The position numbers and the translations under genes are program-made. DNA of 64,000 nucleotides from NCBI GenBank assembly GCA_025355505.1, contig JANXZM010000083.1, positions 1 through 64,000 on the forward strand, given 5' to 3'. Each line of letters opens with the position of its first letter. Positions within the stretch are counted from its first letter, which is position 1. Source of the DNA: Acidobacteriaceae bacterium. GTDB taxonomy: Bacteria; Acidobacteriota; Terriglobia; Terriglobales; Acidobacteriaceae. This document shows, piece by piece, positions 1-64,000 of the stretch. The notes under the pieces are model-generated. The model made no database searches. It was given only the letters and a program-made list of their open reading frames with translations, and was not told the origin of the DNA.

Positions 1-1874
1 GCCATCCGGGTGCCAGAAGCTTGTTACCATCATGTGCTGAATGGTCCGTTCCTTACCGTCGGCAAGTTTCACCTTCGCCTTCTTCTTGCACACACAGGGG
101 CGCTGGCCGCATTTCGGGCACGACTCCTTTTCACATACACAAGGCCGTTCTCCGCAGACCGGGCATGGTTGCGGTTGTGGCTTTTCGCATTGACAGGGGT
201 AACAGCTGCATTTCGGACAGGTTTCCGGTTCAATCGGGTCCCCGTCCCACTCCGGATCGCTGAAGTGGTGGTGCGCTTTCACGAAATCGTAGATCGTGAA
301 GTAGTCTTTGCCTTTGAAGAGTCGCGTTCCGCGACCGATGATCTGCTTGAACTCGATCATAGAATTGATCGGGCGCATCAGTACGATGTTGCGGATGTTA
401 CGGGCATCCACGCCGGTCGAAAGCTTTTGCGACGTGGTCAAAATCGTCGGGATGGTCTTTTCGTTGTCCTGAAAGTTGCGCAGGTGCTGGTTGCCGAGTT
501 CACCATCTTTGGCTGTGACACGCTGGCAATAGTTCGGGTCGGTGCTGGTCTTCATCTGGTTGATGAGGTCGCGCACGTCCAGCGCATGGTCCTGGGTGGC
601 GCAAAAGACCAGCGTCTTTTCGTTCTGGTCGATCTGCTCCATGAACAACTTCACGCGATGCCGTTCGCGTTCTTTGATCTCGATAATCTTGTTGAAGTCG
701 GGTTCCGTGTAGCGCTTTCCGCGCTCCACTTCGCCCTCCACCACGTAGTCGTCCGGCGTATAGACATACTCATCGAGCGTGGTGGCAATCTGCTTTACGC
801 GGAACGGGGTAAGGAAGCCATCATTGATGCCTCCCTGAGCGAGTAGATGTAAACCGGCTCGCCGAAGTAGGCGTAGGTGTCGGCGTTCTCTTTGCGTTTT
901 GGCGTCGCGGTCAGGCCGAGCTGAACGGCGGGAGCAAAGTAATCCATGATGCCGCGCCAATTGCCTTCGTCATTGGCCCCGCCGCGATGGCACTCGTCGA
1001 TGACGATGAAGTCGAAGAAATCGGGCGGATACTCTCCGAAATACGGCGAGGGCGCGCCGTCCTTCGGCGGACCACTCATGAAAGTCTGGAAGATAGTGAA
1101 GAAGATATTGGCATTCGTTGGGACTCTGCCTTTTTTGCGGATGTCCTCCGGCTCGATGCGAGTCATAGCATCTTCAGCGAATGCGGAGAAGTTGATGTAG
1201 GCCTGGTCGGCGAGGTTATTGCGGTCAGCCAGAAAGAGGATGCGCGGGCGGCGCACCGGTTCGCGGCTCAGGTTCCACCGGCTGTAGAACAATTTCCAGG
1301 CGATCTGAAAGGCGATGAACGTCTTGCCCGTGCCGGTAGCGAGCGTGAGCAAGATGCGCTGCTGATTACGCGCGATCGCTTCCATCACTCGTTCAACGGC
1401 AATGTCCTGGTAGTAGCGGCCGGGATGGGAACCACCCTTGTCCTCGAATGGCACTGTGGCGAAGCGGTCCCGCCAAGCGTCCGCCTTGGCGAACGTCATG
1501 TCCCAAAGTTCGTCCGGTGAAGGATAGCCCGGCTTCTCGGCTTCCTTGCCGGTCTCCATGTCGATGGCGTAGATGCCCTGGCCGTTGGTGCAATAGGTGT
1601 AGCGAATCGCCATTTTCCCGGCGTAGTTTTTCGCCTGGGCGACCCCCTCGGTCAGTTGCTGATCCCACGCCTTAGCTTCGACGACCGCGAGCTTGGTGTT
1701 GCGATACTCCAAGATGTAATCCGCGATGAGCGGCTTTCCGCGACGTCCTTGGCCTTCGATGCGGCCCGGCGCAATCGTGTACTCGCGCCTGATGCGGCTG
1801 CCCTCAACGACGCCCCAGCCCGCCGCCTTTAGCGCGGGATCGATGTGTTCGGCTCTGGTTTCGGCTTCGTTCAT
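1..1874 (-). pseudogene. hsdR: Type I restriction enzyme R subunit (HsdR), frameshifted and cut by the window edge
   Basis: HsdR is the translocase/endonuclease subunit of a type I restriction system. The N-terminal 359 residues hold an HSDR_N nuclease region (VVEAKAWDQQ), Walker A LATGTGKT, a DECH box (VIDECHRGG) and motif III LTATP. After YIYSLRE the frame is lost near 828-835. One extra G there (minus strand) would restore GINDGFLTPFRVKQ and then the helicase C-terminal motifs, including QIIGRGTRL, open to base 1. Near the edge the protein has three Cys-rich repeats of the form CPxCxxxPCxC, possibly zinc-binding. Start ATG at 1874. It is downstream of hsdS, separated by a RAYT element. The lesion is either a real frameshift or a sequencing error in a G run. 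Confidence 0.85.
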
Positions 1875-1880
1875 AGTTTA

Positions 1881-1987
1881 TGTAGGGCGGACACTCCTGT
1901 CCGCCGCCCTTGACATTGGTGTTGATTTTCATTGCCCGCGCCCGCAAAAGCAACCAAAGGCAGCGGACAGGAGTGTCCGCTCTACAC
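1881..1987. repeat. Paired REP unit 1 (BIME-like), hairpins tagged GTAG
   Basis: The left REP at 1881-1912 starts TGTAG and contains the stem GGCGGACA, loop CTCC, stem TGTCCGCC. The right REP at 1959-1987 is the same element inverted and ends in CTACAC. A 5' GTAG next to a hairpin is the known signature recognised by RAYT transposases. It lies just upstream of the RAYT gene and just after the hsdR start. Confidence 0.8.
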
Positions 1988-2053
1988 AAAAACGAACATT
2001 TTGCCTGTTCGGGCGTCACTGACAGCAGCTCTGGTTCGAGCCTTCAATCGATC

Positions 2054-2535
2054 ATGGCCGACTCTTCTGTGCTCGCCCGCAAATATGAATATCGCCGCCG
2101 CATGCCACATTACCAAAAGCCGGACCGTGCCATCTTTGTGACTTTCTGTAAGCATCTCCGCGATGCCTTTCCTGATGCGGCGCGCGATCTGATTTTGGTT
2201 CACTGCCGGCATGACCACGGGAAGCGAATCGATCTGCACGCCGTTGTGGTTATGCCCGATCACGTCCATCTTTTACTTACGCCCCTGCCCGACGAGCAGG
2301 GATGGCCTACCCGCTGCCGGCGATCCTGAAACTAATCAAAGGCATCTCGGCGCGTAATGTGAATAAGTTGTTGGGGATCTCCGGGCCGGTGTGGCAGAAA
2401 GAATCCTTCGACCACGTCCTGCGCGGAGATGGAAGTTTCCAGGAGAAGCTGGAGTACATCCGCCAGAACCCTGTGCGCAGGGGGTTGGTAGCGAGGCCAG
2501 AAGATTACCCTTGGCTGTGGATAGCGCCAAAATGA
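2054..2535 (+). pseudogene. REP-associated tyrosine transposase (RAYT, Y1/HUH family), one-base frameshift
   Basis: RAYTs are single-domain Y1 transposases, related to IS200/IS605, that process REP hairpins. The first part (ATG 2054) contains the HUH motif in VVMPDHVHLLLTP. After EQGWP the frame shifts by one base near 2304-2308 and the second part carries the conserved core LKLIKGISARNVNKLLG and the catalytic tyrosine in EKLEYIRQNP. Together the parts make about 160 residues, normal for the family. It is flanked on both sides by paired REPs with GTAG tags, which strengthens the assignment. A single lost base explains the break, so it is either recently inactivated or a sequence error. Confidence 0.8.
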
Positions 2536-2538
2536 ATG

Positions 2539-2670
2539 TGTAGGGCGGACACTCCTGTCCGCCGCCCTTGGTGTTGGTGTTGGTTTTGATCTTTGCCGCA
2601 TATTTAAGAAATCCAAAATCAAGGGCAAGAGCAACCGCAAAGGCAGCGGACAGGAGTGTCCGCTCTACAC
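2539..2670. repeat. Paired REP unit 2 (BIME-like)
   Basis: Same element as unit 1. The left REP at 2539-2570 and inverted REP at 2642-2670 match unit 1 almost base for base, with a different spacer. It starts a few bases after the RAYT stop codon. Confidence 0.8.
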
Positions 2671-2679
2671 GGTTCAACT

Positions 2680-2740
2680 GGTGACAGGTTGTCACCGGTC
2701 GCCACTCTCAATTTCAGTTGGTGACAGTTTGTCACCAACT
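2680..2740. repeat. Two related hairpins, TGACA...TGTCA type
   Basis: At 2680-2696 the sequence GGTGACAGGTTGTCACC is a near-perfect hairpin. At 2716-2740 there is a perfect 11-bp stem (AGTTGGTGACA, loop GTT, TGTCACCAACT). They sit between REP units 2 and 3 and belong to a different palindrome family. No function can be assigned. Confidence 0.6.
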
Positions 2741-2773
2741 GACCGCCTTCTATTCTCAGCTGCCGTTCCATCA

Positions 2774-2891
2774 TGTAGGGCGGACACTCATGTCCGCCGC
2801 CGTTGGGGTTGGTGTTGATCTTCGCGCACACCGCCAAAAATCAAAACCAAAAGCAAGTCAACGGCGGCGGACAGGAGTGTCCGCCCTACAC
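2774..2891. repeat. Paired REP unit 3 (BIME-like)
   Basis: The left REP at 2774-2806 has loop CTCA instead of CTCC, and the inverted REP at 2861-2891 ends against the hsdS stop codon. It is slightly diverged from units 1 and 2, so the three are not one recent duplication. Confidence 0.75.
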
Positions 2892-2892
2892 G

Positions 2893-4026
2893 TTACAGTT
2901 GGCCGGTGAAGGCCTGGTGCAGCAGCGACTTCTTCAATGCCTCCAGCGCGGCGAGCTTGCGCTGGTAAATGTTTCTAAGCCGCCCGGTTTCGGAAGTAAC
3001 ACGTTCAGCTTGGGCGACCAGTTTGTGCTGATCATGAAGAGGGGGAACAGGAATTCTGATTTCTCTTATGCTACTCAGGCTGATAGTTGGCTGAGTAGTG
3101 CCGTCGACAAGTGTATCTATTTGCTCTTTGGCGCGTGGGCTATTCAAGAACTGATAGAGCACATTCGAATTGATCTTTGGGACAATGAATACGGTATTTT
3201 GACCAAGGCAAAAACGTTCATTCGAGCTGACGAGAGACGAAACGCCATATGTTCCAACGCGTGAAAAAACAATGTCACCTGGCTTTGGGGTGTGCTTTTT
3301 TGAAAACTCTGTGAACGTCTCCTCATCAACCTTCCGTGTATTCGAAAGATCCAATATCCCAGGCTTGATGTCTGTCACTCTGACCATCGGGAAGCCATCT
3401 TGTGTGTAAGAGGGAGTTTTGTGCAGACAATCGATGAGTTCCGCAATATCCCCGAGTCGCTTCTCCACCTACCCATCCCCGCGATGGGCGAATATGGATT
3501 GGAGGTGGCTTTCAAAGAGGGCGCGGGCGTTTTTGAGGTTCTTTTCGGCGTTGGCTTTGGCGGTGGCGATGCCCTCAAACGCTTCGTCGAGGATGCCGAC
3601 GATCCGCTGCTGTTCGGGGAGCGGGGGCAGAGGAATCGGAATCTCACGCAAACTGCCCTGATTGAGCTTTGGGACTGTGAGACCAGAAACGAACTCGGTC
3701 AGGTCAGCGTGATTTAGATGGTAGATAAGCCAGTTGTCGAGAAGCTTGGTCCGATGTGGTCTCAGAACATGCGCATGGTTGTTTACCCAAACCCTACCCG
3801 CTACCGCGAAGGCGCTGTTCTCGCCTGACTCCCACTTTGCTCCGTCTTCACCTACAAGAACCAACGGCTCATCGAACAAGAATCCGTCGACGTAATCAAG
3901 AACTCCCGTTGCGCCGTAGTATGGATATTCCCCTGCAACACGGTCTCTCTTTGTGACAGGCTTGCGCTTGTAGTCGAGCACATCGCAGAGGTCGCCGAGT
4001 TGTGTTGTCTGCCACCCGTTCTTCAT
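2893..4026 (-). pseudogene. hsdS: Type I restriction specificity subunit (HsdS) with an in-frame amber codon
   Basis: HsdS sets DNA target recognition through two target-recognition domains (TRDs). TRD1 runs from ATG 4026 (KNGWQTTQLGDL) to the conserved region LPPLPEQQRIVGILDEA and its coiled-coil spacer. The reading frame then meets TAG at 3469-3471, and continues in the same frame with VEKRLGDIAELID, TRD2 and a second conserved helix ending HQAFTGQL. HsdS proteins normally read GWVEKRLG here, so TAG most simply derives from TGG. The gene overlaps hsdM by four bases (ATGA). GTG 3468 could allow re-initiation to make a half-HsdS of 191 residues; half subunits can dimerise in some systems, but that is inference. 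Confidence 0.85.
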
Positions 4027-5480
4027 AGCAGTGCTTTGATATTCCCCAGTACATCCGCGCTCTCGGCGTCCAGCGCAGCGATTTCGTCCATAATTGCTTC
4101 CGGGGTGCGGTGCGCGATTTCCTCGCCGCCATTCGGGTTTTTCACGGAAAGGTCGAAGGTCGTCTTGTCGATGCCTTTGGCATCCACACTCCAAGACTTG
4201 GGCGAGTCGGCGAAGGTTTTTTGCAGCTTCACGAACTCGGCAAGATCATCGTCGTTGAGCGGGTTGGTCTTTCCAAGATTGCGACCAGGGTCGAGGCGGT
4301 AATACCAGATTTTTCGCGTGGGCGCGCCCTTCTCGAAGAAGAGCACCACGGTCTTCACGCCCGCGCCCTGGAAGGTGCCGCGGGGACAGTCGAGCACGGC
4401 GTGCAGGGTGCAACTTTCCAAGAGGAGTTTGCGCAGGCTGACGGAGGCTTTGTCGGTGTTCGACAGGAAGGTGTTCTTGATGACCACGCCTCCGCGGCCC
4501 CCGGCCTTGAGCATCTTGATGAAGTGCTGGAGGAAGAGGAAGGCGGTCTCGCCGGTGCGGATGGGGAAGTTTTGCTGCACTTCCTTGCGTTCCTTGCCGC
4601 CGAAGGGCGGATTGGCCATGACCACATCGACGCGGTCTTTCTCCTGAATGTCGGCGAGGTTTTCGGTAAGGGTGTTGGTGTGGAGGATGTTGGGCGCCTC
4701 GATGCCATGCAGGATCATGTTCATGATGGCGATGACGTAGGCGAGGGACTTCTTTTCTTTCCCGAAGAAGGTGCGCTCCTGAAGCGTCTTCAGGTCCATC
4801 GTTTTCAGACCGCTCGATTTGGCTTTGAGGTACTCGAAGGACTCGCAGAGGAATCCGGCGGAGCCGACGGCGCCGTCGTAGATGCGGTCGCCGATTTTGG
4901 GCTTCACGACCTGGACGATGGCGCGGATGAGCGGGCGCGGGGTGTAATACTCGCCGCCGTTGCGTCCGGCGTTGCCCATATTCTTGATCTTGGCTTCGTA
5001 GAGGTGGGAGAGTTCGTGCTTCTCGGTCTGGGAGCGGAAGCGCAGCTCGTCGATGTGGTCGATGATCTCGCGCAGGTTGTAGCCGCTTTGAATCTTGTTC
5101 TTGATCTCGCCGAAAATTTCGCCAATTTTGTATTCGAGGGTGTTGGGGCCGGTCGCCTTTTGCTTGAATTTGTGCAGGTGGGGAAAGAGCTTGGCGTTGA
5201 CGAAGTCGCGGAGATCGTCTCCGGTGAGGGCCTTGTTGTGGTCGAGTTTGCCGTCCTTGCCTTTGGGCGCGGCCCAACTTTCCCATTGGTAAGGCTTGTC
5301 GAGAATGTTGGTGTACTTCTTGCCGTCGAGCGCGGCCTCGGCGGTCTTGTCACGCTCGAGATCGTCTAGATACTTCAGGAAGAGCAGCCAGGAGGTTTGC
5401 TCGGTGTAATCGAGCTCGGTGGTGCATCCGGCTTCTTTCCGCAGGATGTCGTCGATGTTTCTGAAGGCTTGTTCGAACAT
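4023..5480 (-). CDS. hsdM: Type I restriction-modification adenine methyltransferase subunit HsdM
   Basis: HsdM transfers methyl groups to adenine N6 at the site chosen by HsdS and is required with HsdR for restriction. The 485-residue product starts at ATG 5478-5480 (MFEQAFRNIDDILRKEAG), the usual N-terminus; the longer open frame upstream is intergenic repeat. Visible are the HsdM N-terminal helical domain, SAM-binding motif DGAVGSAGFL and catalytic motif IV NPPF in VVMANPPFGGKE. It looks intact. Its stop overlaps the hsdS start (ATGA), indicating translational coupling. With hsdR and hsdS damaged it may work only as a methylase, or not at all without specificity. Confidence 0.93.
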   Translation of the reverse strand: MFEQAFRNIDDILRKEAGCTTELDYTEQTSWLLFLKYLDDLERDKTAEAALDGKKYTNILDKPYQWESWAAPKGKDGKLDHNKALTGDDLRDFVNAKLFPHLHKFKQKATGPNTLEYKIGEIFGEIKNKIQSGYNLREIIDHIDELRFRSQTEKHELSHLYEAKIKNMGNAGRNGGEYYTPRPLIRAIVQVVKPKIGDRIYDGAVGSAGFLCESFEYLKAKSSGLKTMDLKTLQERTFFGKEKKSLAYVIAIMNMILHGIEAPNILHTNTLTENLADIQEKDRVDVVMANPPFGGKERKEVQQNFPIRTGETAFLFLQHFIKMLKAGGRGGVVIKNTFLSNTDKASVSLRKLLLESCTLHAVLDCPRGTFQGAGVKTVVLFFEKGAPTRKIWYYRLDPGRNLGKTNPLNDDDLAEFVKLQKTFADSPKSWSVDAKGIDKTTFDLSVKNPNGGEEIAHRTPEAIMDEIAALDAESADVLGNIKALL

Positions 5481-5608
5481 ATTGTTAGTGTGAAGGTTGC
5501 GGGGGAAGGAACAGAGGATTCTAACTTGGGTTGTGCGGGAAATGCCAGGCGGGGAGGAAGGGCAGGCTCTCGAAAAGCGGACGCGCGACACCCGCCGGCG
5601 AACAGCAG

Positions 5609-5736
5609 GTCCTTCGCTTCGCTCAGGATGACAAATTATTAGTAGGCTGCGGAAAAGTATTTTCCACGTCGCCGTCTCACCGCAGCGGCTAAGGCCGACT
5701 CTGGAAACAGGCCACTTATCGCAGCGGTGAACCGCT
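5609..5736. repeat. Intergenic palindromic repeats upstream of hsdM
   Basis: The 5481-5842 gap has no gene. It holds a copy of the widespread repeat CTTCGCTCAGGATGAC (5609-5636) and, at about 5686-5736, sequence with CAGCGGCTAAGGCCG and GCAGCGGTGAACCGCTGC, related to the cagcggctaaagccg repeats near 44749 and 48535. Confidence 0.5.
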
Positions 5737-5805
5737 GCAACTCCGACGGTAACTGGAACCATGGTTATCTTTCAATGACTTAGCCCATGTGTTGAAATCA
5801 GTGCG

Positions 5806-5822
5806 TAAGGTTTCGGCAAGGT
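5806..5822 (+). repeat. Candidate element end repeat, left copy
   Basis: TAAGGTTTCGGCAAGGT lies 20 bases before the integrase start. It matches the copy at 21150 at 16 of 17 positions in direct orientation. It contains two AAGGT half units, so it could be an integrase arm-type site. Confidence 0.4.
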
Positions 5823-5842
5823 TAAGGAAAACGGGGGAAATC

Positions 5843-7087
5843 ATGGAAAACTCAGTCACCGCAGTCGAAGCGCCGCCAGTCGTCATCCGCCGCAAGCGCC
5901 GTGAAGTGCCGCGAGTGAAAGTCTACAGCCGACACACGAGCCTGTGCAAACTGACGAAGGACACGAAGACCGCCTGCAACTGCCCGAAGTCGCTCGTGTT
6001 CTGGCGCGACGGCAAGCTGCACCGCGTCAGCGCTGAGACGAACGACCGTCACGCAGCCGAACAGAAGGCCCGCGAACTGGAGAACAATTTCGCAGCCGCC
6101 GCGAAGGGCGAGCCGACCACGTCGCCTATCAAAAGCGAGTCGTTTCTCATCGGTGATCTTGTGGCCGCGTTCGTCGCAAAGAAGAACGGCGACGACGTGA
6201 AAAAAGCGACGGTTCGTCAGTGGAAATTCGAGCTAACGAACTTCGCGCAGTTCCTACAGCGGCGCGGTCTCATCAACATCGGCGACGTGAGACCTGATGA
6301 CGTTCAGGCGTGGCGTGACGGTTTGGAAGGCGCAGCAGCAGGCCGTCGCAAGCGGGTGCTGTTCATCGTCGCATTTTTCCAATACTGCGTTGACTTCAAC
6401 AAGCTGGCGAAATCGCCCGCCATCAAGAGCCAGCTAAAAGTGAAGCGCTCAGCGACGCAGGCACCGAAGGCGCTCGACAATACTCAGTTCTCGACGCTGC
6501 TCGCCGCACTGCCGCTGCTGAACGGACGGACGGACGACGCCGACAGAGCCAAGCTGAAATCGCTCGCGATACTGATGCGGATGAGCGGTCTGGCGCTGAA
6601 AGATGCGGTCTGCGTCGAGCGCGACATTTTCGAGCGGATGCCTAACGGCAAGTTCAGAATGTATCTGCGCCGCGCCAAGACTGGTAAAGCGGTCAACAAC
6701 TACCTGAGCGCTGAGACGATGGCCGCAGTGCTCAAAGGCGCGAACACAAGCGGGCGATACCTATTCATTCCAGCGCTGCCGACCGCTGAGAACGAAGTCA
6801 AGAACCTTGTGGAGTGGTTCGGCGGTCGCTTCGCAAAGCTGGCAGAGCAGGCCGACATCACCGACGAGAACGGCGAGCAGATCAAAGCTGGCTCGCACAG
6901 CTTCGGGCGTCACTCGTTCGTGTTGATGTGCCTTAACGCCGACATGCCGACGCACGACATCGCAACGCTCATCGGTGATACTCCTTCAGTCGTCGAGCAG
7001 CACTACTCGACGTGGATTGCTTCCCGCGCCGCGAGACTCGAACAGCGAATGATGTCGGTGATTGATTCGAACCCGTGCCAGTGGTGA
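5843..7087 (+). CDS. Tyrosine recombinase (phage integrase)
   Basis: Catalyses site-specific integration and excision of the element. The 414-residue protein starts at ATG 5843, behind GGGGGAAA; 18 codons of open frame upstream lack a better site. It has a basic N-terminus with Cys residues (about 35-47), a SAM-like core-binding domain (about 100-190) and a catalytic domain (about 210-400). Catalytic Arg is in MRMSGL (R246), the second Arg in HSFGRHSF (R356) and the nucleophile in VVEQHYSTW (Y388). The usual HxxR box has an extra residue (H352-x3-R356), and the usual LLGH motif reads LIGD, so it is a divergent member. A terminator follows directly. Confidence 0.9.
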   Translation: MENSVTAVEAPPVVIRRKRREVPRVKVYSRHTSLCKLTKDTKTACNCPKSLVFWRDGKLHRVSAETNDRHAAEQKARELENNFAAAAKGEPTTSPIKSESFLIGDLVAAFVAKKNGDDVKKATVRQWKFELTNFAQFLQRRGLINIGDVRPDDVQAWRDGLEGAAAGRRKRVLFIVAFFQYCVDFNKLAKSPAIKSQLKVKRSATQAPKALDNTQFSTLLAALPLLNGRTDDADRAKLKSLAILMRMSGLALKDAVCVERDIFERMPNGKFRMYLRRAKTGKAVNNYLSAETMAAVLKGANTSGRYLFIPALPTAENEVKNLVEWFGGRFAKLAEQADITDENGEQIKAGSHSFGRHSFVLMCLNADMPTHDIATLIGDTPSVVEQHYSTWIASRAARLEQRMMSVIDSNPCQW

Positions 7088-7090
7088 GAA

Positions 7091-7111
7091 GCCGCGCCAG
7101 TCGCGGTTTTT
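7091..7111 (+). terminator. Rho-independent terminator after the integrase gene
   Basis: The stem CCGCG (7092-7096), loop CCAGT, stem CGCGG (7102-7106) is followed by TTTTT. It lies four bases after the integrase stop and isolates it from the next operon. Confidence 0.7.
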
Positions 7112-7114
7112 CAC

Positions 7115-7143
7115 TTGCAAACGTTGCAGAACTTTGGTAATAT
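7115..7143 (+). promoter_or_regulatory. Predicted sigma-70 promoter for the element's early genes
   Basis: A -35 box TTGCAA (7115-7120) and a -10 box TAATAT (7138-7143) are separated by exactly 17 bases. It lies between the integrase terminator and the gene at 7284, leaving a leader of about 130 bases. Confidence 0.6.
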
Positions 7144-7283
7144 AGCCGTGTCGGGCAAGAAGACATTCGCCCGATGCGGCTCGCTCGCCGTTGCGGAACG
7201 GCAAATCAGCGCGTCAAGCGCAGCAGCCCTTCAGGTTAGCCAATCCTGATATTCCAAACTAACTGCACCGCTGGAATATCACC

Positions 7284-7532
7284 GTGCCGAAGGCAACCGT
7301 CGCACCTGAATACTTAACAATCCCAGAAATCCATCAGAAGTACCTGCCACTTTGTCGTCAGACCTTGCAGAAAATCTTTGTCAATCAGCCAGGCGTCATC
7401 ATCCACGGACGACGCGAAGACGCCGACCGCCGCAAGATCGGCGACAGTGAAACTTGGCGGAAACATCGTAAGTTGTTCGTGCCGCGTGTTGTTGTCGAGC
7501 GCGTGATGCGCGAGATGACCGTGACGCGGTGA
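7284..7532 (+). CDS. Small putative DNA-binding protein (excisionase/HTH-like)
   Basis: An 82-residue basic protein starting at GTG 7284. The segment TIPEIHQKYLPLCRQTLQKIF resembles the helix-turn-helix start of excisionase or MerR-type proteins that open early phage operons. It is the first gene after the predicted promoter at 7115 and lies next to the integrase, the usual place for an excisionase or repressor. There is no strong ribosome-binding site before the GTG. Function is inferred from size, charge and position only. Confidence 0.55.
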   Translation: MPKATVAPEYLTIPEIHQKYLPLCRQTLQKIFVNQPGVIIHGRREDADRRKIGDSETWRKHRKLFVPRVVVERVMREMTVTR

Positions 7533-7608
7533 GCCAAAGTAACTAGCGCCAGCGTGCGTCGCTGCGCTCTAATTCGAATAAATACTCGGGTACTTAAAAA
7601 GGGAAAAG

Positions 7609-9009
7609 ATGCCGACAAACTATAGCGACAGTTTCAACTGGAACGTAGAGATACGCGAAGGCCGCGCACACGGCTGGAAACAACACGGGAAAAAAGGCAC
7701 TCTCGTGCGCGAAGTGCTGGGCATTCTCGACAAATGGGCCACAGCTAACACGGCGCAAGGCCGCGCGGTGTTTGTCGAGCTATCTGGACTGCTCAAAGTC
7801 TGCAACAAAGGCCCGCGAGCCGATGGCGTTCGCTACAGCATGGACCATTTAAAACACGTGCTCGTCGAACTCCGCGCTCGGCACATCATCAGCGCGTACA
7901 TCAAACGGTGGGACGGGCGCAATGTGTTTTTCATGGAACCGCATGTTCTCGTCAAAGACAAAGACGGAATCGAGCGACTCTACGGTCGCGGCCATTTTGA
8001 CGGCAAATTCTGCTGCATGGAAACACGCCGACATCCTGACTATGTGCACGCCGAAACGTCGCAAGATTTAGGCGACACGCCGCAAGCGAAAGCAGCACGT
8101 GCTGGGAGCACTCTGGGAGCATCGCAGGAGCACGGTGGGAGCACTCAAGGAGCACTCAAGGAGCACGTCGGGAGCACGCTGGGAGCACTCGAAGGTCATT
8201 TTGGGAACACGAATGAGAGCACGAGTGGGAGCACCGACGAACTAGAACAAGTTTATAAGAATGATGACCTTACAGAAGCACTCGCAACAAAATGGCTGAC
8301 AGAACGCGGACAAATTGCGCCCTCTATCCGTATTAGCCGGTTAGCCGTGGATCCGAATTATCCGAATTATCCGTTTTTAGCCGTTGAGCCTGCGACCAAG
8401 CAACATCAAGAACAAGAGCAAACGCAAGAGCAAAAGCAGGCCAGAAAAACGGCTTTAGATTTTTCTTCTTCACGACCGACCGAAGAAGCAAAAACACCCG
8501 CGGCCATGTACACCGACAAATCGAAAACTATCGGTGAGCACTTCGCGCAGTTTGCACGCATCGACGTTGAGAGCATCAGCGATGGCCGCATCACCGATGA
8601 AGACAATTCTAACTTCGACGAGCCTGACCTGAGGAAGTGCATCGCCGATTCAGTAAACGACAGAGCAGAGCAGCCGTATTGCGGGATCACAACGAACGCT
8701 ATGCTTATGGGAGTCGTAATGTCGCAGATGATGAAACTGCACAAGAAGAAGTGTCCGCCGATGTGGTTGCCCGTGTTGAAAGCAATGCGAGCGAAACCCG
8801 AGATAGCTCGCGAAATCAATCCAACTTTTCGGCATTCGAATAGCGCCATGAAGAACCTTGAGCCGTCGCCGTTTCACATCGCGAATGGATACGAGCGCTG
8901 CGAAGACGAAATCTGGCGAGCCGTCATCGACCGCGCCGAGCAAGGCTTCACGCTCAAAGACACGTACGAGTACATCGGCAAGACTTACAACATCTGGCGC
9001 AAAAGCTGA
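7609..9009 (+). CDS. Putative replication initiation protein of the element (carries iterons)
   Basis: A 466-residue protein from ATG 7609 behind GGGAAAAG. I do not recognise the exact family. The N-terminal part (about 25-110) is predicted to fold as winged helix DNA-binding segments; the middle (about 165-210) is low-complexity and encodes 11-residue repeats of the type GSTLGA/GALKEH; a Gln/Glu-rich linker (about 265-280) follows; the C-terminal part (about 325-460) is a separate helical domain with TTNAMLMGVVMSQMM. The repeats come from an 11-bp DNA array, and an AT-rich stretch follows at about 8315-8400. A DNA-binding N-terminus, iterons inside the gene and an AT-rich flank is the layout of lambda O. 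Replication is therefore inferred, not shown. Confidence 0.6.
   Translation: MPTNYSDSFNWNVEIREGRAHGWKQHGKKGTLVREVLGILDKWATANTAQGRAVFVELSGLLKVCNKGPRADGVRYSMDHLKHVLVELRARHIISAYIKRWDGRNVFFMEPHVLVKDKDGIERLYGRGHFDGKFCCMETRRHPDYVHAETSQDLGDTPQAKAARAGSTLGASQEHGGSTQGALKEHVGSTLGALEGHFGNTNESTSGSTDELEQVYKNDDLTEALATKWLTERGQIAPSIRISRLAVDPNYPNYPFLAVEPATKQHQEQEQTQEQKQARKTALDFSSSRPTEEAKTPAAMYTDKSKTIGEHFAQFARIDVESISDGRITDEDNSNFDEPDLRKCIADSVNDRAEQPYCGITTNAMLMGVVMSQMMKLHKKKCPPMWLPVLKAMRAKPEIAREINPTFRHSNSAMKNLEPSPFHIANGYERCEDEIWRAVIDRAEQGFTLKDTYEYIGKTYNIWRKS
8104..8234 (+). repeat. 11-bp iteron array, candidate origin of replication of the element
   Basis: The octamer GGGAGCAC, or one-base variants, begins at 8104, 8115, 8126, 8137, 8148, 8159, 8170 and 8181, a strict 11-bp period. 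Further copies are at 8203, 8215 and 8227. Because 11 is not a multiple of three, the DNA unit is read in all three frames in turn, so conservation is of DNA rather than of a short peptide. AT-rich sequence with repeated CCGAATTAT and TTAGCCG follows at about 8330-8390. Confidence 0.75.
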
Positions 9010-9065
9010 TGGTCGGTCTGCGGACACGAAGGGCCGTCACACTTCGATGACAATGCGGTGCATGT

Positions 9066-9308
9066 ATGACACACGACGAGACGTTGAGCATTCGCATAAC
9101 GAAGGCAATGGCGAAAGACCTGCGCCGTCGCGAAGAACTGACCGACGTGCCGACTGCGCGTTATGTGCGCCGACTCATCACCACCGACCTGAACCCGTTC
9201 GAGTTCGACACGAGCAAGCCGAACGCGTTCGACGACGAGCAGGCCGCGAAACTATTGAGCAAGCCTATTGAGCCGCTCGAAAAAGGCAACGACCATGACC
9301 AACCTTGA
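9066..9308 (+). CDS. Small putative ribbon-helix-helix protein
   Basis: An 80-residue protein. The first 40 residues (ETLSIRITKAMAKDLRRREE) have the pattern of a ribbon-helix-helix DNA-binding strand and helix. The acidic tail has no recognisable domain. It lies 56 bases after the replication-type gene and its end overlaps the next start, so it belongs to the same operon. Function unknown. Confidence 0.55.
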   Translation: MTHDETLSIRITKAMAKDLRRREELTDVPTARYVRRLITTDLNPFEFDTSKPNAFDDEQAAKLLSKPIEPLEKGNDHDQP

Positions 9309-9534
9309 GCGTATCGTGCGTATTCAGCAGCAAGCCCGAAAGCAATTTCCCAATGACAGCGCCTTCGTCATCGACTGGGCCTATGGTGCGGGTCCGTTTT
9401 TAGTGAGCGACGGCAACGTAGTCTTCATGTGTGCTTCAGAGTCTCAACAGGCCGAAGTCGCGAGCCGTGCCCGCAAGAAGTATCCCGACCGCGCAATTAG
9501 GCTCGTTAAGTTGGAGCAAGACTATGGAAAATAA
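9295..9534 (+). CDS. Hypothetical small protein
   Basis: A 79-residue product from ATG 9295, overlapping the upstream gene by 14 bases. No family recognised. It is soluble and basic at the C-terminus (SRARKKYPDRAIRLVKLE). The overlap with both neighbours supports it as a real operon gene. Confidence 0.55.
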   Translation: MTNLERIVRIQQQARKQFPNDSAFVIDWAYGAGPFLVSDGNVVFMCASESQQAEVASRARKKYPDRAIRLVKLEQDYGK

Positions 9535-9772
9535 CTGGCGACTAATTGCGGGTCAGTGTTACTTGGGCGCAAACATCTACGCGGTCGGTCGCTTCGCGTT
9601 CGTCGCGTGTGACCGTCTCGCTGTTTATTTGTTCGCTTCGAAAGAGCAAGCGCAACGAGCCGCGAAAGGCGCGTGCCATCTCCATGGAAATTGCAAAGCG
9701 AATCACGAAGTACGCGACCTGAAGCCGTGCCCTATGCCACGCAAGTGCAGCGACTCGTTCGGGTATGAATGA
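9524..9772 (+). CDS. Hypothetical small protein with C-terminal cysteines
   Basis: An 82-residue product from ATG 9524, overlapping the previous stop. It has four cysteines in its second half (CHLHGNC and CPMPRKC), which might bind metal. No family recognised. Confidence 0.5.
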   Translation: MENNWRLIAGQCYLGANIYAVGRFAFVACDRLAVYLFASKEQAQRAAKGACHLHGNCKANHEVRDLKPCPMPRKCSDSFGYE

Positions 9773-9784
9773 CAGAGCAAAAAC

Positions 9785-9958
9785 ATGACGAACAGTCTTA
9801 CTATCGAGAATCTCGTAATCTACAAAGCCGCGAAGAAGAGCGACCGACCGCCTGTTTACGTCGAGCCAGTGCCGCCGAAGCCGAAAAAGTTTGAAGTGAA
9901 CCGCATCAGATTCGCCTGCTGGTTGCCTGACGACTGCACAGAAGTGGACTGGACCTAG
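9785..9958 (+). CDS. Hypothetical 57-residue protein
   Basis: ATG 9785 to TAG 9956-9958, encoding MTNSLTIENLVIYKAAKK and a Pro-rich centre (EPVPPKPKK), ending CTEVDWT. It fits tightly between the flanking genes, two bases before the next start, so it is probably expressed. No family recognised. Confidence 0.45.
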   Translation: MTNSLTIENLVIYKAAKKSDRPPVYVEPVPPKPKKFEVNRIRFACWLPDDCTEVDWT

Positions 9959-9960
9959 CC

Positions 9961-10278
9961 ATGACCGCAGACAGAGCAATCGAACTCACGAAGGCCACGC
10001 TATCTGTATTCGGCGTCACAAATTGGATTGTAAGAGTCGAGCCGTTCGTCGAGCAACCGAAGCACTACGGCCTGACATCACATCGCCGCCGTACGATTTT
10101 TCTCAACAATATCTATCTCGACGATGACGCGGAGATGGCGGAAACAATTTGTCACGAGTGCACGCACGTGTTCGCGCCTGGAGTGCCGTGCGAACCGTTC
10201 GACGACAAAGCCGTCGTCGCCGACTTCGCTGCTAAGTTCAAGATTGTCGAGCGTGCCTTCGAGCGGGTCAGAAAATGA
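9961..10278 (+). CDS. Small putative zinc metallopeptidase (HExxH)
   Basis: A 105-residue protein with HECTH (H65, E66, H69), the zincin zinc-binding and catalytic motif, inside a helix, and an aspartate-rich region just before it. The layout resembles minimal SprT-like or phage-encoded metallopeptidases. No signal peptide, so it is cytoplasmic. A third zinc ligand is not obvious; D201-type or later Glu residues cannot be ranked from sequence alone. Substrate unknown. Confidence 0.6.
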   Translation: MTADRAIELTKATLSVFGVTNWIVRVEPFVEQPKHYGLTSHRRRTIFLNNIYLDDDAEMAETICHECTHVFAPGVPCEPFDDKAVVADFAAKFKIVERAFERVRK

Positions 10279-10311
10279 ACATCGAGCGACAGGGTGGAGT
10301 GGAGCAAACCT

Positions 10312-10821
10312 ATGAGCGACGAAGAAGTTGAAATAACTGGACTAGATCAATTGCAAGATCGTCTAGAGCGTCTTGGCGGGGATGAAGCGCGAGAAATCGT
10401 GAAAGAAGGCTTGAGCGAAGGTGGAGATGCTCTGCGTGAAGTGATGAGGATCAGTTGTGCGGATGCATTCACAGGCGAACCCCGCCAGGTCGCCGCGCAG
10501 CAAAGCAGCTGGTCGAAGAGCGCTCGAATGGAGTCCGACCTATCGGGCACAGTACGTGTTGGGCCGAAGGGTTCACTCGTTGACCTGCACGTGTCTCGGG
10601 GACACGGGCGCCAGCCTCTTAACAAAATTTATCGGCGGAGTTTGCGCTATCTCATCAAGTTGGCGGAGTTCGGCTCATCTGGTGGCAAGGAGCGCGGCGA
10701 CATCAGACGCTCGACGCCGATGACATCGGGCTTCGAGTCTTACAAAAACGCGGTGCTTGAAAAGGTCATCGAAGTCATACAGAAACGCTTGGGCTTGGAC
10801 GACCCTGTTGACCTAGGTTAA
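10312..10821 (+). CDS. HK97 gp10-like phage protein
   Basis: A 169-residue product from ATG 10312 behind a GGAG site. The N-terminus VEITGLDQLQDRLERLG, with a helical region and the later IYRRSLRYLIKLAEFGS, follows the pattern of HK97 gp10 family proteins, which act in head completion or tail joining. In typical phages gp10-like genes lie downstream of the capsid gene; here it lies well upstream of the terminase, an unusual position. Family assignment is by pattern only. Confidence 0.6.
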   Translation: MSDEEVEITGLDQLQDRLERLGGDEAREIVKEGLSEGGDALREVMRISCADAFTGEPRQVAAQQSSWSKSARMESDLSGTVRVGPKGSLVDLHVSRGHGRQPLNKIYRRSLRYLIKLAEFGSSGGKERGDIRRSTPMTSGFESYKNAVLEKVIEVIQKRLGLDDPVDLG

Positions 10822-10849
10822 CTGCGGCTCAGGGCTGTCTGGAGTAGCT

Positions 10850-11074
10850 ATGACTCTCAACGTGTCCGACATCACGACAGTGCACAGCCCCAGATACCAG
10901 CACATCGTTGCTCAGTACGTTCAGCGACTGAACGCAGGCGAAGCGCTGCCGCCGATTCTCGTGAGTCGTGACTCCCGCGGTCGGCTAGCAATCGTCGAAG
11001 GCAATCACCGACTGGCGGCGCACAGGCTCGCAGGCCGAACGACTATCGAAGCATACATCTACTCCGTTAACTGA
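10850..11074 (+). CDS. ParB/sulfiredoxin-like small protein
   Basis: A 74-residue protein. The segment PPILVSRDSRGRLAIVEG followed by NHRLAAHRLAG matches the core of the ParB N-terminal fold, in which a G(D/N)HR loop binds nucleotide. Only the core domain is present, with no helix-turn-helix. Such stand-alone domains are common in phages. Role unknown. Confidence 0.6.
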   Translation: MTLNVSDITTVHSPRYQHIVAQYVQRLNAGEALPPILVSRDSRGRLAIVEGNHRLAAHRLAGRTTIEAYIYSVN

Positions 11075-11176
11075 ACGGCATACAGCAACGTTTGGAGCGG
11101 CCTAGGGCAACTGGTGGAGCAGAGCGAGACGGCAGAGCACACCTACAGACACAGACAAGCGCTCAGGAGAACTACC

Positions 11177-11386
11177 ATGGTAGAAAGCGACAGCACACTC
11201 AGAGACCTGTTGACAGCCTGCTACGTCGTGCTGCTCATCAGGCTACGTCTGCTGGTGGTCGTGCGCCTGGGCCTTCCTCTGCGGCAGTGGACGCTGTCAG
11301 AGCATCAACTCGACTGCGCGTATCGAGCCTGCGTCGAGCTTGGTCTGCGCGGCTTGGCAGGCGAGATACTTGGTCTTCGCGGCTGA
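11177..11386 (+). CDS. Hypothetical small protein with a hydrophobic segment
   Basis: A 69-residue product from ATG 11177 behind AGGAG. Residues about 12-32 (LLTACYVVLLIRLRLLVVV) form a hydrophobic stretch broken by arginines, so membrane insertion is possible but uncertain. A holin-like role is conceivable from size alone, but nothing else supports it. Confidence 0.4.
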   Translation: MVESDSTLRDLLTACYVVLLIRLRLLVVVRLGLPLRQWTLSEHQLDCAYRACVELGLRGLAGEILGLRG

Positions 11387-11643
11387 AAAACGGAGGTAGG
11401 CGGTCAAAAAAATGAAATTTTGACGCTGTCGGTTTGCGCCAGCTTTCCGACAAATTTTACACGGCCTATCCGAAAGTTAATGGTGTAAGTGACTCCTTTT
11501 CGTCCAATATAGCTAGCACTTAGATACGCCTATATCACACATTAGAGGCGCTTTACGCTTCGCATAGACGCAGTGTCGGTTCGGTGTAAGTAGTCGGTGT
11601 AAGAAGCAAAAGGCGTCACATCTACCTGTCACCTTGAAATCCC

Positions 11644-12162
11644 ATGCCAACTTTGACGTTAGTGTCCGACGCAGGACTCAACAAGCACAAGCAGCGACTG
11701 CTACTCGTGCAATGTTCATGCGGCTCGCCTGCGTTCATTTGTCGTCGAGATTCCTACCTGCAAAAGCACACAACATCGTGCGGTTGTATGCGTAGCGGAA
11801 AAAAGAAGACTAAACCTGAGCCGACAATCGAGCAGCAAAATCCGACACCTGAAGTCGCATCAACTTTCGAACGCGGCAGCATCGCATATTTCGATGATGA
11901 GATTTCGCGCAAAGAAGCCGCGCTGATTTCGCTCGAAAATCAAATCAGATTCTTAGAGTTAGAAATCGCACAACAAGAAGTCGTCAATCTCGACACGCTG
12001 AAGAAGCGAAAACTCGCGTCAACTTCTGCGAACGATTTGCGTCAGGAAATAGCACGCCTTCGCATCGAGAAAGCTAACGCAGAAACAGCAGTCAAGAAAG
12101 ACGACAAGAGCGCCGCCGAAATCACGAAAGAACGCATCGCTGCGTTGAAGGGGAAACGGTGA
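11644..12162 (+). CDS. Zinc-finger/coiled-coil protein, possible small terminase subunit
   Basis: A 172-residue protein. The N-terminus holds CSCG and TSCGCM, a likely zinc-binding pair. Residues about 75-125 form a strongly charged coiled coil (ISRKEAALISLENQIRFLE). It lies directly upstream of the large terminase, the normal place of the small subunit, and its stop overlaps a GTG codon in frame with the terminase. Assignment as small terminase is inferred from position and coiled coil only. The 11387-11643 gap before it has no gene. Confidence 0.5.
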   Translation: MPTLTLVSDAGLNKHKQRLLLVQCSCGSPAFICRRDSYLQKHTTSCGCMRSGKKKTKPEPTIEQQNPTPEVASTFERGSIAYFDDEISRKEAALISLENQIRFLELEIAQQEVVNLDTLKKRKLASTSANDLRQEIARLRIEKANAETAVKKDDKSAAEITKERIAALKGKR

Positions 12163-12227
12163 CGGAATACGAAATCATAGCGGCGCGGTGAGAAGAAGAA
12201 ATTCTCTCAGACTCGCGACCTGCGTGC

Positions 12228-13964
12228 GTGTGGACTCGTAAGGCAGTTGAGCGCCAGCGCGCCGACCTGCTCAGGCAAGGTCAGGCCGACTTCCCGTACG
12301 TCTGGATTCCTGAAGACGGCGGGACGGTAATCGACTTCATTTCGTGTCTGAAGCACGTCAAAGGGGAGCACGCAGGCAAACCGTTCATCCTGTCACCTTG
12401 GCAGGTGTGGCTCGTGCTCTGCTTGTTCTCGTGGAAGCGAATCGACGACAACAAACTGCGGCGCTATCGCAGGCTCTTTCTCGAATGCGGAAAGTCATCA
12501 GGCAAGACGGCGCTCTCATCCGCGATTCTGCTCTACCTGCTCGCAGCCGACAACGAAGGCGGCGCTGAAATAGTTTGCGCGGCGCGAGCGACGAATCAGG
12601 CTCGCCAGTGTTTCGACAACTGCCGCGACATGTTGCGCGCGTGTCCTGATGTCGTCGAGTCGTTCGGTCTGAAAGTTTTGCAGCACAGCATCACGCAAAA
12701 GAGCAGCGCTAGCACACTGCTCCCTGTTTCTGCCCAAGGCAAGAGTCTTGCAGGAAAGATTTTGCACGGCGCGGCAGTCGATGAATTGTGGGCGCACCGC
12801 GACCGTTCTGTCTACGACGAAATGTCACTTGGCTGCGACAAGCGCAACAACTCGTTGCTGTCGAGCATCGGTCACGCAGGTGAGAATCTGCTCTCAGTCG
12901 GCTACGAATTGCACGCAGCATCGACGAAGATGCTCAACGGCGAGATGACCGATGAGAAAACACTCGCGCTCATTTTCAGCGCTGAAGGCTTCGACTGGAA
13001 ATCACCCGAAGCAATCCTTGCCAGCAATCCGAATGCTGGAGTGAGTTCCTATCTCGAAACGATGACCGAAGCACAGCAGCGCGCGATTTCAATTCCAGCG
13101 CTTCAGGCCGCGTTCAAGAGTCACAACTTAGTTTTGTGGGAAGACGGAACCGAAAACAAACAGTGGCTCTCGAAAGAAGTTCTCGCGCCGTGTCGTCAGA
13201 CGACTCTTCGAATGGAAGACTTCAGACTTTGGTTCGTCGGCGAGCACACTGGCGTCATTCAGCCTGACATGCTACGACCTTTCGTCGTTGGAATTGAGCG
13301 CTCAAGTTTGCAGGAACGGGCCGCAGCAGTTTACGCAACGAAGAGCTATCTCGACGGCATCGAGCATTTCTATTTGTTCGGTCGGTACTACGACAGCGGG
13401 GTGAACGATGACGAGCAGCTAGCAGATTCGATTCTCGCAGGCTATCGCAACCACATCGGCTACGGGATCACTGAGCACGCCGACGACGGCTTCTCGCTGA
13501 AGGCGCTCGCGCACGATAGTTGGGTTACGCCGTCGCCGCGTATCGAAAAGAACGGCATCTCTGTGCTGCCTTTCACGAAAACGGCCCGAACGTTCTCGCC
13601 TGTGCTCGATTGGGTGATGTCACTCGCGCTCGTAGGTCGCCTGCATTTCGCCGACGATGACGAGATTCTAGCTTCTAGCCTGCTCAGCATCTACGCGCAC
13701 CGCGACCTGAACGGAAATCTGTTTCCGCGTCGAGCGAATCCCGACAAGCCTATCGACGCCGCCATCGCTGCGCTGTACGCGTTGCGACTTGCGATGGCAC
13801 CGCAGTTTCTCGCACCGCCTGAAGCAAGCGACATTCCTGTGACCTTCCTTATGGATGACAACAGTGTGATGCAGAGCGGGCCTGACGGCAAACTTGTGCA
13901 GGTGCGTGCGCCTGAGTGTGAAAAAGTTCGCGGTGCTCATCCATCCGATGTGGTCGGCGCATGA
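12228..13964 (+). CDS. Large terminase subunit (HK97 type), N-terminus interrupted by TGA
   Basis: TerL is the ATPase and nuclease that packages DNA into a prohead. The 578 residues from GTG 12228 contain a degenerate Walker A (CGKSSGKT, about residues 87-94), Walker B AAVDELWAH (D185, E186) and the C-terminal nuclease region. The frame is open further upstream: from GTG 12159, overlapping the previous stop, it reads MTEYEIIAAR, then TGA at 12189-12191, then EEEILSDSRPACVWTRKA. The PAC-W-RKA-ER stretch is the normal start of this family, so the true start is probably 12159 and the TGA a nonsense mutation or error. Re-initiation at 12228 would lose only about 23 residues. Confidence 0.85.
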   Translation: MWTRKAVERQRADLLRQGQADFPYVWIPEDGGTVIDFISCLKHVKGEHAGKPFILSPWQVWLVLCLFSWKRIDDNKLRRYRRLFLECGKSSGKTALSSAILLYLLAADNEGGAEIVCAARATNQARQCFDNCRDMLRACPDVVESFGLKVLQHSITQKSSASTLLPVSAQGKSLAGKILHGAAVDELWAHRDRSVYDEMSLGCDKRNNSLLSSIGHAGENLLSVGYELHAASTKMLNGEMTDEKTLALIFSAEGFDWKSPEAILASNPNAGVSSYLETMTEAQQRAISIPALQAAFKSHNLVLWEDGTENKQWLSKEVLAPCRQTTLRMEDFRLWFVGEHTGVIQPDMLRPFVVGIERSSLQERAAAVYATKSYLDGIEHFYLFGRYYDSGVNDDEQLADSILAGYRNHIGYGITEHADDGFSLKALAHDSWVTPSPRIEKNGISVLPFTKTARTFSPVLDWVMSLALVGRLHFADDDEILASSLLSIYAHRDLNGNLFPRRANPDKPIDAAIAALYALRLAMAPQFLAPPEASDIPVTFLMDDNSVMQSGPDGKLVQVRAPECEKVRGAHPSDVVGA

Positions 13965-14335
13965 AGTTCTGCGCGGAAGGTGGTTGCCCAGGTATCGCAA
14001 CGACAGGCGATTTCTGCGAGTCGCACAAAGAAGCGACGACACGCAAGACACAGAACGCGCCGCGTCACGTGCAGGACAAATGGTACGCGCTCGCTGCTTG
14101 GAAAGGGCCGTACGGCGTTCGCGCCTACAAGCTGAAGCGCAACCCGCAGTGTGAAATATGTGGCGCAGCGGCGCAGGACGTGCATCACTTGCGCCCGTGG
14201 AAAGACTCCGCCTCTTGGTTCGTGTTCATGGGCGGGATTGATATGGAATTTTTGCAAAGTTTGTGCAAGCGCTGCCACGCTCGAATCACGATGAACGAAT
14301 TTCAGTTCGGGCCTGGCAAGAAATTAGAGAGGTAA
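13961..14335 (+). CDS. HNH endonuclease
   Basis: A 124-residue nuclease of the phage HNH family. An N-terminal zinc-finger-like CAEGGCPG...FCESH is followed by CEICG, the catalytic DVHHLRPW, and CKRCHARITMNE. Such HNH proteins cooperate with HK97-type terminases during DNA cleavage. Its ATG overlaps the terminase stop (ATGA), consistent with joint function. Confidence 0.85.
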   Translation: MKFCAEGGCPGIATTGDFCESHKEATTRKTQNAPRHVQDKWYALAAWKGPYGVRAYKLKRNPQCEICGAAAQDVHHLRPWKDSASWFVFMGGIDMEFLQSLCKRCHARITMNEFQFGPGKKLER

Positions 14336-14339
14336 TTTT

Positions 14340-14906
14340 ATGTTGCAAAGTAGCGTAGTGGTTCAACACGTCGAAGGTTCTGATTGGGCGCTTGTGCTCG
14401 TGGCGACACGCAGCGAATACGGAAGGCGCAGCATCACGCCGATGATTTTCTGTTGCGAAGGTTGTGGAATATTCGCCGCCGCGCCGAATCTCAGGCAGTG
14501 GATGCGTTGTGGCTTTGTCTATGTGTATTCGCCGCCGCCTGACCGCCGCGAAGAAATTCTCAACAACGCCGTCAACGAGTTCGTGCGTCAGGTCTCGCTT
14601 CGTTCTTTCATCAAAGAGCGCTCGAAAGTTGGCATCGTCGCCAGAGCGCGAGCGCGAAGCAACGACTTCAACGACCCGCCCGAAGGCTTTGAATTGCATC
14701 GCGAGCAGGAGCCTGCTCTCTTCTTTCTCTGCGAGAAGAGCGAGACCGCGTGTCAGGCGATGCGCGTGCTGCGCTTTCTCATCACCAAGAATCACATCGG
14801 CTCGCTGACGCAGGCCGAACGCAATGCCATCGGCGAGCGCCTTCTAACTCGCGGAGAGACACTCAAATCACCTAACGCAATTCTGACACACTGGAGACAG
14901 CAATGA
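14340..14906 (+). CDS. Hypothetical protein of the element
   Basis: A 188-residue soluble protein. It has CCEGCG near residue 40, an Arg-rich centre (IVARARARSNDF) and a helical C-terminus. No family recognised. It starts four bases after the HNH gene and its stop overlaps the next start (ATGA), so it is part of the packaging operon. A portal gene would be expected at about this place, but it is far too short and lacks portal features. Confidence 0.5.
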   Translation: MLQSSVVVQHVEGSDWALVLVATRSEYGRRSITPMIFCCEGCGIFAAAPNLRQWMRCGFVYVYSPPPDRREEILNNAVNEFVRQVSLRSFIKERSKVGIVARARARSNDFNDPPEGFELHREQEPALFFLCEKSETACQAMRVLRFLITKNHIGSLTQAERNAIGERLLTRGETLKSPNAILTHWRQQ

Positions 14907-15298
14907 GCATCATCGACAAGGTAAGAAGTTTTCTTGCGCCGTCTGCATCTTCGACGTTCGCCGCCATCACTATCAACAGCAGCGCCGACGCGGACGCTGT
15001 TCCGTTCGGTTTCTTCAACGTCGAGTTTCACAGCGGTCGTGTAGGGTTAGGGTATCGCGGCATCAGTTGCGGGACATCGTATCAAGTCGGCACGACTGTT
15101 GTGGACGGTGCGAAGCGCGACACGCTATCAGTTCCGCGCTCTGAACTGCCGACTGTGAAACTAAATTACTCGAAACCGCAGAGCGACGGCGTGCAGCACT
15201 TCGCAGGCGCTTCAATCATCGACACAGACTCGCTTGACAATGACAGCACAGTCACGTGGGACAGTGCAGAACCCGCGTCGGGGGTTCCGTGGCGCTGA
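14903..15298 (+). CDS. Hypothetical protein of the element
   Basis: A 131-residue protein beginning MSIIDKVRSFLAP, a start seen in some portal proteins, but the remainder is a short beta-rich sequence and not a portal. ATGA overlap with the gene before. No family recognised. It could be a small structural protein or the remnant of a larger gene. Confidence 0.45.
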   Translation: MSIIDKVRSFLAPSASSTFAAITINSSADADAVPFGFFNVEFHSGRVGLGYRGISCGTSYQVGTTVVDGAKRDTLSVPRSELPTVKLNYSKPQSDGVQHFAGASIIDTDSLDNDSTVTWDSAEPASGVPWR

Positions 15299-15383
15299 AC
15301 GCGTGGCCGTCACACTTCGGTGTTATTCCGAAGCAGATAAGTCGCTTCGAAAGTTAACTTCTGTACGTATAAGGAGCCTCACC

Positions 15384-15812
15384 GTGAGAATTACCTACAC
15401 CGAAGCATCTCCAAAATCAGGCATCACAGAGCACATCGACAACACCACTGGCCGCGTCCTAGTTGCGAGCGGTCTCGCGACCGAATACAAGTACCGCAAT
15501 TTTCGCGAACGACTCGCTGCTGAATTTTCGTCAGCGTCGGGCGCTGGTAACGTGGACCCAAACGTTAAAGGCGTCGAGTGGGGCATTCGCGAATCCGATG
15601 GCTCTGCATATTCGCAAAACATCGTCATCAAGAAGAGTGGCTCTGAAACGACTTTCTATTCCGCACCGCCTGATGACGCGCCTGAGAGCATCAAGCGCCG
15701 TTTCGCAGAACTCGCAAGCATCAATCCGAATGCAGCATCCGAAGTGCTCGCACAGGCAAAGGCCGACGCCGCTCTTTACAACGAACAAAGCAAAACTTTC
15801 AAGCGCTACTGA
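15384..15812 (+). CDS. Hypothetical protein of the element
   Basis: A 142-residue protein starting at GTG 15384, eight bases after AAGGAG. The open frame upstream lacks a site of this quality. The N-terminus (VRITYTEASPKSGITEHID, LVASGLATEYK) resembles short phage head-region proteins, and the C-terminus is helical. Lies just before the prohead protease. Function unknown. Confidence 0.5.
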   Translation: MRITYTEASPKSGITEHIDNTTGRVLVASGLATEYKYRNFRERLAAEFSSASGAGNVDPNVKGVEWGIRESDGSAYSQNIVIKKSGSETTFYSAPPDDAPESIKRRFAELASINPNAASEVLAQAKADAALYNEQSKTFKRY

Positions 15813-15877
15813 AAAAGTGGCCGTCATGTCTGCCTGTTAAGTAGAGAGCGGAAAACAAGCCGCTCAGGAGAAACACT

Positions 15878-16891
15878 GTGAACAAAATCGAAGTCAGAAC
15901 ATTCAGTCTCAGAGCCGAAGACGGTGGGCAAGCAAGCGACCCGCAATACTTACTTCGCGGCAGAGCCGTCAGTTATAACTCGCTGTCGAAGCCTATGCCA
16001 TCGCAGCGCGGCTTCACTTTCCGCGAGCTGGTAGTGCCTGGCGCATTCAAGCGCTCGCTCGCATCTGGCAGCGATGTGCTAGCCACCTTCAATCACAACG
16101 ACAAAGACATCCCGCTCGGGCGCACTAAGTCAGGCACGCTGCGATTGTCTGACGGCCAGCAAGGTCTCGATTTCGCCGTACAGTTAGACAAGAACAATTC
16201 TGAGCATCGAAATCTCTGGTCTGCCGTCAAGCGCGGTGATGTTTCGCAATGTTCGTTCGGCTTTACCGCTGACGAAGATGTGTTTGACGATGATGACCCG
16301 TCCGTGAAAGACGACGACGGTAACCGCTGCTCGCGCCGAAGAATCAAGGGGGCGACCCTTTACTCCGTCGATGTCGTAACGAATCCTGCGTACGATGCGA
16401 CATCTGTGAGCGCGAGAAGTTTCGTTGAGACGCTATTCCCTGTTCGCGAATCGAGAAAATCGTTCGAGACTTTGCTAGCTGAGTGGCGCGGGTTCGATGA
16501 AGGCTTGGAGCGCATGAAGGCACATCGTTACGCACTCACGCGAAACGATGCTGTGCTCGCTGAGATTAAAGAGCGCAGAGCGAAGTCTGCCGACTACACA
16601 CCGCTGACCGCCGACGAAGTCTACAATCTGCGACGCGAAGTTGAAAGCAGAATGGCCCTGGACGACCTGAGTGCCGATTGCCCTGGCGGTTCGACGACAT
16701 CGACGAAAGAAGACCACGAGCAGGCCGTAGACGAGCACCGCTGCATTGCTCGACGTTGTGAGAGGGCGACCGCCGAAGCGCACTATACCGCCGCCGAAGC
16801 GCACGCACTCGCTGCCGCCAATCCTACATCCGAAAACCGCACGGCTGCGCTGGTCGCGTGCAAACGGTGCTATCGAGACTTGGTCAACTAA
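15878..16891 (+). CDS. HK97-family prohead protease with a C-terminal extension
   Basis: Prohead proteases cleave scaffold and capsid proteins during phage head maturation. The 337-residue product starts at GTG 15878 behind AGGAGA. The first 180 residues match the family: LRGRAVSYN, VVPGAFKRSL, catalytic His in FNHNDKDIPLG, catalytic Ser in SQCSFGF and the closing VDVVTNPAYDATSV. Residues about 190-337 form a charged helical and Cys-containing extension (CIARRCERATAEAH) that the family does not normally have. A major capsid gene normally follows; here none does. Confidence 0.85.
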   Translation: MNKIEVRTFSLRAEDGGQASDPQYLLRGRAVSYNSLSKPMPSQRGFTFRELVVPGAFKRSLASGSDVLATFNHNDKDIPLGRTKSGTLRLSDGQQGLDFAVQLDKNNSEHRNLWSAVKRGDVSQCSFGFTADEDVFDDDDPSVKDDDGNRCSRRRIKGATLYSVDVVTNPAYDATSVSARSFVETLFPVRESRKSFETLLAEWRGFDEGLERMKAHRYALTRNDAVLAEIKERRAKSADYTPLTADEVYNLRREVESRMALDDLSADCPGGSTTSTKEDHEQAVDEHRCIARRCERATAEAHYTAAEAHALAAANPTSENRTAALVACKRCYRDLVN

Positions 16892-16907
16892 GAAAAGAGA
16901 AGGGAAA

Positions 16908-17126
16908 ATGAAACTCAGTCAGGATGCAATCGAAGCCGCTCGCGAGCAGTTGCACGAGCACACCGAAGCGATGAAGCCGAAGAACAATCTAGCCGCGAGT
17001 GTAGCAGTCGGTGACTGGACGAAGACCGCTAGCGGCTCTTGTCTGCCGCCGTTCGATGTAAGCGCTGCGCGGGCAGCCGTACACGCACGGCTCGCCGCAC
17101 AGAACGCGGCGCGCCAGAAACAGTGA
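16908..17126 (+). CDS. Hypothetical small protein
   Basis: A 72-residue protein from ATG 16908 behind GAAGGGAAA. Helical, basic C-terminus (ARLAAQNAARQKQ). It occupies the position where a capsid gene would be expected but is far too small. No family recognised. Confidence 0.5.
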   Translation: MKLSQDAIEAAREQLHEHTEAMKPKNNLAASVAVGDWTKTASGSCLPPFDVSAARAAVHARLAAQNAARQKQ

Positions 17127-17260
17127 AGACTTTTCCCAGCGCCAGCGCTGCTGCGTTAGCAGGTAACTGCGACGCAGGATAGCTGGACGACTCGTGGCGC
17201 AGCGGTCGGCATAGGAAATCGCGCTGGTCAGCACCGACCGAAAAGGTGCTCTTGAGAGAG

Positions 17261-17295
17261 AGCGGGGCGCAGTACCCTCTGCGTCCCGCTTTTTG
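17261..17295 (+). terminator. Rho-independent terminator ending the packaging gene block
   Basis: The stem AGCGGGGCGCAG, loop TACCCT and complementary CTGCGTCCCGCT (one G-T pair) is followed by TTTTG. It separates the phage-protein block from the gene at 17312. Confidence 0.7.
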
Positions 17296-17311
17296 AAGGG
17301 GGAAAAAGTTG

Positions 17312-18475
17312 ATGTCTGCCTGTGCCGCCGTCCGTATTCAATACTGCCCGCCGATGCCCGCGAGCGACGTTCGCGATTCGAACCCTCTAACCGTTCGCCG
17401 ACGTGGGCGGTCGTTTCCCGTTCATTGCCCAGAACAGAACGAAGACGGTTCTTTCCAAGCAGGCTTGGGATTCGACGACTACGCACGCATGCAGACAACA
17501 TCGCGGGTCATCGGCCACAAGCATCGCCGTGAAATCCCTTTCTGGACTTTGAATGACGCAGCGACTCGCCGTGTCGTGCTCTCGTACATGGAATCACGCT
17601 GTTGGGGCGGGAAGCAACGCGCCACCAACACTGGAACCGAACGCGAGCGATTCATCAGAGTTATGAACGCGCTTCGCGAACGCACTTCGCAGATGACCGT
17701 TGTCCTTGGTCGGCTCTGCGCCGAATACACTGAGCATTACGCGTGCACGACTTCGTTTTGCGTCGCCCGCCGCGCCACGCTCGCGACCCTGATTTCGGGA
17801 CTAGACAAACAACTTCTATTGGCGAGTCACCCCGACATTTTCTACGACGTGGTCGTGTGCTACTACAGGCAGCGTGAAAATTCTCACCAGATAGCTGAGC
17901 ACCTGGGATGGCTTACGCCACAAGGAGTCAGGCAGATCATTCGCAGAATGAACATTATCGCGAGTCGTCTGGGATACGCCGTCGAGTTCATCCCGAAGCC
18001 GACGCCAGAGCAGCGAGCCGTACGTAAGGCAGAGCGAGAACGCGTTCGCGCCGCACGCATCGAAATGAACCGCGAACGCACAGAGCGCAGGCGGATAGCT
18101 GCTGAACAGGAAGAAAAACGCAGAGCAGAAATCGCCGCAGCACCGAAGGTGGCACGGACTGTCATCAACATCACAGCAGAGCGTATGCGGAGAATGCGGG
18201 GCCGTCCGAGCGGATGGAGAAAATACTCGGATGGTCTGGGCACTCGTCAGCGATGGGTGCGAGATGGAAAGTGTAATCAGTGCGGCGGGAAGCACGGCGC
18301 TAGGCGCGATGGGAAAAGAATGTGTGCGTTTTGCAGCGACCGTTTTGCGAAGCGTACAGCGGTGCGGCTCGCACGCGCTAAGGCAGAGCGTGCGCTTCAT
18401 CGTGTACCGAAGGAAGTGTGGCGGAGCGCCTATGAGTTGCAGAATTGTGTTCTTCGAGTTCTGCGGCGGCGCTAG
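17312..18475 (+). CDS. Putative DNA-binding protein: HTH, basic helix and zinc finger
   Basis: A 387-residue protein from ATG 17312 behind GAAGGGGGA. Residues about 190-230 (QIAEHLGWLTPQGVRQIIRR) look like a sigma-like helix-turn-helix; residues about 235-290 are an Arg/Glu-rich helix; near 325 there is a four-cysteine finger (CNQCGGKHG...CAFC). It is followed by another Arg-rich helix. This layout suggests a nucleic-acid-binding regulator. It lies after a terminator, so it has its own transcription unit. No named family recognised. Confidence 0.55.
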   Translation: MSACAAVRIQYCPPMPASDVRDSNPLTVRRRGRSFPVHCPEQNEDGSFQAGLGFDDYARMQTTSRVIGHKHRREIPFWTLNDAATRRVVLSYMESRCWGGKQRATNTGTERERFIRVMNALRERTSQMTVVLGRLCAEYTEHYACTTSFCVARRATLATLISGLDKQLLLASHPDIFYDVVVCYYRQRENSHQIAEHLGWLTPQGVRQIIRRMNIIASRLGYAVEFIPKPTPEQRAVRKAERERVRAARIEMNRERTERRRIAAEQEEKRRAEIAAAPKVARTVINITAERMRRMRGRPSGWRKYSDGLGTRQRWVRDGKCNQCGGKHGARRDGKRMCAFCSDRFAKRTAVRLARAKAERALHRVPKEVWRSAYELQNCVLRVLRRR

Positions 18476-18740
18476 CAGATTCGGCACGCAGGTTACAGCG
18501 GAAACAGCGGCGGAACAATACAGCAAAAAAGCAGGTTACGTGTGCGAAGCTTTCTTGTGCGGCAAGACGCATGACAAGCCGCACTCACGCTCGTGTTGGC
18601 ACGTGCGCGGACGCCGCCAATTGTGCGTGCCCACTGGCACTGCTGGCCGCCAGTTCACGAGTACAACACTTTCGCCAGAGCAACTCGATGCGGCATTGGC
18701 CTGCGATATCGAGGAGGTGCTGTCTGGTATTCCTGAGTAG
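18432..18740 (+). CDS. Hypothetical protein
   Basis: A 102-residue product from ATG 18432, overlapping the previous gene by 44 bases. The open frame continues upstream in a second phase of the previous gene, but composition there is atypical, so the internal ATG is preferred. Six cysteines and two histidines are scattered through it. No family recognised, and the long overlap makes it less certain. Confidence 0.35.
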   Translation: MSCRIVFFEFCGGASRFGTQVTAETAAEQYSKKAGYVCEAFLCGKTHDKPHSRSCWHVRGRRQLCVPTGTAGRQFTSTTLSPEQLDAALACDIEEVLSGIPE

Positions 18741-18811
18741 TTAAAAGATGAGCAGCATGACGGTGCTACAATCTCAACCGAAGCGCCCCGACTTTCGAAA
18801 CAAACAAAAAA

Positions 18812-19954
18812 ATGGCCTACCAGTCCGTTGACCAACTTCAAAAGGTGCTCGTCGAGAAGGTCTTCCATTACGCGAAGGACTCGAAGAAGGCCGCAGGGAG
18901 AGCGCTGGGCACACTTGTGGAAATCATCACGTTTTACATGTTGAAAAGTTGGGGCTTCGAACATTCGGTGGCGATTGAGCGCTCTCTGCCTGAGTTCGGA
19001 AACCCAGCCATAACCCACAACGTTGAGTATTCGTTGCATCCAATCCTTCGACAGAAGAGTCTTGTATTTCTTCACCAGTTGCCTATCAACGTGAAGCGGA
19101 TTTTGGAAAACGTCGGTGCGGCGTTCTCATTGTCTGGGTTCACAAAGTCAAACAGGGTATTGCTCACTAACGGCGGTGTCCTCCGAAACTCATGCGTCGT
19201 TGCAAACGGCGAGAACTCCCATCTGGTTGCGACGCTCGATAAGATAGAGAATGACAGCGTGAAAATCGAGATTGTGGAGCAGTACGGCAAGCCGTATGCG
19301 ATGTTCGAATGCAAACGGGTTGGGGTTGAAGAGGGTATGAAGAAAGGCCCGCAATCCATCGAGAAGGCCAAGCAAGGAGCATACGTTGCAAAGGCACTCT
19401 CGTCACTCCACAAGCTGCGAACGCCCTCGGGCGAACGTCGTGGCTTAGTTTACAAAGGGAATGGCACAATCATTTACTCAAAAGATTTCTTCGAGTTGAT
19501 GGCCGAGATCATTGCGTCGGACGACACAGAACTTTTGCGGGATTTTGTTCTCACGGTAGGAGTGGTCAGCAATCACGGCAACTGGTTCACCTCGGAGGAG
19601 CACAACAAAGAGTTAAGGGTTCTGGCTCAATCTTACGATTGGCTAATTTTTCTGACCGACGAGGGACTTGCGGAGTTCATCACCGAGCTATTGCTCGAAC
19701 CTGAGCCGCTTCTGGAGCCTGCGAAGCGTGCCTTTCTTGCAAGTTATTTTGCGGAAAAGACCAAAAACCAGTTTACTAAGGTACAGATGGATTATCGCGC
19801 TGACCTAGTGCTCCAAAAGTATTTCAAGGACAATGCATCGCGCATCGAGACATGGTTTAATGTCATTGCGCCCCAAGCTGTGACTATGAAAACGTTGGAG
19901 AGTGAGCTGAGCCAACTGCGGGACAAGAATTGGAGACAGATACACTCGCTATGA
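18812..19954 (+). CDS. Putative type II restriction endonuclease (PD-(D/E)XK-like)
   Basis: A 380-residue protein. A helix with GTLVEIITFYMLKSWGF (E37) is followed by a mixed region and then AMFECKRVGVEEGMKKG, where E166-x-K168 fits the second half of a PD-(D/E)XK nuclease site. Its stop overlaps the start of a DNA adenine methyltransferase gene (ATGA), the usual layout of a restriction-modification pair. I do not recognise the specific restriction family. Alternative: another phage nuclease. The codon use and GC are slightly lower than neighbouring element genes, suggesting separate acquisition. Confidence 0.6.
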   Translation: MAYQSVDQLQKVLVEKVFHYAKDSKKAAGRALGTLVEIITFYMLKSWGFEHSVAIERSLPEFGNPAITHNVEYSLHPILRQKSLVFLHQLPINVKRILENVGAAFSLSGFTKSNRVLLTNGGVLRNSCVVANGENSHLVATLDKIENDSVKIEIVEQYGKPYAMFECKRVGVEEGMKKGPQSIEKAKQGAYVAKALSSLHKLRTPSGERRGLVYKGNGTIIYSKDFFELMAEIIASDDTELLRDFVLTVGVVSNHGNWFTSEEHNKELRVLAQSYDWLIFLTDEGLAEFITELLLEPEPLLEPAKRAFLASYFAEKTKNQFTKVQMDYRADLVLQKYFKDNASRIETWFNVIAPQAVTMKTLESELSQLRDKNWRQIHSL

Positions 19955-20559
19955 CCGCTGGCAGGAACATTGTTGGCAAAAGCAAGGACTGGGGAACACC
20001 ACAGAAGTACGTCGATGCTGTGCGCCAGTGCTTCGGAGGACGCATCGGGCTTGACCCTTGTTCGAACCAATTTTCAATCGTTGATGCCGAAGTGGAATAC
20101 TCGTTGCCGAAACATGACGGCCTGAAAGAGCTGTGGAACTCTTCCACGATTTATGTGAACCCTCCGTACGGCCTCGATACCGAGCGGGGCAGAACGATCA
20201 AGGACTGGCTGCGGAAATGTGAAGAGGCGCACCGAGTGAACGGCGCTGAAGTCATCGCTTTGGTTCCAGTCGCAACCAACACTAGTCATTGGAAGAGATT
20301 CATTTTCGGAAGAGCAACGGCAGTCTGTTTTCTCTACGACACGCGACTTCGTTTTCTCGAAAACGGAGAAGATTCTGGCAAGGGAGCGCCCATGTCTTGT
20401 GCAATGGTGTACTGGGGGAAACACATTGGCAGGTTCTCGGACATCTTCATGCCCTTCGGTGCCGTGCTGAGCCTTGAGAACCTCAAGGATGTTTCTATCG
20501 GCCACGCCCACAACAAAGACAAAACACAGGTTCAATTCGAGTTTGCGAACGCCAGTTGA
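19951..20559 (+). CDS. Phage-type DNA N6-adenine methyltransferase
   Basis: A 202-residue enzyme from ATG 19951, overlapping the nuclease stop. It contains the Dam-like phage family signatures DWGTPQKYVDAV, IGLDPCSNQ (SAM-binding region) and the catalytic VNPPYG. It methylates adenine N6, probably protecting sites cut by the upstream protein. Length is normal for the phage family. Confidence 0.85.
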   Translation: MTAGRNIVGKSKDWGTPQKYVDAVRQCFGGRIGLDPCSNQFSIVDAEVEYSLPKHDGLKELWNSSTIYVNPPYGLDTERGRTIKDWLRKCEEAHRVNGAEVIALVPVATNTSHWKRFIFGRATAVCFLYDTRLRFLENGEDSGKGAPMSCAMVYWGKHIGRFSDIFMPFGAVLSLENLKDVSIGHAHNKDKTQVQFEFANAS

Positions 20560-20969
20560 CGCAGCTAAACCCTCGAACGCAAACCAACGAACCCGCCCGC
20601 AGAGCGCCGCCCAACAACTAAGCCAAAATCCCCTCGCAGCGCGGGCCGCCAGCGCCTCGACAGCACCTTGGACGGCCCAGAGGGTCACTACTTCGCAGAG
20701 CCTCGCCAGAGCGCCGCTAATAGCGGAGTCGCTTCGCTAAAAAATCCTTGCCCAACTGACTGACAAGTGTGACCGAATGAGACCGCACTCACGACACTTA
20801 ATGCTAAGCTGGAAAACTGGCTCGTGAAGTCAACCACATTGCCGAAGAGCAAAGCAGCGAAGGCAGGCCGCTAGACTGCCTCAGCGCTCGTGGTAGAAGG
20901 CCGTGGCTGCGTCGCTGCGTCGTCGGTGAACGCGTGTTATCATTCGACGTCAAAAAAGGAGTGCCCGAT
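20560..20969. other. Non-coding stretch near the right end of the element
   Basis: No convincing gene in 410 bases. There is a small hairpin TAGCGGAG-TCG-CTTCGCTA (20721-20739), followed by A residues rather than T, so it is not a terminator in either direction. No promoter of good quality seen. Confidence 0.4.
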
Positions 20970-21152
20970 ATGGCACGAAATCCTAAGCGCATGAAGACGT
21001 TGACTAACAAACTAAAACATTCGATGCACGCTCACGCTACGCTGCGTTTTCACGGCAAGCGGATAGAAATCGGCGTTCGCATTCCGCCTGAGATGGTGCA
21101 GCACATCGTTGACTTTGCCGACAAGAAGAAGAAGAACGCGAAGAAACGGTAA
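20970..21152 (+). CDS. Hypothetical small basic protein at the element's right end
   Basis: A 60-residue product from ATG 20970, eight bases after AAAGGAG. Very basic ends (MARNPKRMKTLTNKLKHS and KKKKNAKKR) enclose IEIGVRIPPEMVQHIVDFA, a short strand-helix element. DNA binding is possible. Its stop codon lies inside the right copy of the 17-bp end repeat. Confidence 0.5.
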   Translation: MARNPKRMKTLTNKLKHSMHAHATLRFHGKRIEIGVRIPPEMVQHIVDFADKKKKNAKKR

Positions 21153-21166
21153 GGTTTCGGTAAGGT
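21150..21166 (+). repeat. Candidate element end repeat, right copy
   Basis: TAAGGTTTCGGTAAGGT matches the left copy at 5806 at 16 of 17 positions. Beyond it (21167-21299) there is no gene until the end of the diguanylate cyclase gene. Arm-site or att function is inferred. Confidence 0.4.
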
Positions 21167-21299
21167 CTTGCTTAACTTCGTTACCTTTTGTGACTTTGGA
21201 AACGGCTATATTTGCTATAACTTACGTGTTTGCAACACTGGCAGGTCATCCGCTGCGCCACCCAAAATCGAGTGTGACGCCGGTTTTTTCCGCAGTCCG

Positions 21300-22676
21300 T
21301 CAGAGTCGCAACGCTTTCGCGCGCTTGCTTGCGGCTAGGCGGAGCGGAGCGGTGGAAGCCAGTTCCACGCGGTTCCTTCCTTTATTTTTGGCGCGATAGA
21401 GAGCCTGGTCGGCGGCCTGGATGACCTGCTCGGGCTGGCGGTAACGGGTACTGGGCTCGGCTACTCCTATGCTGACCGTTACTGACAGGCGATCGGATAA
21501 AGGATCGGGCGACGGGCTGGCAGGCTGCGGGAAAAGGTTCCGCTGTTTGCTCGATGACGCCGCGGATTTCTTTTTTGCGGACTTTCGGCGATCCGACTCG
21601 CCTGCCCGAAGATCGTTCGGGAGATCGCTGCTTTTCTCGGCAACTTTCTCGGCTCTTCTTTCGGAGCCGCGCACCTGAAACGTGGATTTCTCGACGATCT
21701 GGCGCAGCGCGTCGAGATGGTCGAACGCTTCCTGGGCGGAAGTGCCGCGGAAGACGATGGCGAACTCTTCGCCGCCGCAGCGGAAGGCCTGGCCGTCGCC
21801 ACCTACTTGCGTCAGTCGCTTGGCGACCATGCACAGCACCTGGTCGCCAACGTCGTGGCCATAGGTGTCGTTGAACTTTTTGAAATGGTCGATATCGACT
21901 ATGGCGATGGCGTATTGCTGATCGAGAGAAAGCAGGGACTCGTTGAAGGCGCGGCGTCCTTGAATGCCGGTGAGTTCGTCGTGGTAGGCGAGAACGTAGG
22001 AAGTCTCAATCAGCGAGGCGGCCAGGATCAGGGCGGCGGTGGCTACGTAGGCGTCTGACGCTTTACCGAACGGGGCGAATTGGAGCCACATGAAAACGGC
22101 GGCTAGCGACCAGACAAAGCCGGGCTCGATGGGCTTGCGGGTTTGAACAAAACGCCGGACGAATACTGCGATGGCGGCTGCGAAGGTCAACAAAATCCAG
22201 AGGGGGATCGCGAGTGCGGCGGGGTGATGTGGATTGGCGGGGCTATTTTCCGGTCTGCACATTACGGCGAAGACAACCGATTCGAGGAAGAGCAATGCAA
22301 AGCGAGGCGCGACTCCGGCAATGAGTAAACCGCGCTCGCGCATCTGGGCAAAGACAATGAAATTCAGCGGGATGAGCAGAGCGGCAAGAGCGACGGCGGT
22401 GCGGCCGGGTCCGGTGTGAACGGGTCCGGTGAGGGCCAGGCCATTAGAAAAGAAATTGACGGCGCGATGCGCCAGCAGCAGAACCAGCAAGGAAAACAGA
22501 ACGCGGCTGGAATTAAAACGCCAGGCTAGAAGCAATCCGGCGGCGAACACGGCAACGTAATAGAAGCTAAGCGAGGGCGCGACTTGGACGAAGAGAGAGC
22601 TGTTGACGAGGGTAGCCACCAGCGCCAATAACAAGCCGCCGGGAACCAGCCACGCCTTCCATGTTCTCCCGTTCAC
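21300..22676 (-). CDS. Membrane diguanylate cyclase (GGDEF domain)
   Basis: Makes the second messenger c-di-GMP from two GTP. The 458-residue protein (GTG 22676) has about seven hydrophobic segments in the first 230 residues, forming a membrane sensor of unknown ligand, then a GGDEF domain: DELTGIQGRRAFNE, VDIDHFKKFNDTYGHDVGD, and signature RCGGEEF. The position of the inhibitory I-site (RxxD five residues before) reads VGGD, so product inhibition is probably absent. Between the signature and VSIGVAEP lies a charged Ser/Lys-rich insertion of about 70 residues not usual in the family. The gene is first on the chromosome side of the mobile element. Confidence 0.9.
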   Translation of the reverse strand: MNGRTWKAWLVPGGLLLALVATLVNSSLFVQVAPSLSFYYVAVFAAGLLLAWRFNSSRVLFSLLVLLLAHRAVNFFSNGLALTGPVHTGPGRTAVALAALLIPLNFIVFAQMRERGLLIAGVAPRFALLFLESVVFAVMCRPENSPANPHHPAALAIPLWILLTFAAAIAVFVRRFVQTRKPIEPGFVWSLAAVFMWLQFAPFGKASDAYVATAALILAASLIETSYVLAYHDELTGIQGRRAFNESLLSLDQQYAIAIVDIDHFKKFNDTYGHDVGDQVLCMVAKRLTQVGGDGQAFRCGGEEFAIVFRGTSAQEAFDHLDALRQIVEKSTFQVRGSERRAEKVAEKSSDLPNDLRAGESDRRKSAKKKSAASSSKQRNLFPQPASPSPDPLSDRLSVTVSIGVAEPSTRYRQPEQVIQAADQALYRAKNKGRNRVELASTAPLRLAASKRAKALRL

Positions 22677-22771
22677 CTGTTCAGAATACGGCAGGCGGGG
22701 GCGGGAGGCGATTATGTTTCGGGCACGGGTGCAGGGGCTATTGCGCAGGGCGCGAGAGGTGGTAGTCTTCC

Positions 22772-24964
22772 ATGTTTATGGTCCGCGCCCGGCATTCCGC
22801 ACTTCATTGCGCACTTTATTCCGCACTTGATTGCGCACACCGACCAGAACCAACATCAGAGTCAAAGGCCGCGGACAAGAGTGTCCGCGCCACACGGGCA
22901 TTTCAGCGCATCGCAATCGACACCGGAGGCACGTTCACCGATTGCGTGTGGGAGGAGGACGGCGCGCTCAAGACTCTGAAGGTGTTTTCGACTCCCGATG
23001 ATCCGTCGCGCGCGATTGGCGAAGCTCTGAGAAAAATTGGTGAAGCTCGAGGCACGACTGGCGGAGGTGCGATCACGCTGCTGCACGGGACCACTGTGGG
23101 GACCAATGCTCTGTTGCAGCGAAAAGGCGCTCGGGTGGCGCTGATTACGACGGCGGGATTTGAAGATGTGATTGAGATTGGACGGCAGGCGCGTCCTCGG
23201 CTGTATGACTTCTTCTTTGATCGGGTTGCGCCGCTGGTCTTGCGAGAGCTGCGATTCGGCGTCGCGGAGAGGACGGATGCCGAGGGGCGGGTTTTGGAGC
23301 GGCCGTCAAACGCGGAGTTGACGCGGGTGCGCGAGGCGGTGCGGCTTGCCGACCCGGATGCCATCGCCATTTCTTTGCTGTTCTCGTTCGCCAACCCGGA
23401 GAACGAAGCGGCCGTGGCTGGTGCCCTGGCGGAACTCGGCAAACCGCTTTCTGTGTCTCATCGCATTCTGCCGGAGTTCCGGGAATTTGAGCGCACTAGC
23501 ACGGTTGTGGTGAACGCCTATCTGCAACCGCTTATGCAGAGCTACATGGAAAGACTGGCGGAGCGCGCCGAGGACGCGGAGGATGGCTCGGGCGGGGCGC
23601 GGAAGCGAAGCGGGTTGCGAATCTTCGTGATGCAATCGAGCGGCGGGATCACCGCGCTGGAATCGGCGGCGCGGGAACCGGTGCGGACGGTGTTATCGGG
23701 CCCAGCCGGCGGACTGGTGGGCGCGGCGGCGATGGCGGGCCGCAGCGGGTTCCGGAAGATTCTCTCCTTCGACATGGGAGGAACCTCGACCGATGTGGCG
23801 GCGGTGCAGGGCGAGGTTCGAGCCGGCAGCCAATCGGAGGTGGCGGGGCTACCGGTGGGAGTTCCCATGCTGGAGATTCACACGGTGGGCGCCGGGGGCG
23901 GGTCGGTCGCTCGGTTCGATGGGGGCGGGTTGCTGCGCGTGGGACCGGAATCGGCGGGCGCGGAACCGGGACCGATCTGCTATGGCCGCGGAACCGAACC
24001 CACGGTGACTGACGCCAACTTGCTGATGGGGCGCCTTCGCCCCAACCGTTTTCTGGGCGGCGAGTTCACGCTCGACTTGGAAAGAGCGCGGCGGATTACA
24101 GGGGAATGGCTGAAGAAAGAGGGCTCGGGTTTGAGCCTGGAAAGATTTTCTGCCGGCATCGTGCGCGTGGTGAATGCGAATATGGAGCGGGCTTTGCGGG
24201 TCGTTTCGATTGAACGCGGGTACGATCCGCGCGAATTTGCGCTGGTGGCGTTCGGCGGAGCGGGAGGTCTGCATGCCTGCGAACTGGCGGAGGCGCTGGC
24301 AATTCCCACGGTGATGATTCCAGCACGACCGGGCGCGCTTTCAGCGTATGGAATCCTGGTCAGCGATGTGGTCAAAGATTACTCGCGTACGCTTCTGTGG
24401 CGATTTTCCGATGGTTTGCGACAAACAGTACCGCAGGCAAAACTGCAGAAGGAATTTTGCAAGCTGGAGGCGGCGGCGCGGAAAGAATTTGGGGCGGAAT
24501 GTTGGCGCGGCGCTCCTCAGTGTGAAAGGAGTGTTGACCTGCGGTATCGGGGTCAAGGCTACGAACTCAACGTGCCCGCCACGGGGAACGCCGCCGCGCG
24601 CTTCGATGACGAACATCAGCGCCGTTACGGGTATCACCATGCGGGACGGGAGATTGAACTGGTCACGCTGCGTCTGCGCGCCAGGTTGCGCACGCCGCCG
24701 CCCGAGTCTCAACCCCAGCACAAAGTTGTGCGACAGCAAACGGCGCTGAAGCTTTGGCCACGTGTGTCACCGGTCGAACGGGCGCCGGTATTTTTTCGGG
24801 ACAAAACCGTGATTACTCCCGTGTTTGAACGTGGAGACCTTGCCCCTGGGCGAAAGATGAGGGGGCCGGCGGTGATCACGGAATACAGCGCGACCACGGT
24901 GATTCCCGCGGGAAAGAGGTTTTGGGTGGATGCGTGGGAAAACCTGGTGATTAAGATCAGGTAA
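22772..24964 (+). CDS. hyuA: Hydantoinase/oxoprolinase A-type subunit (HyuA-like)
   Basis: ATP-dependent hydrolase family acting on N-methylhydantoin or 5-oxoproline. The 730-residue product has the N-terminal nucleotide-binding signature AIDTGGTFTDCVW, HGTTVGTNALLQRKGAR, LSGPAGGLVGAA, FDMGGTSTDVA and the HTVGAGGGSVA motif. No HyuB partner is adjacent, so it may act alone or pair with a distant gene. ATG 22772 is the only standard start, but the first 45 codons run through a degenerate REP repeat (22868-22895), so the translated N-terminus is unusual and the true start may be a rare codon nearer the ITDGGT core at about 22916. Confidence 0.85.
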   Translation: MFMVRARHSALHCALYSALDCAHRPEPTSESKAADKSVRATRAFQRIAIDTGGTFTDCVWEEDGALKTLKVFSTPDDPSRAIGEALRKIGEARGTTGGGAITLLHGTTVGTNALLQRKGARVALITTAGFEDVIEIGRQARPRLYDFFFDRVAPLVLRELRFGVAERTDAEGRVLERPSNAELTRVREAVRLADPDAIAISLLFSFANPENEAAVAGALAELGKPLSVSHRILPEFREFERTSTVVVNAYLQPLMQSYMERLAERAEDAEDGSGGARKRSGLRIFVMQSSGGITALESAAREPVRTVLSGPAGGLVGAAAMAGRSGFRKILSFDMGGTSTDVAAVQGEVRAGSQSEVAGLPVGVPMLEIHTVGAGGGSVARFDGGGLLRVGPESAGAEPGPICYGRGTEPTVTDANLLMGRLRPNRFLGGEFTLDLERARRITGEWLKKEGSGLSLERFSAGIVRVVNANMERALRVVSIERGYDPREFALVAFGGAGGLHACELAEALAIPTVMIPARPGALSAYGILVSDVVKDYSRTLLWRFSDGLRQTVPQAKLQKEFCKLEAAARKEFGAECWRGAPQCERSVDLRYRGQGYELNVPATGNAAARFDDEHQRRYGYHHAGREIELVTLRLRARLRTPPPESQPQHKVVRQQTALKLWPRVSPVERAPVFFRDKTVITPVFERGDLAPGRKMRGPAVITEYSATTVIPAGKRFWVDAWENLVIKIR
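22868..22895. repeat. Degenerate REP half-unit inside the hyuA 5' end
   Basis: CCGCGGACAAGAGTGTCCGC is a hairpin CGCGGACA-AGAG-TGTCCGCG followed by CCACAC, resembling the REPs at 1881-2891 with the tag changed to GTGTGG. It lies in the N-terminal coding region. Confidence 0.6.
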
Positions 24965-24995
24965 TTAAGATCAGCGGAGCGCGCTCGAACGCGGC

Positions 24996-25193
24996 TCACT
25001 CGTCGTCTGGATTTTTATTTTCCGCAATCGCCATGTCCATCCATTCACAGGACTCGAAAACGTCGCCACATTTTTGGCATTCCGTGTATTCGGATTTTTC
25101 GAGACGGGAGACGATCAGCGCGCGTGGACGTTTGGATTGTTCGGGACTGACTTTTGGAGGGCGCTGAATGGATCTCTTGGCGGCCAACTTCAT
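24996..25193 (-). CDS. Hypothetical small protein with a CxxC motif
   Basis: A 65-residue product from ATG 25193. A basic N-terminal half is followed by ECQKCGDVFESCEW, a possible zinc site, and an acidic tail NKNPDDE. Convergent with hyuA. The ribosome-binding site is weak. No family recognised. Confidence 0.4.
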   Translation of the reverse strand: MKLAAKRSIQRPPKVSPEQSKRPRALIVSRLEKSEYTECQKCGDVFESCEWMDMAIAENKNPDDE

Positions 25194-25210
25194 TGATTTT
25201 TTCTGGATTA

Positions 25211-25432
25211 GGATACGCCAAGGTTGCGTGGGGTTTTAAGCTGCGGGGGGAATTGCCAGAGACGGAGACAGCGACCACGATTCTTTCAACCGAGACGAGA
25301 ATTAAATGCCTCGGGCCGCCGGCGTGGAGGAAGTTAGGCATCTACTGGAGTCTGGCAGGCCCGTTCACCGGGCTGATATGGAAGGCAATTCTGAAACGAG
25401 TAAAGACCCAAGCGGAAGCAAAAGCCGAATGA
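25211..25432 (+). pseudogene. Remnant of an SRPBCC-like gene (C-terminal end only)
   Basis: The frame encodes YAKVAWGFKL, then TILSTETRIKCLGP and YWSLAGPFTGLIWKAILK, the typical C-terminal pattern (STETR... YW... P.SGLIR..ML) of a common SRPBCC/DUF family. The N-terminal half of such a protein is not found upstream, so this is most likely a leftover fragment. ATG 25154 in frame would give 92 residues, partly antisense to the small gene at 24996-25193. Confidence 0.45.
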
Positions 25433-25778
25433 GAGGTTTGGTGGTGCAAGCTCGTGTGCTGAGTGAGAGGCCTCGGTAGAAGTCCCGTCCGAAAGCTGCA
25501 ATATCTTGCACAGGCGGCAATGCTGCCCGCCGCTTTGGAACCCTACCGGCGCAGACAAAGTGGCTTGAATTCAGGTACATTTGGGTAAGTTGCCGCTGGA
25601 AACCGTGCGTCCGGGCAACGGGTTCTGAACTGCTGAGTTTAGAGAGATATTGGTTGAGAAAGACTTAGGGAAACTCTGATTCAGTGCCAACGAAGACCCT
25701 GAACCACAGGGTACACAGGGGTGCACGGAGGTACCCGGGGACTTAATCAGACTTTCCTTAGTTCAAAGAGATCTGTTT
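25433..25778. other. Intergenic leader upstream of the lipoprotein gene
   Basis: No gene is apparent in 346 bases. It contains GCGGCAATGCTGCCCGCCGC (a GC-rich hairpin near 25512) and, at about 25693-25730, the widespread repeat ACCACAGGGTACACAGG. I looked for a c-di-GMP riboswitch and saw no convincing match. Confidence 0.4.
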
Positions 25779-27890
25779 ATGATAAAGAAATTTCTGTTTG
25801 CGGTGGGATTGCTGAGTCTGGCGCTGGCTGGTGGTTGCGCGAAGGGCGGCAACGGAACGGGCAATGGAATTACGGTTACTGTTAGCAACGGCAACATTAC
25901 GGCGATCTACCCGACCCAATCTGTAACGTTCAAGGCCACGGTGAACGGCACGACGAATACGACCGTTACGTGGAGTCTGAGCGGCACGGCATGCACGGGC
26001 ACGCCGAATCCGTGCGGGACAATCGACCCGAATACGGGCGTCTACACGGCGCCGGCGACTGCGCCGAATCCGACGAGGGTAACGTTCACGGCGACATCCG
26101 TTGCCGACCAGACGGCGACGGGCGCCCTCCCGTTGGATGTGATCCCGCTCACGGTGGTCGTGACGCCGACAGGGACGCCGACAGCGGTTACGGTCGGGCA
26201 GAATTTGGCGCAGCAGTTCACAGCCGTCGCGGTACCGGACGATGCGCCGCAAACGTTCACCTGGACGTGCACCGGCAACTGCGGAAGCATCGTGCAAGAC
26301 CCAAACATTTCCGGCCTGGCGGTCTACACCGCCCCGGCCTCCAACGGACCCGCGGCGGTGGCGGCGACTTCGACAGTGCCGCAGTCTCCGGCGGGCGTTG
26401 GTCAAGCTAAGGTTATAGTTGCAGCCTCGCGCCTAGGTGTGGGGACTTACGCATTCCAGTTTTCGGGCCATGACAACAGCAGTAACCCCGTCGCTGCGGC
26501 GGGAAGCTTCATTCTGGCCGCAAATGGCACGGTCACGGCGGGAATCGAAGACGTGCTGTCTGCCGGCGGGCCACAGCAGTTCCCTATTGCCTCGGTCAAG
26601 TACGTTCCGCATAACAGCGACAATAACCTGGGGACGCTTACGCTGGCCTTAAATGGGGGACCCACCAACACATACACGGCAGTTCTCACCTCGTCTGGCA
26701 TCCTTCGTATGATCGAGTCCGACAGTGCGGGAACCGGCTCCGGCGTGCTGCAAAAGTCGGCGGCAAATACAGCCTTCAACTCCGGCGCGCAGACATTCGC
26801 ATTCGGATTCACGGGCGTGGACAAGGAGGTGGGGGGCAACCGGGCTGGCTATGTGGGTATGCTGCCGATGGACGGAAGTGGGAACTTCCTCACCGGCGGC
26901 GTGTTTGACACCAATGTAAACGGCACCGACGTGTGCGGCGCGACGCCTTGCAACGTCTCTACTAGCAGCACATACACCCAACCCAGCGCAAACCTCCCCA
27001 CGTGGTGGCAAATGACGCTGAACTCGGTCGCGACACAAAAATTCGACTTCTTTGTTGCTGCCGGGCAAACCAGCAACGCTACCAATCCGCTGACCCTCTA
27101 CGCCATTTCGACGGACACGGTCGATGGCGCTCATCCGGCACTTTCCGGATCCATGGTCTACCAGTTCCCGATGACATACAACAACCTGGCCTTAGGGGGC
27201 ACATCCGTTTCAAATCTGACGGGAAAGAACGCGAATGTCTCGCTGACACTCGGCACCACCGATGGCACGTCGGACGGATCAGGTCTGGGGGGCTTCTCGG
27301 GGAACTTCGACCAGAACAATAACGGAACGATTCTCTCGGTGGCCTCATTCGCGTACAAGTACGGAGCAACCGTTGGCAGCAACGGACGATACACCTTCCA
27401 GATGCTGGGCAACCCGAATGCGAACCCGGTGGTAGCGCCGCTTACGTTCGTTTTGTATGCCAGCGGGGCGAATCGTGGTTTTCTGCTCGATCCGTCCAGT
27501 TTGGCGGTGATAACCGGGACTATGGACCCGCAGCCAACGAAAGCGATCTTCTACGCCAATACGGAGATGCCGGGTACCTATGCGGCAGCGACGACCAGCA
27601 ACAGCAACTCCACTCTTGTATCGCCGGTGGTTCAGAACCTGTTACTCACGTCGCCCGGAGGAGGGGTGTTCAACGTCGAAGGAACACAGAACCCCAGCAG
27701 CAAAACTGTGACTGGCACGTACAACATTACCAGCGGCGGCACGGGCACAATCACGCTAACCGCTCCGGCGGCTTCGACGAATGTGATTTACGCCATCGGC
27801 TTCGACGTTACACATTCGGTGGTCACCGACTTCATGATGATGGGGAAGACTAGCGGAACACCAAGCGCCATCATTTTCGCGCAGCAGTAA
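25779..27890 (+). CDS. Large secreted lipoprotein with Ig-like repeats
   Basis: A 703-residue lipoprotein. Signal peptide MIKKFLFAVGLLSLALAGGC ends in a lipobox with the acylated Cys at 20. Then come two bacterial Ig-like segments (about 28-115 and 118-205; AVTVGQNLAQQFTAVAV, FTWTCTGNCGSI) with paired cysteines, followed by three repeats of a beta-rich module beginning GTYAFQFSGHD, GRYTFQMLG and GTYAAATTS. Such modular lipoproteins are typical of acidobacterial cell surfaces. Likely outer-membrane or extracellular. Its ligand or role is unknown. Confidence 0.75.
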   Translation: MIKKFLFAVGLLSLALAGGCAKGGNGTGNGITVTVSNGNITAIYPTQSVTFKATVNGTTNTTVTWSLSGTACTGTPNPCGTIDPNTGVYTAPATAPNPTRVTFTATSVADQTATGALPLDVIPLTVVVTPTGTPTAVTVGQNLAQQFTAVAVPDDAPQTFTWTCTGNCGSIVQDPNISGLAVYTAPASNGPAAVAATSTVPQSPAGVGQAKVIVAASRLGVGTYAFQFSGHDNSSNPVAAAGSFILAANGTVTAGIEDVLSAGGPQQFPIASVKYVPHNSDNNLGTLTLALNGGPTNTYTAVLTSSGILRMIESDSAGTGSGVLQKSAANTAFNSGAQTFAFGFTGVDKEVGGNRAGYVGMLPMDGSGNFLTGGVFDTNVNGTDVCGATPCNVSTSSTYTQPSANLPTWWQMTLNSVATQKFDFFVAAGQTSNATNPLTLYAISTDTVDGAHPALSGSMVYQFPMTYNNLALGGTSVSNLTGKNANVSLTLGTTDGTSDGSGLGGFSGNFDQNNNGTILSVASFAYKYGATVGSNGRYTFQMLGNPNANPVVAPLTFVLYASGANRGFLLDPSSLAVITGTMDPQPTKAIFYANTEMPGTYAAATTSNSNSTLVSPVVQNLLLTSPGGGVFNVEGTQNPSSKTVTGTYNITSGGTGTITLTAPAASTNVIYAIGFDVTHSVVTDFMMMGKTSGTPSAIIFAQQ

Positions 27891-27913
27891 GGATTAAAGA
27901 AGAAAGAGGTCGT

Positions 27914-27939
27914 GTAGGGACGGGCGGCCTCGCCCGTCC
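27914..27939. repeat. GTAG-tagged hairpin, GGACGGGCG family
   Basis: GTAG is followed by GGACGGGCG-GCCT-CGCCCGTCC. The tag and the hairpin geometry match the RAYT-associated REPs, although the stem sequence differs. Confidence 0.6.
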
Positions 27940-27999
27940 AAGCCGAATAGGGCTCGGCCTCGCCGGCAGCAGCACCCCAATTCAGGGCGCGCAAGAATT

Positions 28000-30270
28000 C
28001 TACTTCTCGCGAATCACAGTCTTTGCCGTGGCGAGATTGTCAAAGCGGTCGTAGGACCTAACCACGACAACGTGGTCATTGCCAGTAGTGTCCGCCATCG
28101 GAGCGGGCGCAGCTTCTGGTTGCGGCACGGCGGCGCGAAAGTCGTAGTCTTCCGTTTTGGAATCGGACAACTGGCCGACCGGCTCGATGAACTGCCATTC
28201 GCCGCCGTCCAGCGAGTACTCGGCGCGCTTGATTGGGGAAAACGAATCGCTGGCGCGGAAGCGCACGTGGAGCTGCTTGCCAATCTGTTTTCCATCGAGA
28301 GTGGCAGTCAGGTTCGCGATGACCGGAGCGGTAGTATCGACTTCGAAGCGGCTGCTGACACGTTCGGCGTAGAGGGCTTCTCCGGGCGAATGCGAGGGCG
28401 CATCGGAGGCAACGACCTTCACGGTGTAGCCACCGTCGGGGAGAAGACTGGCGTCGAAAGAATAGTAGCGATCGCCGAGGTTGGTCTTCAGCAGGAGCCA
28501 GCGCGACTCGCCGTCTCCGCGGTAGTAGACGGAGTAGACGAGCTGATCGTCGTTGTCGTCATGCGCCTGCCAGCGGATGCCGATCGAGTCGCGGTCGCGC
28601 ACGGCGGGCGGAGGAGGATCGAAGCGCGGCTGCCCGGGAGCGGGGGGCTCGCTGCCCGTCACATGCGGAACCGGCTGATAGTGGAAACCGGGCTGCACGG
28701 TGATGTCGTCCACTTCGGGAGCAACGTTTTTGGGCAGGTAGTTCAGCAAGACGGCGTCAAGGCGAGCGGCGGGATTGGCGGCATGGAGCACGGACTTCCA
28801 CTGCACGAAGCGGGCGGGCGGAACTTTGAGTTCGGAGCCAGCGGCCAGATCGACGGGCGTCCAAGGACTCCAGTTGCGGTCGGGATTGTCGACATTGCCG
28901 CTGCGCGCATAGAACTCGAGGTTGGAATTAGCGGCGGAATTGCCGGAGATGCGGACGCCGGCGCGCCCCCAGAGGGAAAAGACGCGCGCGTCGAAGACAT
29001 CGCTTTCGTAGGTGCCTTCCGACTCGAGACGAGAACCGAGGATGAAAATTTTTCCGAGGTTGCTGCCGGAGGCGTAGAGTCCTCCGCCGGGCGCGGCGGC
29101 GAAGGCGGTGATTTGGGTGGCGCTGGCTTTGATGAGATCGGTGAAATCGTCAACGCCGTTGATGGCGAAAATGTGACCGCGATTGCCGGTGCCGGCGAGG
29201 AGGCGCCCGTGCTGATCGAAGCCGAGAGCGTAGACGAGATCTTCGCGGGAACTCCACAAGCGAGACGGGGCGCCATCGGGCGCGATGCGATAAATCTCGG
29301 AGCCGCCGGTGGCGCCGAGTCCGGGAGCGGGAAAGGGCGTCGTCATCATGGGCACGGCCGGAGCTGGGGTAATGGAGATATTGCCGCCGAGTGCGGGCGG
29401 GTTCTGCGGTGAAGCGAGGATGATGCCCATTTGCGGTGTGGTGGCGCCGGGGCGCTTTTCTCCCACAGCGGCGGCATAGATGTTGCCGGCGCCGTCGATG
29501 GCGAGCGCGGTAATTTCTTTCTTGGGCGCGCTGTAGAGAACGAACGCTTCGCCATTCGGCGCGATGCGATAGACCAGACCGCTGCCATCGGAGCCGGCAA
29601 TGAGGTTGCCTTTGGGATCGAGTGCAAGAACGCGAATGTGGACTTCATCGCTCTTGAACAAGAGCGAATGCTGGCGGTTGGGGCTGACTTTATAGATTTC
29701 GCCGTGATCGCCGGTGGCGACATAGAGCGCGCCTGCATTGTCGAGAACGATGTCCCAGATGTACTTGGAACCAGGATCGAAATAGGTGGACGCGCTCCAG
29801 GAGGCTTTCGGATTGGCCTTCGCGCCTTTCGCGGGTTCGAGGCGCGGAGGTTCGAGGCGATACACCTTGCCGTCGGGGGCCGTGGCAGCATAGACGATGC
29901 CACTCTTGTCGACGACCACGGTCTGCACCTGCAATTCCTGGGGCTCGAAGATGGTGGTGGTTTGACCATCCGGCGTGATGCGATAGACGCGGGCCGGAGA
30001 TCCAGCGGCGGCGTAGATGTTGCCCGCGGAATCGGAGGCGATCGACCAGATGTAGGTTGAGGGCGTGGTCGCAAGCGACTTGAAAGCCGGAGCAAGTTCA
30101 AGGCCGCCCTCGCTGCGCAGGGCGATACCTTTGGCGGTGCCCTTGGTCAGTTCTTCGAACTTGGATTGTTCCCAGGTGCGGGTGCCCTCGGCTGGGGCGA
30201 AGGTGGAAAGCGCGAAGGTGGAAAGAGTAAGTGCCGATAGTAGAGCGAGCGTCTTACGAGCCAAAGTCAT
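28000..30270 (-). CDS. Secreted beta-propeller protein with C-terminal Fn3-like region
   Basis: A 756-residue exported protein. Signal peptide at 1-27 (MTLARKTLALLSALTLSTFA). Residues about 65-420 contain repeated blades of the form GNIYAAAGSPARVYRITPDG, IYKVSPN and LVYRIAPNGE, an NHL/SMP-30-like propeller. The later part has a laminin/discoidin-like beta segment and a Fn3-type region with IGIRWQAHDDNDDQLVYSVY. Likely periplasmic or surface binding protein. No catalytic residues can be named. Confidence 0.7.
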   Translation of the reverse strand: MTLARKTLALLSALTLSTFALSTFAPAEGTRTWEQSKFEELTKGTAKGIALRSEGGLELAPAFKSLATTPSTYIWSIASDSAGNIYAAAGSPARVYRITPDGQTTTIFEPQELQVQTVVVDKSGIVYAATAPDGKVYRLEPPRLEPAKGAKANPKASWSASTYFDPGSKYIWDIVLDNAGALYVATGDHGEIYKVSPNRQHSLLFKSDEVHIRVLALDPKGNLIAGSDGSGLVYRIAPNGEAFVLYSAPKKEITALAIDGAGNIYAAAVGEKRPGATTPQMGIILASPQNPPALGGNISITPAPAVPMMTTPFPAPGLGATGGSEIYRIAPDGAPSRLWSSREDLVYALGFDQHGRLLAGTGNRGHIFAINGVDDFTDLIKASATQITAFAAAPGGGLYASGSNLGKIFILGSRLESEGTYESDVFDARVFSLWGRAGVRISGNSAANSNLEFYARSGNVDNPDRNWSPWTPVDLAAGSELKVPPARFVQWKSVLHAANPAARLDAVLLNYLPKNVAPEVDDITVQPGFHYQPVPHVTGSEPPAPGQPRFDPPPPAVRDRDSIGIRWQAHDDNDDQLVYSVYYRGDGESRWLLLKTNLGDRYYSFDASLLPDGGYTVKVVASDAPSHSPGEALYAERVSSRFEVDTTAPVIANLTATLDGKQIGKQLHVRFRASDSFSPIKRAEYSLDGGEWQFIEPVGQLSDSKTEDYDFRAAVPQPEAAPAPMADTTGNDHVVVVRSYDRFDNLATAKTVIREK

Positions 30271-30325
30271 ACCTCGGTTCTTGATAACTATGTCCCCGAT
30301 AGAGTTATTGTCTTGTTGATGGAGA

Positions 30326-30389
30326 GCCGGGCGCCCTCGCCCGGCCAGAGGGACGCCTGCAAGCCGGGCGGGGACGCCCGGCGCTCCAC
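30326..30389. repeat. Pair of GC-rich palindromes
   Basis: GCCGGGCG-CCCT-CGCCCGGC at 30326-30345 and an inverted relative at 30363-30389 ending GCTCCAC (tag GTGGAG on the minus strand). They lie between two convergentless minus-strand genes, just after the S55 gene. Confidence 0.55.
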
Positions 30390-30401
30390 TTACAGCGCGA
30401 G

Positions 30402-32225
30402 CTACTTGATGCTAATCGTCAGCATCTGCGCTCCGGAAACGACATAGTCGAGCGAATCGGTGGAAGCTTCGCTGACCGAGGATTCACCGAGCACGATCAT
30501 GTCCTGGGTGCCGCGCATGTTGTCCATGACGTTCATGACGGAAAGCGGGAGGGTCGGCATCACTTTGTCGGCGACCATGGCTTCGGGATCGGAGCCGAGA
30601 AGCGAAACATAGACGCGATCGTTGGCGCGCTCGCGGTTCAGCAATGCGATGGTTGGCGCCAGGCCCAGACCACGGTTCATCATCGGCGTGGCGCGGTGCA
30701 TGCGGTCGAGCGTGTCTCCGTCGCTGACCAGGATGCGCAGCGGTCCCTTGGAAATGGAGGTCGGGATGCGGATGGGAATCTGGCGCACGAGGCGCTCGCC
30801 ACGATAGGGACGAATGACGGTCTCCACCACAATCTGGTCGCCGGGACGAGCTTCGGTCATATCGGTGCGGGCAGCTTCGAGGCGCGCGGAGCGGCGTTCG
30901 CGGACAAGATCGAAATCGAGCTTCACGCCCTGCACGTCGGGAGCGTCGAAGGGATTGCCATAGATGCGTCCAAAGCGCTCGCCGATGGTGGCAGCGGCCA
31001 AAGCCGCCGCGGGCTGCCCGTTGTCTTGCGGGGCAAACATGTTCCTTAGCGTTACGTCGGGATAGCCCTTCACGCTGAGGACGCCATTCATGCGGTAAGT
31101 AATGTCCTCGCCGTATTCGTTGGTGCCGTGGAGCGCGTTAAATACAGTTGCCATCATGGCCAGCGGGCTGAGCCTCGCGTTGTTGAGAACCTCGTAATGG
31201 AATTCTTTTGTGGCTGCGCCACTGCGCAGAGCGACAGTCACGGGAATCATCTTGGACTCCCGCCCCGGCACGCCCATAATGCCGTTCTGGCGGTCTTGCA
31301 CGAACGCGCCAATCGTCTCAGTCGTGTTGACGATCTTGAACGCATTCAGTGGTGAAGGCAGGGTGGCCAGCACCCTGGCCTTGGTCATGGGGAGGTCCAC
31401 TTCGCCAAACTGCAAGAGCGGATGTCCGCAGGCCAGCAAGCGCTGCGGATCAACGTAAGTGACGGTGCAAGTGGCGGCAATATCCATATCGCCACGAACC
31501 AACACGGCGCTGACGGCGGATCCTGCCTCGATGGGCTCCGGTTGTTTGCGATCGCTCCGAGAGCCGATGCCCATCACCGGAACGATGCCCAGCGCGGCGA
31601 ATTGGGGCGCGTAGCGCTGCAAGGTCTCGTTAGAAAAGCCGTTGAACACGAGAGGAGTCTCGATGGGCTTCAGGTAGTTGCTGTAGTTCTGGGCCGGGAG
31701 GGCCGCAGTTTCGCCGGGGCTCGCAGTTTGGGTGGCTTCGCTCAGGCCGGGAAGACTGGCATGCATCGGGGCCGGGGCCGGTCGGCGATCCAGGGCGTTA
31801 ATCTCCAACATCTCTTCGATCGGCGTCACACCCGCGATCGGTTCCTTGGAGAATTCGCCGATGCGGAAGGCCAGCGCGCCCGCCAGCTTGCCGTCGAAAT
31901 AGACCGGGCTGCCGCTCATGCCGGCAACCACGCCGGTATATTCAGGCTTGGCACCGTGCAGACGGACCAGAATAATGTCGCCCTTGGGACCGTTCACGTT
32001 GCGCATCACGCCCAGAACTTCCACGTCCATGGATTCGGGTTTGACGCCCTGGAAAACGGTGAGCGCGGTACCTTTCATACCTTCGTGGATCTGATCGAGC
32101 GGGATGATGGCCGGAGCAACGATGACCGCCGCTGGCCGTTCCTGTGCAGGAAGGTTTTGTGCGGCAACCCAGACGGAGGACGACAAACACAAAAGGGCGG
32201 CGAGTGAGCTGGTGGCTGTTCTCAT
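30402..32225 (-). CDS. Secreted SpoIVB-like (peptidase S55) protein
   Basis: A 607-residue protein with a signal peptide (1-22). The S55 domain starts at IIPLDQIHEGMKGTALTVF and contains the putative nucleophile in VVAGMSGSPVYFDGKLAGAL, preceded by DIILVRL, and the conserved LLACGHPLLQFG. In Bacillus, SpoIVB is a signalling serine protease; in Acidobacteriota such proteins are common, without sporulation. The C-terminal half is beta-rich with no recognised domain. Exported; substrate unknown. Confidence 0.8.
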   Translation of the reverse strand: MRTATSSLAALLCLSSSVWVAAQNLPAQERPAAVIVAPAIIPLDQIHEGMKGTALTVFQGVKPESMDVEVLGVMRNVNGPKGDIILVRLHGAKPEYTGVVAGMSGSPVYFDGKLAGALAFRIGEFSKEPIAGVTPIEEMLEINALDRRPAPAPMHASLPGLSEATQTASPGETAALPAQNYSNYLKPIETPLVFNGFSNETLQRYAPQFAALGIVPVMGIGSRSDRKQPEPIEAGSAVSAVLVRGDMDIAATCTVTYVDPQRLLACGHPLLQFGEVDLPMTKARVLATLPSPLNAFKIVNTTETIGAFVQDRQNGIMGVPGRESKMIPVTVALRSGAATKEFHYEVLNNARLSPLAMMATVFNALHGTNEYGEDITYRMNGVLSVKGYPDVTLRNMFAPQDNGQPAAALAAATIGERFGRIYGNPFDAPDVQGVKLDFDLVRERRSARLEAARTDMTEARPGDQIVVETVIRPYRGERLVRQIPIRIPTSISKGPLRILVSDGDTLDRMHRATPMMNRGLGLAPTIALLNRERANDRVYVSLLGSDPEAMVADKVMPTLPLSVMNVMDNMRGTQDMIVLGESSVSEASTDSLDYVVSGAQMLTISIK

Positions 32226-32389
32226 GAATGGCCCCGAAGGTCGCAGAATGACCTTGTTACTTGTTTAGACTCCGCGTGCTATCAGAAGGCTTTGCCAGGA
32301 GAGGCGGCGTTTATTAAAAGGCCCGCAAAATATTCCAACCGCAGAGTGCTTGCATCTATACTAGCATAGGAGTTTTTGAGGACTTTCCC

Positions 32390-33604
32390 ATGATTTTTGG
32401 CGAACTTAGCGGGCAAAACCGGGTGCAGGCGACTTCCCGTAAGCGTTTGATCCTACTGGCACTTGTTCTTTTCTGGATGGCGGTCGCGCCTTTTTCGGAG
32501 CAGGCCCAGTCTCAAGATACGTCGCAGCCGCCCCCGGCGAATCCGAACAAGCAGGAGGCTCCACCGGCAGCCGGTGGGCCGCAGAACGACGTGGGGCCGT
32601 ATGTGATTCCCAAGAAGAAGGAAGAGGCACCGCCGGCGGCGCCTGAAAAACCGAAAAAGATCGAGAACATGCCCAACTACTCGATCAGCGTACAGGTGCC
32701 GCTGGTGAACCTGGATGTGCTGGTGACCACCAAGGACGGCCAGACAATCCCGGGGCTGAAGCAAGAGAATTTTAAGATCATGGAAGATGGCGCGGCGCAG
32801 AAGATTTCGACCTTCAATCAGAGCAAGGCCCCGATTACGGCCGTGCTGCTGGTGGAGTTTGCCTCCACGAATTATTCTTTCATGGTCGAAGCCTTGAATG
32901 CGTCATACGCATTCGCGAACACCCTGCAGAAAGATGACTGGATCGCGGTTATCTCCTATGACATGAAGCCGCAAATTCTCGCGGATTTCACCCAGGACAA
33001 GCGGGCTGTTAACGCGGCGCTGAACCAGTTGCGGATGCCGGGGTTCGCGGAAACCAACTTGTTCGACGCCACGTTCGACACGCTGGACCGACTCGACCGC
33101 ATCGAGGGCAAGAAATATATCATTCTCGTCACGACCGGCGTGGACACCTTCAGCAAGCTTAACCTGGATCAGATTCTCAAGAAGATCAAATCCACGAAGG
33201 ATGTCACGATCTACCCCATCAGTGTCGGTTTCGCGGCCCGCGAATATTGCGAGGTACATCATTGCCGAACCCGCGGGATAATACCCGTCGGCAACATGGA
33301 CTATTTGCAAGCGGACAACGAGATGAAGACGTTCGCAAGCTTGACCGGAGGCCGCGCCTACTTCCCTCGTTTCCAAGGCGAGTTGCCCGAGATATTTAAC
33401 GAGGTCGGGTCGGACATCCGCAACCAGTACAACATCAGTTATCACCCAACCAACAGCAAGCTCGATGGCACTTACCGCAAGCTGAAAGTCGAACTTCAGG
33501 CGCCGGACGGAGGTCCGCTAAAGATTCACGACCAGAAGGGCAAGGACGTGAAAGTCATCGTTTACGCGCGCGAAGGGTACATGGCAAAGCACACGGTGGA
33601 GTAG
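32390..33604 (+). CDS. Secreted VWFA-related protein (acidobacterial type)
   Basis: A 404-residue protein. An N-terminal transmembrane/signal segment (LILLALVLFWMAVAPF), a Pro/Lys-rich linker, then the conserved VPLVNLDVLVTTKDGQ...LKQENFKIMEDG segment and a VWFA fold (about 145-340). The metal-binding DxSxS motif is replaced by LLVEFASTNYS, so a standard MIDAS site is missing. C-terminal Fn-like strand region YNISYHPTN...YRKLKVEL. Such proteins are numerous in Acidobacteriota; function unknown. Confidence 0.8.
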   Translation: MIFGELSGQNRVQATSRKRLILLALVLFWMAVAPFSEQAQSQDTSQPPPANPNKQEAPPAAGGPQNDVGPYVIPKKKEEAPPAAPEKPKKIENMPNYSISVQVPLVNLDVLVTTKDGQTIPGLKQENFKIMEDGAAQKISTFNQSKAPITAVLLVEFASTNYSFMVEALNASYAFANTLQKDDWIAVISYDMKPQILADFTQDKRAVNAALNQLRMPGFAETNLFDATFDTLDRLDRIEGKKYIILVTTGVDTFSKLNLDQILKKIKSTKDVTIYPISVGFAAREYCEVHHCRTRGIIPVGNMDYLQADNEMKTFASLTGGRAYFPRFQGELPEIFNEVGSDIRNQYNISYHPTNSKLDGTYRKLKVELQAPDGGPLKIHDQKGKDVKVIVYAREGYMAKHTVE

Positions 33605-33616
33605 ACGGGAGTGCCA

Positions 33617-33690
33617 TAACCACCAAGGACACGAAGGAAACCCCGAGTTGGGATTGGTTGCTGTGCGCGCCTTCGTGGCCTTGGTGGTTA
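33617..33690. repeat. Imperfect inverted repeat before purB
   Basis: TAACCACCAAGGACACGAAG (33617 on) pairs with CTTCGTGGCCTTGGTGGTTA (ending 33690), with a loop of about 33 bases. This is a widespread intergenic repeat and could form a long hairpin upstream of purB. Confidence 0.6.
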
Positions 33691-33779
33691 ATGAAATTTG
33701 GACACTACCCGACACTCCACACTGCACACATTGGCCCGCCTGATTTACAATCCCCAGTTCCCCCACAGGAGAGAGCGCC

Positions 33780-35129
33780 GTGATCCCACGCTATACCCGG
33801 CCCGAGATGGCTCGCATCTGGAGCGATGAAAACCGCTTCCGCACATGGCTCGCGGTGGAAGTGGCCGCAACTGAAACGCTGGCGGCGGCGGGCATTGTGC
33901 CGAAAGAAGCCGCCAAGGCGATCCATGCGCGCGCCGACTTCAACGTCGGCCGCATCTTCGAGATTGAAGCCGAGGTCAAACACGATGTCATCGCCTTTAC
34001 CACGGCAGTGGCGGAGATTGTTGGCCCGCACGCCCGCTGGTTCCACTATGGCCTGACCTCGAACGATGTGGTCGACACGGCGCAGGCGTTACTGATCCAG
34101 CAAGCTTCGGCGCTGATCGCCGGCGACCTGGAGCGTCTGGCCGAAGTGCTTGAGCGCCGTGCCTGGGAGTTTAAGGATACGCCGATGATTGGGCGGACAC
34201 ATGGCATGCACGCCGAGCCCATCACCTTTGGCTTCAAGATCGCCAACTGGTATTCGGAGTCGCAGCGCAACATCGCGCGCTTCAAGGCGGCCGCCGAAGA
34301 TCTGCGTGTGGGCAAGTTCTCGGGCGCGGTAGGAACGTTTGCCCACCTCACGCCCAAACTCGAAGAGAAGATGTGCGCGCGCCTGGGATTGAAGGCTGCC
34401 GCGGTGTCGTCGCAAGTGATTCAGCGCGACCGCCATGCCCATTACCTGGCGACGCTGGCCACGATGGCGTCGACGCTCGACAAGATCGCGACTGAAATCC
34501 GGCACCTGCAGCGCACCGAAGTCCGCGAGGCCGAGGAATACTTCAGCGAAAAGCAGAAGGGCTCGTCGGCCATGCCGCACAAGCGCAATCCCGTTACCTG
34601 CGAACAGATTAGCGGATTGGCGCGCGTGGTGCGTTCGAACGCGCAAGCCGGATTTGAGAATGTCGCGCTGTGGCACGAGCGCGATATTTCGCACTCCTCG
34701 GCCGAGCGCATTATCATTCCGGACTCGACCACGCTCGCCGACTACCTGCTGAACAAGACGGCGAACCTGATCGAGACCATGTACGTCTATCCCGCGCGCA
34801 TGATGGCGAACCTGGAGAGCACGCGGGGCCTGGTCTACAGCGGACAGTTGTTGCTTGACCTGGTCGAGAGCGGGGTTTCGCGCGAGGACGCGTATCGCCT
34901 GGTGCAGAATCGCGCCATGCGTGCGTGGAAAGAGGATCTCGACTTCCACGAGCTGGTGGTGAACGATCCTGAAATTCGCGGACGAGTGCCGCGGGCGGAG
35001 ATCGAACACGCCTTCGACCTGAAGCGGCAGCTTAAGAACATCGACAAGATTTTTGCGCGGGTATTTCCACGCAGATTGGCCGCGAGAGTGACAGCGAAAC
35101 GACAAAAAGCACGCCAGCGAAAAGCCTAG
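33780..35129 (+). CDS. purB: Adenylosuccinate lyase
   Basis: Catalyses two steps of purine synthesis: SAICAR to AICAR plus fumarate, and adenylosuccinate to AMP plus fumarate. The 449-residue product starts at GTG 33780 behind AGGAGAG. Visible are the N-terminal helices, catalytic-region HYGLTSNDVVDTA, GRTHGMHAEP and the fumarase/ASL signature GSSAMPHKRNP. Length and motifs match the short bacterial PurB type. Intact, cytoplasmic, and not in an operon here. Confidence 0.95.
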   Translation: MIPRYTRPEMARIWSDENRFRTWLAVEVAATETLAAAGIVPKEAAKAIHARADFNVGRIFEIEAEVKHDVIAFTTAVAEIVGPHARWFHYGLTSNDVVDTAQALLIQQASALIAGDLERLAEVLERRAWEFKDTPMIGRTHGMHAEPITFGFKIANWYSESQRNIARFKAAAEDLRVGKFSGAVGTFAHLTPKLEEKMCARLGLKAAAVSSQVIQRDRHAHYLATLATMASTLDKIATEIRHLQRTEVREAEEYFSEKQKGSSAMPHKRNPVTCEQISGLARVVRSNAQAGFENVALWHERDISHSSAERIIIPDSTTLADYLLNKTANLIETMYVYPARMMANLESTRGLVYSGQLLLDLVESGVSREDAYRLVQNRAMRAWKEDLDFHELVVNDPEIRGRVPRAEIEHAFDLKRQLKNIDKIFARVFPRRLAARVTAKRQKARQRKA

Positions 35130-35147
35130 CGGCGGTTCTGAATGAAG

Positions 35148-35519
35148 CTACTTTTGGCAAATTGCTGGATAAGGATTGTATTCCGCAATCTGTGCGCCAT
35201 GGAGCGAATAACAGCGGTCCGTTCCCATCGCGGGTTTCACGATTAAGGTATACGTGGCGTTTGGATCGAGCGGCGGCGGTGCGGTCCATCCCTGAAAGCC
35301 AGCGGGCGGAACTCCGTAGGCGAATTCCAACTGCTTCGGGGGAAATCGCCGAACCTCTGTCCACTCGATGGACCACACCAATTCGGCATCGCCTCCGCTC
35401 CGCGCGGATGCCGGGCGCTCCGGGCGAAGAACCTTCAGTCCCCAGAATCCTGCCGGCCCTCGCACCTGAAACCTCAGAGGCGTTGCAGCTTCGGCCGCTA
35501 TGTATAGCGGCCATCCCAC
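35148..35519 (-). CDS. Hypothetical protein, translationally coupled to an upstream membrane protein
   Basis: A 123-residue product from GTG 35517-35519, within the end of the gene at 35498. It is beta-rich (TPLRFQVRGPAGFWGLKVL, ELVWSIEWTEVRRFPP) and ends AEYNPYPAICQK. No family recognised. The open frame extends further upstream, but that part is out of phase with a better membrane gene. It may instead be the second half of one frameshifted gene. Confidence 0.4.
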   Translation of the reverse strand: MGWPLYIAAEAATPLRFQVRGPAGFWGLKVLRPERPASARSGGDAELVWSIEWTEVRRFPPKQLEFAYGVPPAGFQGWTAPPPLDPNATYTLIVKPAMGTDRCYSLHGAQIAEYNPYPAICQK

Positions 35520-35779
35520 ACCGTTAGCTCTCCGAACAGGAATAGGACGGGCAGAGAAAGAAAGACCGCAAGTACCGCGCGACCGCGAGTGCACGATCTC
35601 CACAAGTCGCGTAAAAAAAGGCCAGCGGAAGCGGCTAGTAACAGAAAAATCAATGGAAGGAGCTTGAAGCCCCAATTGCTGAACCTCGGATACAAGAAGC
35701 TGCCGAATACCATCGTCGCCAGAAGAAGGTTAACGAGGGCCACAATCGCTGAGTTCTGGAGTCTGCTGGATAAGCTCAC
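35498..35779 (-). CDS. Small membrane protein
   Basis: A 93-residue product from GTG 35779 with about three hydrophobic segments (IVALVNLLLATMVFGSFLY, LLPLIFLLLAASAGLFL, AVLAVFLSLPVLFLFGEL). Its end overlaps the next minus-strand gene by 22 bases. No family recognised. Confidence 0.45.
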   Translation of the reverse strand: MSLSSRLQNSAIVALVNLLLATMVFGSFLYPRFSNWGFKLLPLIFLLLAASAGLFLRDLWRSCTRGRAVLAVFLSLPVLFLFGELTVWDGRYT

Positions 35780-35862
35780 AAAATCAATCTTGGCTCCCTG
35801 TCAAAGGTTCGTCCAATAACATTAGTAATCCGCCAACGCACAAAACAGAGTCGCCAATCGCG

Positions 35863-36345
35863 TCAATGGGCAATTGCAATTTTTCCGTTGCGCACTAACT
35901 CCAGCAACTCAATCAACTGCTTCAGCTTTTCCTGGCTGACATGCCGCAACGCCTCGCGGCCGTATTTTTCGACCGGCGCGTCCATCTCACATAACAGCTT
36001 CAGACCGGCAGCGGTGATTTTTCCGTAGATGACACGGCGATCGTGCCTGGCGCGTGTGCGCTCGACGAAGCCGCGATTTTCCAGGCGATTGAGCAGACGC
36101 GTAATGTCAGGATCGCGGGTGGTCATGCGCTCGCCGATTTCGCGGCACGGCAAGCCCTCCGGCCCAGCGCCGCGCAGGATGCGAAGCGCGTTGTACTGCG
36201 TGCCGGTAAGTCCAAATTCCTTGAGGTGGGCCTCGACTATTGCTTGCAGGGCTCCGGCTGTACGCATCAAAGAAAGGTAGGCTTCCTGTTCCCGGCTGGC
36301 AAAAGGGACGGTTTGCTTGAGCTCGGCTTGCAGGCCACGAGACAT
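35863..36345 (-). CDS. MarR-family transcriptional regulator
   Basis: A 160-residue winged-helix regulator (ATG 36345; an in-frame ATG at 36375 is also possible). It contains AYLSLMRTAGALQ, LTGTQYNALRILRGAG, recognition helix MTTRDPDITRLLNRLENRG and wing ERTRARHDRRVIYGKIT. It probably represses nearby genes and itself, releasing DNA on binding a small molecule. It is divergent from a BON-domain gene, with two short inverted repeats between them that are candidate operators. Confidence 0.9.
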   Translation of the reverse strand: MSRGLQAELKQTVPFASREQEAYLSLMRTAGALQAIVEAHLKEFGLTGTQYNALRILRGAGPEGLPCREIGERMTTRDPDITRLLNRLENRGFVERTRARHDRRVIYGKITAAGLKLLCEMDAPVEKYGREALRHVSQEKLKQLIELLELVRNGKIAIAH

Positions 36346-36365
36346 GATTGGAAGGTTAGTCGTTA

Positions 36366-36381
36366 TGACAAACATCTGTCA
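36366..36381. promoter_or_regulatory. Candidate MarR operator near the marR start
   Basis: TGACA-N6-TGTCA, a perfect inverted repeat, overlaps the alternative ATG 36375 of the marR gene. Half-site spacing equals that of the repeat at 36471. Confidence 0.35.
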
Positions 36382-36470
36382 ATCAAGTGGCTGAAAAGCA
36401 CCACTTTCGCGTTGTAATATTTTGTAAAAGCTCCCGCGCGAACATCCCTCCAGTCCCGCCACGCATCTAT

Positions 36471-36486
36471 TTAACTAACCGGTTAA
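36471..36486. promoter_or_regulatory. Candidate MarR operator upstream of the BON gene
   Basis: TTAAC-N6-GTTAA, embedded in TTAACTAACCGGTTAA, 40 bases before the BON-domain gene start. Its 5-6-5 shape fits MarR-type sites. Confidence 0.45.
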
Positions 36487-36526
36487 TAGAGTGGGAGAAC
36501 CGGAATTTCAGTTAAGGATGGCAACC

Positions 36527-37279
36527 ATGAAGAAGCCCGTCAATAAGCAAGGAATTGCGGTGACAGTAGCGTTGCTCGTCCTGTTGAGTATGACTGCAAT
36601 GGCCGCCACCGGCCGGTACGATCAGCAGATTCAGCAGACGGTCAGCCAGAAGATTCGTGACGCTAAGCAACTGCAGAGCGTGCACTCGAGCGTTGACGAT
36701 GGCATCGTGACCCTGACCGTCACGGTCGGCCTTTATCGAAACAAGCTCGACGCCGCGAACAAAGTGAAGAAGCTCGCAAACGTCACCGGCGTTCGCAACG
36801 ATATCGCGGTCGCGGGAGAAACGGTGGCGGACAGCCAACTGCAGCAGAAACTGGCTAAGCAGCTGGCTTATGACCGCGTCGGATATTACGACAATGCGTT
36901 CAACTATCTTACGCTCGATGTAAAAGAGGGCGTGGTCACGCTCAACGGCGACACCGTGTCTGAGGTAGCGAAAGATTCGGCACTGGCAATCGTGGCGCGC
37001 ATGCCCGGCGTCAAGGATGTGGTCAACGAAGTGAAGGTGCTGCCGGTTTCGATTTTTGACGATTCGATCCGGGCGCGTACGGCTCGCGCGATTTATCGCG
37101 ACTCGGTGCTGGGCCGCTATGCGAGCGATCCGGCGCATCCGATCCGAATTGTGGTGGACAGCGGACACGTGACGCTCTACGGAACCGTCGAGAGCGCGAT
37201 GGACAAGACCATTGCCGGGATGCGAGCGGGTTCGGTACCGGGCGCGTTCAGCGTCGAGAACAAGCTGGTGGTGGACTAA
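36527..37279 (+). CDS. Exported BON-domain protein
   Basis: A 250-residue protein from ATG 36527 behind AAGGA; ATG 36518 is less well spaced. A signal peptide or anchor (QGIAVTVALLVLLSMTAMAA) is followed by three BON domains (about 33-95, 100-165, 175-245), each with an IRxAxxLxxV-type helix and a closing strand VRNDIAVAG, VVNEVKVLP and FSVENKLVVD. BON domains associate with membranes or phospholipids, often under osmotic stress. It is divergent from marR and may be its target. Confidence 0.8.
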   Translation: MKKPVNKQGIAVTVALLVLLSMTAMAATGRYDQQIQQTVSQKIRDAKQLQSVHSSVDDGIVTLTVTVGLYRNKLDAANKVKKLANVTGVRNDIAVAGETVADSQLQQKLAKQLAYDRVGYYDNAFNYLTLDVKEGVVTLNGDTVSEVAKDSALAIVARMPGVKDVVNEVKVLPVSIFDDSIRARTARAIYRDSVLGRYASDPAHPIRIVVDSGHVTLYGTVESAMDKTIAGMRAGSVPGAFSVENKLVVD

Positions 37280-37312
37280 CTGGTGAACGACTAAGCAGTT
37301 ACTTGTTTTTCT

Positions 37313-37342
37313 GGGGCGGGGCGCAAGCCGCGCCCTTTTTTT
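37313..37342 (+). terminator. Rho-independent terminator after the BON gene
   Basis: GGGCGGGGC (37314-37322), loop GCAA, GCCGCGCCC (one mismatch) followed by seven T residues. It ends the transcript of the gene at 36527. Confidence 0.75.
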
Positions 37343-37473
37343 GCTGCTGAGAAATCCCGATTCACGCAGGGTTTTGTTGGTCACGGGGAGAGCAATAGGA
37401 GGCGGGACAGGAGTCGAACGGATTACCCCGGGCAAGTCGGGAGTAACTGGCGGCGCGGCCTTTGGCCTAGCTC

Positions 37474-37500
37474 TTGGCTTTTGGCGTTTGGCGTTTGGCG
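37474..37500. repeat. Short TTTGGCG tandem repeat
   Basis: TTGGC(T/G)TT units repeat about four times (TTGGCTTTTGGCGTTTGGCG). A minor tandem array in the gap before osmC, with no function assigned. Confidence 0.45.
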
Positions 37501-37591
37501 CTTCTGACTGAAGTGGGCGTGGCGTGCCAAAAATCTCCATCCCTTTTACAATGACTGGAGACTTGATTCATCTTGAGTTGAGGAGATTGGA

Positions 37592-38014
37592 ATGCAACGC
37601 AAAGCCAGTGCAGAGTGGAAGGGTAATCTTAAAGAGGGGAAAGGGACGGTTTCGTCCACCAGCGGCGTTCTCACGAATACGCCTTATTCGTTTACGACGC
37701 GGTTTGAAAACACTGCGGGGACGAATCCGGAAGAGCTGATTGCGGCGGCACATGCGGCGTGCTTTTCGATGGCGCTGTCGGGGCAACTAGGAGGCGCGAA
37801 CCTGACGCCGGAGAGCATCCGTACGACAGCTACGCTCACTATGGAAAAACTTGATGCGGGCTGGACCATCACGGCCGTGCACCTGGATGTGGTCGCGAAG
37901 GTGCCGGGCGCAAGCACGGAGGCTTTCAACGCGGCAGCGCAAAATGCAAAAGCGGGCTGCCCGGTATCGAAGGTGCTGAACGCGACCATCACGCTGGATG
38001 CGAAGCTGGGCTAG
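37592..38014 (+). CDS. osmC: OsmC-family peroxiredoxin
   Basis: Thiol peroxidase that reduces organic hydroperoxides. The 140-residue product has both redox cysteines in their family contexts: AAHAACFSMAL and KAGCPVSKVLNA, with the typical N-terminal A.W.G....G.G.v and ENTAGTNPEELIAAAHAAC. Length normal. Starts at ATG 37592 behind GAGGAG. Probably a stress gene with its own promoter. Confidence 0.92.
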   Translation: MQRKASAEWKGNLKEGKGTVSSTSGVLTNTPYSFTTRFENTAGTNPEELIAAAHAACFSMALSGQLGGANLTPESIRTTATLTMEKLDAGWTITAVHLDVVAKVPGASTEAFNAAAQNAKAGCPVSKVLNATITLDAKLG

Positions 38015-38232
38015 CCGCCCATCGACAAAGCCAGGGCATAAGTCGCTTTGCAAAACGACGAAGTATTTCACGTGGAACGTTTTTCAAAATATTAAGCGGC
38101 TGATTCAAGGATGGGTAGTCTTGCAGGCTCGATGCGAAGCGGTGAGTCTTGGTATATACGACGGATGGCGTTCATGGGCGGTAGTTTTGCCACTTAAGCC
38201 ACGCGCTTGCTCCGGTGCGTGCTGCCCGGCGG

Positions 38233-38259
38233 CCCACGTCTCGAACCGCGAGACGTGGG
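38233..38259. repeat. Intergenic palindrome CCCACGTCTCG
   Basis: CCCACGTCTCG and CGAGACGTGGG form an 11-bp stem with a short loop. It is a known-looking widespread repeat. It lies between convergent osmC and the BON gene at 38283 and could act as a shared terminator, though there is no T run. Confidence 0.6.
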
Positions 38260-38282
38260 GCACCCTGGTTTATACGGAACCT

Positions 38283-38873
38283 TCACTTTTTCTTGTCTTC
38301 GTTTTTCTTGTCTTGTTCTTCCACTGCAAGGTTATTGGTTACTGAGAATGCGCCGGGAACGCCGTTGGCCTGGATGCCGGCGATTTGCTTGTCCATCTGG
38401 CGGGCCACGACACCTTCGAGCGTGATCCTTCCGTTGTTGACGATGATGTGAATGGGCGGAACGGCACGCATCTGGTACTGACTTAGGACGTCGTTGCTAA
38501 AGATGGCACGGTAGGCGGCACGGCGGATTCGATCGTCGTTGGGGGAGGTGGGGAGGACCTCGATGTTGTTGACGACCTTCTCGACACCCTCAATGCGCTT
38601 GATGGAATTTTCCGCGTCGGACTTAAGAATGGGGCGCGAGACCTGGCCAAGCAGTGTAACGGTACCATCCGGGTCGACCTTGTAGGCAAGGTTGTCGAAC
38701 ACGCCGTAGAAAGGAAGCATCACGAGTTCATGACGGACTTCCTTGTAGATGCGATCGACGCTCTTCTGATTGAGCGCGCCAGTTGGTTGGTTGTTCTGGG
38801 TGGCAAAACTGGCTAGAGCTGCCATCGAGAAAATCAAGGGGAGAGCGAAAACTGCCAGCAGTGACTTCTTCAT
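38283..38873 (-). CDS. Exported BON-domain protein (paralogue)
   Basis: A 196-residue protein from ATG 38873 behind GAGG. Signal peptide MKKSLLAVFALPLIFSMAAL, then two BON domains (about 45-110 and 115-185; DGTVTLLGQVSRPIL, GRITLEGVVARQMDKQIAG) and a Lys-rich tail. It shares the PGAFSV-N-L-V ending with the protein at 36527, so the two are paralogues. Likely periplasmic. Confidence 0.8.
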   Translation of the reverse strand: MKKSLLAVFALPLIFSMAALASFATQNNQPTGALNQKSVDRIYKEVRHELVMLPFYGVFDNLAYKVDPDGTVTLLGQVSRPILKSDAENSIKRIEGVEKVVNNIEVLPTSPNDDRIRRAAYRAIFSNDVLSQYQMRAVPPIHIIVNNGRITLEGVVARQMDKQIAGIQANGVPGAFSVTNNLAVEEQDKKNEDKKK

Positions 38874-38984
38874 TGGTTGGACCTCACGCAAAAATTCTTA
38901 TGACTTGGTAAGAGGCCTGAACTACTGCACATCTTTGAGACGCTGGAAAGAGCCGGGAGGTTGCTTTTCTTTTGCGCCGGGAAC

Positions 38985-39002
38985 GGACGCCCGTCCCTCC
39001 AC
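38985..39002. repeat. Partial GGACGCCCGTCC hairpin with GTGGAG tag
   Basis: GGACGCCCGTCCCTCCAC, the same family as the fuller copy at 40340-40367, here truncated on one side. It lies just after the end of the metallophosphoesterase gene. Confidence 0.5.
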
Positions 39003-39005
39003 GCC

Positions 39006-40070
39006 TTAATTGGAACGATTGGCAATAAAACACTGGTGAACGAAGTCCTGTGAGAAGCGGGTGACGACTTCGGGCGGAACGTCTTTTTCTTGCAATTCGT
39101 GAAAGCGGAAATCGATGGTGCGATTGGGGTTGACGATGGCGAGCAGGTATCCGTAGACATTAGTTTTTGCGGCTTTGGCATCGGCGGCTTTGGGCGGAAG
39201 TGGGTAGCGGACGGCGCCGGCGGTACCGACGATCCATCCGGGAAGAACGCCGCCGTTGCCGCGCCAGTAATCGGTGTTGAAGATGCCGTCCATGAAAAAG
39301 TGGGAGTGGCTGGCGAGGACGTAGATATTCTTGTTTGCCGCTTGCTGAAGCTTAAGGAGATCGGTATAGGCGCGGCGTCCGCTGGCTTCGGCTTGGGGTG
39401 AGTCGCTCATGCTGTGACCGCGGGCAATGCTGTCGGGAAGGGATTCGTGCATGGCGACGACAAGGGTGGCGATGGAAGAATCTTTGGCGTCGGCGTCGAG
39501 CACGCGCTCCAGCCAGGCTAGTTGACCGCTGTCGAACTGATCTGGAGAGGCGTTGTCGAGAGTAATGAAGTCGATGCCTCCGCGCTGCCAATGATAGTAA
39601 GTGCGGAGGCGGTGGTCTTTGGGGTTGTCACGGAGGCGCTGCTGCATTATATCCGGCGTGTCGAGCCAGTCGGCAAATTGGATGAGATAGTCAACGCGAG
39701 TTTTGGGCGGGATAAGTTCGTGATTACCGATGGCGAGATAGACGGGAGTGTCGGCGAAGGGCGCGAGTTGGTTTTGGATGAAGTCGTCCCAGGCATTCGC
39801 TTCGTAGTCAATGATGAGCGGGGGCGCGGCGGAGAGCTGTTTGTAATCCTGATCGAAGTCGTAGATGGCGCGAAAGTCGCCGAGGTGCCAGTAGAAGGCA
39901 GCATGATCGTGGTGCGCGGCGGCAGCGATGGCGGGCATGACCAGGTTTCCGCAGTTGCGGGAATCGCCGGAGACGGCGAAGGTCCAGGGCTGCTGGGCAG
40001 GGGCGGGCAGAGCTGCGAAGAATGAGGCTACGCAGAAAAGGAATACCGCGAAACGGGATGGGCGGAGCAT
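39006..40070 (-). CDS. Exported calcineurin-like metallophosphoesterase
   Basis: A 354-residue phosphoesterase. Signal peptide MLRPSRFAVFLFCVASFFAALPAPA; the open frame extends further upstream through intergenic repeat, so ATG 40070 is preferred although no clear ribosome-binding site precedes it. Motifs: FAVSGDSR (metal), WHLGDFRAIYD, AIGNHEL (GNHE/D), VVAMHESL and ASHSHFF, the usual two-metal site. Substrate not predictable. Periplasmic. Confidence 0.85.
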   Translation of the reverse strand: MLRPSRFAVFLFCVASFFAALPAPAQQPWTFAVSGDSRNCGNLVMPAIAAAAHHDHAAFYWHLGDFRAIYDFDQDYKQLSAAPPLIIDYEANAWDDFIQNQLAPFADTPVYLAIGNHELIPPKTRVDYLIQFADWLDTPDIMQQRLRDNPKDHRLRTYYHWQRGGIDFITLDNASPDQFDSGQLAWLERVLDADAKDSSIATLVVAMHESLPDSIARGHSMSDSPQAEASGRRAYTDLLKLQQAANKNIYVLASHSHFFMDGIFNTDYWRGNGGVLPGWIVGTAGAVRYPLPPKAADAKAAKTNVYGYLLAIVNPNRTIDFRFHELQEKDVPPEVVTRFSQDFVHQCFIANRSN

Positions 40071-40176
40071 GGGGGAATGATACCGCTTGCGGGCGGCTGG
40101 CGGAGGAAATCGTGGAGCGCAGAGTAGGCGCATCGAGGCTGGGGGAAAACGCAATCTGCCGAGAAAAACGACCACC

Positions 40177-40250
40177 GGGCTAAAGCCCACGCTGAGTTCG
40201 CGGCTTACGCGGCGCTGAAGGACCGCTCTTCCACGGTGCTCCACACATTC
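40177..40250. repeat. Dispersed repeat shared with 63413
   Basis: GGGCTAAAGCC... GCGGCGCTGAAGGACCGCTC TTCCACGG: the stretch GAAGGACCGCTCTTCCACGG recurs exactly near 63451-63471. It is part of the wider ctaaagcc family seen at 44749 and 48535. Confidence 0.6.
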
Positions 40251-40339
40251 GCGGGTTTTGCCGTTGTGGGTTTTCTACAGCTTGTCAGCGAATCTAGAGT
40301 TGCGGCGATGATTGGCATCTGCCGAGCTGCGCTCGGCTT

Positions 40340-40367
40340 GGACGGGCGAGGACGCCCGTCCCTCCAC
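40340..40367. repeat. GTGGAG-tagged hairpin, GGACGGGCG family
   Basis: GGACGGGCG-AGGA-CGCCCGTCC followed by CTCCAC. Same family as 27914 and 38985. Lies just after the RND transporter stop. Confidence 0.6.
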
Positions 40368-40371
40368 TTGC

Positions 40372-43300
40372 TTAGGCTGTTTTGGGTTTACGCCTGCGCT
40401 CTCTAAAGCCTTCGATTAGGAGATAGAGCACTGGGATAAAGAACAGGTTCAGGATAGTGCTCATGATCATGCCACCGAAAACGGTGGTGCCTACGGAGTG
40501 GCGTCCGTTTTCTCCGGCACCGGTGGCGGTGACCAAGGGGACGACTCCCAAGATAAAGGCTAGCGAGGTCATCAGGATGGGACGGAGGCGGATGCGGGCG
40601 GATTCGACGGCGGATTCGAGGATGGTCATGCCGCGTTTGCGCAACTGCTCGGCGAATTCGACGATGAGGATGGCGTTCTTGGACGCGAGGCCTACGAGCA
40701 TGACGAGTCCCACCTGGCAGTAGACGTCGTTCTGCTGGCCGCGGATCCATTGGGCGGAGAGCGCACCTAGCAACGCCATGGGCACGGCAAGCAAAATAAT
40801 GAAGGGGAGCACGAAGCTTTCATACTGCGCCGAGAGGGTTAGATAGACGACCAGCGTTCCCAGGCCGAAGAGGATGAGCGTGGTGGAACCTGACGCCAAT
40901 TCTTCGAGCGAAATTCCCGACCACTCGTAGGTGTAGCCCTGGGGCAAGACTTTCGCGGAGAGTTGTTGCATGGTTTGGATGGCCTGTCCCGAGCTGAAGC
41001 CGGGGGCGGCGGACCCGCTGATTTCCGCCGAGCGAAAAAGGTTGTAGTGACTGATGACCTGGGGCGCGGCGGTCTGGGTGATGCCGACTAAGTTATCGAG
41101 CGGGACCATGGCGCCGGAATCGGAGCGAACGTAATACTGGCCGATATTCTGCGGATGCGAGCGGAACTGTTTGTCGGCCTGCACGTAAACACGATAAGAA
41201 CGGTTATTGAAATCGAAATCGTTGATGTAGGCCGAACCCATGAAGACGCTGAGGGTGTCGGTAATCTGGCTAAGAGGGATGTGGAGGCTCTTAGCTTTTT
41301 CGCGATCGATGGTAACGACATACTGGGGATCGTTCGCGGTGTAGGTGGTGAAGAGTGGGGCTAGGTCTTTGCGACCGAAGCCTGCGCGAGTGAGATCGTG
41401 GGTGACTTTGTCGAGATCTTGAAGGGTGTGATTGCCCTGATCCTGGACTTCGAATTGGAATCCGCCGAACCGGCCGAGACCTTGGACGGCGGGGGGTTCG
41501 AAGGGGATGACCATGGCGCCGGAAATTCCGAAGAATGGGCCGCGCAGGCGATTGAGGATGGCGGCGGCAGTGTGGTCGGAGCCCTTGCGCTGCGCGTAGG
41601 GCCGGAGGCTTAGAAAGACCAGGCCGGCATTGGGGGCGCTGCCTCCGAAACTGAAGCCGGCGACGGAGAAGGTGCCCTCGATTTCAGGAAAATTCTTGGT
41701 GATGGTGGTGATCTGGGTGCCGATGTTTCGGGTGTATTCGAGCGAAGCTCCGGTGGGAGCCTGGATGGCGACGATAAGGTATCCCTGATCTTCGTTGGGA
41801 ACAAAGCCTTGGGGCACTTGCCGGAAGACGAAGTAAGCGAGAGCGAGGCCGGAGACAAAGAGGATTAGAGCGACGGCTTCGAAACGGAGGAAGGCGCGGA
41901 GGGCACGAACGTAGCGGTTGGTAACGGCGGCCAGGACGCGGTCGACTCGCTTGAAGAACCAATTTTTTTCGCCATGCACGCGACCGAGGAGGAGGGCGGA
42001 GAGGGAAGGCGTAAGAGTAAGGGCGTTGAAGGCAGAGATGGCGATGGAAAAGGCGATGGTCAGCGCGAACTGGCGGAAGAGAATGCCGGTGGTGCCGGGG
42101 AAAAAGGCGACGGGGACGAAGACGGCAACCAGCACGAGTGAAGTGGCGATGACGGCGCCGGTGACTTCTTTCATGGCGTCGGACGAGGCTTTGACGGGAT
42201 CGGACTCGCCTTCCTGGAGATGGCGCTCGATGTTTTCGATGACGACGATGGCGTCGTCAACCACGAGGCCGGTGGCTAGCGTGATTCCGAACAAAGTAAG
42301 GGTGTTGATGGAGAAGCCGAGCAGCTTGACGAAAGCGAAAGTGCCGATGAGCGAGACTGGGATGGTGACTGCGGGAATGATGGTGGAGCGCCAGTCTTCG
42401 AGAAAAACGAAGATGACAAGGATGACGAGGAGGATGGCTTCGCCGAGGGTGAAGACAACGTCGCGGATCGATTCGCTGACCGCGTCGGTGGTATCGAAGG
42501 CGAGTTCATACTTCATGCCGGGCGGAAAGCGCTTGGAAAGACGTTCGAGTTCGGCGATGCAGCGGCGGTCTACGTCGAGGGCGTTGGCGGTGGAGAGCTG
42601 AGTGATGCCGAGACCGACCGCATCGTGACCGTTGTAATCCAGGTTGGAACTGTAGTTTTCTGCGCCGAGCTCGGCGCGACCGACGTCGCGGAGGCGGACG
42701 AGAGTGCCATCGGCACTGCTCTTGAGGATGATGTTATCGAACTGAGTGGATTCAGAAAGACGGCCGACGGCGCGGACGCTGATCTGGAATTGCTGGCCGG
42801 GGAGCGCGGGCTGGGAACCGACTTGTCCGGCGGCGACTTCAACGTTCTGCTCCTCAAGAGCTCTGACCACATCGTCGGCGGTAAGAGCGCGGCTGGCCAT
42901 GCGAACGGGGTCGAGCCACAGGCGCATGGAGTATTTACGTTCGCCGAAAATGATGACGTTGGCCACGCCGGGAACACGCTTCAGGCTGTCGCGGACGTAG
43001 ACATCGAGGTAGTTGCTCATGAAAAGCGTGGAGTAGCGGCCATCGGGCGAGTAGACGCCGGCGCCGAAGACAAAGTTCTCCGAGCTCTTGGCGACGGTAA
43101 CTCCGACTTGCTTGACGGCGTTGGGGAGACGGCCTAGAGCAGTGTTGACGCGGTTCTGGATGTCAACGGAGGCGAGGTCGGGATCGCGGCTGAGGTCGAA
43201 AGTAGCGGTGATGGAGCTGACGCCGTCGTTGGTGCTGGAGGAGGTAATGTACTTCATTCCTTCAGCGCCGTTGATCTGCTGCTCGAGGGGCGTGGTGACG

Positions 43301-43479
43301 GCGGACTCGACAGTCTGGGCGCTGGCTCCGGTATAGAAGGCGGTGACACCGACCTGGGGAGGCGCGAGGTTGGGGAATTGAGCGATGGGCAGCGTAGGAA
43401 TGCAGACGGCGCCGGCAAGAATAATGAGCAGGGCGCAGACGGTGGAAAATACGGGGCGATGAATAAAAAAATCGACCAT
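40372..43479 (-). CDS. RND efflux transporter (HAE1 family, inner-membrane pump)
   Basis: A proton-driven multidrug efflux pump of 1035 residues, normal for AcrB/MexB. N-terminal MVDFFIHRPVFSTVCALLIILAGAVCI, an internal TM bundle with the proton-relay aspartates in GLVVDDAIVVIENI (about 405-407), and a duplicated architecture of two large periplasmic loops and 12 TM segments. Conserved AKSSENFVFG and LGRLPNAVKQVGV regions fit the HAE1 group. Its gene follows the adaptor gene at 43573 in the same operon; no outer-membrane factor gene is present nearby. Confidence 0.95.
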   Translation of the reverse strand: MVDFFIHRPVFSTVCALLIILAGAVCIPTLPIAQFPNLAPPQVGVTAFYTGASAQTVESAVTTPLEQQINGAEGMKYITSSSTNDGVSSITATFDLSRDPDLASVDIQNRVNTALGRLPNAVKQVGVTVAKSSENFVFGAGVYSPDGRYSTLFMSNYLDVYVRDSLKRVPGVANVIIFGERKYSMRLWLDPVRMASRALTADDVVRALEEQNVEVAAGQVGSQPALPGQQFQISVRAVGRLSESTQFDNIILKSSADGTLVRLRDVGRAELGAENYSSNLDYNGHDAVGLGITQLSTANALDVDRRCIAELERLSKRFPPGMKYELAFDTTDAVSESIRDVVFTLGEAILLVILVIFVFLEDWRSTIIPAVTIPVSLIGTFAFVKLLGFSINTLTLFGITLATGLVVDDAIVVIENIERHLQEGESDPVKASSDAMKEVTGAVIATSLVLVAVFVPVAFFPGTTGILFRQFALTIAFSIAISAFNALTLTPSLSALLLGRVHGEKNWFFKRVDRVLAAVTNRYVRALRAFLRFEAVALILFVSGLALAYFVFRQVPQGFVPNEDQGYLIVAIQAPTGASLEYTRNIGTQITTITKNFPEIEGTFSVAGFSFGGSAPNAGLVFLSLRPYAQRKGSDHTAAAILNRLRGPFFGISGAMVIPFEPPAVQGLGRFGGFQFEVQDQGNHTLQDLDKVTHDLTRAGFGRKDLAPLFTTYTANDPQYVVTIDREKAKSLHIPLSQITDTLSVFMGSAYINDFDFNNRSYRVYVQADKQFRSHPQNIGQYYVRSDSGAMVPLDNLVGITQTAAPQVISHYNLFRSAEISGSAAPGFSSGQAIQTMQQLSAKVLPQGYTYEWSGISLEELASGSTTLILFGLGTLVVYLTLSAQYESFVLPFIILLAVPMALLGALSAQWIRGQQNDVYCQVGLVMLVGLASKNAILIVEFAEQLRKRGMTILESAVESARIRLRPILMTSLAFILGVVPLVTATGAGENGRHSVGTTVFGGMIMSTILNLFFIPVLYLLIEGFRERRRKPKTA

Positions 43480-43572
43480 ATAAGAAAGTTGCCAGTTCTC
43501 AGTTCGGAGTCATAAGCGCTTGTTGTTCGCTATTTGCTGGAGCTGGTTCTGAGAAATCTTTTTGGACTTTTG

Positions 43573-44685
43573 CTAGCTGCTGCTTTCCCGCGGGACTACG
43601 GGCACGCCATCAATTAGAAACTGGGTGCCGGAGACGACAACCTTGTCACCTGGTTTTACGCCGTCGAGAACGACATAGTTGTTGCCGACGATTTGGCCGA
43701 TCTGGAGCGGCTTTTGGTGGACAACGTATCCACCTTTGTGGTCAGGCTCAGCTACGAAAGCGAAATAGAGACCGCCGATTCGCGACACGGCAACGACTGG
43801 AACCACCGGCTTTTCCTGGCTGCTCCAGACCACACGGGCGCGGATGAACTGGGCGGTGCGCAGGCTGTCATTCGAGTTAGCGATGGTCGCTTTGACGAGC
43901 ACGGTTTGGGTCGCGGTATCCACCTGTGGCGAGATGAAGGTGATACGACTGGCGGCGAGCGAGCTTCCTGAAGCGTCGACGATCTGGACGGGAAGATTGA
44001 TCTTCAGCTGGGCAGACTTCTCGATGGGAACATAGATGTACGCTTCGAGGCTGCCGGGACGGTCGACGGTGGTGAGGGTGGAGGTGGTGACGACGCGGTC
44101 GCCGACGCGGACGGGAACATCACCGACCATGCCGGCACGCGGGGCAACCACTTTGTAGTAGTGCAACTGGACCTGCTGCTCGCTGACCTGAGCATCGAGG
44201 GAGTGCAGTTGGGCCTGGGCGGCGTCGAGGTTGGCGCGCGCCTGGTCGAGATCCTGCTTGCTGACTACGCCGGCATTGGCGAGGCCGTTGACGCGGTCGT
44301 AATTCTGCTGTGCCCATTTGACCTGGGCGACCTGAGCGGCGGTTGCGCTCACCTGGCTTTTGACCGCGGCCTGCTGCTTGGCGGGGTCGATTTGCATCAT
44401 GGGAGCGCCGGAGGTTACGCGTTCGCCAGAGTGCACGAAGATCTGGGTAATGATGCCTTCGACCTGCGGCATGACGACGGCGGAGTCGCGGGATTTCAAG
44501 GTGGCGACGTAGTCGGTAGAGTCGTCGACTTTTTGGGCCGTGGCGGTTTGGACATTGACCGGCATGGCTTGTGGGGCGGCCGCATTGGCTTCTTTGCTCT
44601 TGCCGCAGGCGGTGGTGAGGAGAAGTGCGGCCAGAAGGGCGGCGGGCAGAATCAGAGATGACGTATTCGTAAAGGGTCTAGACAT
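43573..44685 (-). CDS. RND periplasmic adaptor (membrane fusion) lipoprotein
   Basis: Connects the RND pump with an outer-membrane channel. The 370-residue lipoprotein has a signal peptide and lipobox (LLLTTACGKSKE), a lipoyl/hairpin region (VMPQVEGIITQIFVHSGERV; VVAPRAGMVGDVPVRVGDRV), a coiled-coil hairpin (about 105-165) and beta-barrel and membrane-proximal domains. It is directly upstream of the transporter gene (93 bp gap) and surely co-transcribed. Confidence 0.93.
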   Translation of the reverse strand: MSRPFTNTSSLILPAALLAALLLTTACGKSKEANAAAPQAMPVNVQTATAQKVDDSTDYVATLKSRDSAVVMPQVEGIITQIFVHSGERVTSGAPMMQIDPAKQQAAVKSQVSATAAQVAQVKWAQQNYDRVNGLANAGVVSKQDLDQARANLDAAQAQLHSLDAQVSEQQVQLHYYKVVAPRAGMVGDVPVRVGDRVVTTSTLTTVDRPGSLEAYIYVPIEKSAQLKINLPVQIVDASGSSLAASRITFISPQVDTATQTVLVKATIANSNDSLRTAQFIRARVVWSSQEKPVVPVVAVSRIGGLYFAFVAEPDHKGGYVVHQKPLQIGQIVGNNYVVLDGVKPGDKVVVSGTQFLIDGVPVVPRESSS

Positions 44686-44748
44686 ATGGTCACGCGTAGT
44701 GAAATGCCTCGGGCTATTGAAAAGCTAGTTTCCGAGGAGGTGTGCCGT

Positions 44749-44826
44749 CAGCGGCTAAAGCCGCAGTTTATCTTGCAATACTTACGGCGCGGGTGAAGCC
44801 GCGCCCCTTCAAAGCAAAATCAAAAC
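44749..44826. repeat. Dispersed repeat copy (ctaaagccg family)
   Basis: CAGCGGCTAAAGCCG, about 25 unique bases, then GGGTGAAGCCGCGCCCCTTC and an A-rich end. Very similar to 48535-48611. It separates the pump operon from ltaE. Confidence 0.7.
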
Positions 44827-44938
44827 CCAGCTTCGGCCACGGCAACTTCGGCCATACACAATATTAGATCAACCATATAGATTCCGGGTAAGGGCCGGAG
44901 GCTCCGAAGAATTTTTAGTTCTGCTAAATTGTTTTGTC

Positions 44939-45982
44939 ATGAAACCAAGCCGAAGTTTTGCGAGCGACAACAATGCGGTGGTACATCCCGAGGTGCTGGA
45001 GGCGATCCGGCGCGCCAACGAGGGGCATGAGGTGGGGTATGGCGACGATCCGCACACGGAATCGGCGGTGGGGAAATTCCGGGAGCAATTTGGAGCCAAA
45101 GTTGCGGTCTTCTTTGTTTTTAATGGGACGGCGGCGAATGTGCTGAGCTTGCAGGCGCTGACGCGGCCGTTTCATGCGGTGCTGTGTCCGGAGCTGTCTC
45201 ATATTTATACGGACGAATGTGGGGCGCCGGAAAAATATACGGGCTGCAAGCTGGTGCCTCTGGCAGCGCCGGACGGAAAGCTGACGGTGGAAACGGTGGC
45301 CCATGCGTATCACGGAATAGGGGACCAGCATCATGTGCAGCCGCGGGTGATTTCGATTACGCAATCGACCGAGATGGGGACCGTATATAAGGCGGCAGAG
45401 GTTGAGGCACTGGCGCGGTTTGCCCACGAGCGGAAGATGTTTCTGCATATGGATGGGGCGCGGATTTCAAACGCGGTGGCGGCGCAGGGACTGACCCTGC
45501 GGCAGGCGACGGGCGATTTGGGAGTGGATGTGCTTTCGTTTGGCGGGACGAAGAACGGGTTGATGGGCGTGGAGGCGGTGGTGTTCTTTCGTCCGGAACT
45601 GGCGGAGGATTTCTTATTTGTGCGCAAGCAGGGGATGCAGTTGGCATCGAAGATGCGGTATATGTCGGTACAGATGGAGGCGCTGCTGACGAACGATCTT
45701 TGGCGGCGGAATGCGGAGCAGGCGAACCGGATGGCGCGACTGCTGGAACAGGAAGTTAAGAAGATACCGCGAGTCAAGATTGTGTATCCCGTGGAGGCGA
45801 ATGGGGTGTTCGCGCAAGTTCCTCGGGAGGCTATTCAGAAGATACAGGAGCGGTACTTCTTCTATGTGTGGAGCGAAGAGGAGTCGGTGGTGCGGTGGAT
45901 GTGCTCGTTCGACACGACGGAGGAGGATGTTCGGAAGTTTGCGGAGTTTGTGGGCGGAGTGGTGAGGGACCTCGCAAACTGA
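44939..45982 (+). CDS. ltaE: Low-specificity L-threonine aldolase-like PLP enzyme
   Basis: A fold-type I PLP enzyme that splits L-threonine or allo-threonine to glycine and acetaldehyde. The 347-residue product has FASDNNAVVHPEVLEAI, GYGDDPHTESAV, the substrate-loop FFVFNGTAANVL, MDGARISNA, and the PLP lysine in SFGGTKNG. Length fits. Cytoplasmic. No operon partner. Confidence 0.88.
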   Translation: MKPSRSFASDNNAVVHPEVLEAIRRANEGHEVGYGDDPHTESAVGKFREQFGAKVAVFFVFNGTAANVLSLQALTRPFHAVLCPELSHIYTDECGAPEKYTGCKLVPLAAPDGKLTVETVAHAYHGIGDQHHVQPRVISITQSTEMGTVYKAAEVEALARFAHERKMFLHMDGARISNAVAAQGLTLRQATGDLGVDVLSFGGTKNGLMGVEAVVFFRPELAEDFLFVRKQGMQLASKMRYMSVQMEALLTNDLWRRNAEQANRMARLLEQEVKKIPRVKIVYPVEANGVFAQVPREAIQKIQERYFFYVWSEEESVVRWMCSFDTTEEDVRKFAEFVGGVVRDLAN

Positions 45983-46067
45983 AGCCCCCGCCCAGCCCTG
46001 AAAAGGTCGTCTGATTTCCGCGGGAACGAGGGGAAGCCCCATCGCTACAGGCGGAAGATCGGCGCAC

Positions 46068-46307
46068 CTATTTCTTGGCAGCCCTGACCTTGGCCCAGCG
46101 TGCCCTCTGCGCGGCCGCGATTCTCCTGCGTCCTGCAGCTGAAATGGTTCGCTTCTTGGGAGTTACTACTAATCCACTCTTGCTTCCGTGCAGTAAAACG
46201 TTTCCAAAAGCAGTTAGGGCAGCGGTTACGCGGTGGAGTTCATCCTCAAGCCGCGTTCGTTCGTGCTGGAGTTGTTTGACTACGGATTGAATCAACGTTT
46301 TTGCCAT
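46068..46307 (-). CDS. Small basic helical protein
   Basis: A 79-residue protein with an N-terminal coiled-coil-like helix (VVKQLQHERTRLEDELHRV) and a strongly basic end (RRRIAAAQRARWAKVRAAKK), reminiscent of nucleic-acid-binding tails. Similar short proteins occur in Acidobacteriota, but I cannot name a family. A perfect palindrome CACTTATAAGTG (46321-46332) lies just upstream of its start. Confidence 0.6.
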   Translation of the reverse strand: MAKTLIQSVVKQLQHERTRLEDELHRVTAALTAFGNVLLHGSKSGLVVTPKKRTISAAGRRRIAAAQRARWAKVRAAKK

Positions 46308-46320
46308 AAACTGAGTTTAT

Positions 46321-46332
46321 CACTTATAAGTG
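46321..46332. promoter_or_regulatory. Candidate operator: 12-bp palindrome
   Basis: CACTTATAAGTG, perfect palindrome, 14 bases upstream of the gene at 46068-46307 on the minus strand. Could bind a dimeric regulator, possibly the product itself. Confidence 0.35.
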
Positions 46333-46486
46333 GGACAACAAGGCAGTTCCCGTGGAAGGGGCTGATTGACTGGCGGATAATTCCCGTTTTTGGATGAACT
46401 CCCGTACTGGGCAAGGACTTAAGACTAGAGGCGCGGACCCTGCAAAGCGACGGGACCGAGTGGACAGAGCGTAAACGAAAAAGCCG

Positions 46487-46780
46487 CTACCAGCCCAGGT
46501 CAGACCCACGGTCGGATTTCCGATCGGAGTTACTTTGCTCGCCGAAGAGGTTACGCTTCTTATAAGACATGACCATCAATCCAATACAGATACCCATGGG
46601 CGGGAAGATAAGGACGAGGATTCCGCTTTTAAGGGCTTGAATCATGCGCGGTCCGGCGGCGGCGGCCTGAGTGTAGCAGAGGGCACAACTCTGGCTCCAG
46701 GCAGGCAGCGAGAGGCCTGCGAGCAAGGCGAACAGGAGCGCGGCTCTCATGCAGCGGGCCGTATTTGTTGCTTGTCTCAT
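46487..46780 (-). CDS. Small membrane protein at the end of the oxidase operon
   Basis: A 97-residue protein with a signal peptide (ending PAWSQ), a CALCYTQAAAAGPRM motif just after it, then one transmembrane helix (ILVLIFPPMGICIGLMVMS) and a basic tail. It starts 25 bp after the subunit IV gene. Such proteins are seen at the end of acidobacterial cytochrome oxidase operons. The CALC pair might bind copper or heme, but this is speculation. Confidence 0.6.
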   Translation of the reverse strand: MRQATNTARCMRAALLFALLAGLSLPAWSQSCALCYTQAAAAGPRMIQALKSGILVLIFPPMGICIGLMVMSYKKRNLFGEQSNSDRKSDRGSDLGW

Positions 46781-46805
46781 ACTTGTCCTCGACTTCTCTC
46801 CGAAG

Positions 46806-47099
46806 TTAGTGCGAGTGCATACGGAGCAACCGGAAACTGTCGGACCAGATCATGTTCATCATGAAAACAACAAAGAGGGTACAGGGGATCAAAACGAGGA
46901 ACAGGCTGTGGCGCTCCTGACCGAGATGCATGAAGTACATGACGCCCAGGGACGCTTGGAGAAAGCCCAAGAATAGCATCAGGGCGAGCGACGGTCCCGA
47001 CATCATGGCAAAAAGAACCTGGAACACGGCGATGCTTAAAATAGCCCCGTAGACGATGAAGGTTGTGGTCATGCTATTTGAATTTCCGGCTGCGCTCAT
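46806..47099 (-). CDS. coxD: Cytochrome c oxidase subunit IV (prokaryotic type)
   Basis: A 97-residue, three-helix membrane subunit of heme-copper oxidases (FIVYGAILSIAVFQVLFAM; LALMLFLGFLQASLGVMYFM; SLFLVLIPCTLFVVFMMNM). The motif QASLGVMYFMHL is typical of bacterial subunit IV. Start at ATG 47099 is preferred; a GTG at 47138 would extend it by 13 residues. Confidence 0.8.
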   Translation of the reverse strand: MSAAGNSNSMTTTFIVYGAILSIAVFQVLFAMMSGPSLALMLFLGFLQASLGVMYFMHLGQERHSLFLVLIPCTLFVVFMMNMIWSDSFRLLRMHSH

Positions 47100-47153
47100 A
47101 GGTTTCGTATTCTCCTCGGCAAATTTCCAGCGCTTCACGTTATCGCTTGAATC

Positions 47154-47780
<627 letters not shown>

Positions 47781-47815
47781 GGAGCCTCCTGATCAGTAAC
47801 AGTTTTAGACAGACG

Positions 47816-48505
47816 TTACAGCTTTAACCAAACAACGAAAAGCAGGTACATCCAAAGCATGCCCATGAAATGCCAGTAGTAAGACGTTGAGTCCATGGTG
47901 CTCTTGCGCAGGATGGGCACAGGAGTGCGCAGGAGATAGATGACTCGCAACAAGCCACCGAGGCCGCCGAGAACGTGAACGGCGTGGACGGCGGTAAGCA
48001 CGTAGAAGAACGAACTGTTGGGATTGGTGGCGAGATAGAGCCCTTCGGAGCGCAGTTGCAACCAAGCCAGATACTGGCCGGCTACGAAGGCACATCCAAG
48101 AGCCAGGGTGGCGCCGAGCCATTGCATGGCTTGAGAACGAGATACACCTTCACCGCGGATGTAGCTTGCGATTGTTTTGCGCGCGAATTCGAGCGTGAGA
48201 CTGCTGAGAACCAGGATCGCGCTGTTGAGATAAAGGATGCGCGGTATGAGGATGTGCTGCCAATCGTTTCCGGAGCCCTGCCGGACGATGAGGGCACTGG
48301 TGAGGGCAGCGAACGACATGGCGATGGCGGCGAGAGCGACCCAGATGCCGGTGCGGGCGGGCTCGGGGGAGCGCTCGGCAACGGCACGGAGTTCTCCGGC
48401 ACCGGGAATGAGACCGGCCGAGCCACCGCCGCCATGCATTCCGGGGAAAGGCCTGGAGGGCGGCTGCGCGTTAATTGCTGGTGGCTGGGGGACAGTTGTG
48501 GCCAT
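47816..48505 (-). CDS. Second cytochrome c oxidase subunit III-like protein
   Basis: A 229-residue protein with a Pro/Gly-rich N-terminus (about 1-45) then five TM helices. VHAVHVLGGLGGLLRVIYLL and SYYWHFMGMLWMYLLFVVWL match subunit III C-terminal signatures. It precedes the canonical subunit III gene by 35 bp, so the operon encodes two such subunits. It may replace a helix pair or act as an assembly partner. Confidence 0.8.
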   Translation of the reverse strand: MATTVPQPPAINAQPPSRPFPGMHGGGGSAGLIPGAGELRAVAERSPEPARTGIWVALAAIAMSFAALTSALIVRQGSGNDWQHILIPRILYLNSAILVLSSLTLEFARKTIASYIRGEGVSRSQAMQWLGATLALGCAFVAGQYLAWLQLRSEGLYLATNPNSSFFYVLTAVHAVHVLGGLGGLLRVIYLLRTPVPILRKSTMDSTSYYWHFMGMLWMYLLFVVWLKL

Positions 48506-48534
48506 ACTGCACTTGCGCCTCTCTTCTAAAACCT

Positions 48535-48659
48535 CAGCGGCTAAAGCCGCCGTTTATTTTGGGGCACTTATGGCGCGACTGAAGCCGCGCCCCTTGAAAA
48601 CAAAATCGAAATCTTAGATATTCCGCACGCTGTGAAGATGGGGCAAGCCCCGTCTCTAC
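48535..48659. repeat. Repeats between coxA and subunit III: ctaaagccg copy plus GTAG hairpin
   Basis: 48535-48611 is a second copy of the 44749 repeat. At 48637-48659, GACGGGGC-TTG-CCCC(A)TC on the minus strand is preceded by GTAGA, another GTAG-tagged hairpin. The 184-bp gap inside the operon is filled by these two repeats. Confidence 0.7.
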
Positions 48660-48689
48660 AGCGGGCATTCAAGCAAACCAAGGCAGCAT

Positions 48690-50459
48690 TCACGAAGGAA
48701 TAGGAGTTTCCACCTGTTCGGGCGAATTCTGCATGATGAAATCTTCCTTCGCACCCTCGACGCTGTATTGGTAAGGGTCGTGATAAACGACAGGGTGGAT
48801 ACCACCGAAGTTGTTCCACGGGGGCGGCGAAGGGATTGTCCATTCCAGCGATGTTGCGTTCCACGGGTTCTCCGGAGCGACCGGACCCCAGAAGCGGCTG
48901 TGGACAAGGTTGTACAGGAAGATAAGCTGGGCTGCTCCGGTGCAGAGAGCGGCGATGGTGATGAACTTGTGCACCGGCATCAGGGGCGCCATGAAATCAT
49001 CCACGAACGACGAGTACCGGCGGACGTTGCCGGCCAATCCGAGATAGTGAAAGGGCATGAAGATGCAGTAAGTGCCGACAAACGTCAACCAGAAGTGAAT
49101 TTTCCCGAGGGTTTCGTTCATCATGCGGCCGGTCATCTTGGGCATCCAGAAGTAAGTTCCGGCAAAGATACCGAAGATGGCGGCAACACCCATGACCAGG
49201 TGGAAGTGCCCGACGACGAAGTAAGTGGCGTGGAGGTAGATATCAATCGCGGGTTGAGCGAGAAAGAATCCGCTGACGCCGCCGCTCACGAACATGGAGA
49301 TGAAGCCCAAGGCAAACAGTGAAGCGGCGGTGATCTGCAGGCGCGAACCATACAGGCTGCCGAGCCAGATGAGCGCTAATATGGTCGCCGGGATGGTGAT
49401 CATCAGAGTCGGGAAGGAGAACACTAGAGCGGAGAATGGATTCATGCCGCTCAGGAACATGTGATGTCCCCAGACCATATAACTGAGAAAGCCGATGGCC
49501 ATCATGGAACCGATGACGACCTTGTGACTTAGCAGGGGCTTACGCATGCTGTTGATCAGGATGTGGCTGACGATGCCCATGGCCGGCAGAATGGCGATGT
49601 ACACCTCGGGATGTCCGAAGAACCAGAAGAGGTGCTGCCAGAGGAGCGGCGAGCCTCCGGAGTGTGGCTGTAAGCGGTCGCTAACAACCAAGCCGGCAGG
49701 GATGAAGAAACTGGTGCCGGCAACGCGATCGAGGATCAGGAGCAAGCAGGCCGGGAGCAACACGGCGAAGGCCAGCAACGCGATGCAGGAGGTAATGAAC
49801 CAAGCCCAGGTGCTGATAGGCATGCGCATCAGGGTCATACCTTTGGCGCGGAGATCCAGGGTGGTGGCGATGAAGTTCAGCGAACCCAGCAGCGACGCGA
49901 TGCAGAAGATCGCGATCGAGATCCCCCAGAGATTTTGTCCCATGCCCAAGCCGGGGCCAGCATCTTTACCGATGGCGCTGAGCGGAGCATAGGCGGTCCA
50001 TCCGGAGATGGGCGGGCCGTCGGGGACGACGAACGCGGCGAGCAATACGACGAAGGCAACGAAGGTGGTCCAGAACGACATCATATTAAAGCGGGGGAAG
50101 GCCATATCTTCGGCGCCGATCTGGATGGGCAAAAAGTAGTTGCCGAAGGCGGCGAAGGGTGCGTTGGTGAGCACGAAGAAAACCATCAACGTGCCGTGCA
50201 TGGTGAGCAAAGAAAGGTAGTACTCGGGCGTTATTAAGCCGTCGGGCGCGCCGTTCTTGGAGAGCAACTGGAGGCCGGGAATGGCGGCGTTTGGCCAGAC
50301 GAGGTGAAAGCGCATAAGCCAGGAGAGGAACATCCCGATAAAGACGGCGACCAGCGCGAGGGCGTAGTACTGCAAGCCGATGATCTTGTGATCGAGGCTG
50401 AACACATACTTCCAGATAAAACTTTGGGGAGGACCGTGCTGCGCCGCTGCTTCCGACAT
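48690..50459 (-). CDS. coxA: Cytochrome c oxidase subunit I (heme-copper, A-type)
   Basis: Catalytic subunit reducing O2 to water and pumping protons. 589 residues from ATG 50459 behind GAGG. About 12-14 TM helices. Metal-ligand motifs: LLTMHGTLMVF (low-spin heme His), WFFGHPEVYIAILPAMG (CuB His, with the cross-linked Tyr and the D-channel Glu of the A1 type), WGHHMFLSGMNP (CuB His pair), HATYFVVGHFHLVMG (heme a3 and low-spin heme His). The Cyc2-like and copper proteins upstream suggest cytochrome c or cupredoxin as donor. Confidence 0.95.
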   Translation of the reverse strand: MSEAAAQHGPPQSFIWKYVFSLDHKIIGLQYYALALVAVFIGMFLSWLMRFHLVWPNAAIPGLQLLSKNGAPDGLITPEYYLSLLTMHGTLMVFFVLTNAPFAAFGNYFLPIQIGAEDMAFPRFNMMSFWTTFVAFVVLLAAFVVPDGPPISGWTAYAPLSAIGKDAGPGLGMGQNLWGISIAIFCIASLLGSLNFIATTLDLRAKGMTLMRMPISTWAWFITSCIALLAFAVLLPACLLLILDRVAGTSFFIPAGLVVSDRLQPHSGGSPLLWQHLFWFFGHPEVYIAILPAMGIVSHILINSMRKPLLSHKVVIGSMMAIGFLSYMVWGHHMFLSGMNPFSALVFSFPTLMITIPATILALIWLGSLYGSRLQITAASLFALGFISMFVSGGVSGFFLAQPAIDIYLHATYFVVGHFHLVMGVAAIFGIFAGTYFWMPKMTGRMMNETLGKIHFWLTFVGTYCIFMPFHYLGLAGNVRRYSSFVDDFMAPLMPVHKFITIAALCTGAAQLIFLYNLVHSRFWGPVAPENPWNATSLEWTIPSPPPWNNFGGIHPVVYHDPYQYSVEGAKEDFIMQNSPEQVETPIPS

Positions 50460-50549
50460 TTACTCACCTCGAGTAAGCTGAACTAAGTTTCGTCTGACCG
50501 GTGATCTTAAATCGATGCGCCGTCCCTAAAGAGAGTGCGGGAGAACTGG

Positions 50550-50630
50550 GCCGTCCCTCCGGGACTCGAACCATTTCTGCAACCTCTGCCAGCGCTGAAG
50601 CGCTGGGCTACGCTGGTTGGCCCCTAACGG
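50550..50630. repeat. Palindromic repeat between coxB and coxA
   Basis: CCAGCGCT-GA-AGCGCTGG (50589-50606) lies within a longer repeat that also contains CCGTCCCTCCGGGACT. The 189-bp coxB-coxA gap holds nothing else; it may weaken transcription between the genes. Confidence 0.6.
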
Positions 50631-50648
50631 GGCTGGAATGGCCGCGAG

Positions 50649-51449
50649 TTACTGGGCCGCTTTGTCTTTCAACCACTTATCGAAATCTTCCTGGGACAGA
50701 ACCGATAAATAGGCCTTCATGTTGTAGTGGCCAAGTCCGCAGAGTTGGGTACAGACGATTTCATACTGGCCGGTTTTGGTTGCGGTAAAGTGGACTCCGA
50801 GATCGAGGCCGGGGACAAAATCCTGCTGGATGCGGAGTTCGCGCACATAGAAGGAGTGCCCGACATCTTTGGAGTGCATCATCAGATTGATCTGGCGATT
50901 GACCGGGACGGCGAGTTCGCCGGCTATGATGTCGTCGCGAGAATCAACGTCGTGTTCGGGATCGAGTCCGAAGAAATTCTGGTTGCCTTCGTTAATCTTG
51001 TCGGGATGCAGAGTGCCAAACTTACCGTCCGCGCCGGGATAGCGGAAGTAGAAGGCGAACTGCCCGGCCTGGGTCTGGATGGTGAGGGAATCCTTCTCAA
51101 GCGGAGCAAAATAAACCGAGGCCCAAGCCTTTTGGCCGATGATGCCGAGGGCGAGAATTTCCGTTCCGACGAAAAGAAAAGCGGCGATGACGAGGTATTT
51201 GGCTCCGCCCGGGAAGCTTTTGAGCTTGTCATTTTTGCCGCGGCCGGCAAACTGCCAGACGAAGAGCGCAAGGACGAGTTGCGCGGCGAGAAAGGCGATA
51301 CCAGCTTCCCACATGGTCTGGTGCATCTGCTCGTCAATCGCCGCGCCGTGCGTGGAAATATCCACGGGAGGCCCCCAGTAATTCATCACGATGGGGACGG
51401 CCGACAAAATCGCGATAATCGCAACTGTGACTGCAAACAATTTTCCCAT
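50649..51449 (-). CDS. coxB: Cytochrome c oxidase subunit II with CuA site
   Basis: Accepts electrons at the binuclear CuA centre. The 266-residue product has two N-terminal TM helices (about 5-23 and 50-68, with a third hydrophobic stretch at 85-105), then a cupredoxin domain. CuA ligands: H198 in DVGHSFYV, and CTQLCGLGHYNM (C233, C237, H241, M244). The residue between the cysteines is Gln instead of the commoner Glu, as in ba3-type CuA. No C-terminal fused cytochrome c is present. Confidence 0.93.
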   Translation of the reverse strand: MGKLFAVTVAIIAILSAVPIVMNYWGPPVDISTHGAAIDEQMHQTMWEAGIAFLAAQLVLALFVWQFAGRGKNDKLKSFPGGAKYLVIAAFLFVGTEILALGIIGQKAWASVYFAPLEKDSLTIQTQAGQFAFYFRYPGADGKFGTLHPDKINEGNQNFFGLDPEHDVDSRDDIIAGELAVPVNRQINLMMHSKDVGHSFYVRELRIQQDFVPGLDLGVHFTATKTGQYEIVCTQLCGLGHYNMKAYLSVLSQEDFDKWLKDKAAQ

Positions 51450-51523
51450 TGGTCATCTCCCGCTTGCCCTGCATAAGTACGCACGCGGCGGGGAGGTTCG
51501 TCTTCCTCTCCGCCGCTGATGCG

Positions 51524-52225
51524 CTAGTAGGCCTTGGCCTTGAAGGTGAAGTTTTGTTCTTTGGTTTCTGTGCCGGTGATGGTGATGTCGGCCGTCTGGG
51601 TGCCGTAGTCCTCATGCCAGGCTGTGATGGTGTACTTGCCGGGAGGCAGGTTGGGCAGCTTGAAATCGCCTCCACCCTTACTTACGTCGTAGTGATTCGT
51701 ATTGAGCACCGCGAAATAGCCGTGCATCCAGGGGTGGACGTTGCACTTCACCGAGATGAATTCGGGCTTGTCGTATTTCTCGGAAATGGGGGGCGTGCCC
51801 GGGGGCTGGGATTTGTTCCACTCGCGGTTTACTTTGGCCAGGGGGTGAATGTTGTGGGAGGTCTGGTCGGCGTTGACGATCTTGAGTTCCTGGTTGACGT
51901 GCATGGGCAGAATGTGCGGAAGATACTGGCAGCCCTTCTGCTCGTAGGTGACGGCTTGCGACGGAACCTGACCGTCGTCGGAAGCCCCGGACGAAACGTA
52001 GACCACCACGTTTTCCAGTGAATTGCTGGGTCCGGTCACAACCGTCTCGTTAGTCACGGGTGTGGCATGCTGCTTGGCGCAGCTGGGTTCTTTGCCCATG
52101 TCGATGGGTTTTTGTTTAGCGGGCGTGCCGGTGTAGGTCACTTTGCCGCTAATCGTTCCCGCGAACATCAGGGACGAACAGACGAGCAGCGTTAAAAGAG
52201 TTAGCAGAATATTCTTAGTGCGCAT
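51524..52225 (-). CDS. Exported cupredoxin-like / carboxypeptidase-regulatory-like protein
   Basis: A 233-residue exported protein (signal peptide MRTKNILLTLLTLLVCSSLM; start at ATG 52225 behind GGAGGA). The centre is a beta sandwich with a likely type 1 copper site: H124 (TSHNIHP), then C161, H164 and M167 in KCNVHPWMHGYF. The end is a carboxypeptidase-regulatory-like strand region (KLPNLPPGKYTITAWHEDYG). It lies between the diheme cytochrome c and coxB genes, where rusticyanin-type donors occur in iron oxidation operons. Copper binding is predicted, not shown. Confidence 0.65.
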   Translation of the reverse strand: MRTKNILLTLLTLLVCSSLMFAGTISGKVTYTGTPAKQKPIDMGKEPSCAKQHATPVTNETVVTGPSNSLENVVVYVSSGASDDGQVPSQAVTYEQKGCQYLPHILPMHVNQELKIVNADQTSHNIHPLAKVNREWNKSQPPGTPPISEKYDKPEFISVKCNVHPWMHGYFAVLNTNHYDVSKGGGDFKLPNLPPGKYTITAWHEDYGTQTADITITGTETKEQNFTFKAKAY

Positions 52226-52270
52226 TCGAGTAAAATCCTCCTCGGGTTGGATATTCACTTACCGAGTATA

Positions 52271-53236
52271 TTACTGGCCGCCACCGGGCGACTTGTTATC
52301 GGCGGGGGCGGGGGCGGGGGCGGCTGCTGGCGCCGGGTTTTTATCCACGTACGGGGGAATAACTCCGTGCGCCGCCGACAGGATTTCGTTCTCCTTGCCG
52401 TGACGGTTGATCTGCAACGTACGGAGGAAATGGACGAGATCCCAGGCGTCGTTCGGCTGAATCACATCCGCGAAGGAAGGCATGGGCGTGCCGTCCACGC
52501 CAGTCATGAAGATCTTGTAGATATCCTGATTGGTGGAACCGCACTTGAAGCGGGAATCGTCTTTGCCCAAGGCGAAGTTATAGGGACGAATTGGGTTGTC
52601 TTTGCTATCGGTGAGGGTTCCGGAAGACGGGCCGTCGCCCTTGCCGGCCGGGCCATGACACTTCCAGCATTCCAGCTTGGTGAATAACAATTTGCCGTGG
52701 GCGATGCTGTCGATGGTGACCGGAGGTTCGGCGGGAACCTTGATCGGGTCGCCGGCTTTTTCCTTGTCCCAACGGGGTGAAAAGATCTTGATATAGGCCA
52801 CCAGGTCGGCGCGCTGCTGCCGGGTGAAGGTATTCCAGATCGGCATGTTGGAGTTGGTGATGCCGCGCTGGATGGTGTTGTAGAGATCTTCATCGGTGGG
52901 CAGGGTGCCGGTCAGAGTGGAGCGGCACTTGAAGGTGGCGCTCGTAAAATCGCGCGGCTTCGGATCAAGCCAGACCGCGTTCTCACCATTGGCATCGCCC
53001 AGATCTCCGTGACAGCCGGCGCAATAGCGGCGGTAGTCGGACTTCGCGGCAGCGGCGTGGCCGGTGATATTGCCGATGTGGCTCTCCATGGGCTTGAGCA
53101 CGAGAGGCGGCGTCGGCCCTACGTCGGGTGCATCCTGAGCGAAGGCCGGAGCGGCGAACCCGACGGCGAGGACCATCCCCAGGATCGCGGTAAAAAAAAT
53201 CGCGCCGATAAAACGCATTGGCTTCAAGCTGTTCAT
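52271..53236 (-). CDS. Exported diheme cytochrome c
   Basis: A 321-residue protein with signal peptide ending PAFAQ. Two c-type heme sites: CAGCH (C72-H76) and CWKCH (C190-H194). Probable axial methionines are M131 (MPIW) and M252 (TPMPSF). The C-terminus is Ala/Pro-rich. Two cytochrome c domains in tandem make it similar in design to Cyc1/c4-type carriers that receive electrons in the periplasm. Start ATG 53236 is preferred over the longer open frame. Confidence 0.85.
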   Translation of the reverse strand: MNSLKPMRFIGAIFFTAILGMVLAVGFAAPAFAQDAPDVGPTPPLVLKPMESHIGNITGHAAAAKSDYRRYCAGCHGDLGDANGENAVWLDPKPRDFTSATFKCRSTLTGTLPTDEDLYNTIQRGITNSNMPIWNTFTRQQRADLVAYIKIFSPRWDKEKAGDPIKVPAEPPVTIDSIAHGKLLFTKLECWKCHGPAGKGDGPSSGTLTDSKDNPIRPYNFALGKDDSRFKCGSTNQDIYKIFMTGVDGTPMPSFADVIQPNDAWDLVHFLRTLQINRHGKENEILSAAHGVIPPYVDKNPAPAAAPAPAPADNKSPGGGQ

Positions 53237-53301
53237 AGTCAGCACCCTTAAACCGAAGTCAGCGCCGGCGAATCGAGTTCGCGAGCGGGCCATCCTGGTG
53301 G

Positions 53302-54708
53302 TTAGAAGTCGAAGTCAAATCCCATTAACAGCTCGCTGCTGGTCAGGTTGGTGTTACTCACCGGCGATGTTCCATCCTGATGGAACCAGTTGTACTCGGT
53401 GTGCCAGGCCAAGCCCGCGCGGCTGGTCATGATCGGGTTGTAGCGATAGCCGACGGTGTAGCTGGTGATGTTGCCAAGATTGGAAGGAGTGCCCGGCGTC
53501 GACTGCTGCGACATCCTGATCGTCTCGTAGCGGCCGATGAAGATGAGCTGCGGGTTGTAGACATAGTGGGGTTCGAAGAGGACACCGTTCCAGGTTGGCG
53601 CGCGCGAGCCTGCGGCGAGCACGGTTCCCGGCGTGTTATTGTTCACGGCAACCCCGTCGATCAAGTCGCCGTAGCCCTGCCCGAACCACGCGCTGTCTGA
53701 TCCGTGTTGAGTGACGACCGTGAGGTCAACATGCGGGCCGAAGTAGAACTGCCCGACAAAGCCTTCGCGGCTGTAGCCCTTGTTTCCAGTTCCTGAACCA
53801 GGCACGGGCGCCCCGCCGTCGGTGAGCCAGGTGGTGGGAGCTTCGCCAACCATGGCGTAGAAGCCGAGGCGTTGCACACCCAATCTGCCGGCATCGAAGG
53901 CCTGACTGCCGGTAAAGAATGCGGAATAGGAATTGGAGCCATAGGGCAAGCCTACACTGCCGTTATTTGAGCTGAGAAGCGAAGCGGAGTAGCGGGTGCG
54001 ATCGTTCAAGGAGTGCCCCATCACCTCGACGCCGAGCTGGTTGCTCCCTATTTGTCCAAAGATGTTGCCGCTACCCACTGGCATGAAGTGGTAGAGCTGG
54101 TAAATGCCGCCGTTGGCTGTCAGCGTCAAAGGGCGCTTCTCAGAAAGCAGGTTGTCAAGCTCGAACTTGCCCAGCTTCACGTTGAGCCAGGGACTGCCAA
54201 AGACGTTGTCGAGTCGCGCCATAACGGTTTCGAAGTGGAAGGAACCGGTGGCGTCGGAGGAAGGGAGGACGTAGAAGGAAATGTTTTTCTCCAGCGTGCC
54301 GCCGGTGTGGAAGTCAAGACCGGTGAGATCAAAGCCGGAAGAAGTAATCTTCGCCTCCCTGCTGCCGTCACCGCTGTCGACCCGCACTTTGTTGGTGCTG
54401 ACGCGATGCCAGAGCGGAACGATGCGGAAGGTGACCGGCCAATACCCGGGATTCTGCCAAATGGGAGCATCGCGGTCGTTCATGAGCTGGTAGCCGTTGT
54501 CCTTGAATTTTTGGCCGAAGAAATTGAGCATGGGCCAACTTTCATGACAGGCGGAGCAACGCAGGCCGTACTTCCTGGCAAAGGCAGGGAGAGCGCTCGC
54601 CGACTGACTGGCGCCCAGGATCAGGAAGACTAGCGCGAAAGCAGCGGCGAGGACGGAAGATACCCGCCGCGGCTTCTGACAGCGATGAGACTGCGCCCAC
54701 AACCGCAT
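53302..54708 (-). CDS. Cyc2-like fused monoheme cytochrome-porin (putative outer-membrane electron carrier)
   Basis: A 468-residue exported protein from ATG 54708, six bases after GAGGAG. Signal peptide (about 1-38), then a short cytochrome domain ALPAFARKYGLRCSACHESW (C51, C54, H55), then about 400 residues of alternating aromatic beta strands ending in LLMGFDFDF, whose terminal Phe is a hallmark of outer-membrane barrels. A CxxCH just after the signal peptide, followed by F-G-x-x-F-K-x-x-G-Y and a porin, is the design of Cyc2 iron oxidases, and the length is close to theirs. It opens an operon with diheme cytochrome c, cupredoxin and oxidase. I infer Cyc2-like function; barrel type must be verified. 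Confidence 0.65.
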   Translation of the reverse strand: MRLWAQSHRCQKPRRVSSVLAAAFALVFLILGASQSASALPAFARKYGLRCSACHESWPMLNFFGQKFKDNGYQLMNDRDAPIWQNPGYWPVTFRIVPLWHRVSTNKVRVDSGDGSREAKITSSGFDLTGLDFHTGGTLEKNISFYVLPSSDATGSFHFETVMARLDNVFGSPWLNVKLGKFELDNLLSEKRPLTLTANGGIYQLYHFMPVGSGNIFGQIGSNQLGVEVMGHSLNDRTRYSASLLSSNNGSVGLPYGSNSYSAFFTGSQAFDAGRLGVQRLGFYAMVGEAPTTWLTDGGAPVPGSGTGNKGYSREGFVGQFYFGPHVDLTVVTQHGSDSAWFGQGYGDLIDGVAVNNNTPGTVLAAGSRAPTWNGVLFEPHYVYNPQLIFIGRYETIRMSQQSTPGTPSNLGNITSYTVGYRYNPIMTSRAGLAWHTEYNWFHQDGTSPVSNTNLTSSELLMGFDFDF

Positions 54709-54858
54709 GCTGCACTCCTCAGACAAATTCACAGATTTTGCGGAAACCCAATTCTACAACGCGCAAACGACGAAAGCCCAGCAACGACCAAGCGCAAAGT
54801 CAACTGCCTAGCCTCCCGCGTCCGAGCAGAACGCTATAACTTCTGCATCGAAGCGCGA

Positions 54859-54880
54859 CCACCACACTTTAATGTGGTGG
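54859..54880. promoter_or_regulatory. Perfect palindrome in the divergent promoter region
   Basis: CCACCACA-N6-TGTGGTGG, followed by CTACCCTGTGTAG. It sits between the Cyc2-like operon (minus) and the gene at 54978 (plus), a place suited for a regulator controlling both. No known family consensus is matched with certainty. Confidence 0.45.
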
Positions 54881-54977
54881 ATACTACTACCCTGTGTAGC
54901 GAAGCGCAACAGGATTATTTACAAATTGTTTACATCGTGCCGCGAGAGAAACGGGAGAGTGGCGATCGGGGTGCTTG

Positions 54978-56057
54978 ATGCGCGAGTTGACAGCGGTCAA
55001 CCCAGCGTATGAGACTCTTGCAACAGGAACAGCGGAGCCGGTCGTGATCTGGGAGAAGAGTTTTCGTGGTATGGGACTGAATGGTTGGGGTGCGTTTCGT
55101 GGAGTTGCACTTTACTTCCCACCTTATTTGCGGGCGGCCGCAGTTTTTCTTCTGCTCATTTCGCTTCTAGTGACGGGAGCGGCGATCCCCACGCAATGCC
55201 GCGAAAAAGATGTTCTTCAGTACGGTGAGGGTCTGATTGTGAATGTTCCGATGCCGGAGGCCGAAGTCGCGCCGGTGGTGGAAGACGTGGCGCAGAACAC
55301 GATCATCCGGGGGACGAAGGAATACAACAAAGACGAATATGTGGGGGGAGCGGTGGCGGCCACGTCTACACCGGTGTTCCCGGCATGGACGGAGGGAGGC
55401 AAGGTCTTCTACAAGGTGCGGAAGCAGGCGCTGGATCCGCGCAATTTCAAAGACAGCAGCGATGTTGGAACGCTGGCCGTTCGATATGTGGTGCAACCGC
55501 AGGGCGACAAGAATACGGTTTTGCGCATTGACGCCGTGTTTGTGGAAGATTTTCGGCACAGCGTCCACAAATCGAATGGCTCGGTGGAGAGCAGCGAGTA
55601 CAAGGACATTCACGACCGGCTCGACGCGGTTGAGCTGATGAAAAAGGAAAACGCCGAGGCTGAAGAAGCAAAACGGGAACGACTAGCGAAGCAAAACTTC
55701 GGCATGGGCGGTGATACGGTTGTGCTGAGCACTCCGCCCGCTACGGCGAAGTCCGGCGAAAGCGCGAAGGGCGAGGCGGTTCCAAAATCATCCGCAATGT
55801 TGCAAGCGCCGGCGTATGAGCAGCCCGAATCACTGGAACAACACGTTGCCGAGTTGCGCCGGCAGGTGGAGCGATTGGTCAAGAAGCCCGGGGCTCCGCT
55901 GAAGTCGGCACCGTTCCACACCGCGAGCACACTGAAATCATTGGAGCCTGGCGTCGAAGTTCTAATTCTGATTTCAACGCCTTACTGGTACGGGGTGGAG
56001 ACGCACGACGGACAGCATGGATGGATTCGGCGGGACCAGTTGGAGCAGGCGCCATGA
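54978..56057 (+). CDS. Membrane-anchored protein with SH3-like C-terminus
   Basis: A 359-residue protein (ATG 54978) with one transmembrane helix (YLRAAAVFLLLISLLVTGAA), a region rich in beta strands (about 110-200), a charged helix (ELMKKENAEAEEAKRERLAK), and a C-terminal SH3-like domain (SLEPGVEVLILISTPYWYG). Its stop overlaps the next start. No named family, but domains of this type bind peptidoglycan or proteins. Confidence 0.6.
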   Translation: MRELTAVNPAYETLATGTAEPVVIWEKSFRGMGLNGWGAFRGVALYFPPYLRAAAVFLLLISLLVTGAAIPTQCREKDVLQYGEGLIVNVPMPEAEVAPVVEDVAQNTIIRGTKEYNKDEYVGGAVAATSTPVFPAWTEGGKVFYKVRKQALDPRNFKDSSDVGTLAVRYVVQPQGDKNTVLRIDAVFVEDFRHSVHKSNGSVESSEYKDIHDRLDAVELMKKENAEAEEAKRERLAKQNFGMGGDTVVLSTPPATAKSGESAKGEAVPKSSAMLQAPAYEQPESLEQHVAELRRQVERLVKKPGAPLKSAPFHTASTLKSLEPGVEVLILISTPYWYGVETHDGQHGWIRRDQLEQAP

Positions 56058-57427
56058 CCGGGCGGAGATTGCCAGTCGCTCCTGTGACTTCGTCAATACC
56101 TCGCCGATTACTGCGCGCCACGCTGTGGGCTGCGTTTCTGCTGGTCGTGCTTGCGATGGCCGCAGCGCAGAGAGGTAGTGCTGAGGCAGGCTCGTACGAG
56201 CGCAGCTACCGTCAGTCGAAAAGCGCGGTGGAAAAAGCACTGAAGGAGCTGCAGCCGTCGATGAGTGGACGGCTGCCGGTACTGGAAGGATTCGCTTCGC
56301 CTGGCGATCGTCCCTTGAGCCGCTACCAGCGGGCGTATTACCAATCCGCGGTGCAGGTGACGTCGACTGCGTCCGGGGGATCGGTGGTGCGGGTGAGCAC
56401 GAAGGTGACGGCATGGTATGCGGATTCAGTTTCAACTCGTTCGGGATACCAGCTGCTCGCTTCGAATGGTCGACTCGAATCCGATCTGCTGGACCAGTTG
56501 ACCGATGTGCTGGGTAGCAACTCTGGTGCGACGACGTCGGGCGGGAGTTCTGGTGGAAATTTCCCAGCGATCGCCACGCCGGCGGCGTCGGCGAAACGGC
56601 CTGGCACTGCGGAGCCGACCATCTCGGCACCGATGCCCAGGGCGCCGGAAACCGGGCACACGTTCTCGTCTCCCACGTTGGAACGGGGTTTGCCGGATCA
56701 GCAACGGTCGGATAGGCAACAATTGCAGCAGAAATCCGGCGATCAACCAGCCACCGGATTGCAGGCGGAGGCGGCTAGTTTGGAGGAAGTGCTCAAGAGC
56801 CAGGGGCATCCGAAGAATCTGGTCGCAATCAAGAAATCAGGAACTCCGGTGGTTGCGACTCCCAGTTTGAATGGCAAGACTTTGTTTTTGGCGAGCACGC
56901 ACGATGAGTTTGAGATGCTGGATTTCAATGCGGACTGGGTGCATGTGCGGATTTCCGGTTTGTCACGGGGATGGATCTGGCGAACCAGCCTGGAGATGCC
57001 GGAGGGCATTTCGGACATTCCGCCGGCGGGCGCGAGTGCCGCACCGGCTGCGCCCGATCTGTTTCAGGTGACGCGCGAAGAGACTGCGCCGTTTCCGGGG
57101 GATTGGGAACCGCTGCGAGGCAGGAACGTAAAAATCATTTCGGTGCAGAAGATCCAGGAAAACGCGAAGGATAGCGGCGCGCGAGCGAAGCTGGAATTCG
57201 CAAAATTTTTGCTCGATAAAGACTACGCGGAACTGGCGGCAAAATCACAGGAGCTCGCCGGAATCGTGTTGATATTCGACTCGGTCGATGGCGGCATGAT
57301 CGCCGCAACGCTCGCGACCGTTCAGGCATGGAAGGCGGGCACGTTATCCGACGCGGCTCTTTGGCATCAGTGTTTTTTTGATCCGCCGGAGACGTTCAAT
57401 GCTTCCAGCCCTGCCGGCGGGCACTAG
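56054..57427 (+). CDS. Exported protein with SH3-like domain, partner of the gene before
   Basis: A 457-residue protein from ATG 56054 overlapping the previous stop (ATGA). Signal/TM segment LWAAFLLVVLAMAAA, a helical/beta region (about 45-150), a Ser/Pro-rich linker, an SH3-like domain with LASTHDEFEMLDFNADWVHV (about 285-320), and a C-terminal alpha/beta region. Coupled translation suggests a joint role in the envelope. No family named. Confidence 0.6.
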   Translation: MTGRRLPVAPVTSSIPRRLLRATLWAAFLLVVLAMAAAQRGSAEAGSYERSYRQSKSAVEKALKELQPSMSGRLPVLEGFASPGDRPLSRYQRAYYQSAVQVTSTASGGSVVRVSTKVTAWYADSVSTRSGYQLLASNGRLESDLLDQLTDVLGSNSGATTSGGSSGGNFPAIATPAASAKRPGTAEPTISAPMPRAPETGHTFSSPTLERGLPDQQRSDRQQLQQKSGDQPATGLQAEAASLEEVLKSQGHPKNLVAIKKSGTPVVATPSLNGKTLFLASTHDEFEMLDFNADWVHVRISGLSRGWIWRTSLEMPEGISDIPPAGASAAPAAPDLFQVTREETAPFPGDWEPLRGRNVKIISVQKIQENAKDSGARAKLEFAKFLLDKDYAELAAKSQELAGIVLIFDSVDGGMIAATLATVQAWKAGTLSDAALWHQCFFDPPETFNASSPAGGH

Positions 57428-57640
57428 TTGCCGCCACCAGTTGCTAAGGACTGGGTTTGGTGCGAGCATCGTGGTGGCTAGACGCTGGGATCTTTATAGT
57501 TTTGGCTTGACATTGAACTGATGGCGCGTTACGAATGCTGTTTTTTGACGTTGGTTGGTTCCGTGGGGATTTGATTTGTTCGGGACTGCTGGTTTGAACT
57601 AAGCCGCCGGATGAGGGCGGAAGGGGGCAAACGGGCAAGT

Positions 57641-58552
57641 ATGGGGTTTATGTTGCAACCATTTGTTTTTCTGCTGCGCGATTACGCCGAACTGACCAAG
57701 GCGCGCATTACGACTTTGATCGTGCTTACGGCATGGTGCGGCTACTTTTTTGGCGCGCACCGGATGGGCGTGTCGTCGTGGTCGCTGGGCCTGCTTCATG
57801 CCTTGTTCGGCATTGCGCTGGTTTCGAGCGGAACGGCGGCGCTGAACGAAGTGCTTGAATCGAAAGTGGACGCTCGGATGCGGCGGACGGCGTTGCGCCC
57901 TCTGCCTTCGGGACGCATGACCAAGGCACACGCGGCCGCGGTTGGACTGGCGCTGACTCTGGGCGGTTCCGTTTATCTGGCCTTCTATGCCAACTTACTA
58001 ACTGGGTTATTGGTGTTTTTGACCGCAGTGGTGTATCTGGCGGCGTACACACCGCTAAAGAAGGTTTCTCCTATTTGCACATTTGTGGGCGCGTTTCCAG
58101 GAGCGATGCCGGTGGTGTTGGGTTGGACGGCGGTTCGGGGCAAACTGGAAATCGAAACTCTGATCCTTTTTGCGATTATGTTCGTGTGGCAGTTCCCGCA
58201 TTTTTTGTCGATTGCATGGCTTTATCGCGAGGACTACGCGCAAGGCGACATTCGCATGTTGCCGGTGGTGGATCCCGATGGAAAGTCCACCGTGTGGCGG
58301 ATTTTGGCCTATTCCGCGGCATTGATACCCGTGAGCCTTATGCCGGTTGCGTTAGGAATGGCGGGACGGATTTATTTGGTGGGCGCGGTCCTGATGGGCG
58401 CGGCGCTGTTTCGCGTATCGATGGGAATGGCGTATCCGCAACTGCCGGCAACGGCGGCGGCCTCCAAGCCTTCGGCTCGACGCTTGCTGCGGGCTACGAT
58501 CATCTATCTGCCTGCGTTGTTTGCGCTCATGATGGCTAACTCGAGTAGTTAG
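57641..58552 (+). CDS. ctaB: Protoheme IX farnesyltransferase (heme O synthase)
   Basis: Transfers a farnesyl group to heme B to make heme O, precursor of heme A for cytochrome oxidase. The 303-residue protein (ATG 57641; ATG 57611 is an alternative) has about eight to nine TM helices. UbiA-type motif NEVLESKVDARMRRTALRPLPSGR replaces the NDxxDxxxD form; second motif YREDYAQGDIRMLP. It belongs to the oxidase locus although on the opposite strand and 3 kb away. Confidence 0.93.
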   Translation: MGFMLQPFVFLLRDYAELTKARITTLIVLTAWCGYFFGAHRMGVSSWSLGLLHALFGIALVSSGTAALNEVLESKVDARMRRTALRPLPSGRMTKAHAAAVGLALTLGGSVYLAFYANLLTGLLVFLTAVVYLAAYTPLKKVSPICTFVGAFPGAMPVVLGWTAVRGKLEIETLILFAIMFVWQFPHFLSIAWLYREDYAQGDIRMLPVVDPDGKSTVWRILAYSAALIPVSLMPVALGMAGRIYLVGAVLMGAALFRVSMGMAYPQLPATAAASKPSARRLLRATIIYLPALFALMMANSSS

Positions 58553-58593
58553 TGCGGTTAGTAACCGGACCCGTTCGGGTCTGTTATTATTGT

Positions 58594-58658
58594 GCAGAGA
58601 CGGGGCTTGCCCCGTCTGCTTTGGACGCGGCGGGAAACGCTGCAAGCCGCGTCTCTAC
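58594..58658. repeat. GTAG/GCAG-tagged GACGGGGC hairpins
   Basis: GCAGAGACGGGGCTTGCCCC GTCTGC at 58594-58619 and AAGCCGCGTCTCTAC at about 58644-58658 (GTAGAGACGCGGC on the minus strand). Related to 48637 and 63507. Confidence 0.6.
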
Positions 58659-58695
58659 GGGGCGGCAATGCAGTTTCGCCGAAACGCGTTCGGAT

Positions 58696-60459
58696 TTACT
58701 CCAACTCCAATTCAATTTTCTTGGTCACCGGATCTAGCTTTGTGATCCTGAATTTGCGGATCTGCCCGGCCCGCATGGCATCTGGCTTAGCTTCGTCAGC
58801 GGGAGCACCGCTCTTCCAGCGCGCCTGCAGCATCGAGCCTAACGACGACAGATCGGGCTTTGCTGAGGATGACGGCGCTGGTTCCTCGCGCTGATCTTCT
58901 TTCGCCGCACGTTCCTCGGGGATACGACACGTCGCCAAGACGCCTTCGCCGAGTTCAACACGCACGCTCCCTTTGGAAACCTCGGTCATGCGGCCAGTGA
59001 CTATGTCGCCTTCTTTATGCTCGGCTAGGTATTCATCGAGGCCGGTTGGAACCAATTGCTTCATGCTCAGGCGGATTAGGCGCTTTTCCGTGTCGAGCGC
59101 CAGCACCTGCGCCTTGACCACTTGCCCCGCCCTCAGCACTTCTTGCGGGTGATTGATGCGCTTTTCCGCGCTGATTTCGCTGATGTGAATCATGCCTTCG
59201 ACGCCTTCGGTTAATTGCACGAAAGCTCCGAATTTCGTCAGGTTTGTTACCGGGCCTTCGATCACCGTGCCCGGCGAAAATTTTTGTGCAGCTCCAGCCC
59301 AGGGATCGCCCAGCGCCTGCTTGAGGCCGAGGGAGAGGCGGCGTTCGCCCGCGTTCACTCCCAGGATGACGGCTTCGACGGTCTCGCCCGGTTTCACCAC
59401 GTCACTGGCAGTTCTGACCCGTTTGGCCCATGACATTTCGGAAATATGAATCAGACCTTCAATGCCGGGCTCGAGTTCGACAAACGCGCCGAAATCGGCG
59501 GTGCGGGTCACGGTGCCGCGCACGCGTTCGCCAGCTTTGTATTTTTCGGCGACGGCGTCCCACGGATGCGGCAGCAGCTGTTTCATGCTGATGGCAATGC
59601 GGTGCTTGTCCGAGTCGATCTTGATGATCTTGGCTTCGATCTGTTGGCCGGTGGAAAGGACGTCGGAGGGCTTGTTGACGCGACGCCATGAAATTTCGCC
59701 GACGTGGAGCAGGGCGTCCGCGCCGCCGATGTCGACGAAGGCGCCGTAGTCGGTCAGGCTCCGAACTTCGCCTTGCACAGTGTCGCCTTCCTTGAGTTCG
59801 GAGTAGCGGCGCTGTTTGCCGGCTCGCTCTTCGTCTTCCGCAATGGCGCGGCGATCGACCACCACATCTTCCTCGGCCACGTCGAGCTTGATGATGCGGC
59901 AGCGGATTTCCTGCTCGACCAGCTTCTCCAGTTCCGCCGCGTCTTTCGTTCCGCTGCGCGAAGCGGGCATGAAGGCGCGCACTCCCACATCGACGCTCAA
60001 GCCGCCCTTGACGACGCCGGTCACGGTGCCTATGATCGTCGACTTCTCGGCGAAGGCCTTCTCGAGCGATGCCCAGTCGGTTGGACGTTCGACCTTGCCG
60101 CAGGTCAGTTCGTAGTAGCCTTCCGGATCGCGGCCCTTGACGGTGACTTGAACTTTGTCGCCCGGCTTGGGCGGCTTGCCGGCGGGAAACGCGGTGAGGG
60201 GCAGAACGCCTTCCGTCTTGAATCCGATATCGAGCACGATGGAGTCGGCGGTCACGGTAATCACCGTGCCTTCGCGGCCCTGAGAGCCTGGTTGGCGCTT
60301 GCGGGAATGACTCTGCTCGTATTCGGAGAAAATGTCTTTGAAGGATTCGGCCGGTTCGAGGGCCGGAGTAGATTCGGGAGTGCCCGGGTTTGGCGAGTTG
60401 GGTTCGGGCACATTTGGATCGGACATGCTTGGATTGGAGGACGACATTGGATTGGACAT
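58696..60459 (-). CDS. rpsA: 30S ribosomal protein S1
   Basis: Brings mRNA to the 30S subunit. The 587-residue protein has six S1 RNA-binding domains, clearest in the middle and end (GAFVDIGGADALLHVGEISW, GAFVELEPGIEGLIHISEMSW, GAFVQLTEGVEGMIHISEIS), and a disordered N-terminus rich in Pro/Ser/Glu. Length fits S1. Starts at ATG 60459 with no clear Shine-Dalgarno, common for S1. Cytoplasmic. Confidence 0.93.
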   Translation of the reverse strand: MSNPMSSSNPSMSDPNVPEPNSPNPGTPESTPALEPAESFKDIFSEYEQSHSRKRQPGSQGREGTVITVTADSIVLDIGFKTEGVLPLTAFPAGKPPKPGDKVQVTVKGRDPEGYYELTCGKVERPTDWASLEKAFAEKSTIIGTVTGVVKGGLSVDVGVRAFMPASRSGTKDAAELEKLVEQEIRCRIIKLDVAEEDVVVDRRAIAEDEERAGKQRRYSELKEGDTVQGEVRSLTDYGAFVDIGGADALLHVGEISWRRVNKPSDVLSTGQQIEAKIIKIDSDKHRIAISMKQLLPHPWDAVAEKYKAGERVRGTVTRTADFGAFVELEPGIEGLIHISEMSWAKRVRTASDVVKPGETVEAVILGVNAGERRLSLGLKQALGDPWAGAAQKFSPGTVIEGPVTNLTKFGAFVQLTEGVEGMIHISEISAEKRINHPQEVLRAGQVVKAQVLALDTEKRLIRLSMKQLVPTGLDEYLAEHKEGDIVTGRMTEVSKGSVRVELGEGVLATCRIPEERAAKEDQREEPAPSSSAKPDLSSLGSMLQARWKSGAPADEAKPDAMRAGQIRKFRITKLDPVTKKIELELE

Positions 60460-60676
60460 GAAAGAGGTTAAAGCCCTGCGGCGCGATCCCGCTTAGGATA
60501 ACACCGGGAAGGGTCGATCTGGGGGCTGGAAATCTGCAAGCGAGAAGGAATTTAGACCTTGGGTGTAAACTATTTTTCGACGCCAAAGTCAAAGAATTTA
60601 TACGATATAAGCCCGCGCGGCTGAAAATTACCCCTGAAGCACGCGTGTTTTTGGGAAAGTAATTCGGAGGGTGAAG

Positions 60677-63409
60677 ATGCGGATTGAATTTGCGATTTTG
60701 TTCCTGGTGCTTGCACTCATGATGAGCAGTTCGGCGCAAACAAAGACGAAAGAGATTGATATTCCCTATGAGCGCTTCGTGCTGGACAACGGCTTGACCG
60801 TGATTGTCCATGAGGACCACAAGGCGCCGATCGTGGCCATCAACATTTGGTACCACGTGGGGTCGAAGAATGAGAAACCGGGAAAGACGGGGTTCGCGCA
60901 TCTGTTCGAGCACCTGATGTTTGGCGGCAGCGAGCACTCGGCGGGGCGGTACATCGACGCCATGGAAAGAATTGGCGCGACGGATTTGAACGGCACCACC
61001 AGTCCCGATCGCACGAATTATTTCCAGAATGTCCCTACCTCGGCGGTGGATTTTACGCTGTGGATGGAGTCCGACCGCATGGGGCACCTGCTGGGCGCGC
61101 TGGACCAGAAGACGCTCGACTTGCAGCGGGGCGTGGTACAGAACGAGAAACGCCAGGGCGAGAGCCAGCCTTACGGGGTGACACGGCAACTGCTTACGCA
61201 AAATACATATCCGGCGGGGCATCCGTATTCGTGGACGACGATCGGAGAGATGGCGGACCTGGATGCGGCGTCGATGAAAGATGTGCAGGAGTGGTTCAAG
61301 ACGTATTACGGGCCATCGAATGTGGTGCTGGTATTGGCGGGCGACATCGACGTAAAGACGGCGCGGGAAAAAGTCACGAAGTATTTCGGCGACATTCCGG
61401 CGGGGCCTCCGGTGGCGCATCAACAAGTGTGGATTGCAAAGATGACGGGGACGCACCGCCAGGTGGTGCAGGACCGGGTGCCACAGGCGCGGATTTATAA
61501 GGTGTGGAACATTCCGGAATATGGCAGCGCGGAAGCGGACTATCTGGACCTGGTGAGCGATTGCCTGAGTTCCGGGAAATCGTCGCGGTTCTACAAACGT
61601 CTGGTGTATGAGGACCAGATCGCGACCGACGCCGGGGCCTTCACCAACTTGCAGGAAATTGGCGGGCAGTTCGTGGTACTAGCGACGGCGCGGCCTGGAC
61701 AGAGCATTGCGCAAGTGGAAAAGGAACTGGACGAGGAATTGGCGCGGTTCGTGAAAAATGGGCCGACTGCCGAGGAGATGCAGCGCCTCAAGATTCAGTA
61801 TTAGGCAAACTTGATCCGCGGGATCGAGCGGATTGGAGGGTTCGGAGGAAAATCGGATCGGCTGGCGCAGAGCGAGGTATTTCGCGGAAGCGCCGACGCC
61901 TACAAAATCTCGCTCAAGCGGGTGCAAGAGGCGACGGCGGAGGATCTGAGGGCGGCGGCGCAGCGCTGGCTGTCCGACGGCGTGTACATCCTTGAAGTGG
62001 ATCCTTTCCCCGATTACAAGACCGCGTCCGGAGGCGCGGATCGCAGCAAAATGCCGGAGATCGGCACGCCTCCTGAATTGAAGTTGCCGAAGCTGCAGCG
62101 GGCGACGCTGTCGAATGGATTGAAGGTAATTTTGGCGGAGCGTCACGAAGTTCCGCTGGTAAATTTCACGCTGGCAGCCGACGCTGGATTCGCGTCGGAC
62201 GCATCGACGACGCCAGGGACTGCCAACCTGGCGATGCAGGTGCTGAGCGACGGGACGCGCACGCGCAACGCGCTCGAAATCAGCGACGAACTGGAAGCGC
62301 TCGGCGCCACATTGCACGGATATTCAAATCTCGATTTATCGTTTGTTTCGCTTTCGGCGTTGACTGCGCAGCTCGAAGCGTCGCTCGACTTGTTTGCGGA
62401 CGTGGTTTTGAATCCGTCGTTTCCGGAAACGGAAGTGAAGCGCGAGCAGAAGCTGGCGCTCGCCGGAATCGAGCGCGAACAAAACACGCCGGCGACGCTG
62501 GCTTTGCGAGTATTGCCGGCGCTTTTGTACGGATTGGGTCACCCGTACGGGAATCCGATGACAGGCTCTGGAACAAAGGACAGCGTGGCGAAACTGACGA
62601 GAGGGGACCTCGTGAAGTTTCATGACACTTGGTTGCGCCCCAACAACTCGACGCTGGTTGTGGTGGGCGACACTACGCTGAAGGAAGTGACGCCGAAGCT
62701 GGAGAAACTTTTTGCGGGGTGGAAGAGTGGAAGCGCTCCCGCCAAGAACCTAAAGACGGTTGCTGTTGCAGCGAAGTCCGCCGTGTACTTGATCGATAAG
62801 CCTGGAGCGCAGCAATCGGTGATCGTTGCGGGAGTGGTGGCGCCGCCTCGGGCAGATCCGCGGGAAATCGCGATTGAAGCGATGAACAACAGTCTGGGCG
62901 GGATGTTTGGCGCGCGGCTGAATATGAATCTGCGGGAAGACAAGCACTGGTCGTACGGAGCGCGCACCGTTCTTCGCGAGGCCCGATCACAGCGGCCGTT
63001 CTACGCGATCGCGCCCGTTCAGACCGACAAGACGAAGGAATCGCTGGTGGAGATGAACAAGGAATTCCGCGGAATCGTAGGCGACCATCCGGTCGGCACC
63101 GAGGAGCTCGCGAAAATTCAGGCGAACGAAACGCTGAAACTCCCGGGGTCGCGAGAGACGCTGGACGCGCTCGGACAATCCATCGTGGACCTGGTGCAAT
63201 TCAGCCTCCCCGACGATTACTACGACACCTACGGGGAAAAAGTTCGTGCGCTTAAGATCAGCGATGTAAACGACGCGGCAAAAGAAGTGGTGCGTCCGGA
63301 TAACCTGATCTGGATCGTGGTGGGTGATCGCGCGAAGATCGAAGCTGGTGTGCGCGAGCTGAACTTCGGCGAGTTCCGATTGATGGACACTGACGGGAAG
63401 GTGCAGTAG
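60677..63409 (+). pseudogene. M16 family zinc peptidase (two-domain) split by an amber codon
   Basis: M16 peptidases have two homologous domains closing like a clam. The start is ATG 60677, six bases after GGAGG, with a signal peptide (1-21). Domain 1 has the inverted zinc motif HLFEH (H75, E78, H79) and the distal Glu in VVQNEKRQ. At 61802-61804 the frame reads QY-TAG-ANLIRGIERIGGFG; homologues normally have Glu at that place, so TAG most simply replaces GAG. The frame continues in phase with a full second domain (from LKLPKLQRATLSNGLKVILAE) lacking the zinc motif, to 63409. Total about 910 residues. A real nonsense mutation or a sequence error. Internal TTG 61811 could make a separate piece. 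Confidence 0.85.
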
Positions 63410-63412
63410 TTG

Positions 63413-63531
63413 GGGCTAAAGCCTGGTTTTTTACACGGCTGACGCGGCTTTGAAGGACCGCTCTTCCACGGGGATTCGCGAACTTTCGATTTTCCGCAGA
63501 CGGCGAGAGACGCGGCAAGCTGCGTCTCTAC
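63413..63531. repeat. Dispersed repeat copy (ctaaagcc family) plus GTAG hairpin
   Basis: 63413-63487 is the second copy of the 40177 repeat. 63507-63531 is GAGACGCGGCAAGCTGCGTC TCTAC, GTAG-tagged on the minus strand. Confidence 0.6.
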
Positions 63532-63560
63532 GGATGCATTGATTTGGGAGTAATCCGCAT

Positions 63561-64000
63561 ATGGCTGAGATACCGCCCGCAATATTTTTTGGACACGGCA
63601 ATCCGATGAACGCCGTGCGGGAGAACAGCTACACCGCGGGATGGCGGCAAATCGGGAAGGAAACGCCACGGCCAAAAGCCATTCTGGCGATTTCCGCGCA
63701 TTGGTTTGTACCCGGAACTGGCGTCACCATCAGCACGTCCCCAAAAACAATTCACGACTTCGGTGGCTTTCCGCGAGAGCTCTATCAAGTACAGTACCCA
63801 GCTCCTGGCGATCCTGAGCTTGCCCGCAGAGTGCAAGAGCTGCTGAAGCCTTTGCCGGTGAAATTCGACAGCTCATGGGGGCTCGATCATGGAACCTGGT
63901 CGGTGCTTAAGCACGTGTATCCGGATGCCGATGTCCCGGTGGTGCAACTTAGTATCGACGAAACACAACCAGCATCATTCCACTTTGAGATCGGGAGGAG
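63561..64000 (+). CDS. Extradiol dioxygenase, 4,5-DOPA dioxygenase family (partial at the window end)
   Basis: LigB-fold, non-heme Fe(II) or Zn(II) dioxygenase opening catechols. From ATG 63561 (GGGAG upstream) the protein reads [52 protein letters not shown] and [10 protein letters not shown], the conserved His and active-site segments of the YgiD-type family. It is open to the window edge, so the C-terminus is missing. Confidence 0.88.

What the first reader, a model, noticed from the sequence alone, without database searches (positions are those of the whole stretch)
46487..54708. Rus-operon-like chain: Cyc2-like porin-cytochrome, diheme cytochrome c, cupredoxin and cytochrome oxidase
Transcription order on the minus strand is CxxCH porin, diheme cytochrome c, type 1 copper-like protein, coxB, coxA, coxC, coxC, coxD, small membrane protein. 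In Acidithiobacillus ferrooxidans the rus operon is cyc2, cyc1, ORF, coxB, coxA, coxC, coxD, rus. The same set of functions, in nearly the same order, in what looks like an acidobacterium suggests a complete outer-membrane-to-oxygen electron chain, possibly Fe(II) oxidation. Sequence shows motifs and order; the physiology is inference.
Basis: partly seen in the sequence, partly recalled or inferred. Interest (0 to 1): 0.87.

Follow-up and report, generated by a model that had tools for sequence, protein, structure and literature searches.

The report
Rus-like Cyc2-to-oxidase electron operon
A bacterium of an unnamed, probably soil-dwelling group carries a nine-gene cluster that looks like a wire from the outside of the cell to oxygen, built in the same order as the iron-oxidation operon of a mine-water bacterium but largely from different parts.

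Summary
Nine co-directional genes (46487-54708, minus) encode a Cyc2-type monoheme cytochrome (porin part not proven), a diheme cytochrome c, a cupredoxin-like protein, CoxB, CoxA, two CoxC, CoxD and a small CxxC protein. The window protein has the published Cyc2-defining motif. The whole order recurs in 32 of 49 related loci; 7 more are cut by contig ends, 10 have no cox genes beside cyc2. The order equals the Acidithiobacillus rus operon, which I recovered and compared. The parts are mostly not orthologous: the Cyc2 cytochrome domain is shared, the cupredoxins show no detectable similarity, and CoxA is 30-33% identical. Cyc2 also falls in another half of the family tree (p-AU 0.003).

New: the operon oxidase lost the K-channel lysine and both Mg-site carboxylates (41/41, 41/41, 40/40 readable); family paralogs mostly keep them (24/27, 23/27, 22/26), and the rus oxidase also lacks them (9/9, 9/9, 8/8). 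In another family the same cytochrome trio stands before a cbb3 oxidase.

Best reading: an independently assembled, rus-like chain from an extracellular donor to oxygen. Fe(II) is the likeliest donor but is untested.

The parts
53302..54708 (-). cyc2-like: leader peptide, one-heme cytochrome domain (ALPAFARKYGLRCSACHESWPML), then a long candidate beta-barrel ending in F
   Evidence: motif criteria from PMC8406198
52271..53293 (-). diheme cytochrome c (CAGCH, CWKCH); relative of PDB 6h5l_B and of the C-terminal half of a CcoO-diheme fusion in G278
51524..52258 (-). cup: exported cupredoxin-like protein (H135/H138, C172-H175-M178) with C-terminal CarboxypepD_reg-like domain; copper site read from the motif
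   Evidence: ligand conservation
50649..51449 (-). coxB, CuA motif CTQLCGLGHYNM (Mg-site Glu replaced by Gln)
48690..50459 (-). coxA, A-type with D-channel Asp/Asn and HPEVY kept, K-channel Lys (R. sphaeroides K362) and Mg-site Asp (D412) lost
47816..48505 (-). coxC, first copy
47154..47780 (-). coxC, second copy
46806..47138 (-). coxD (COX4_pro)
46487..46780 (-). small protein with conserved CxLCYTQAA, last gene of the 32 full-order loci; function unknown, possibly oxidase assembly
   Evidence: (no family)
57611..58552 (+). ctaB (heme O synthase), other strand nearby; not part of the operon

Best explanation
An extracellular-electron-donor oxidation chain ending in oxygen. A donor outside the cell (most likely Fe(II)) reduces the single heme of the Cyc2-type outer-membrane protein; the exported diheme cytochrome c carries electrons over the periplasm; the type-1-copper-like cup protein and/or the diheme pass them to CuA of a specialised aa3 oxidase (CoxBACCD), which reduces O2 using a D-channel but no K-channel lysine and no Mg-site carboxylates. 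The chain works like the rus operon but was assembled from mostly non-orthologous parts. Shown: genes, order, conservation, motifs, cofactor ligands, lost oxidase residues. Inferred: barrel fold, copper binding, direction and order of electron flow, donor identity.
For: Order kept in 32 of 49 loci, 7 others cut by contig ends. Strict Cyc2 motif in 42 of 49 loci; six others differ from it by one residue and keep CXXCH, and one gene (L117) is broken in this stretch. C-terminal F or Y in 46 of 46 ORFs examined. cyc2 and this CoxA type go together: 38 genomes with both, 11 cyc2 only, 5 CoxA only, 146 neither, of 200 (odds ratio 101, not corrected for kinship). Oxidase: Lys lost in 41 of 41, Asp in 41 of 41, CoxB Glu to Gln in 40 of 40 readable; 27 family paralogs keep them in 24, 23 and 22 (of 26 readable); 9 rus rows lack them in 9, 9 and 8 (of 8 readable). 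Cup ligands and both heme motifs conserved at 95% or more (25 and 22 rows). In G278 cup-cyc2-cyc1 precede cbb3 genes, with the same diheme type fused to CcoO, so the trio looks like an input module for terminal oxidases.
Against: The only fold model failed (pLDDT 27.6); BBP2 porin hits in 4 of 53 proteins scanned, best 3e-5, and Porin_O_P in one. My own strand scores do not show a barrel. The window protein groups with neither the rus Cyc2 nor the other FARQTG Pseudomonadota Cyc2. Keffer et al. call function in Cluster 3, where I think it belongs, most uncertain (PMC8406198 section 13). No RuBisCO. 10 of 49 cyc2 loci have no oxidase genes beside them, 5 of 43 genomes with this CoxA type have no cyc2 match, and one genus (3 loci read) lost the oxidase residues with no cyc2 found.
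Confidence: 0.66

Rival explanations
1. Same conduit and oxidase, but the physiological donor is not Fe(II): reduced humic substances, another cell, Mn(II) or a mineral surface.
For: Hosts are scattered over 27 of 79 sampled genera, no RuBisCO in this genome, and Cyc2 placement is away from the FARQTG half that holds the rus Cyc2. Keffer et al. say Cyc2 may have additional functions.
Against: Keffer et al. report biochemical evidence of iron oxidation for three Cyc2 representatives, one in each cluster (PMC8406198 section 13); gene order and lost oxidase residues match the rus system.
Confidence: 0.3
2. The operon was inherited from, or shares recent ancestry as a unit with, the Acidithiobacillus rus operon.
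For: Same gene order; detectable homology of the Cyc2 cytochrome domain.
Against: Cup without similarity (probability 0.5%), diheme and CoxB only superfamily-like; CoxA nests among K-bearing family paralogs, far from rus CoxA; grouping of the Cyc2 clade with rus and related rows rejected.
Confidence: 0.04
3. An ordinary aa3 operon in which the upstream genes serve outer-membrane metal or haem sensing or assembly, with no outer-membrane electron entry.
For: Barrel not demonstrated; G351 has the oxidase block with no cyc2, cyc1 or cup in the locus.
Against: Three redox-type proteins with conserved cofactor ligands, Cyc2 motif kept, trio also beside a cbb3 oxidase.
Confidence: 0.1
4. Electrons flow outward: the Cyc2-like protein and diheme are a terminal Fe(III)-reducing exit and the oxidase is a separate use of the operon.
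For: Direction cannot be read from sequence.
Against: Same-strand order with an oxidase and a cupredoxin-like protein; the diheme type is fused to an oxidase subunit in G278.
Confidence: 0.05

Closest known systems
rus operon of Acidithiobacillus (cyc2-cyc1-cup-coxBACD-rus-ctaTBA)
   Same: Same first functions in the same order; Cyc2 motif; both oxidases lack the K-channel Lys and Mg-site carboxylates
   Different: No rusticyanin found, no ctaA/B in the operon, duplicated coxC, extra small protein; cup unrelated by profile; CoxA distant and keeps the D-channel residues, which rus CoxA lacks
Cyc2 / Cyt572 cytochrome-porin family
   Same: AXPXFAR[QK][TY], CXXCH, PXL, length over 365 aa
   Different: FARKYG half of the tree, apart from rus and other FARQTG Pseudomonadota Cyc2; Cyt572 itself could not be placed, but PMC10654088 reports its network neighbours to be Acidobacteria and Nitrospira (passage)
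petI-type uphill branch of A. ferrooxidans (recalled), compared with the cyc2b-cup2-PNOR-Rieske-cytochrome b cluster of this genome
   Same: Rieske and cytochrome b in the same genome as, and here beside, an outer-membrane-type cytochrome gene
   Different: Contains a Cyc2-like gene, a cupredoxin and a pyridine-nucleotide FAD/4Fe-4S protein; lies outside the window
Diheme cytochrome of PDB 6h5l_B (named a conserved hypothetical cytochrome in the entry; that it is the anammox protein kustc0457 is recalled)
   Same: Sequence match E 3.9e-52 over residues 83-293
   Different: Here in an aa3 oxidase operon

Membership tests
Cyc2 family (Keffer et al. 2021) | single CXXCH with AXPXFAR[QK][TY] upstream and PXL downstream | tested here: met
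   window protein; 42 of 49 related loci strict, 6 one residue off, 1 broken
Cyc2 family (Keffer et al. 2021) | length at least 365 aa with signal peptide | tested here: met
   468 aa from the ATG; hydrophobic leader ending ASA|LP judged by eye only
Cyc2 family (Keffer et al. 2021) | C-terminal outer-membrane beta-barrel | tested here: inconclusive
   fold failed; BBP2 in 4 of 53, Porin_O_P in 1 of 16 proteins; own scores no better for rus Cyc2
Cyc2 family (Keffer et al. 2021) | falls in a clade with the rus Cyc2 or other FARQTG Cyc2 | tested here: not met
   separate half of tree, 100/98 support; p-AU 0.003 for holding it with rus and FARQTG non-Zeta rows; Cyt572 cluster not tested
Cyc2 family (Keffer et al. 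2021) | Fe(II) oxidation | not testable with these tools
   needs biochemistry
[quoted passage not shown]
   with an extra coxC; coxD of the rus loci was not annotated by me
rus operon | rusticyanin present | tested here: not met
   TIGR03095: no match in the own genome, 96% complete
rus operon | cup homologous to rus-operon cup (AcoP) | tested here: not met
   hhalign probability 0.5%; the rus profile has 7 near-alike rows, so distant kinship is not excluded
rus operon | Cyc1 homologous (cytochrome c4 type) | tested here: inconclusive
   hhalign probability 95.8% over two generic heme domains; no tblastn hit at 1e-3; best PDB match is 6h5l_B
rus operon | CoxA of the rus type | tested here: not met
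   30-33% identity; nests with family paralogs

The most novel reading that the evidence does not exclude
A bacterial family evolved, independently of Acidithiobacillus, a complete rus-type chain for oxidising an extracellular donor (Fe(II)) with O2, including the same loss of the K-channel lysine and Mg site in its oxidase, and pairs it with a second Cyc2-like cluster (cyc2b-cupredoxin-pyridine nucleotide oxidoreductase-Rieske-cytochrome b) as an uphill branch; loss of these oxidase residues would then be a recurrent mark of extracellular-donor oxidases.
Probability: 0.33. Interest if true: 0.87.

Novelty: new variant of a known kind. Interest (0 to 1): 0.72.

Why it matters
If true, respiration of iron or another extracellular donor would extend through a bacterial family (27 of 79 sampled genera) for which I found no such report in the papers I could search (listings). 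The operon order would be a case of convergent assembly, and the shared residue losses give a testable sequence mark for oxidases fed from outside the cell. It also bears on a published claim that iron oxidisers hold an ancestral oxidase (PMC8239418, abstract, passages and section 12 read): here a derived oxidase would do the same job.

Tried and rejected
Structure: the one AlphaFold job (window Cyc2 plus six Acidithiobacillus-type Cyc2) gave pLDDT 27.6 and is ignored. Two home-made beta-strand scores did not separate even rus Cyc2 from controls. PDB gave nothing for the Cyc2 clade, Pfam nothing for the window member.

Considered and rejected: rus transfer; loss of the oxidase residues as a strict mark of cyc2 linkage (one genus and five genomes show it without a cyc2 match).

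Selection and dropped rows: the 49 loci come from 45 of the 48 other genomes with a match (fragments in G306, G361 and G466 were not in that count). The 67% identity line for the operon CoxA type was set; the genome lists were typed. The 43 operon rows include the window and five genomes without a cyc2 match; the 27 paralogs were picked by me from the rest; of ten rus loci with CoxA, L141 was left out. One search used 36 of the 90 rows, without five long-branch rows, and its tested group was named after seeing the first tree. The motif count (42 of 46) was circular, because the search pattern asked for part of the motif; one search repeats it over all 49 loci. No ordinary porin was put in a tree. 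The L037:4948-5772 query was a wrong stretch and is not used. One search stopped with an error and was rerun; the first try at reading loci from files found none and was repeated.
Full report
What is there. Nine genes on the minus strand, spaced 8 to 189 bp, run cyc2-like, diheme c, cup, coxB, coxA, coxC, coxC, coxD, orf97 (families; heme and copper motifs). The Cyc2-like start is best put at ATG 54708, which has a GAGGAG site. The neighbours look unrelated: two proteins with weak SH3-like matches and ctaB on the other strand, a beta-eliminating-lyase (threonine aldolase-like) gene, an S1 protein. No RNA family reaches its threshold in 44000-58500.

Conservation. In the same phylum 78 of 297 sampled genomes have a match to the Cyc2-like protein at E <= 0.001, many of them to the N-terminal part only. 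In the same family 49 of 200 genomes, 27 of 79 genera, hold the clade at E <= 1e-20. [quoted passage not shown] of these ten, L104, L108, L114, L115 and L118 hold cyc2, cyc1 and cup together.

Is it Cyc2? Keffer et al. (PMC8406198; passages and section 13 read) define Cyc2 by one CXXCH, AXPXFAR[QK][TY] upstream, PXL downstream, length over 365 aa and a porin. The window protein meets all but the last, which I could not show. Over the 49 loci the strict motif is in 42; six differ by one residue (L099, L102, L103, L112, L114, L118) and keep CXXCH; L117 is broken there. The barrel part: the fold job failed; BBP2 was hit by 2 of 16 and 2 of 37 proteins, none of them among the ten rescanned, which include the six from outside the family; Porin_O_P was hit by L036 (E 0.024).

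Which Cyc2? I fetched 18 rusticyanin loci from named records with the rusticyanin sequence; seven of them hold cyc2 to rus of the operon. I also searched 299 Pseudomonadota genomes with a Cyc2 alignment (81 with a match). The tree splits into a FARQTG half (rus Cyc2, other Pseudomonadota, and a group from small genomes that I take for Zetaproteobacteria, unnamed in the call) and a mostly FARKYG half (the sampled proteins of the window's phylum and a second group of those small genomes); support 98 in 90 rows and 100/98 in 36 rows. Holding the window clade together with rus and the other non-Zeta FARQTG rows is rejected (p-AU 0.003; the group was named after the first tree). Cyt572, the tested Cluster 3 member, could not be fetched; PMC10654088 (passage) says its network neighbours are Acidobacteria and Nitrospira, so Cluster 3 is my guess.

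Comparison with the rus operon, gene by gene. Cyc2: homologous over about 50-60 N-terminal columns. Diheme: generic similarity (95.8%), with PDB 6h5l_B a clear relative (E 3.9e-52). Cup: no similarity to rus cup or rusticyanin. CoxB: CuA domain only. CoxA: 30-33% identity against 49-64%, mostly 61-64%, for 27 family paralogs. CoxC: weak. No rusticyanin found in the genome. The same order is therefore best read as parallel assembly or part-by-part replacement, not as one inherited unit.

The oxidase. Numbered by R. sphaeroides CoxI, the operon CoxA type lacks K362 in 41 of 41 readable rows and D412 in 41 of 41 (2 of 43 rows cut); its CoxB has Gln for E254 in 40 of 40 readable (3 of 43 not readable). 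Of 27 family paralogs read, 24 keep Lys, 23 keep Asp and 22 of 26 readable CoxB keep Glu. The exceptions are one genus with all three lost (L127, L229, L230), L226 (Gln) and L231 (Asn). Nine rus rows lack Lys and Asp (Asn instead), and 8 of 8 readable CoxB lack Glu. The D-channel Asp and Asn are kept in 42 of 42 readable operon rows and lost in 9 of 9 rus rows. The tree puts the K-less rows of the family in one clade of 42 rows, support 100, nested among K-bearing paralogs and far from rus; I read this as one loss in this family and another in the rus line. That E254 and D412 bind the Mg ion and K362 carries protons is recalled knowledge. K-channel loss in other A-family oxidases is published (PMC8239418, passages and section 12).

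Linkage. Of 200 genomes, 38 have both the cyc2 clade and this CoxA type, 11 cyc2 only, 5 CoxA only, 146 neither (kinship not corrected). Of the five, G147 has cup and a heme-motif propeller protein upstream of coxB, G351 has neither; in G345, G357 and G391 the contig ends just upstream of cup, cup and coxA. Some of the 11 are contig-end cases too, for example G379, G453 and G467.

The trio as a module. In G278, of another family, cup-cyc2-cyc1 are followed by ccoN and a CcoO fused to the same diheme type. This is the best evidence that the trio feeds electrons to a terminal oxidase.

A second cluster. The genome holds another Cyc2-like gene with cup2, a pyridine-nucleotide FAD/4Fe-4S protein, Rieske and cytochrome b. 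The order recurs in 7 of 8 family loci that I chose for holding such a gene; the eighth (L242) lacks cup2. It also recurs in L047, and as far as the short loci reach in L028 and L029. An uphill branch is a plausible but untested reading. Its heme motif departs from the strict Cyc2 motif (FSRQY).

Verdict. My searches of the open library (listings, and passages of PMC10654088, PMC8239418 and PMC8357290) showed no description of this operon; most subscription papers are not held, so this is weak evidence of novelty.

Noticed in passing
L046:9918-16195 (own genome, contig C15): Second Cyc2-like gene followed by a cupredoxin, a pyridine-nucleotide FAD/4Fe-4S oxidoreductase, Rieske and cytochrome b; order kept in 7 of 8 chosen family loci and in L047 of another family. 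Candidate reverse-electron-transport branch.
   Followed up: partly
L037:7800-13989: Cup-cyc2-cyc1 trio directly before cbb3 genes, with CcoO fused to the same diheme cytochrome type.
   Followed up: yes
L127, L229, L230: One genus with an aa3 oxidase that lost the K-channel Lys, Mg-site Asp and CoxB Glu with no cyc2 match; sister to the operon oxidase.
   Followed up: partly
L121:6652-8373: In G147 a virginiamycin-B-lyase-like propeller protein with a CxxCH and a CarboxypepD_reg domain stands upstream of cup-coxBA, where other loci have cyc2-cyc1.
   Followed up: no
L177/L200 (G680) and L178/L201 (G653): Small Pseudomonadota genomes (probably Zetaproteobacteria, unnamed) that carry two Cyc2 types, FARQTG about 400 aa and FARKYG about 450-470 aa, in opposite halves of the tree.
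   Followed up: partly
46487-46780: The small CxLCYTQAA protein closes the operon and relatives also follow the paralog oxidase operons read; possibly an oxidase subunit or copper chaperone.
   Followed up: no
L114:8750-9115 and L118:9472-9855 (turned to the cyc2 strand): An OmpR-like winged-helix regulator gene lies directly upstream of cyc2 in two trio-only loci (named by eye).
   Followed up: no
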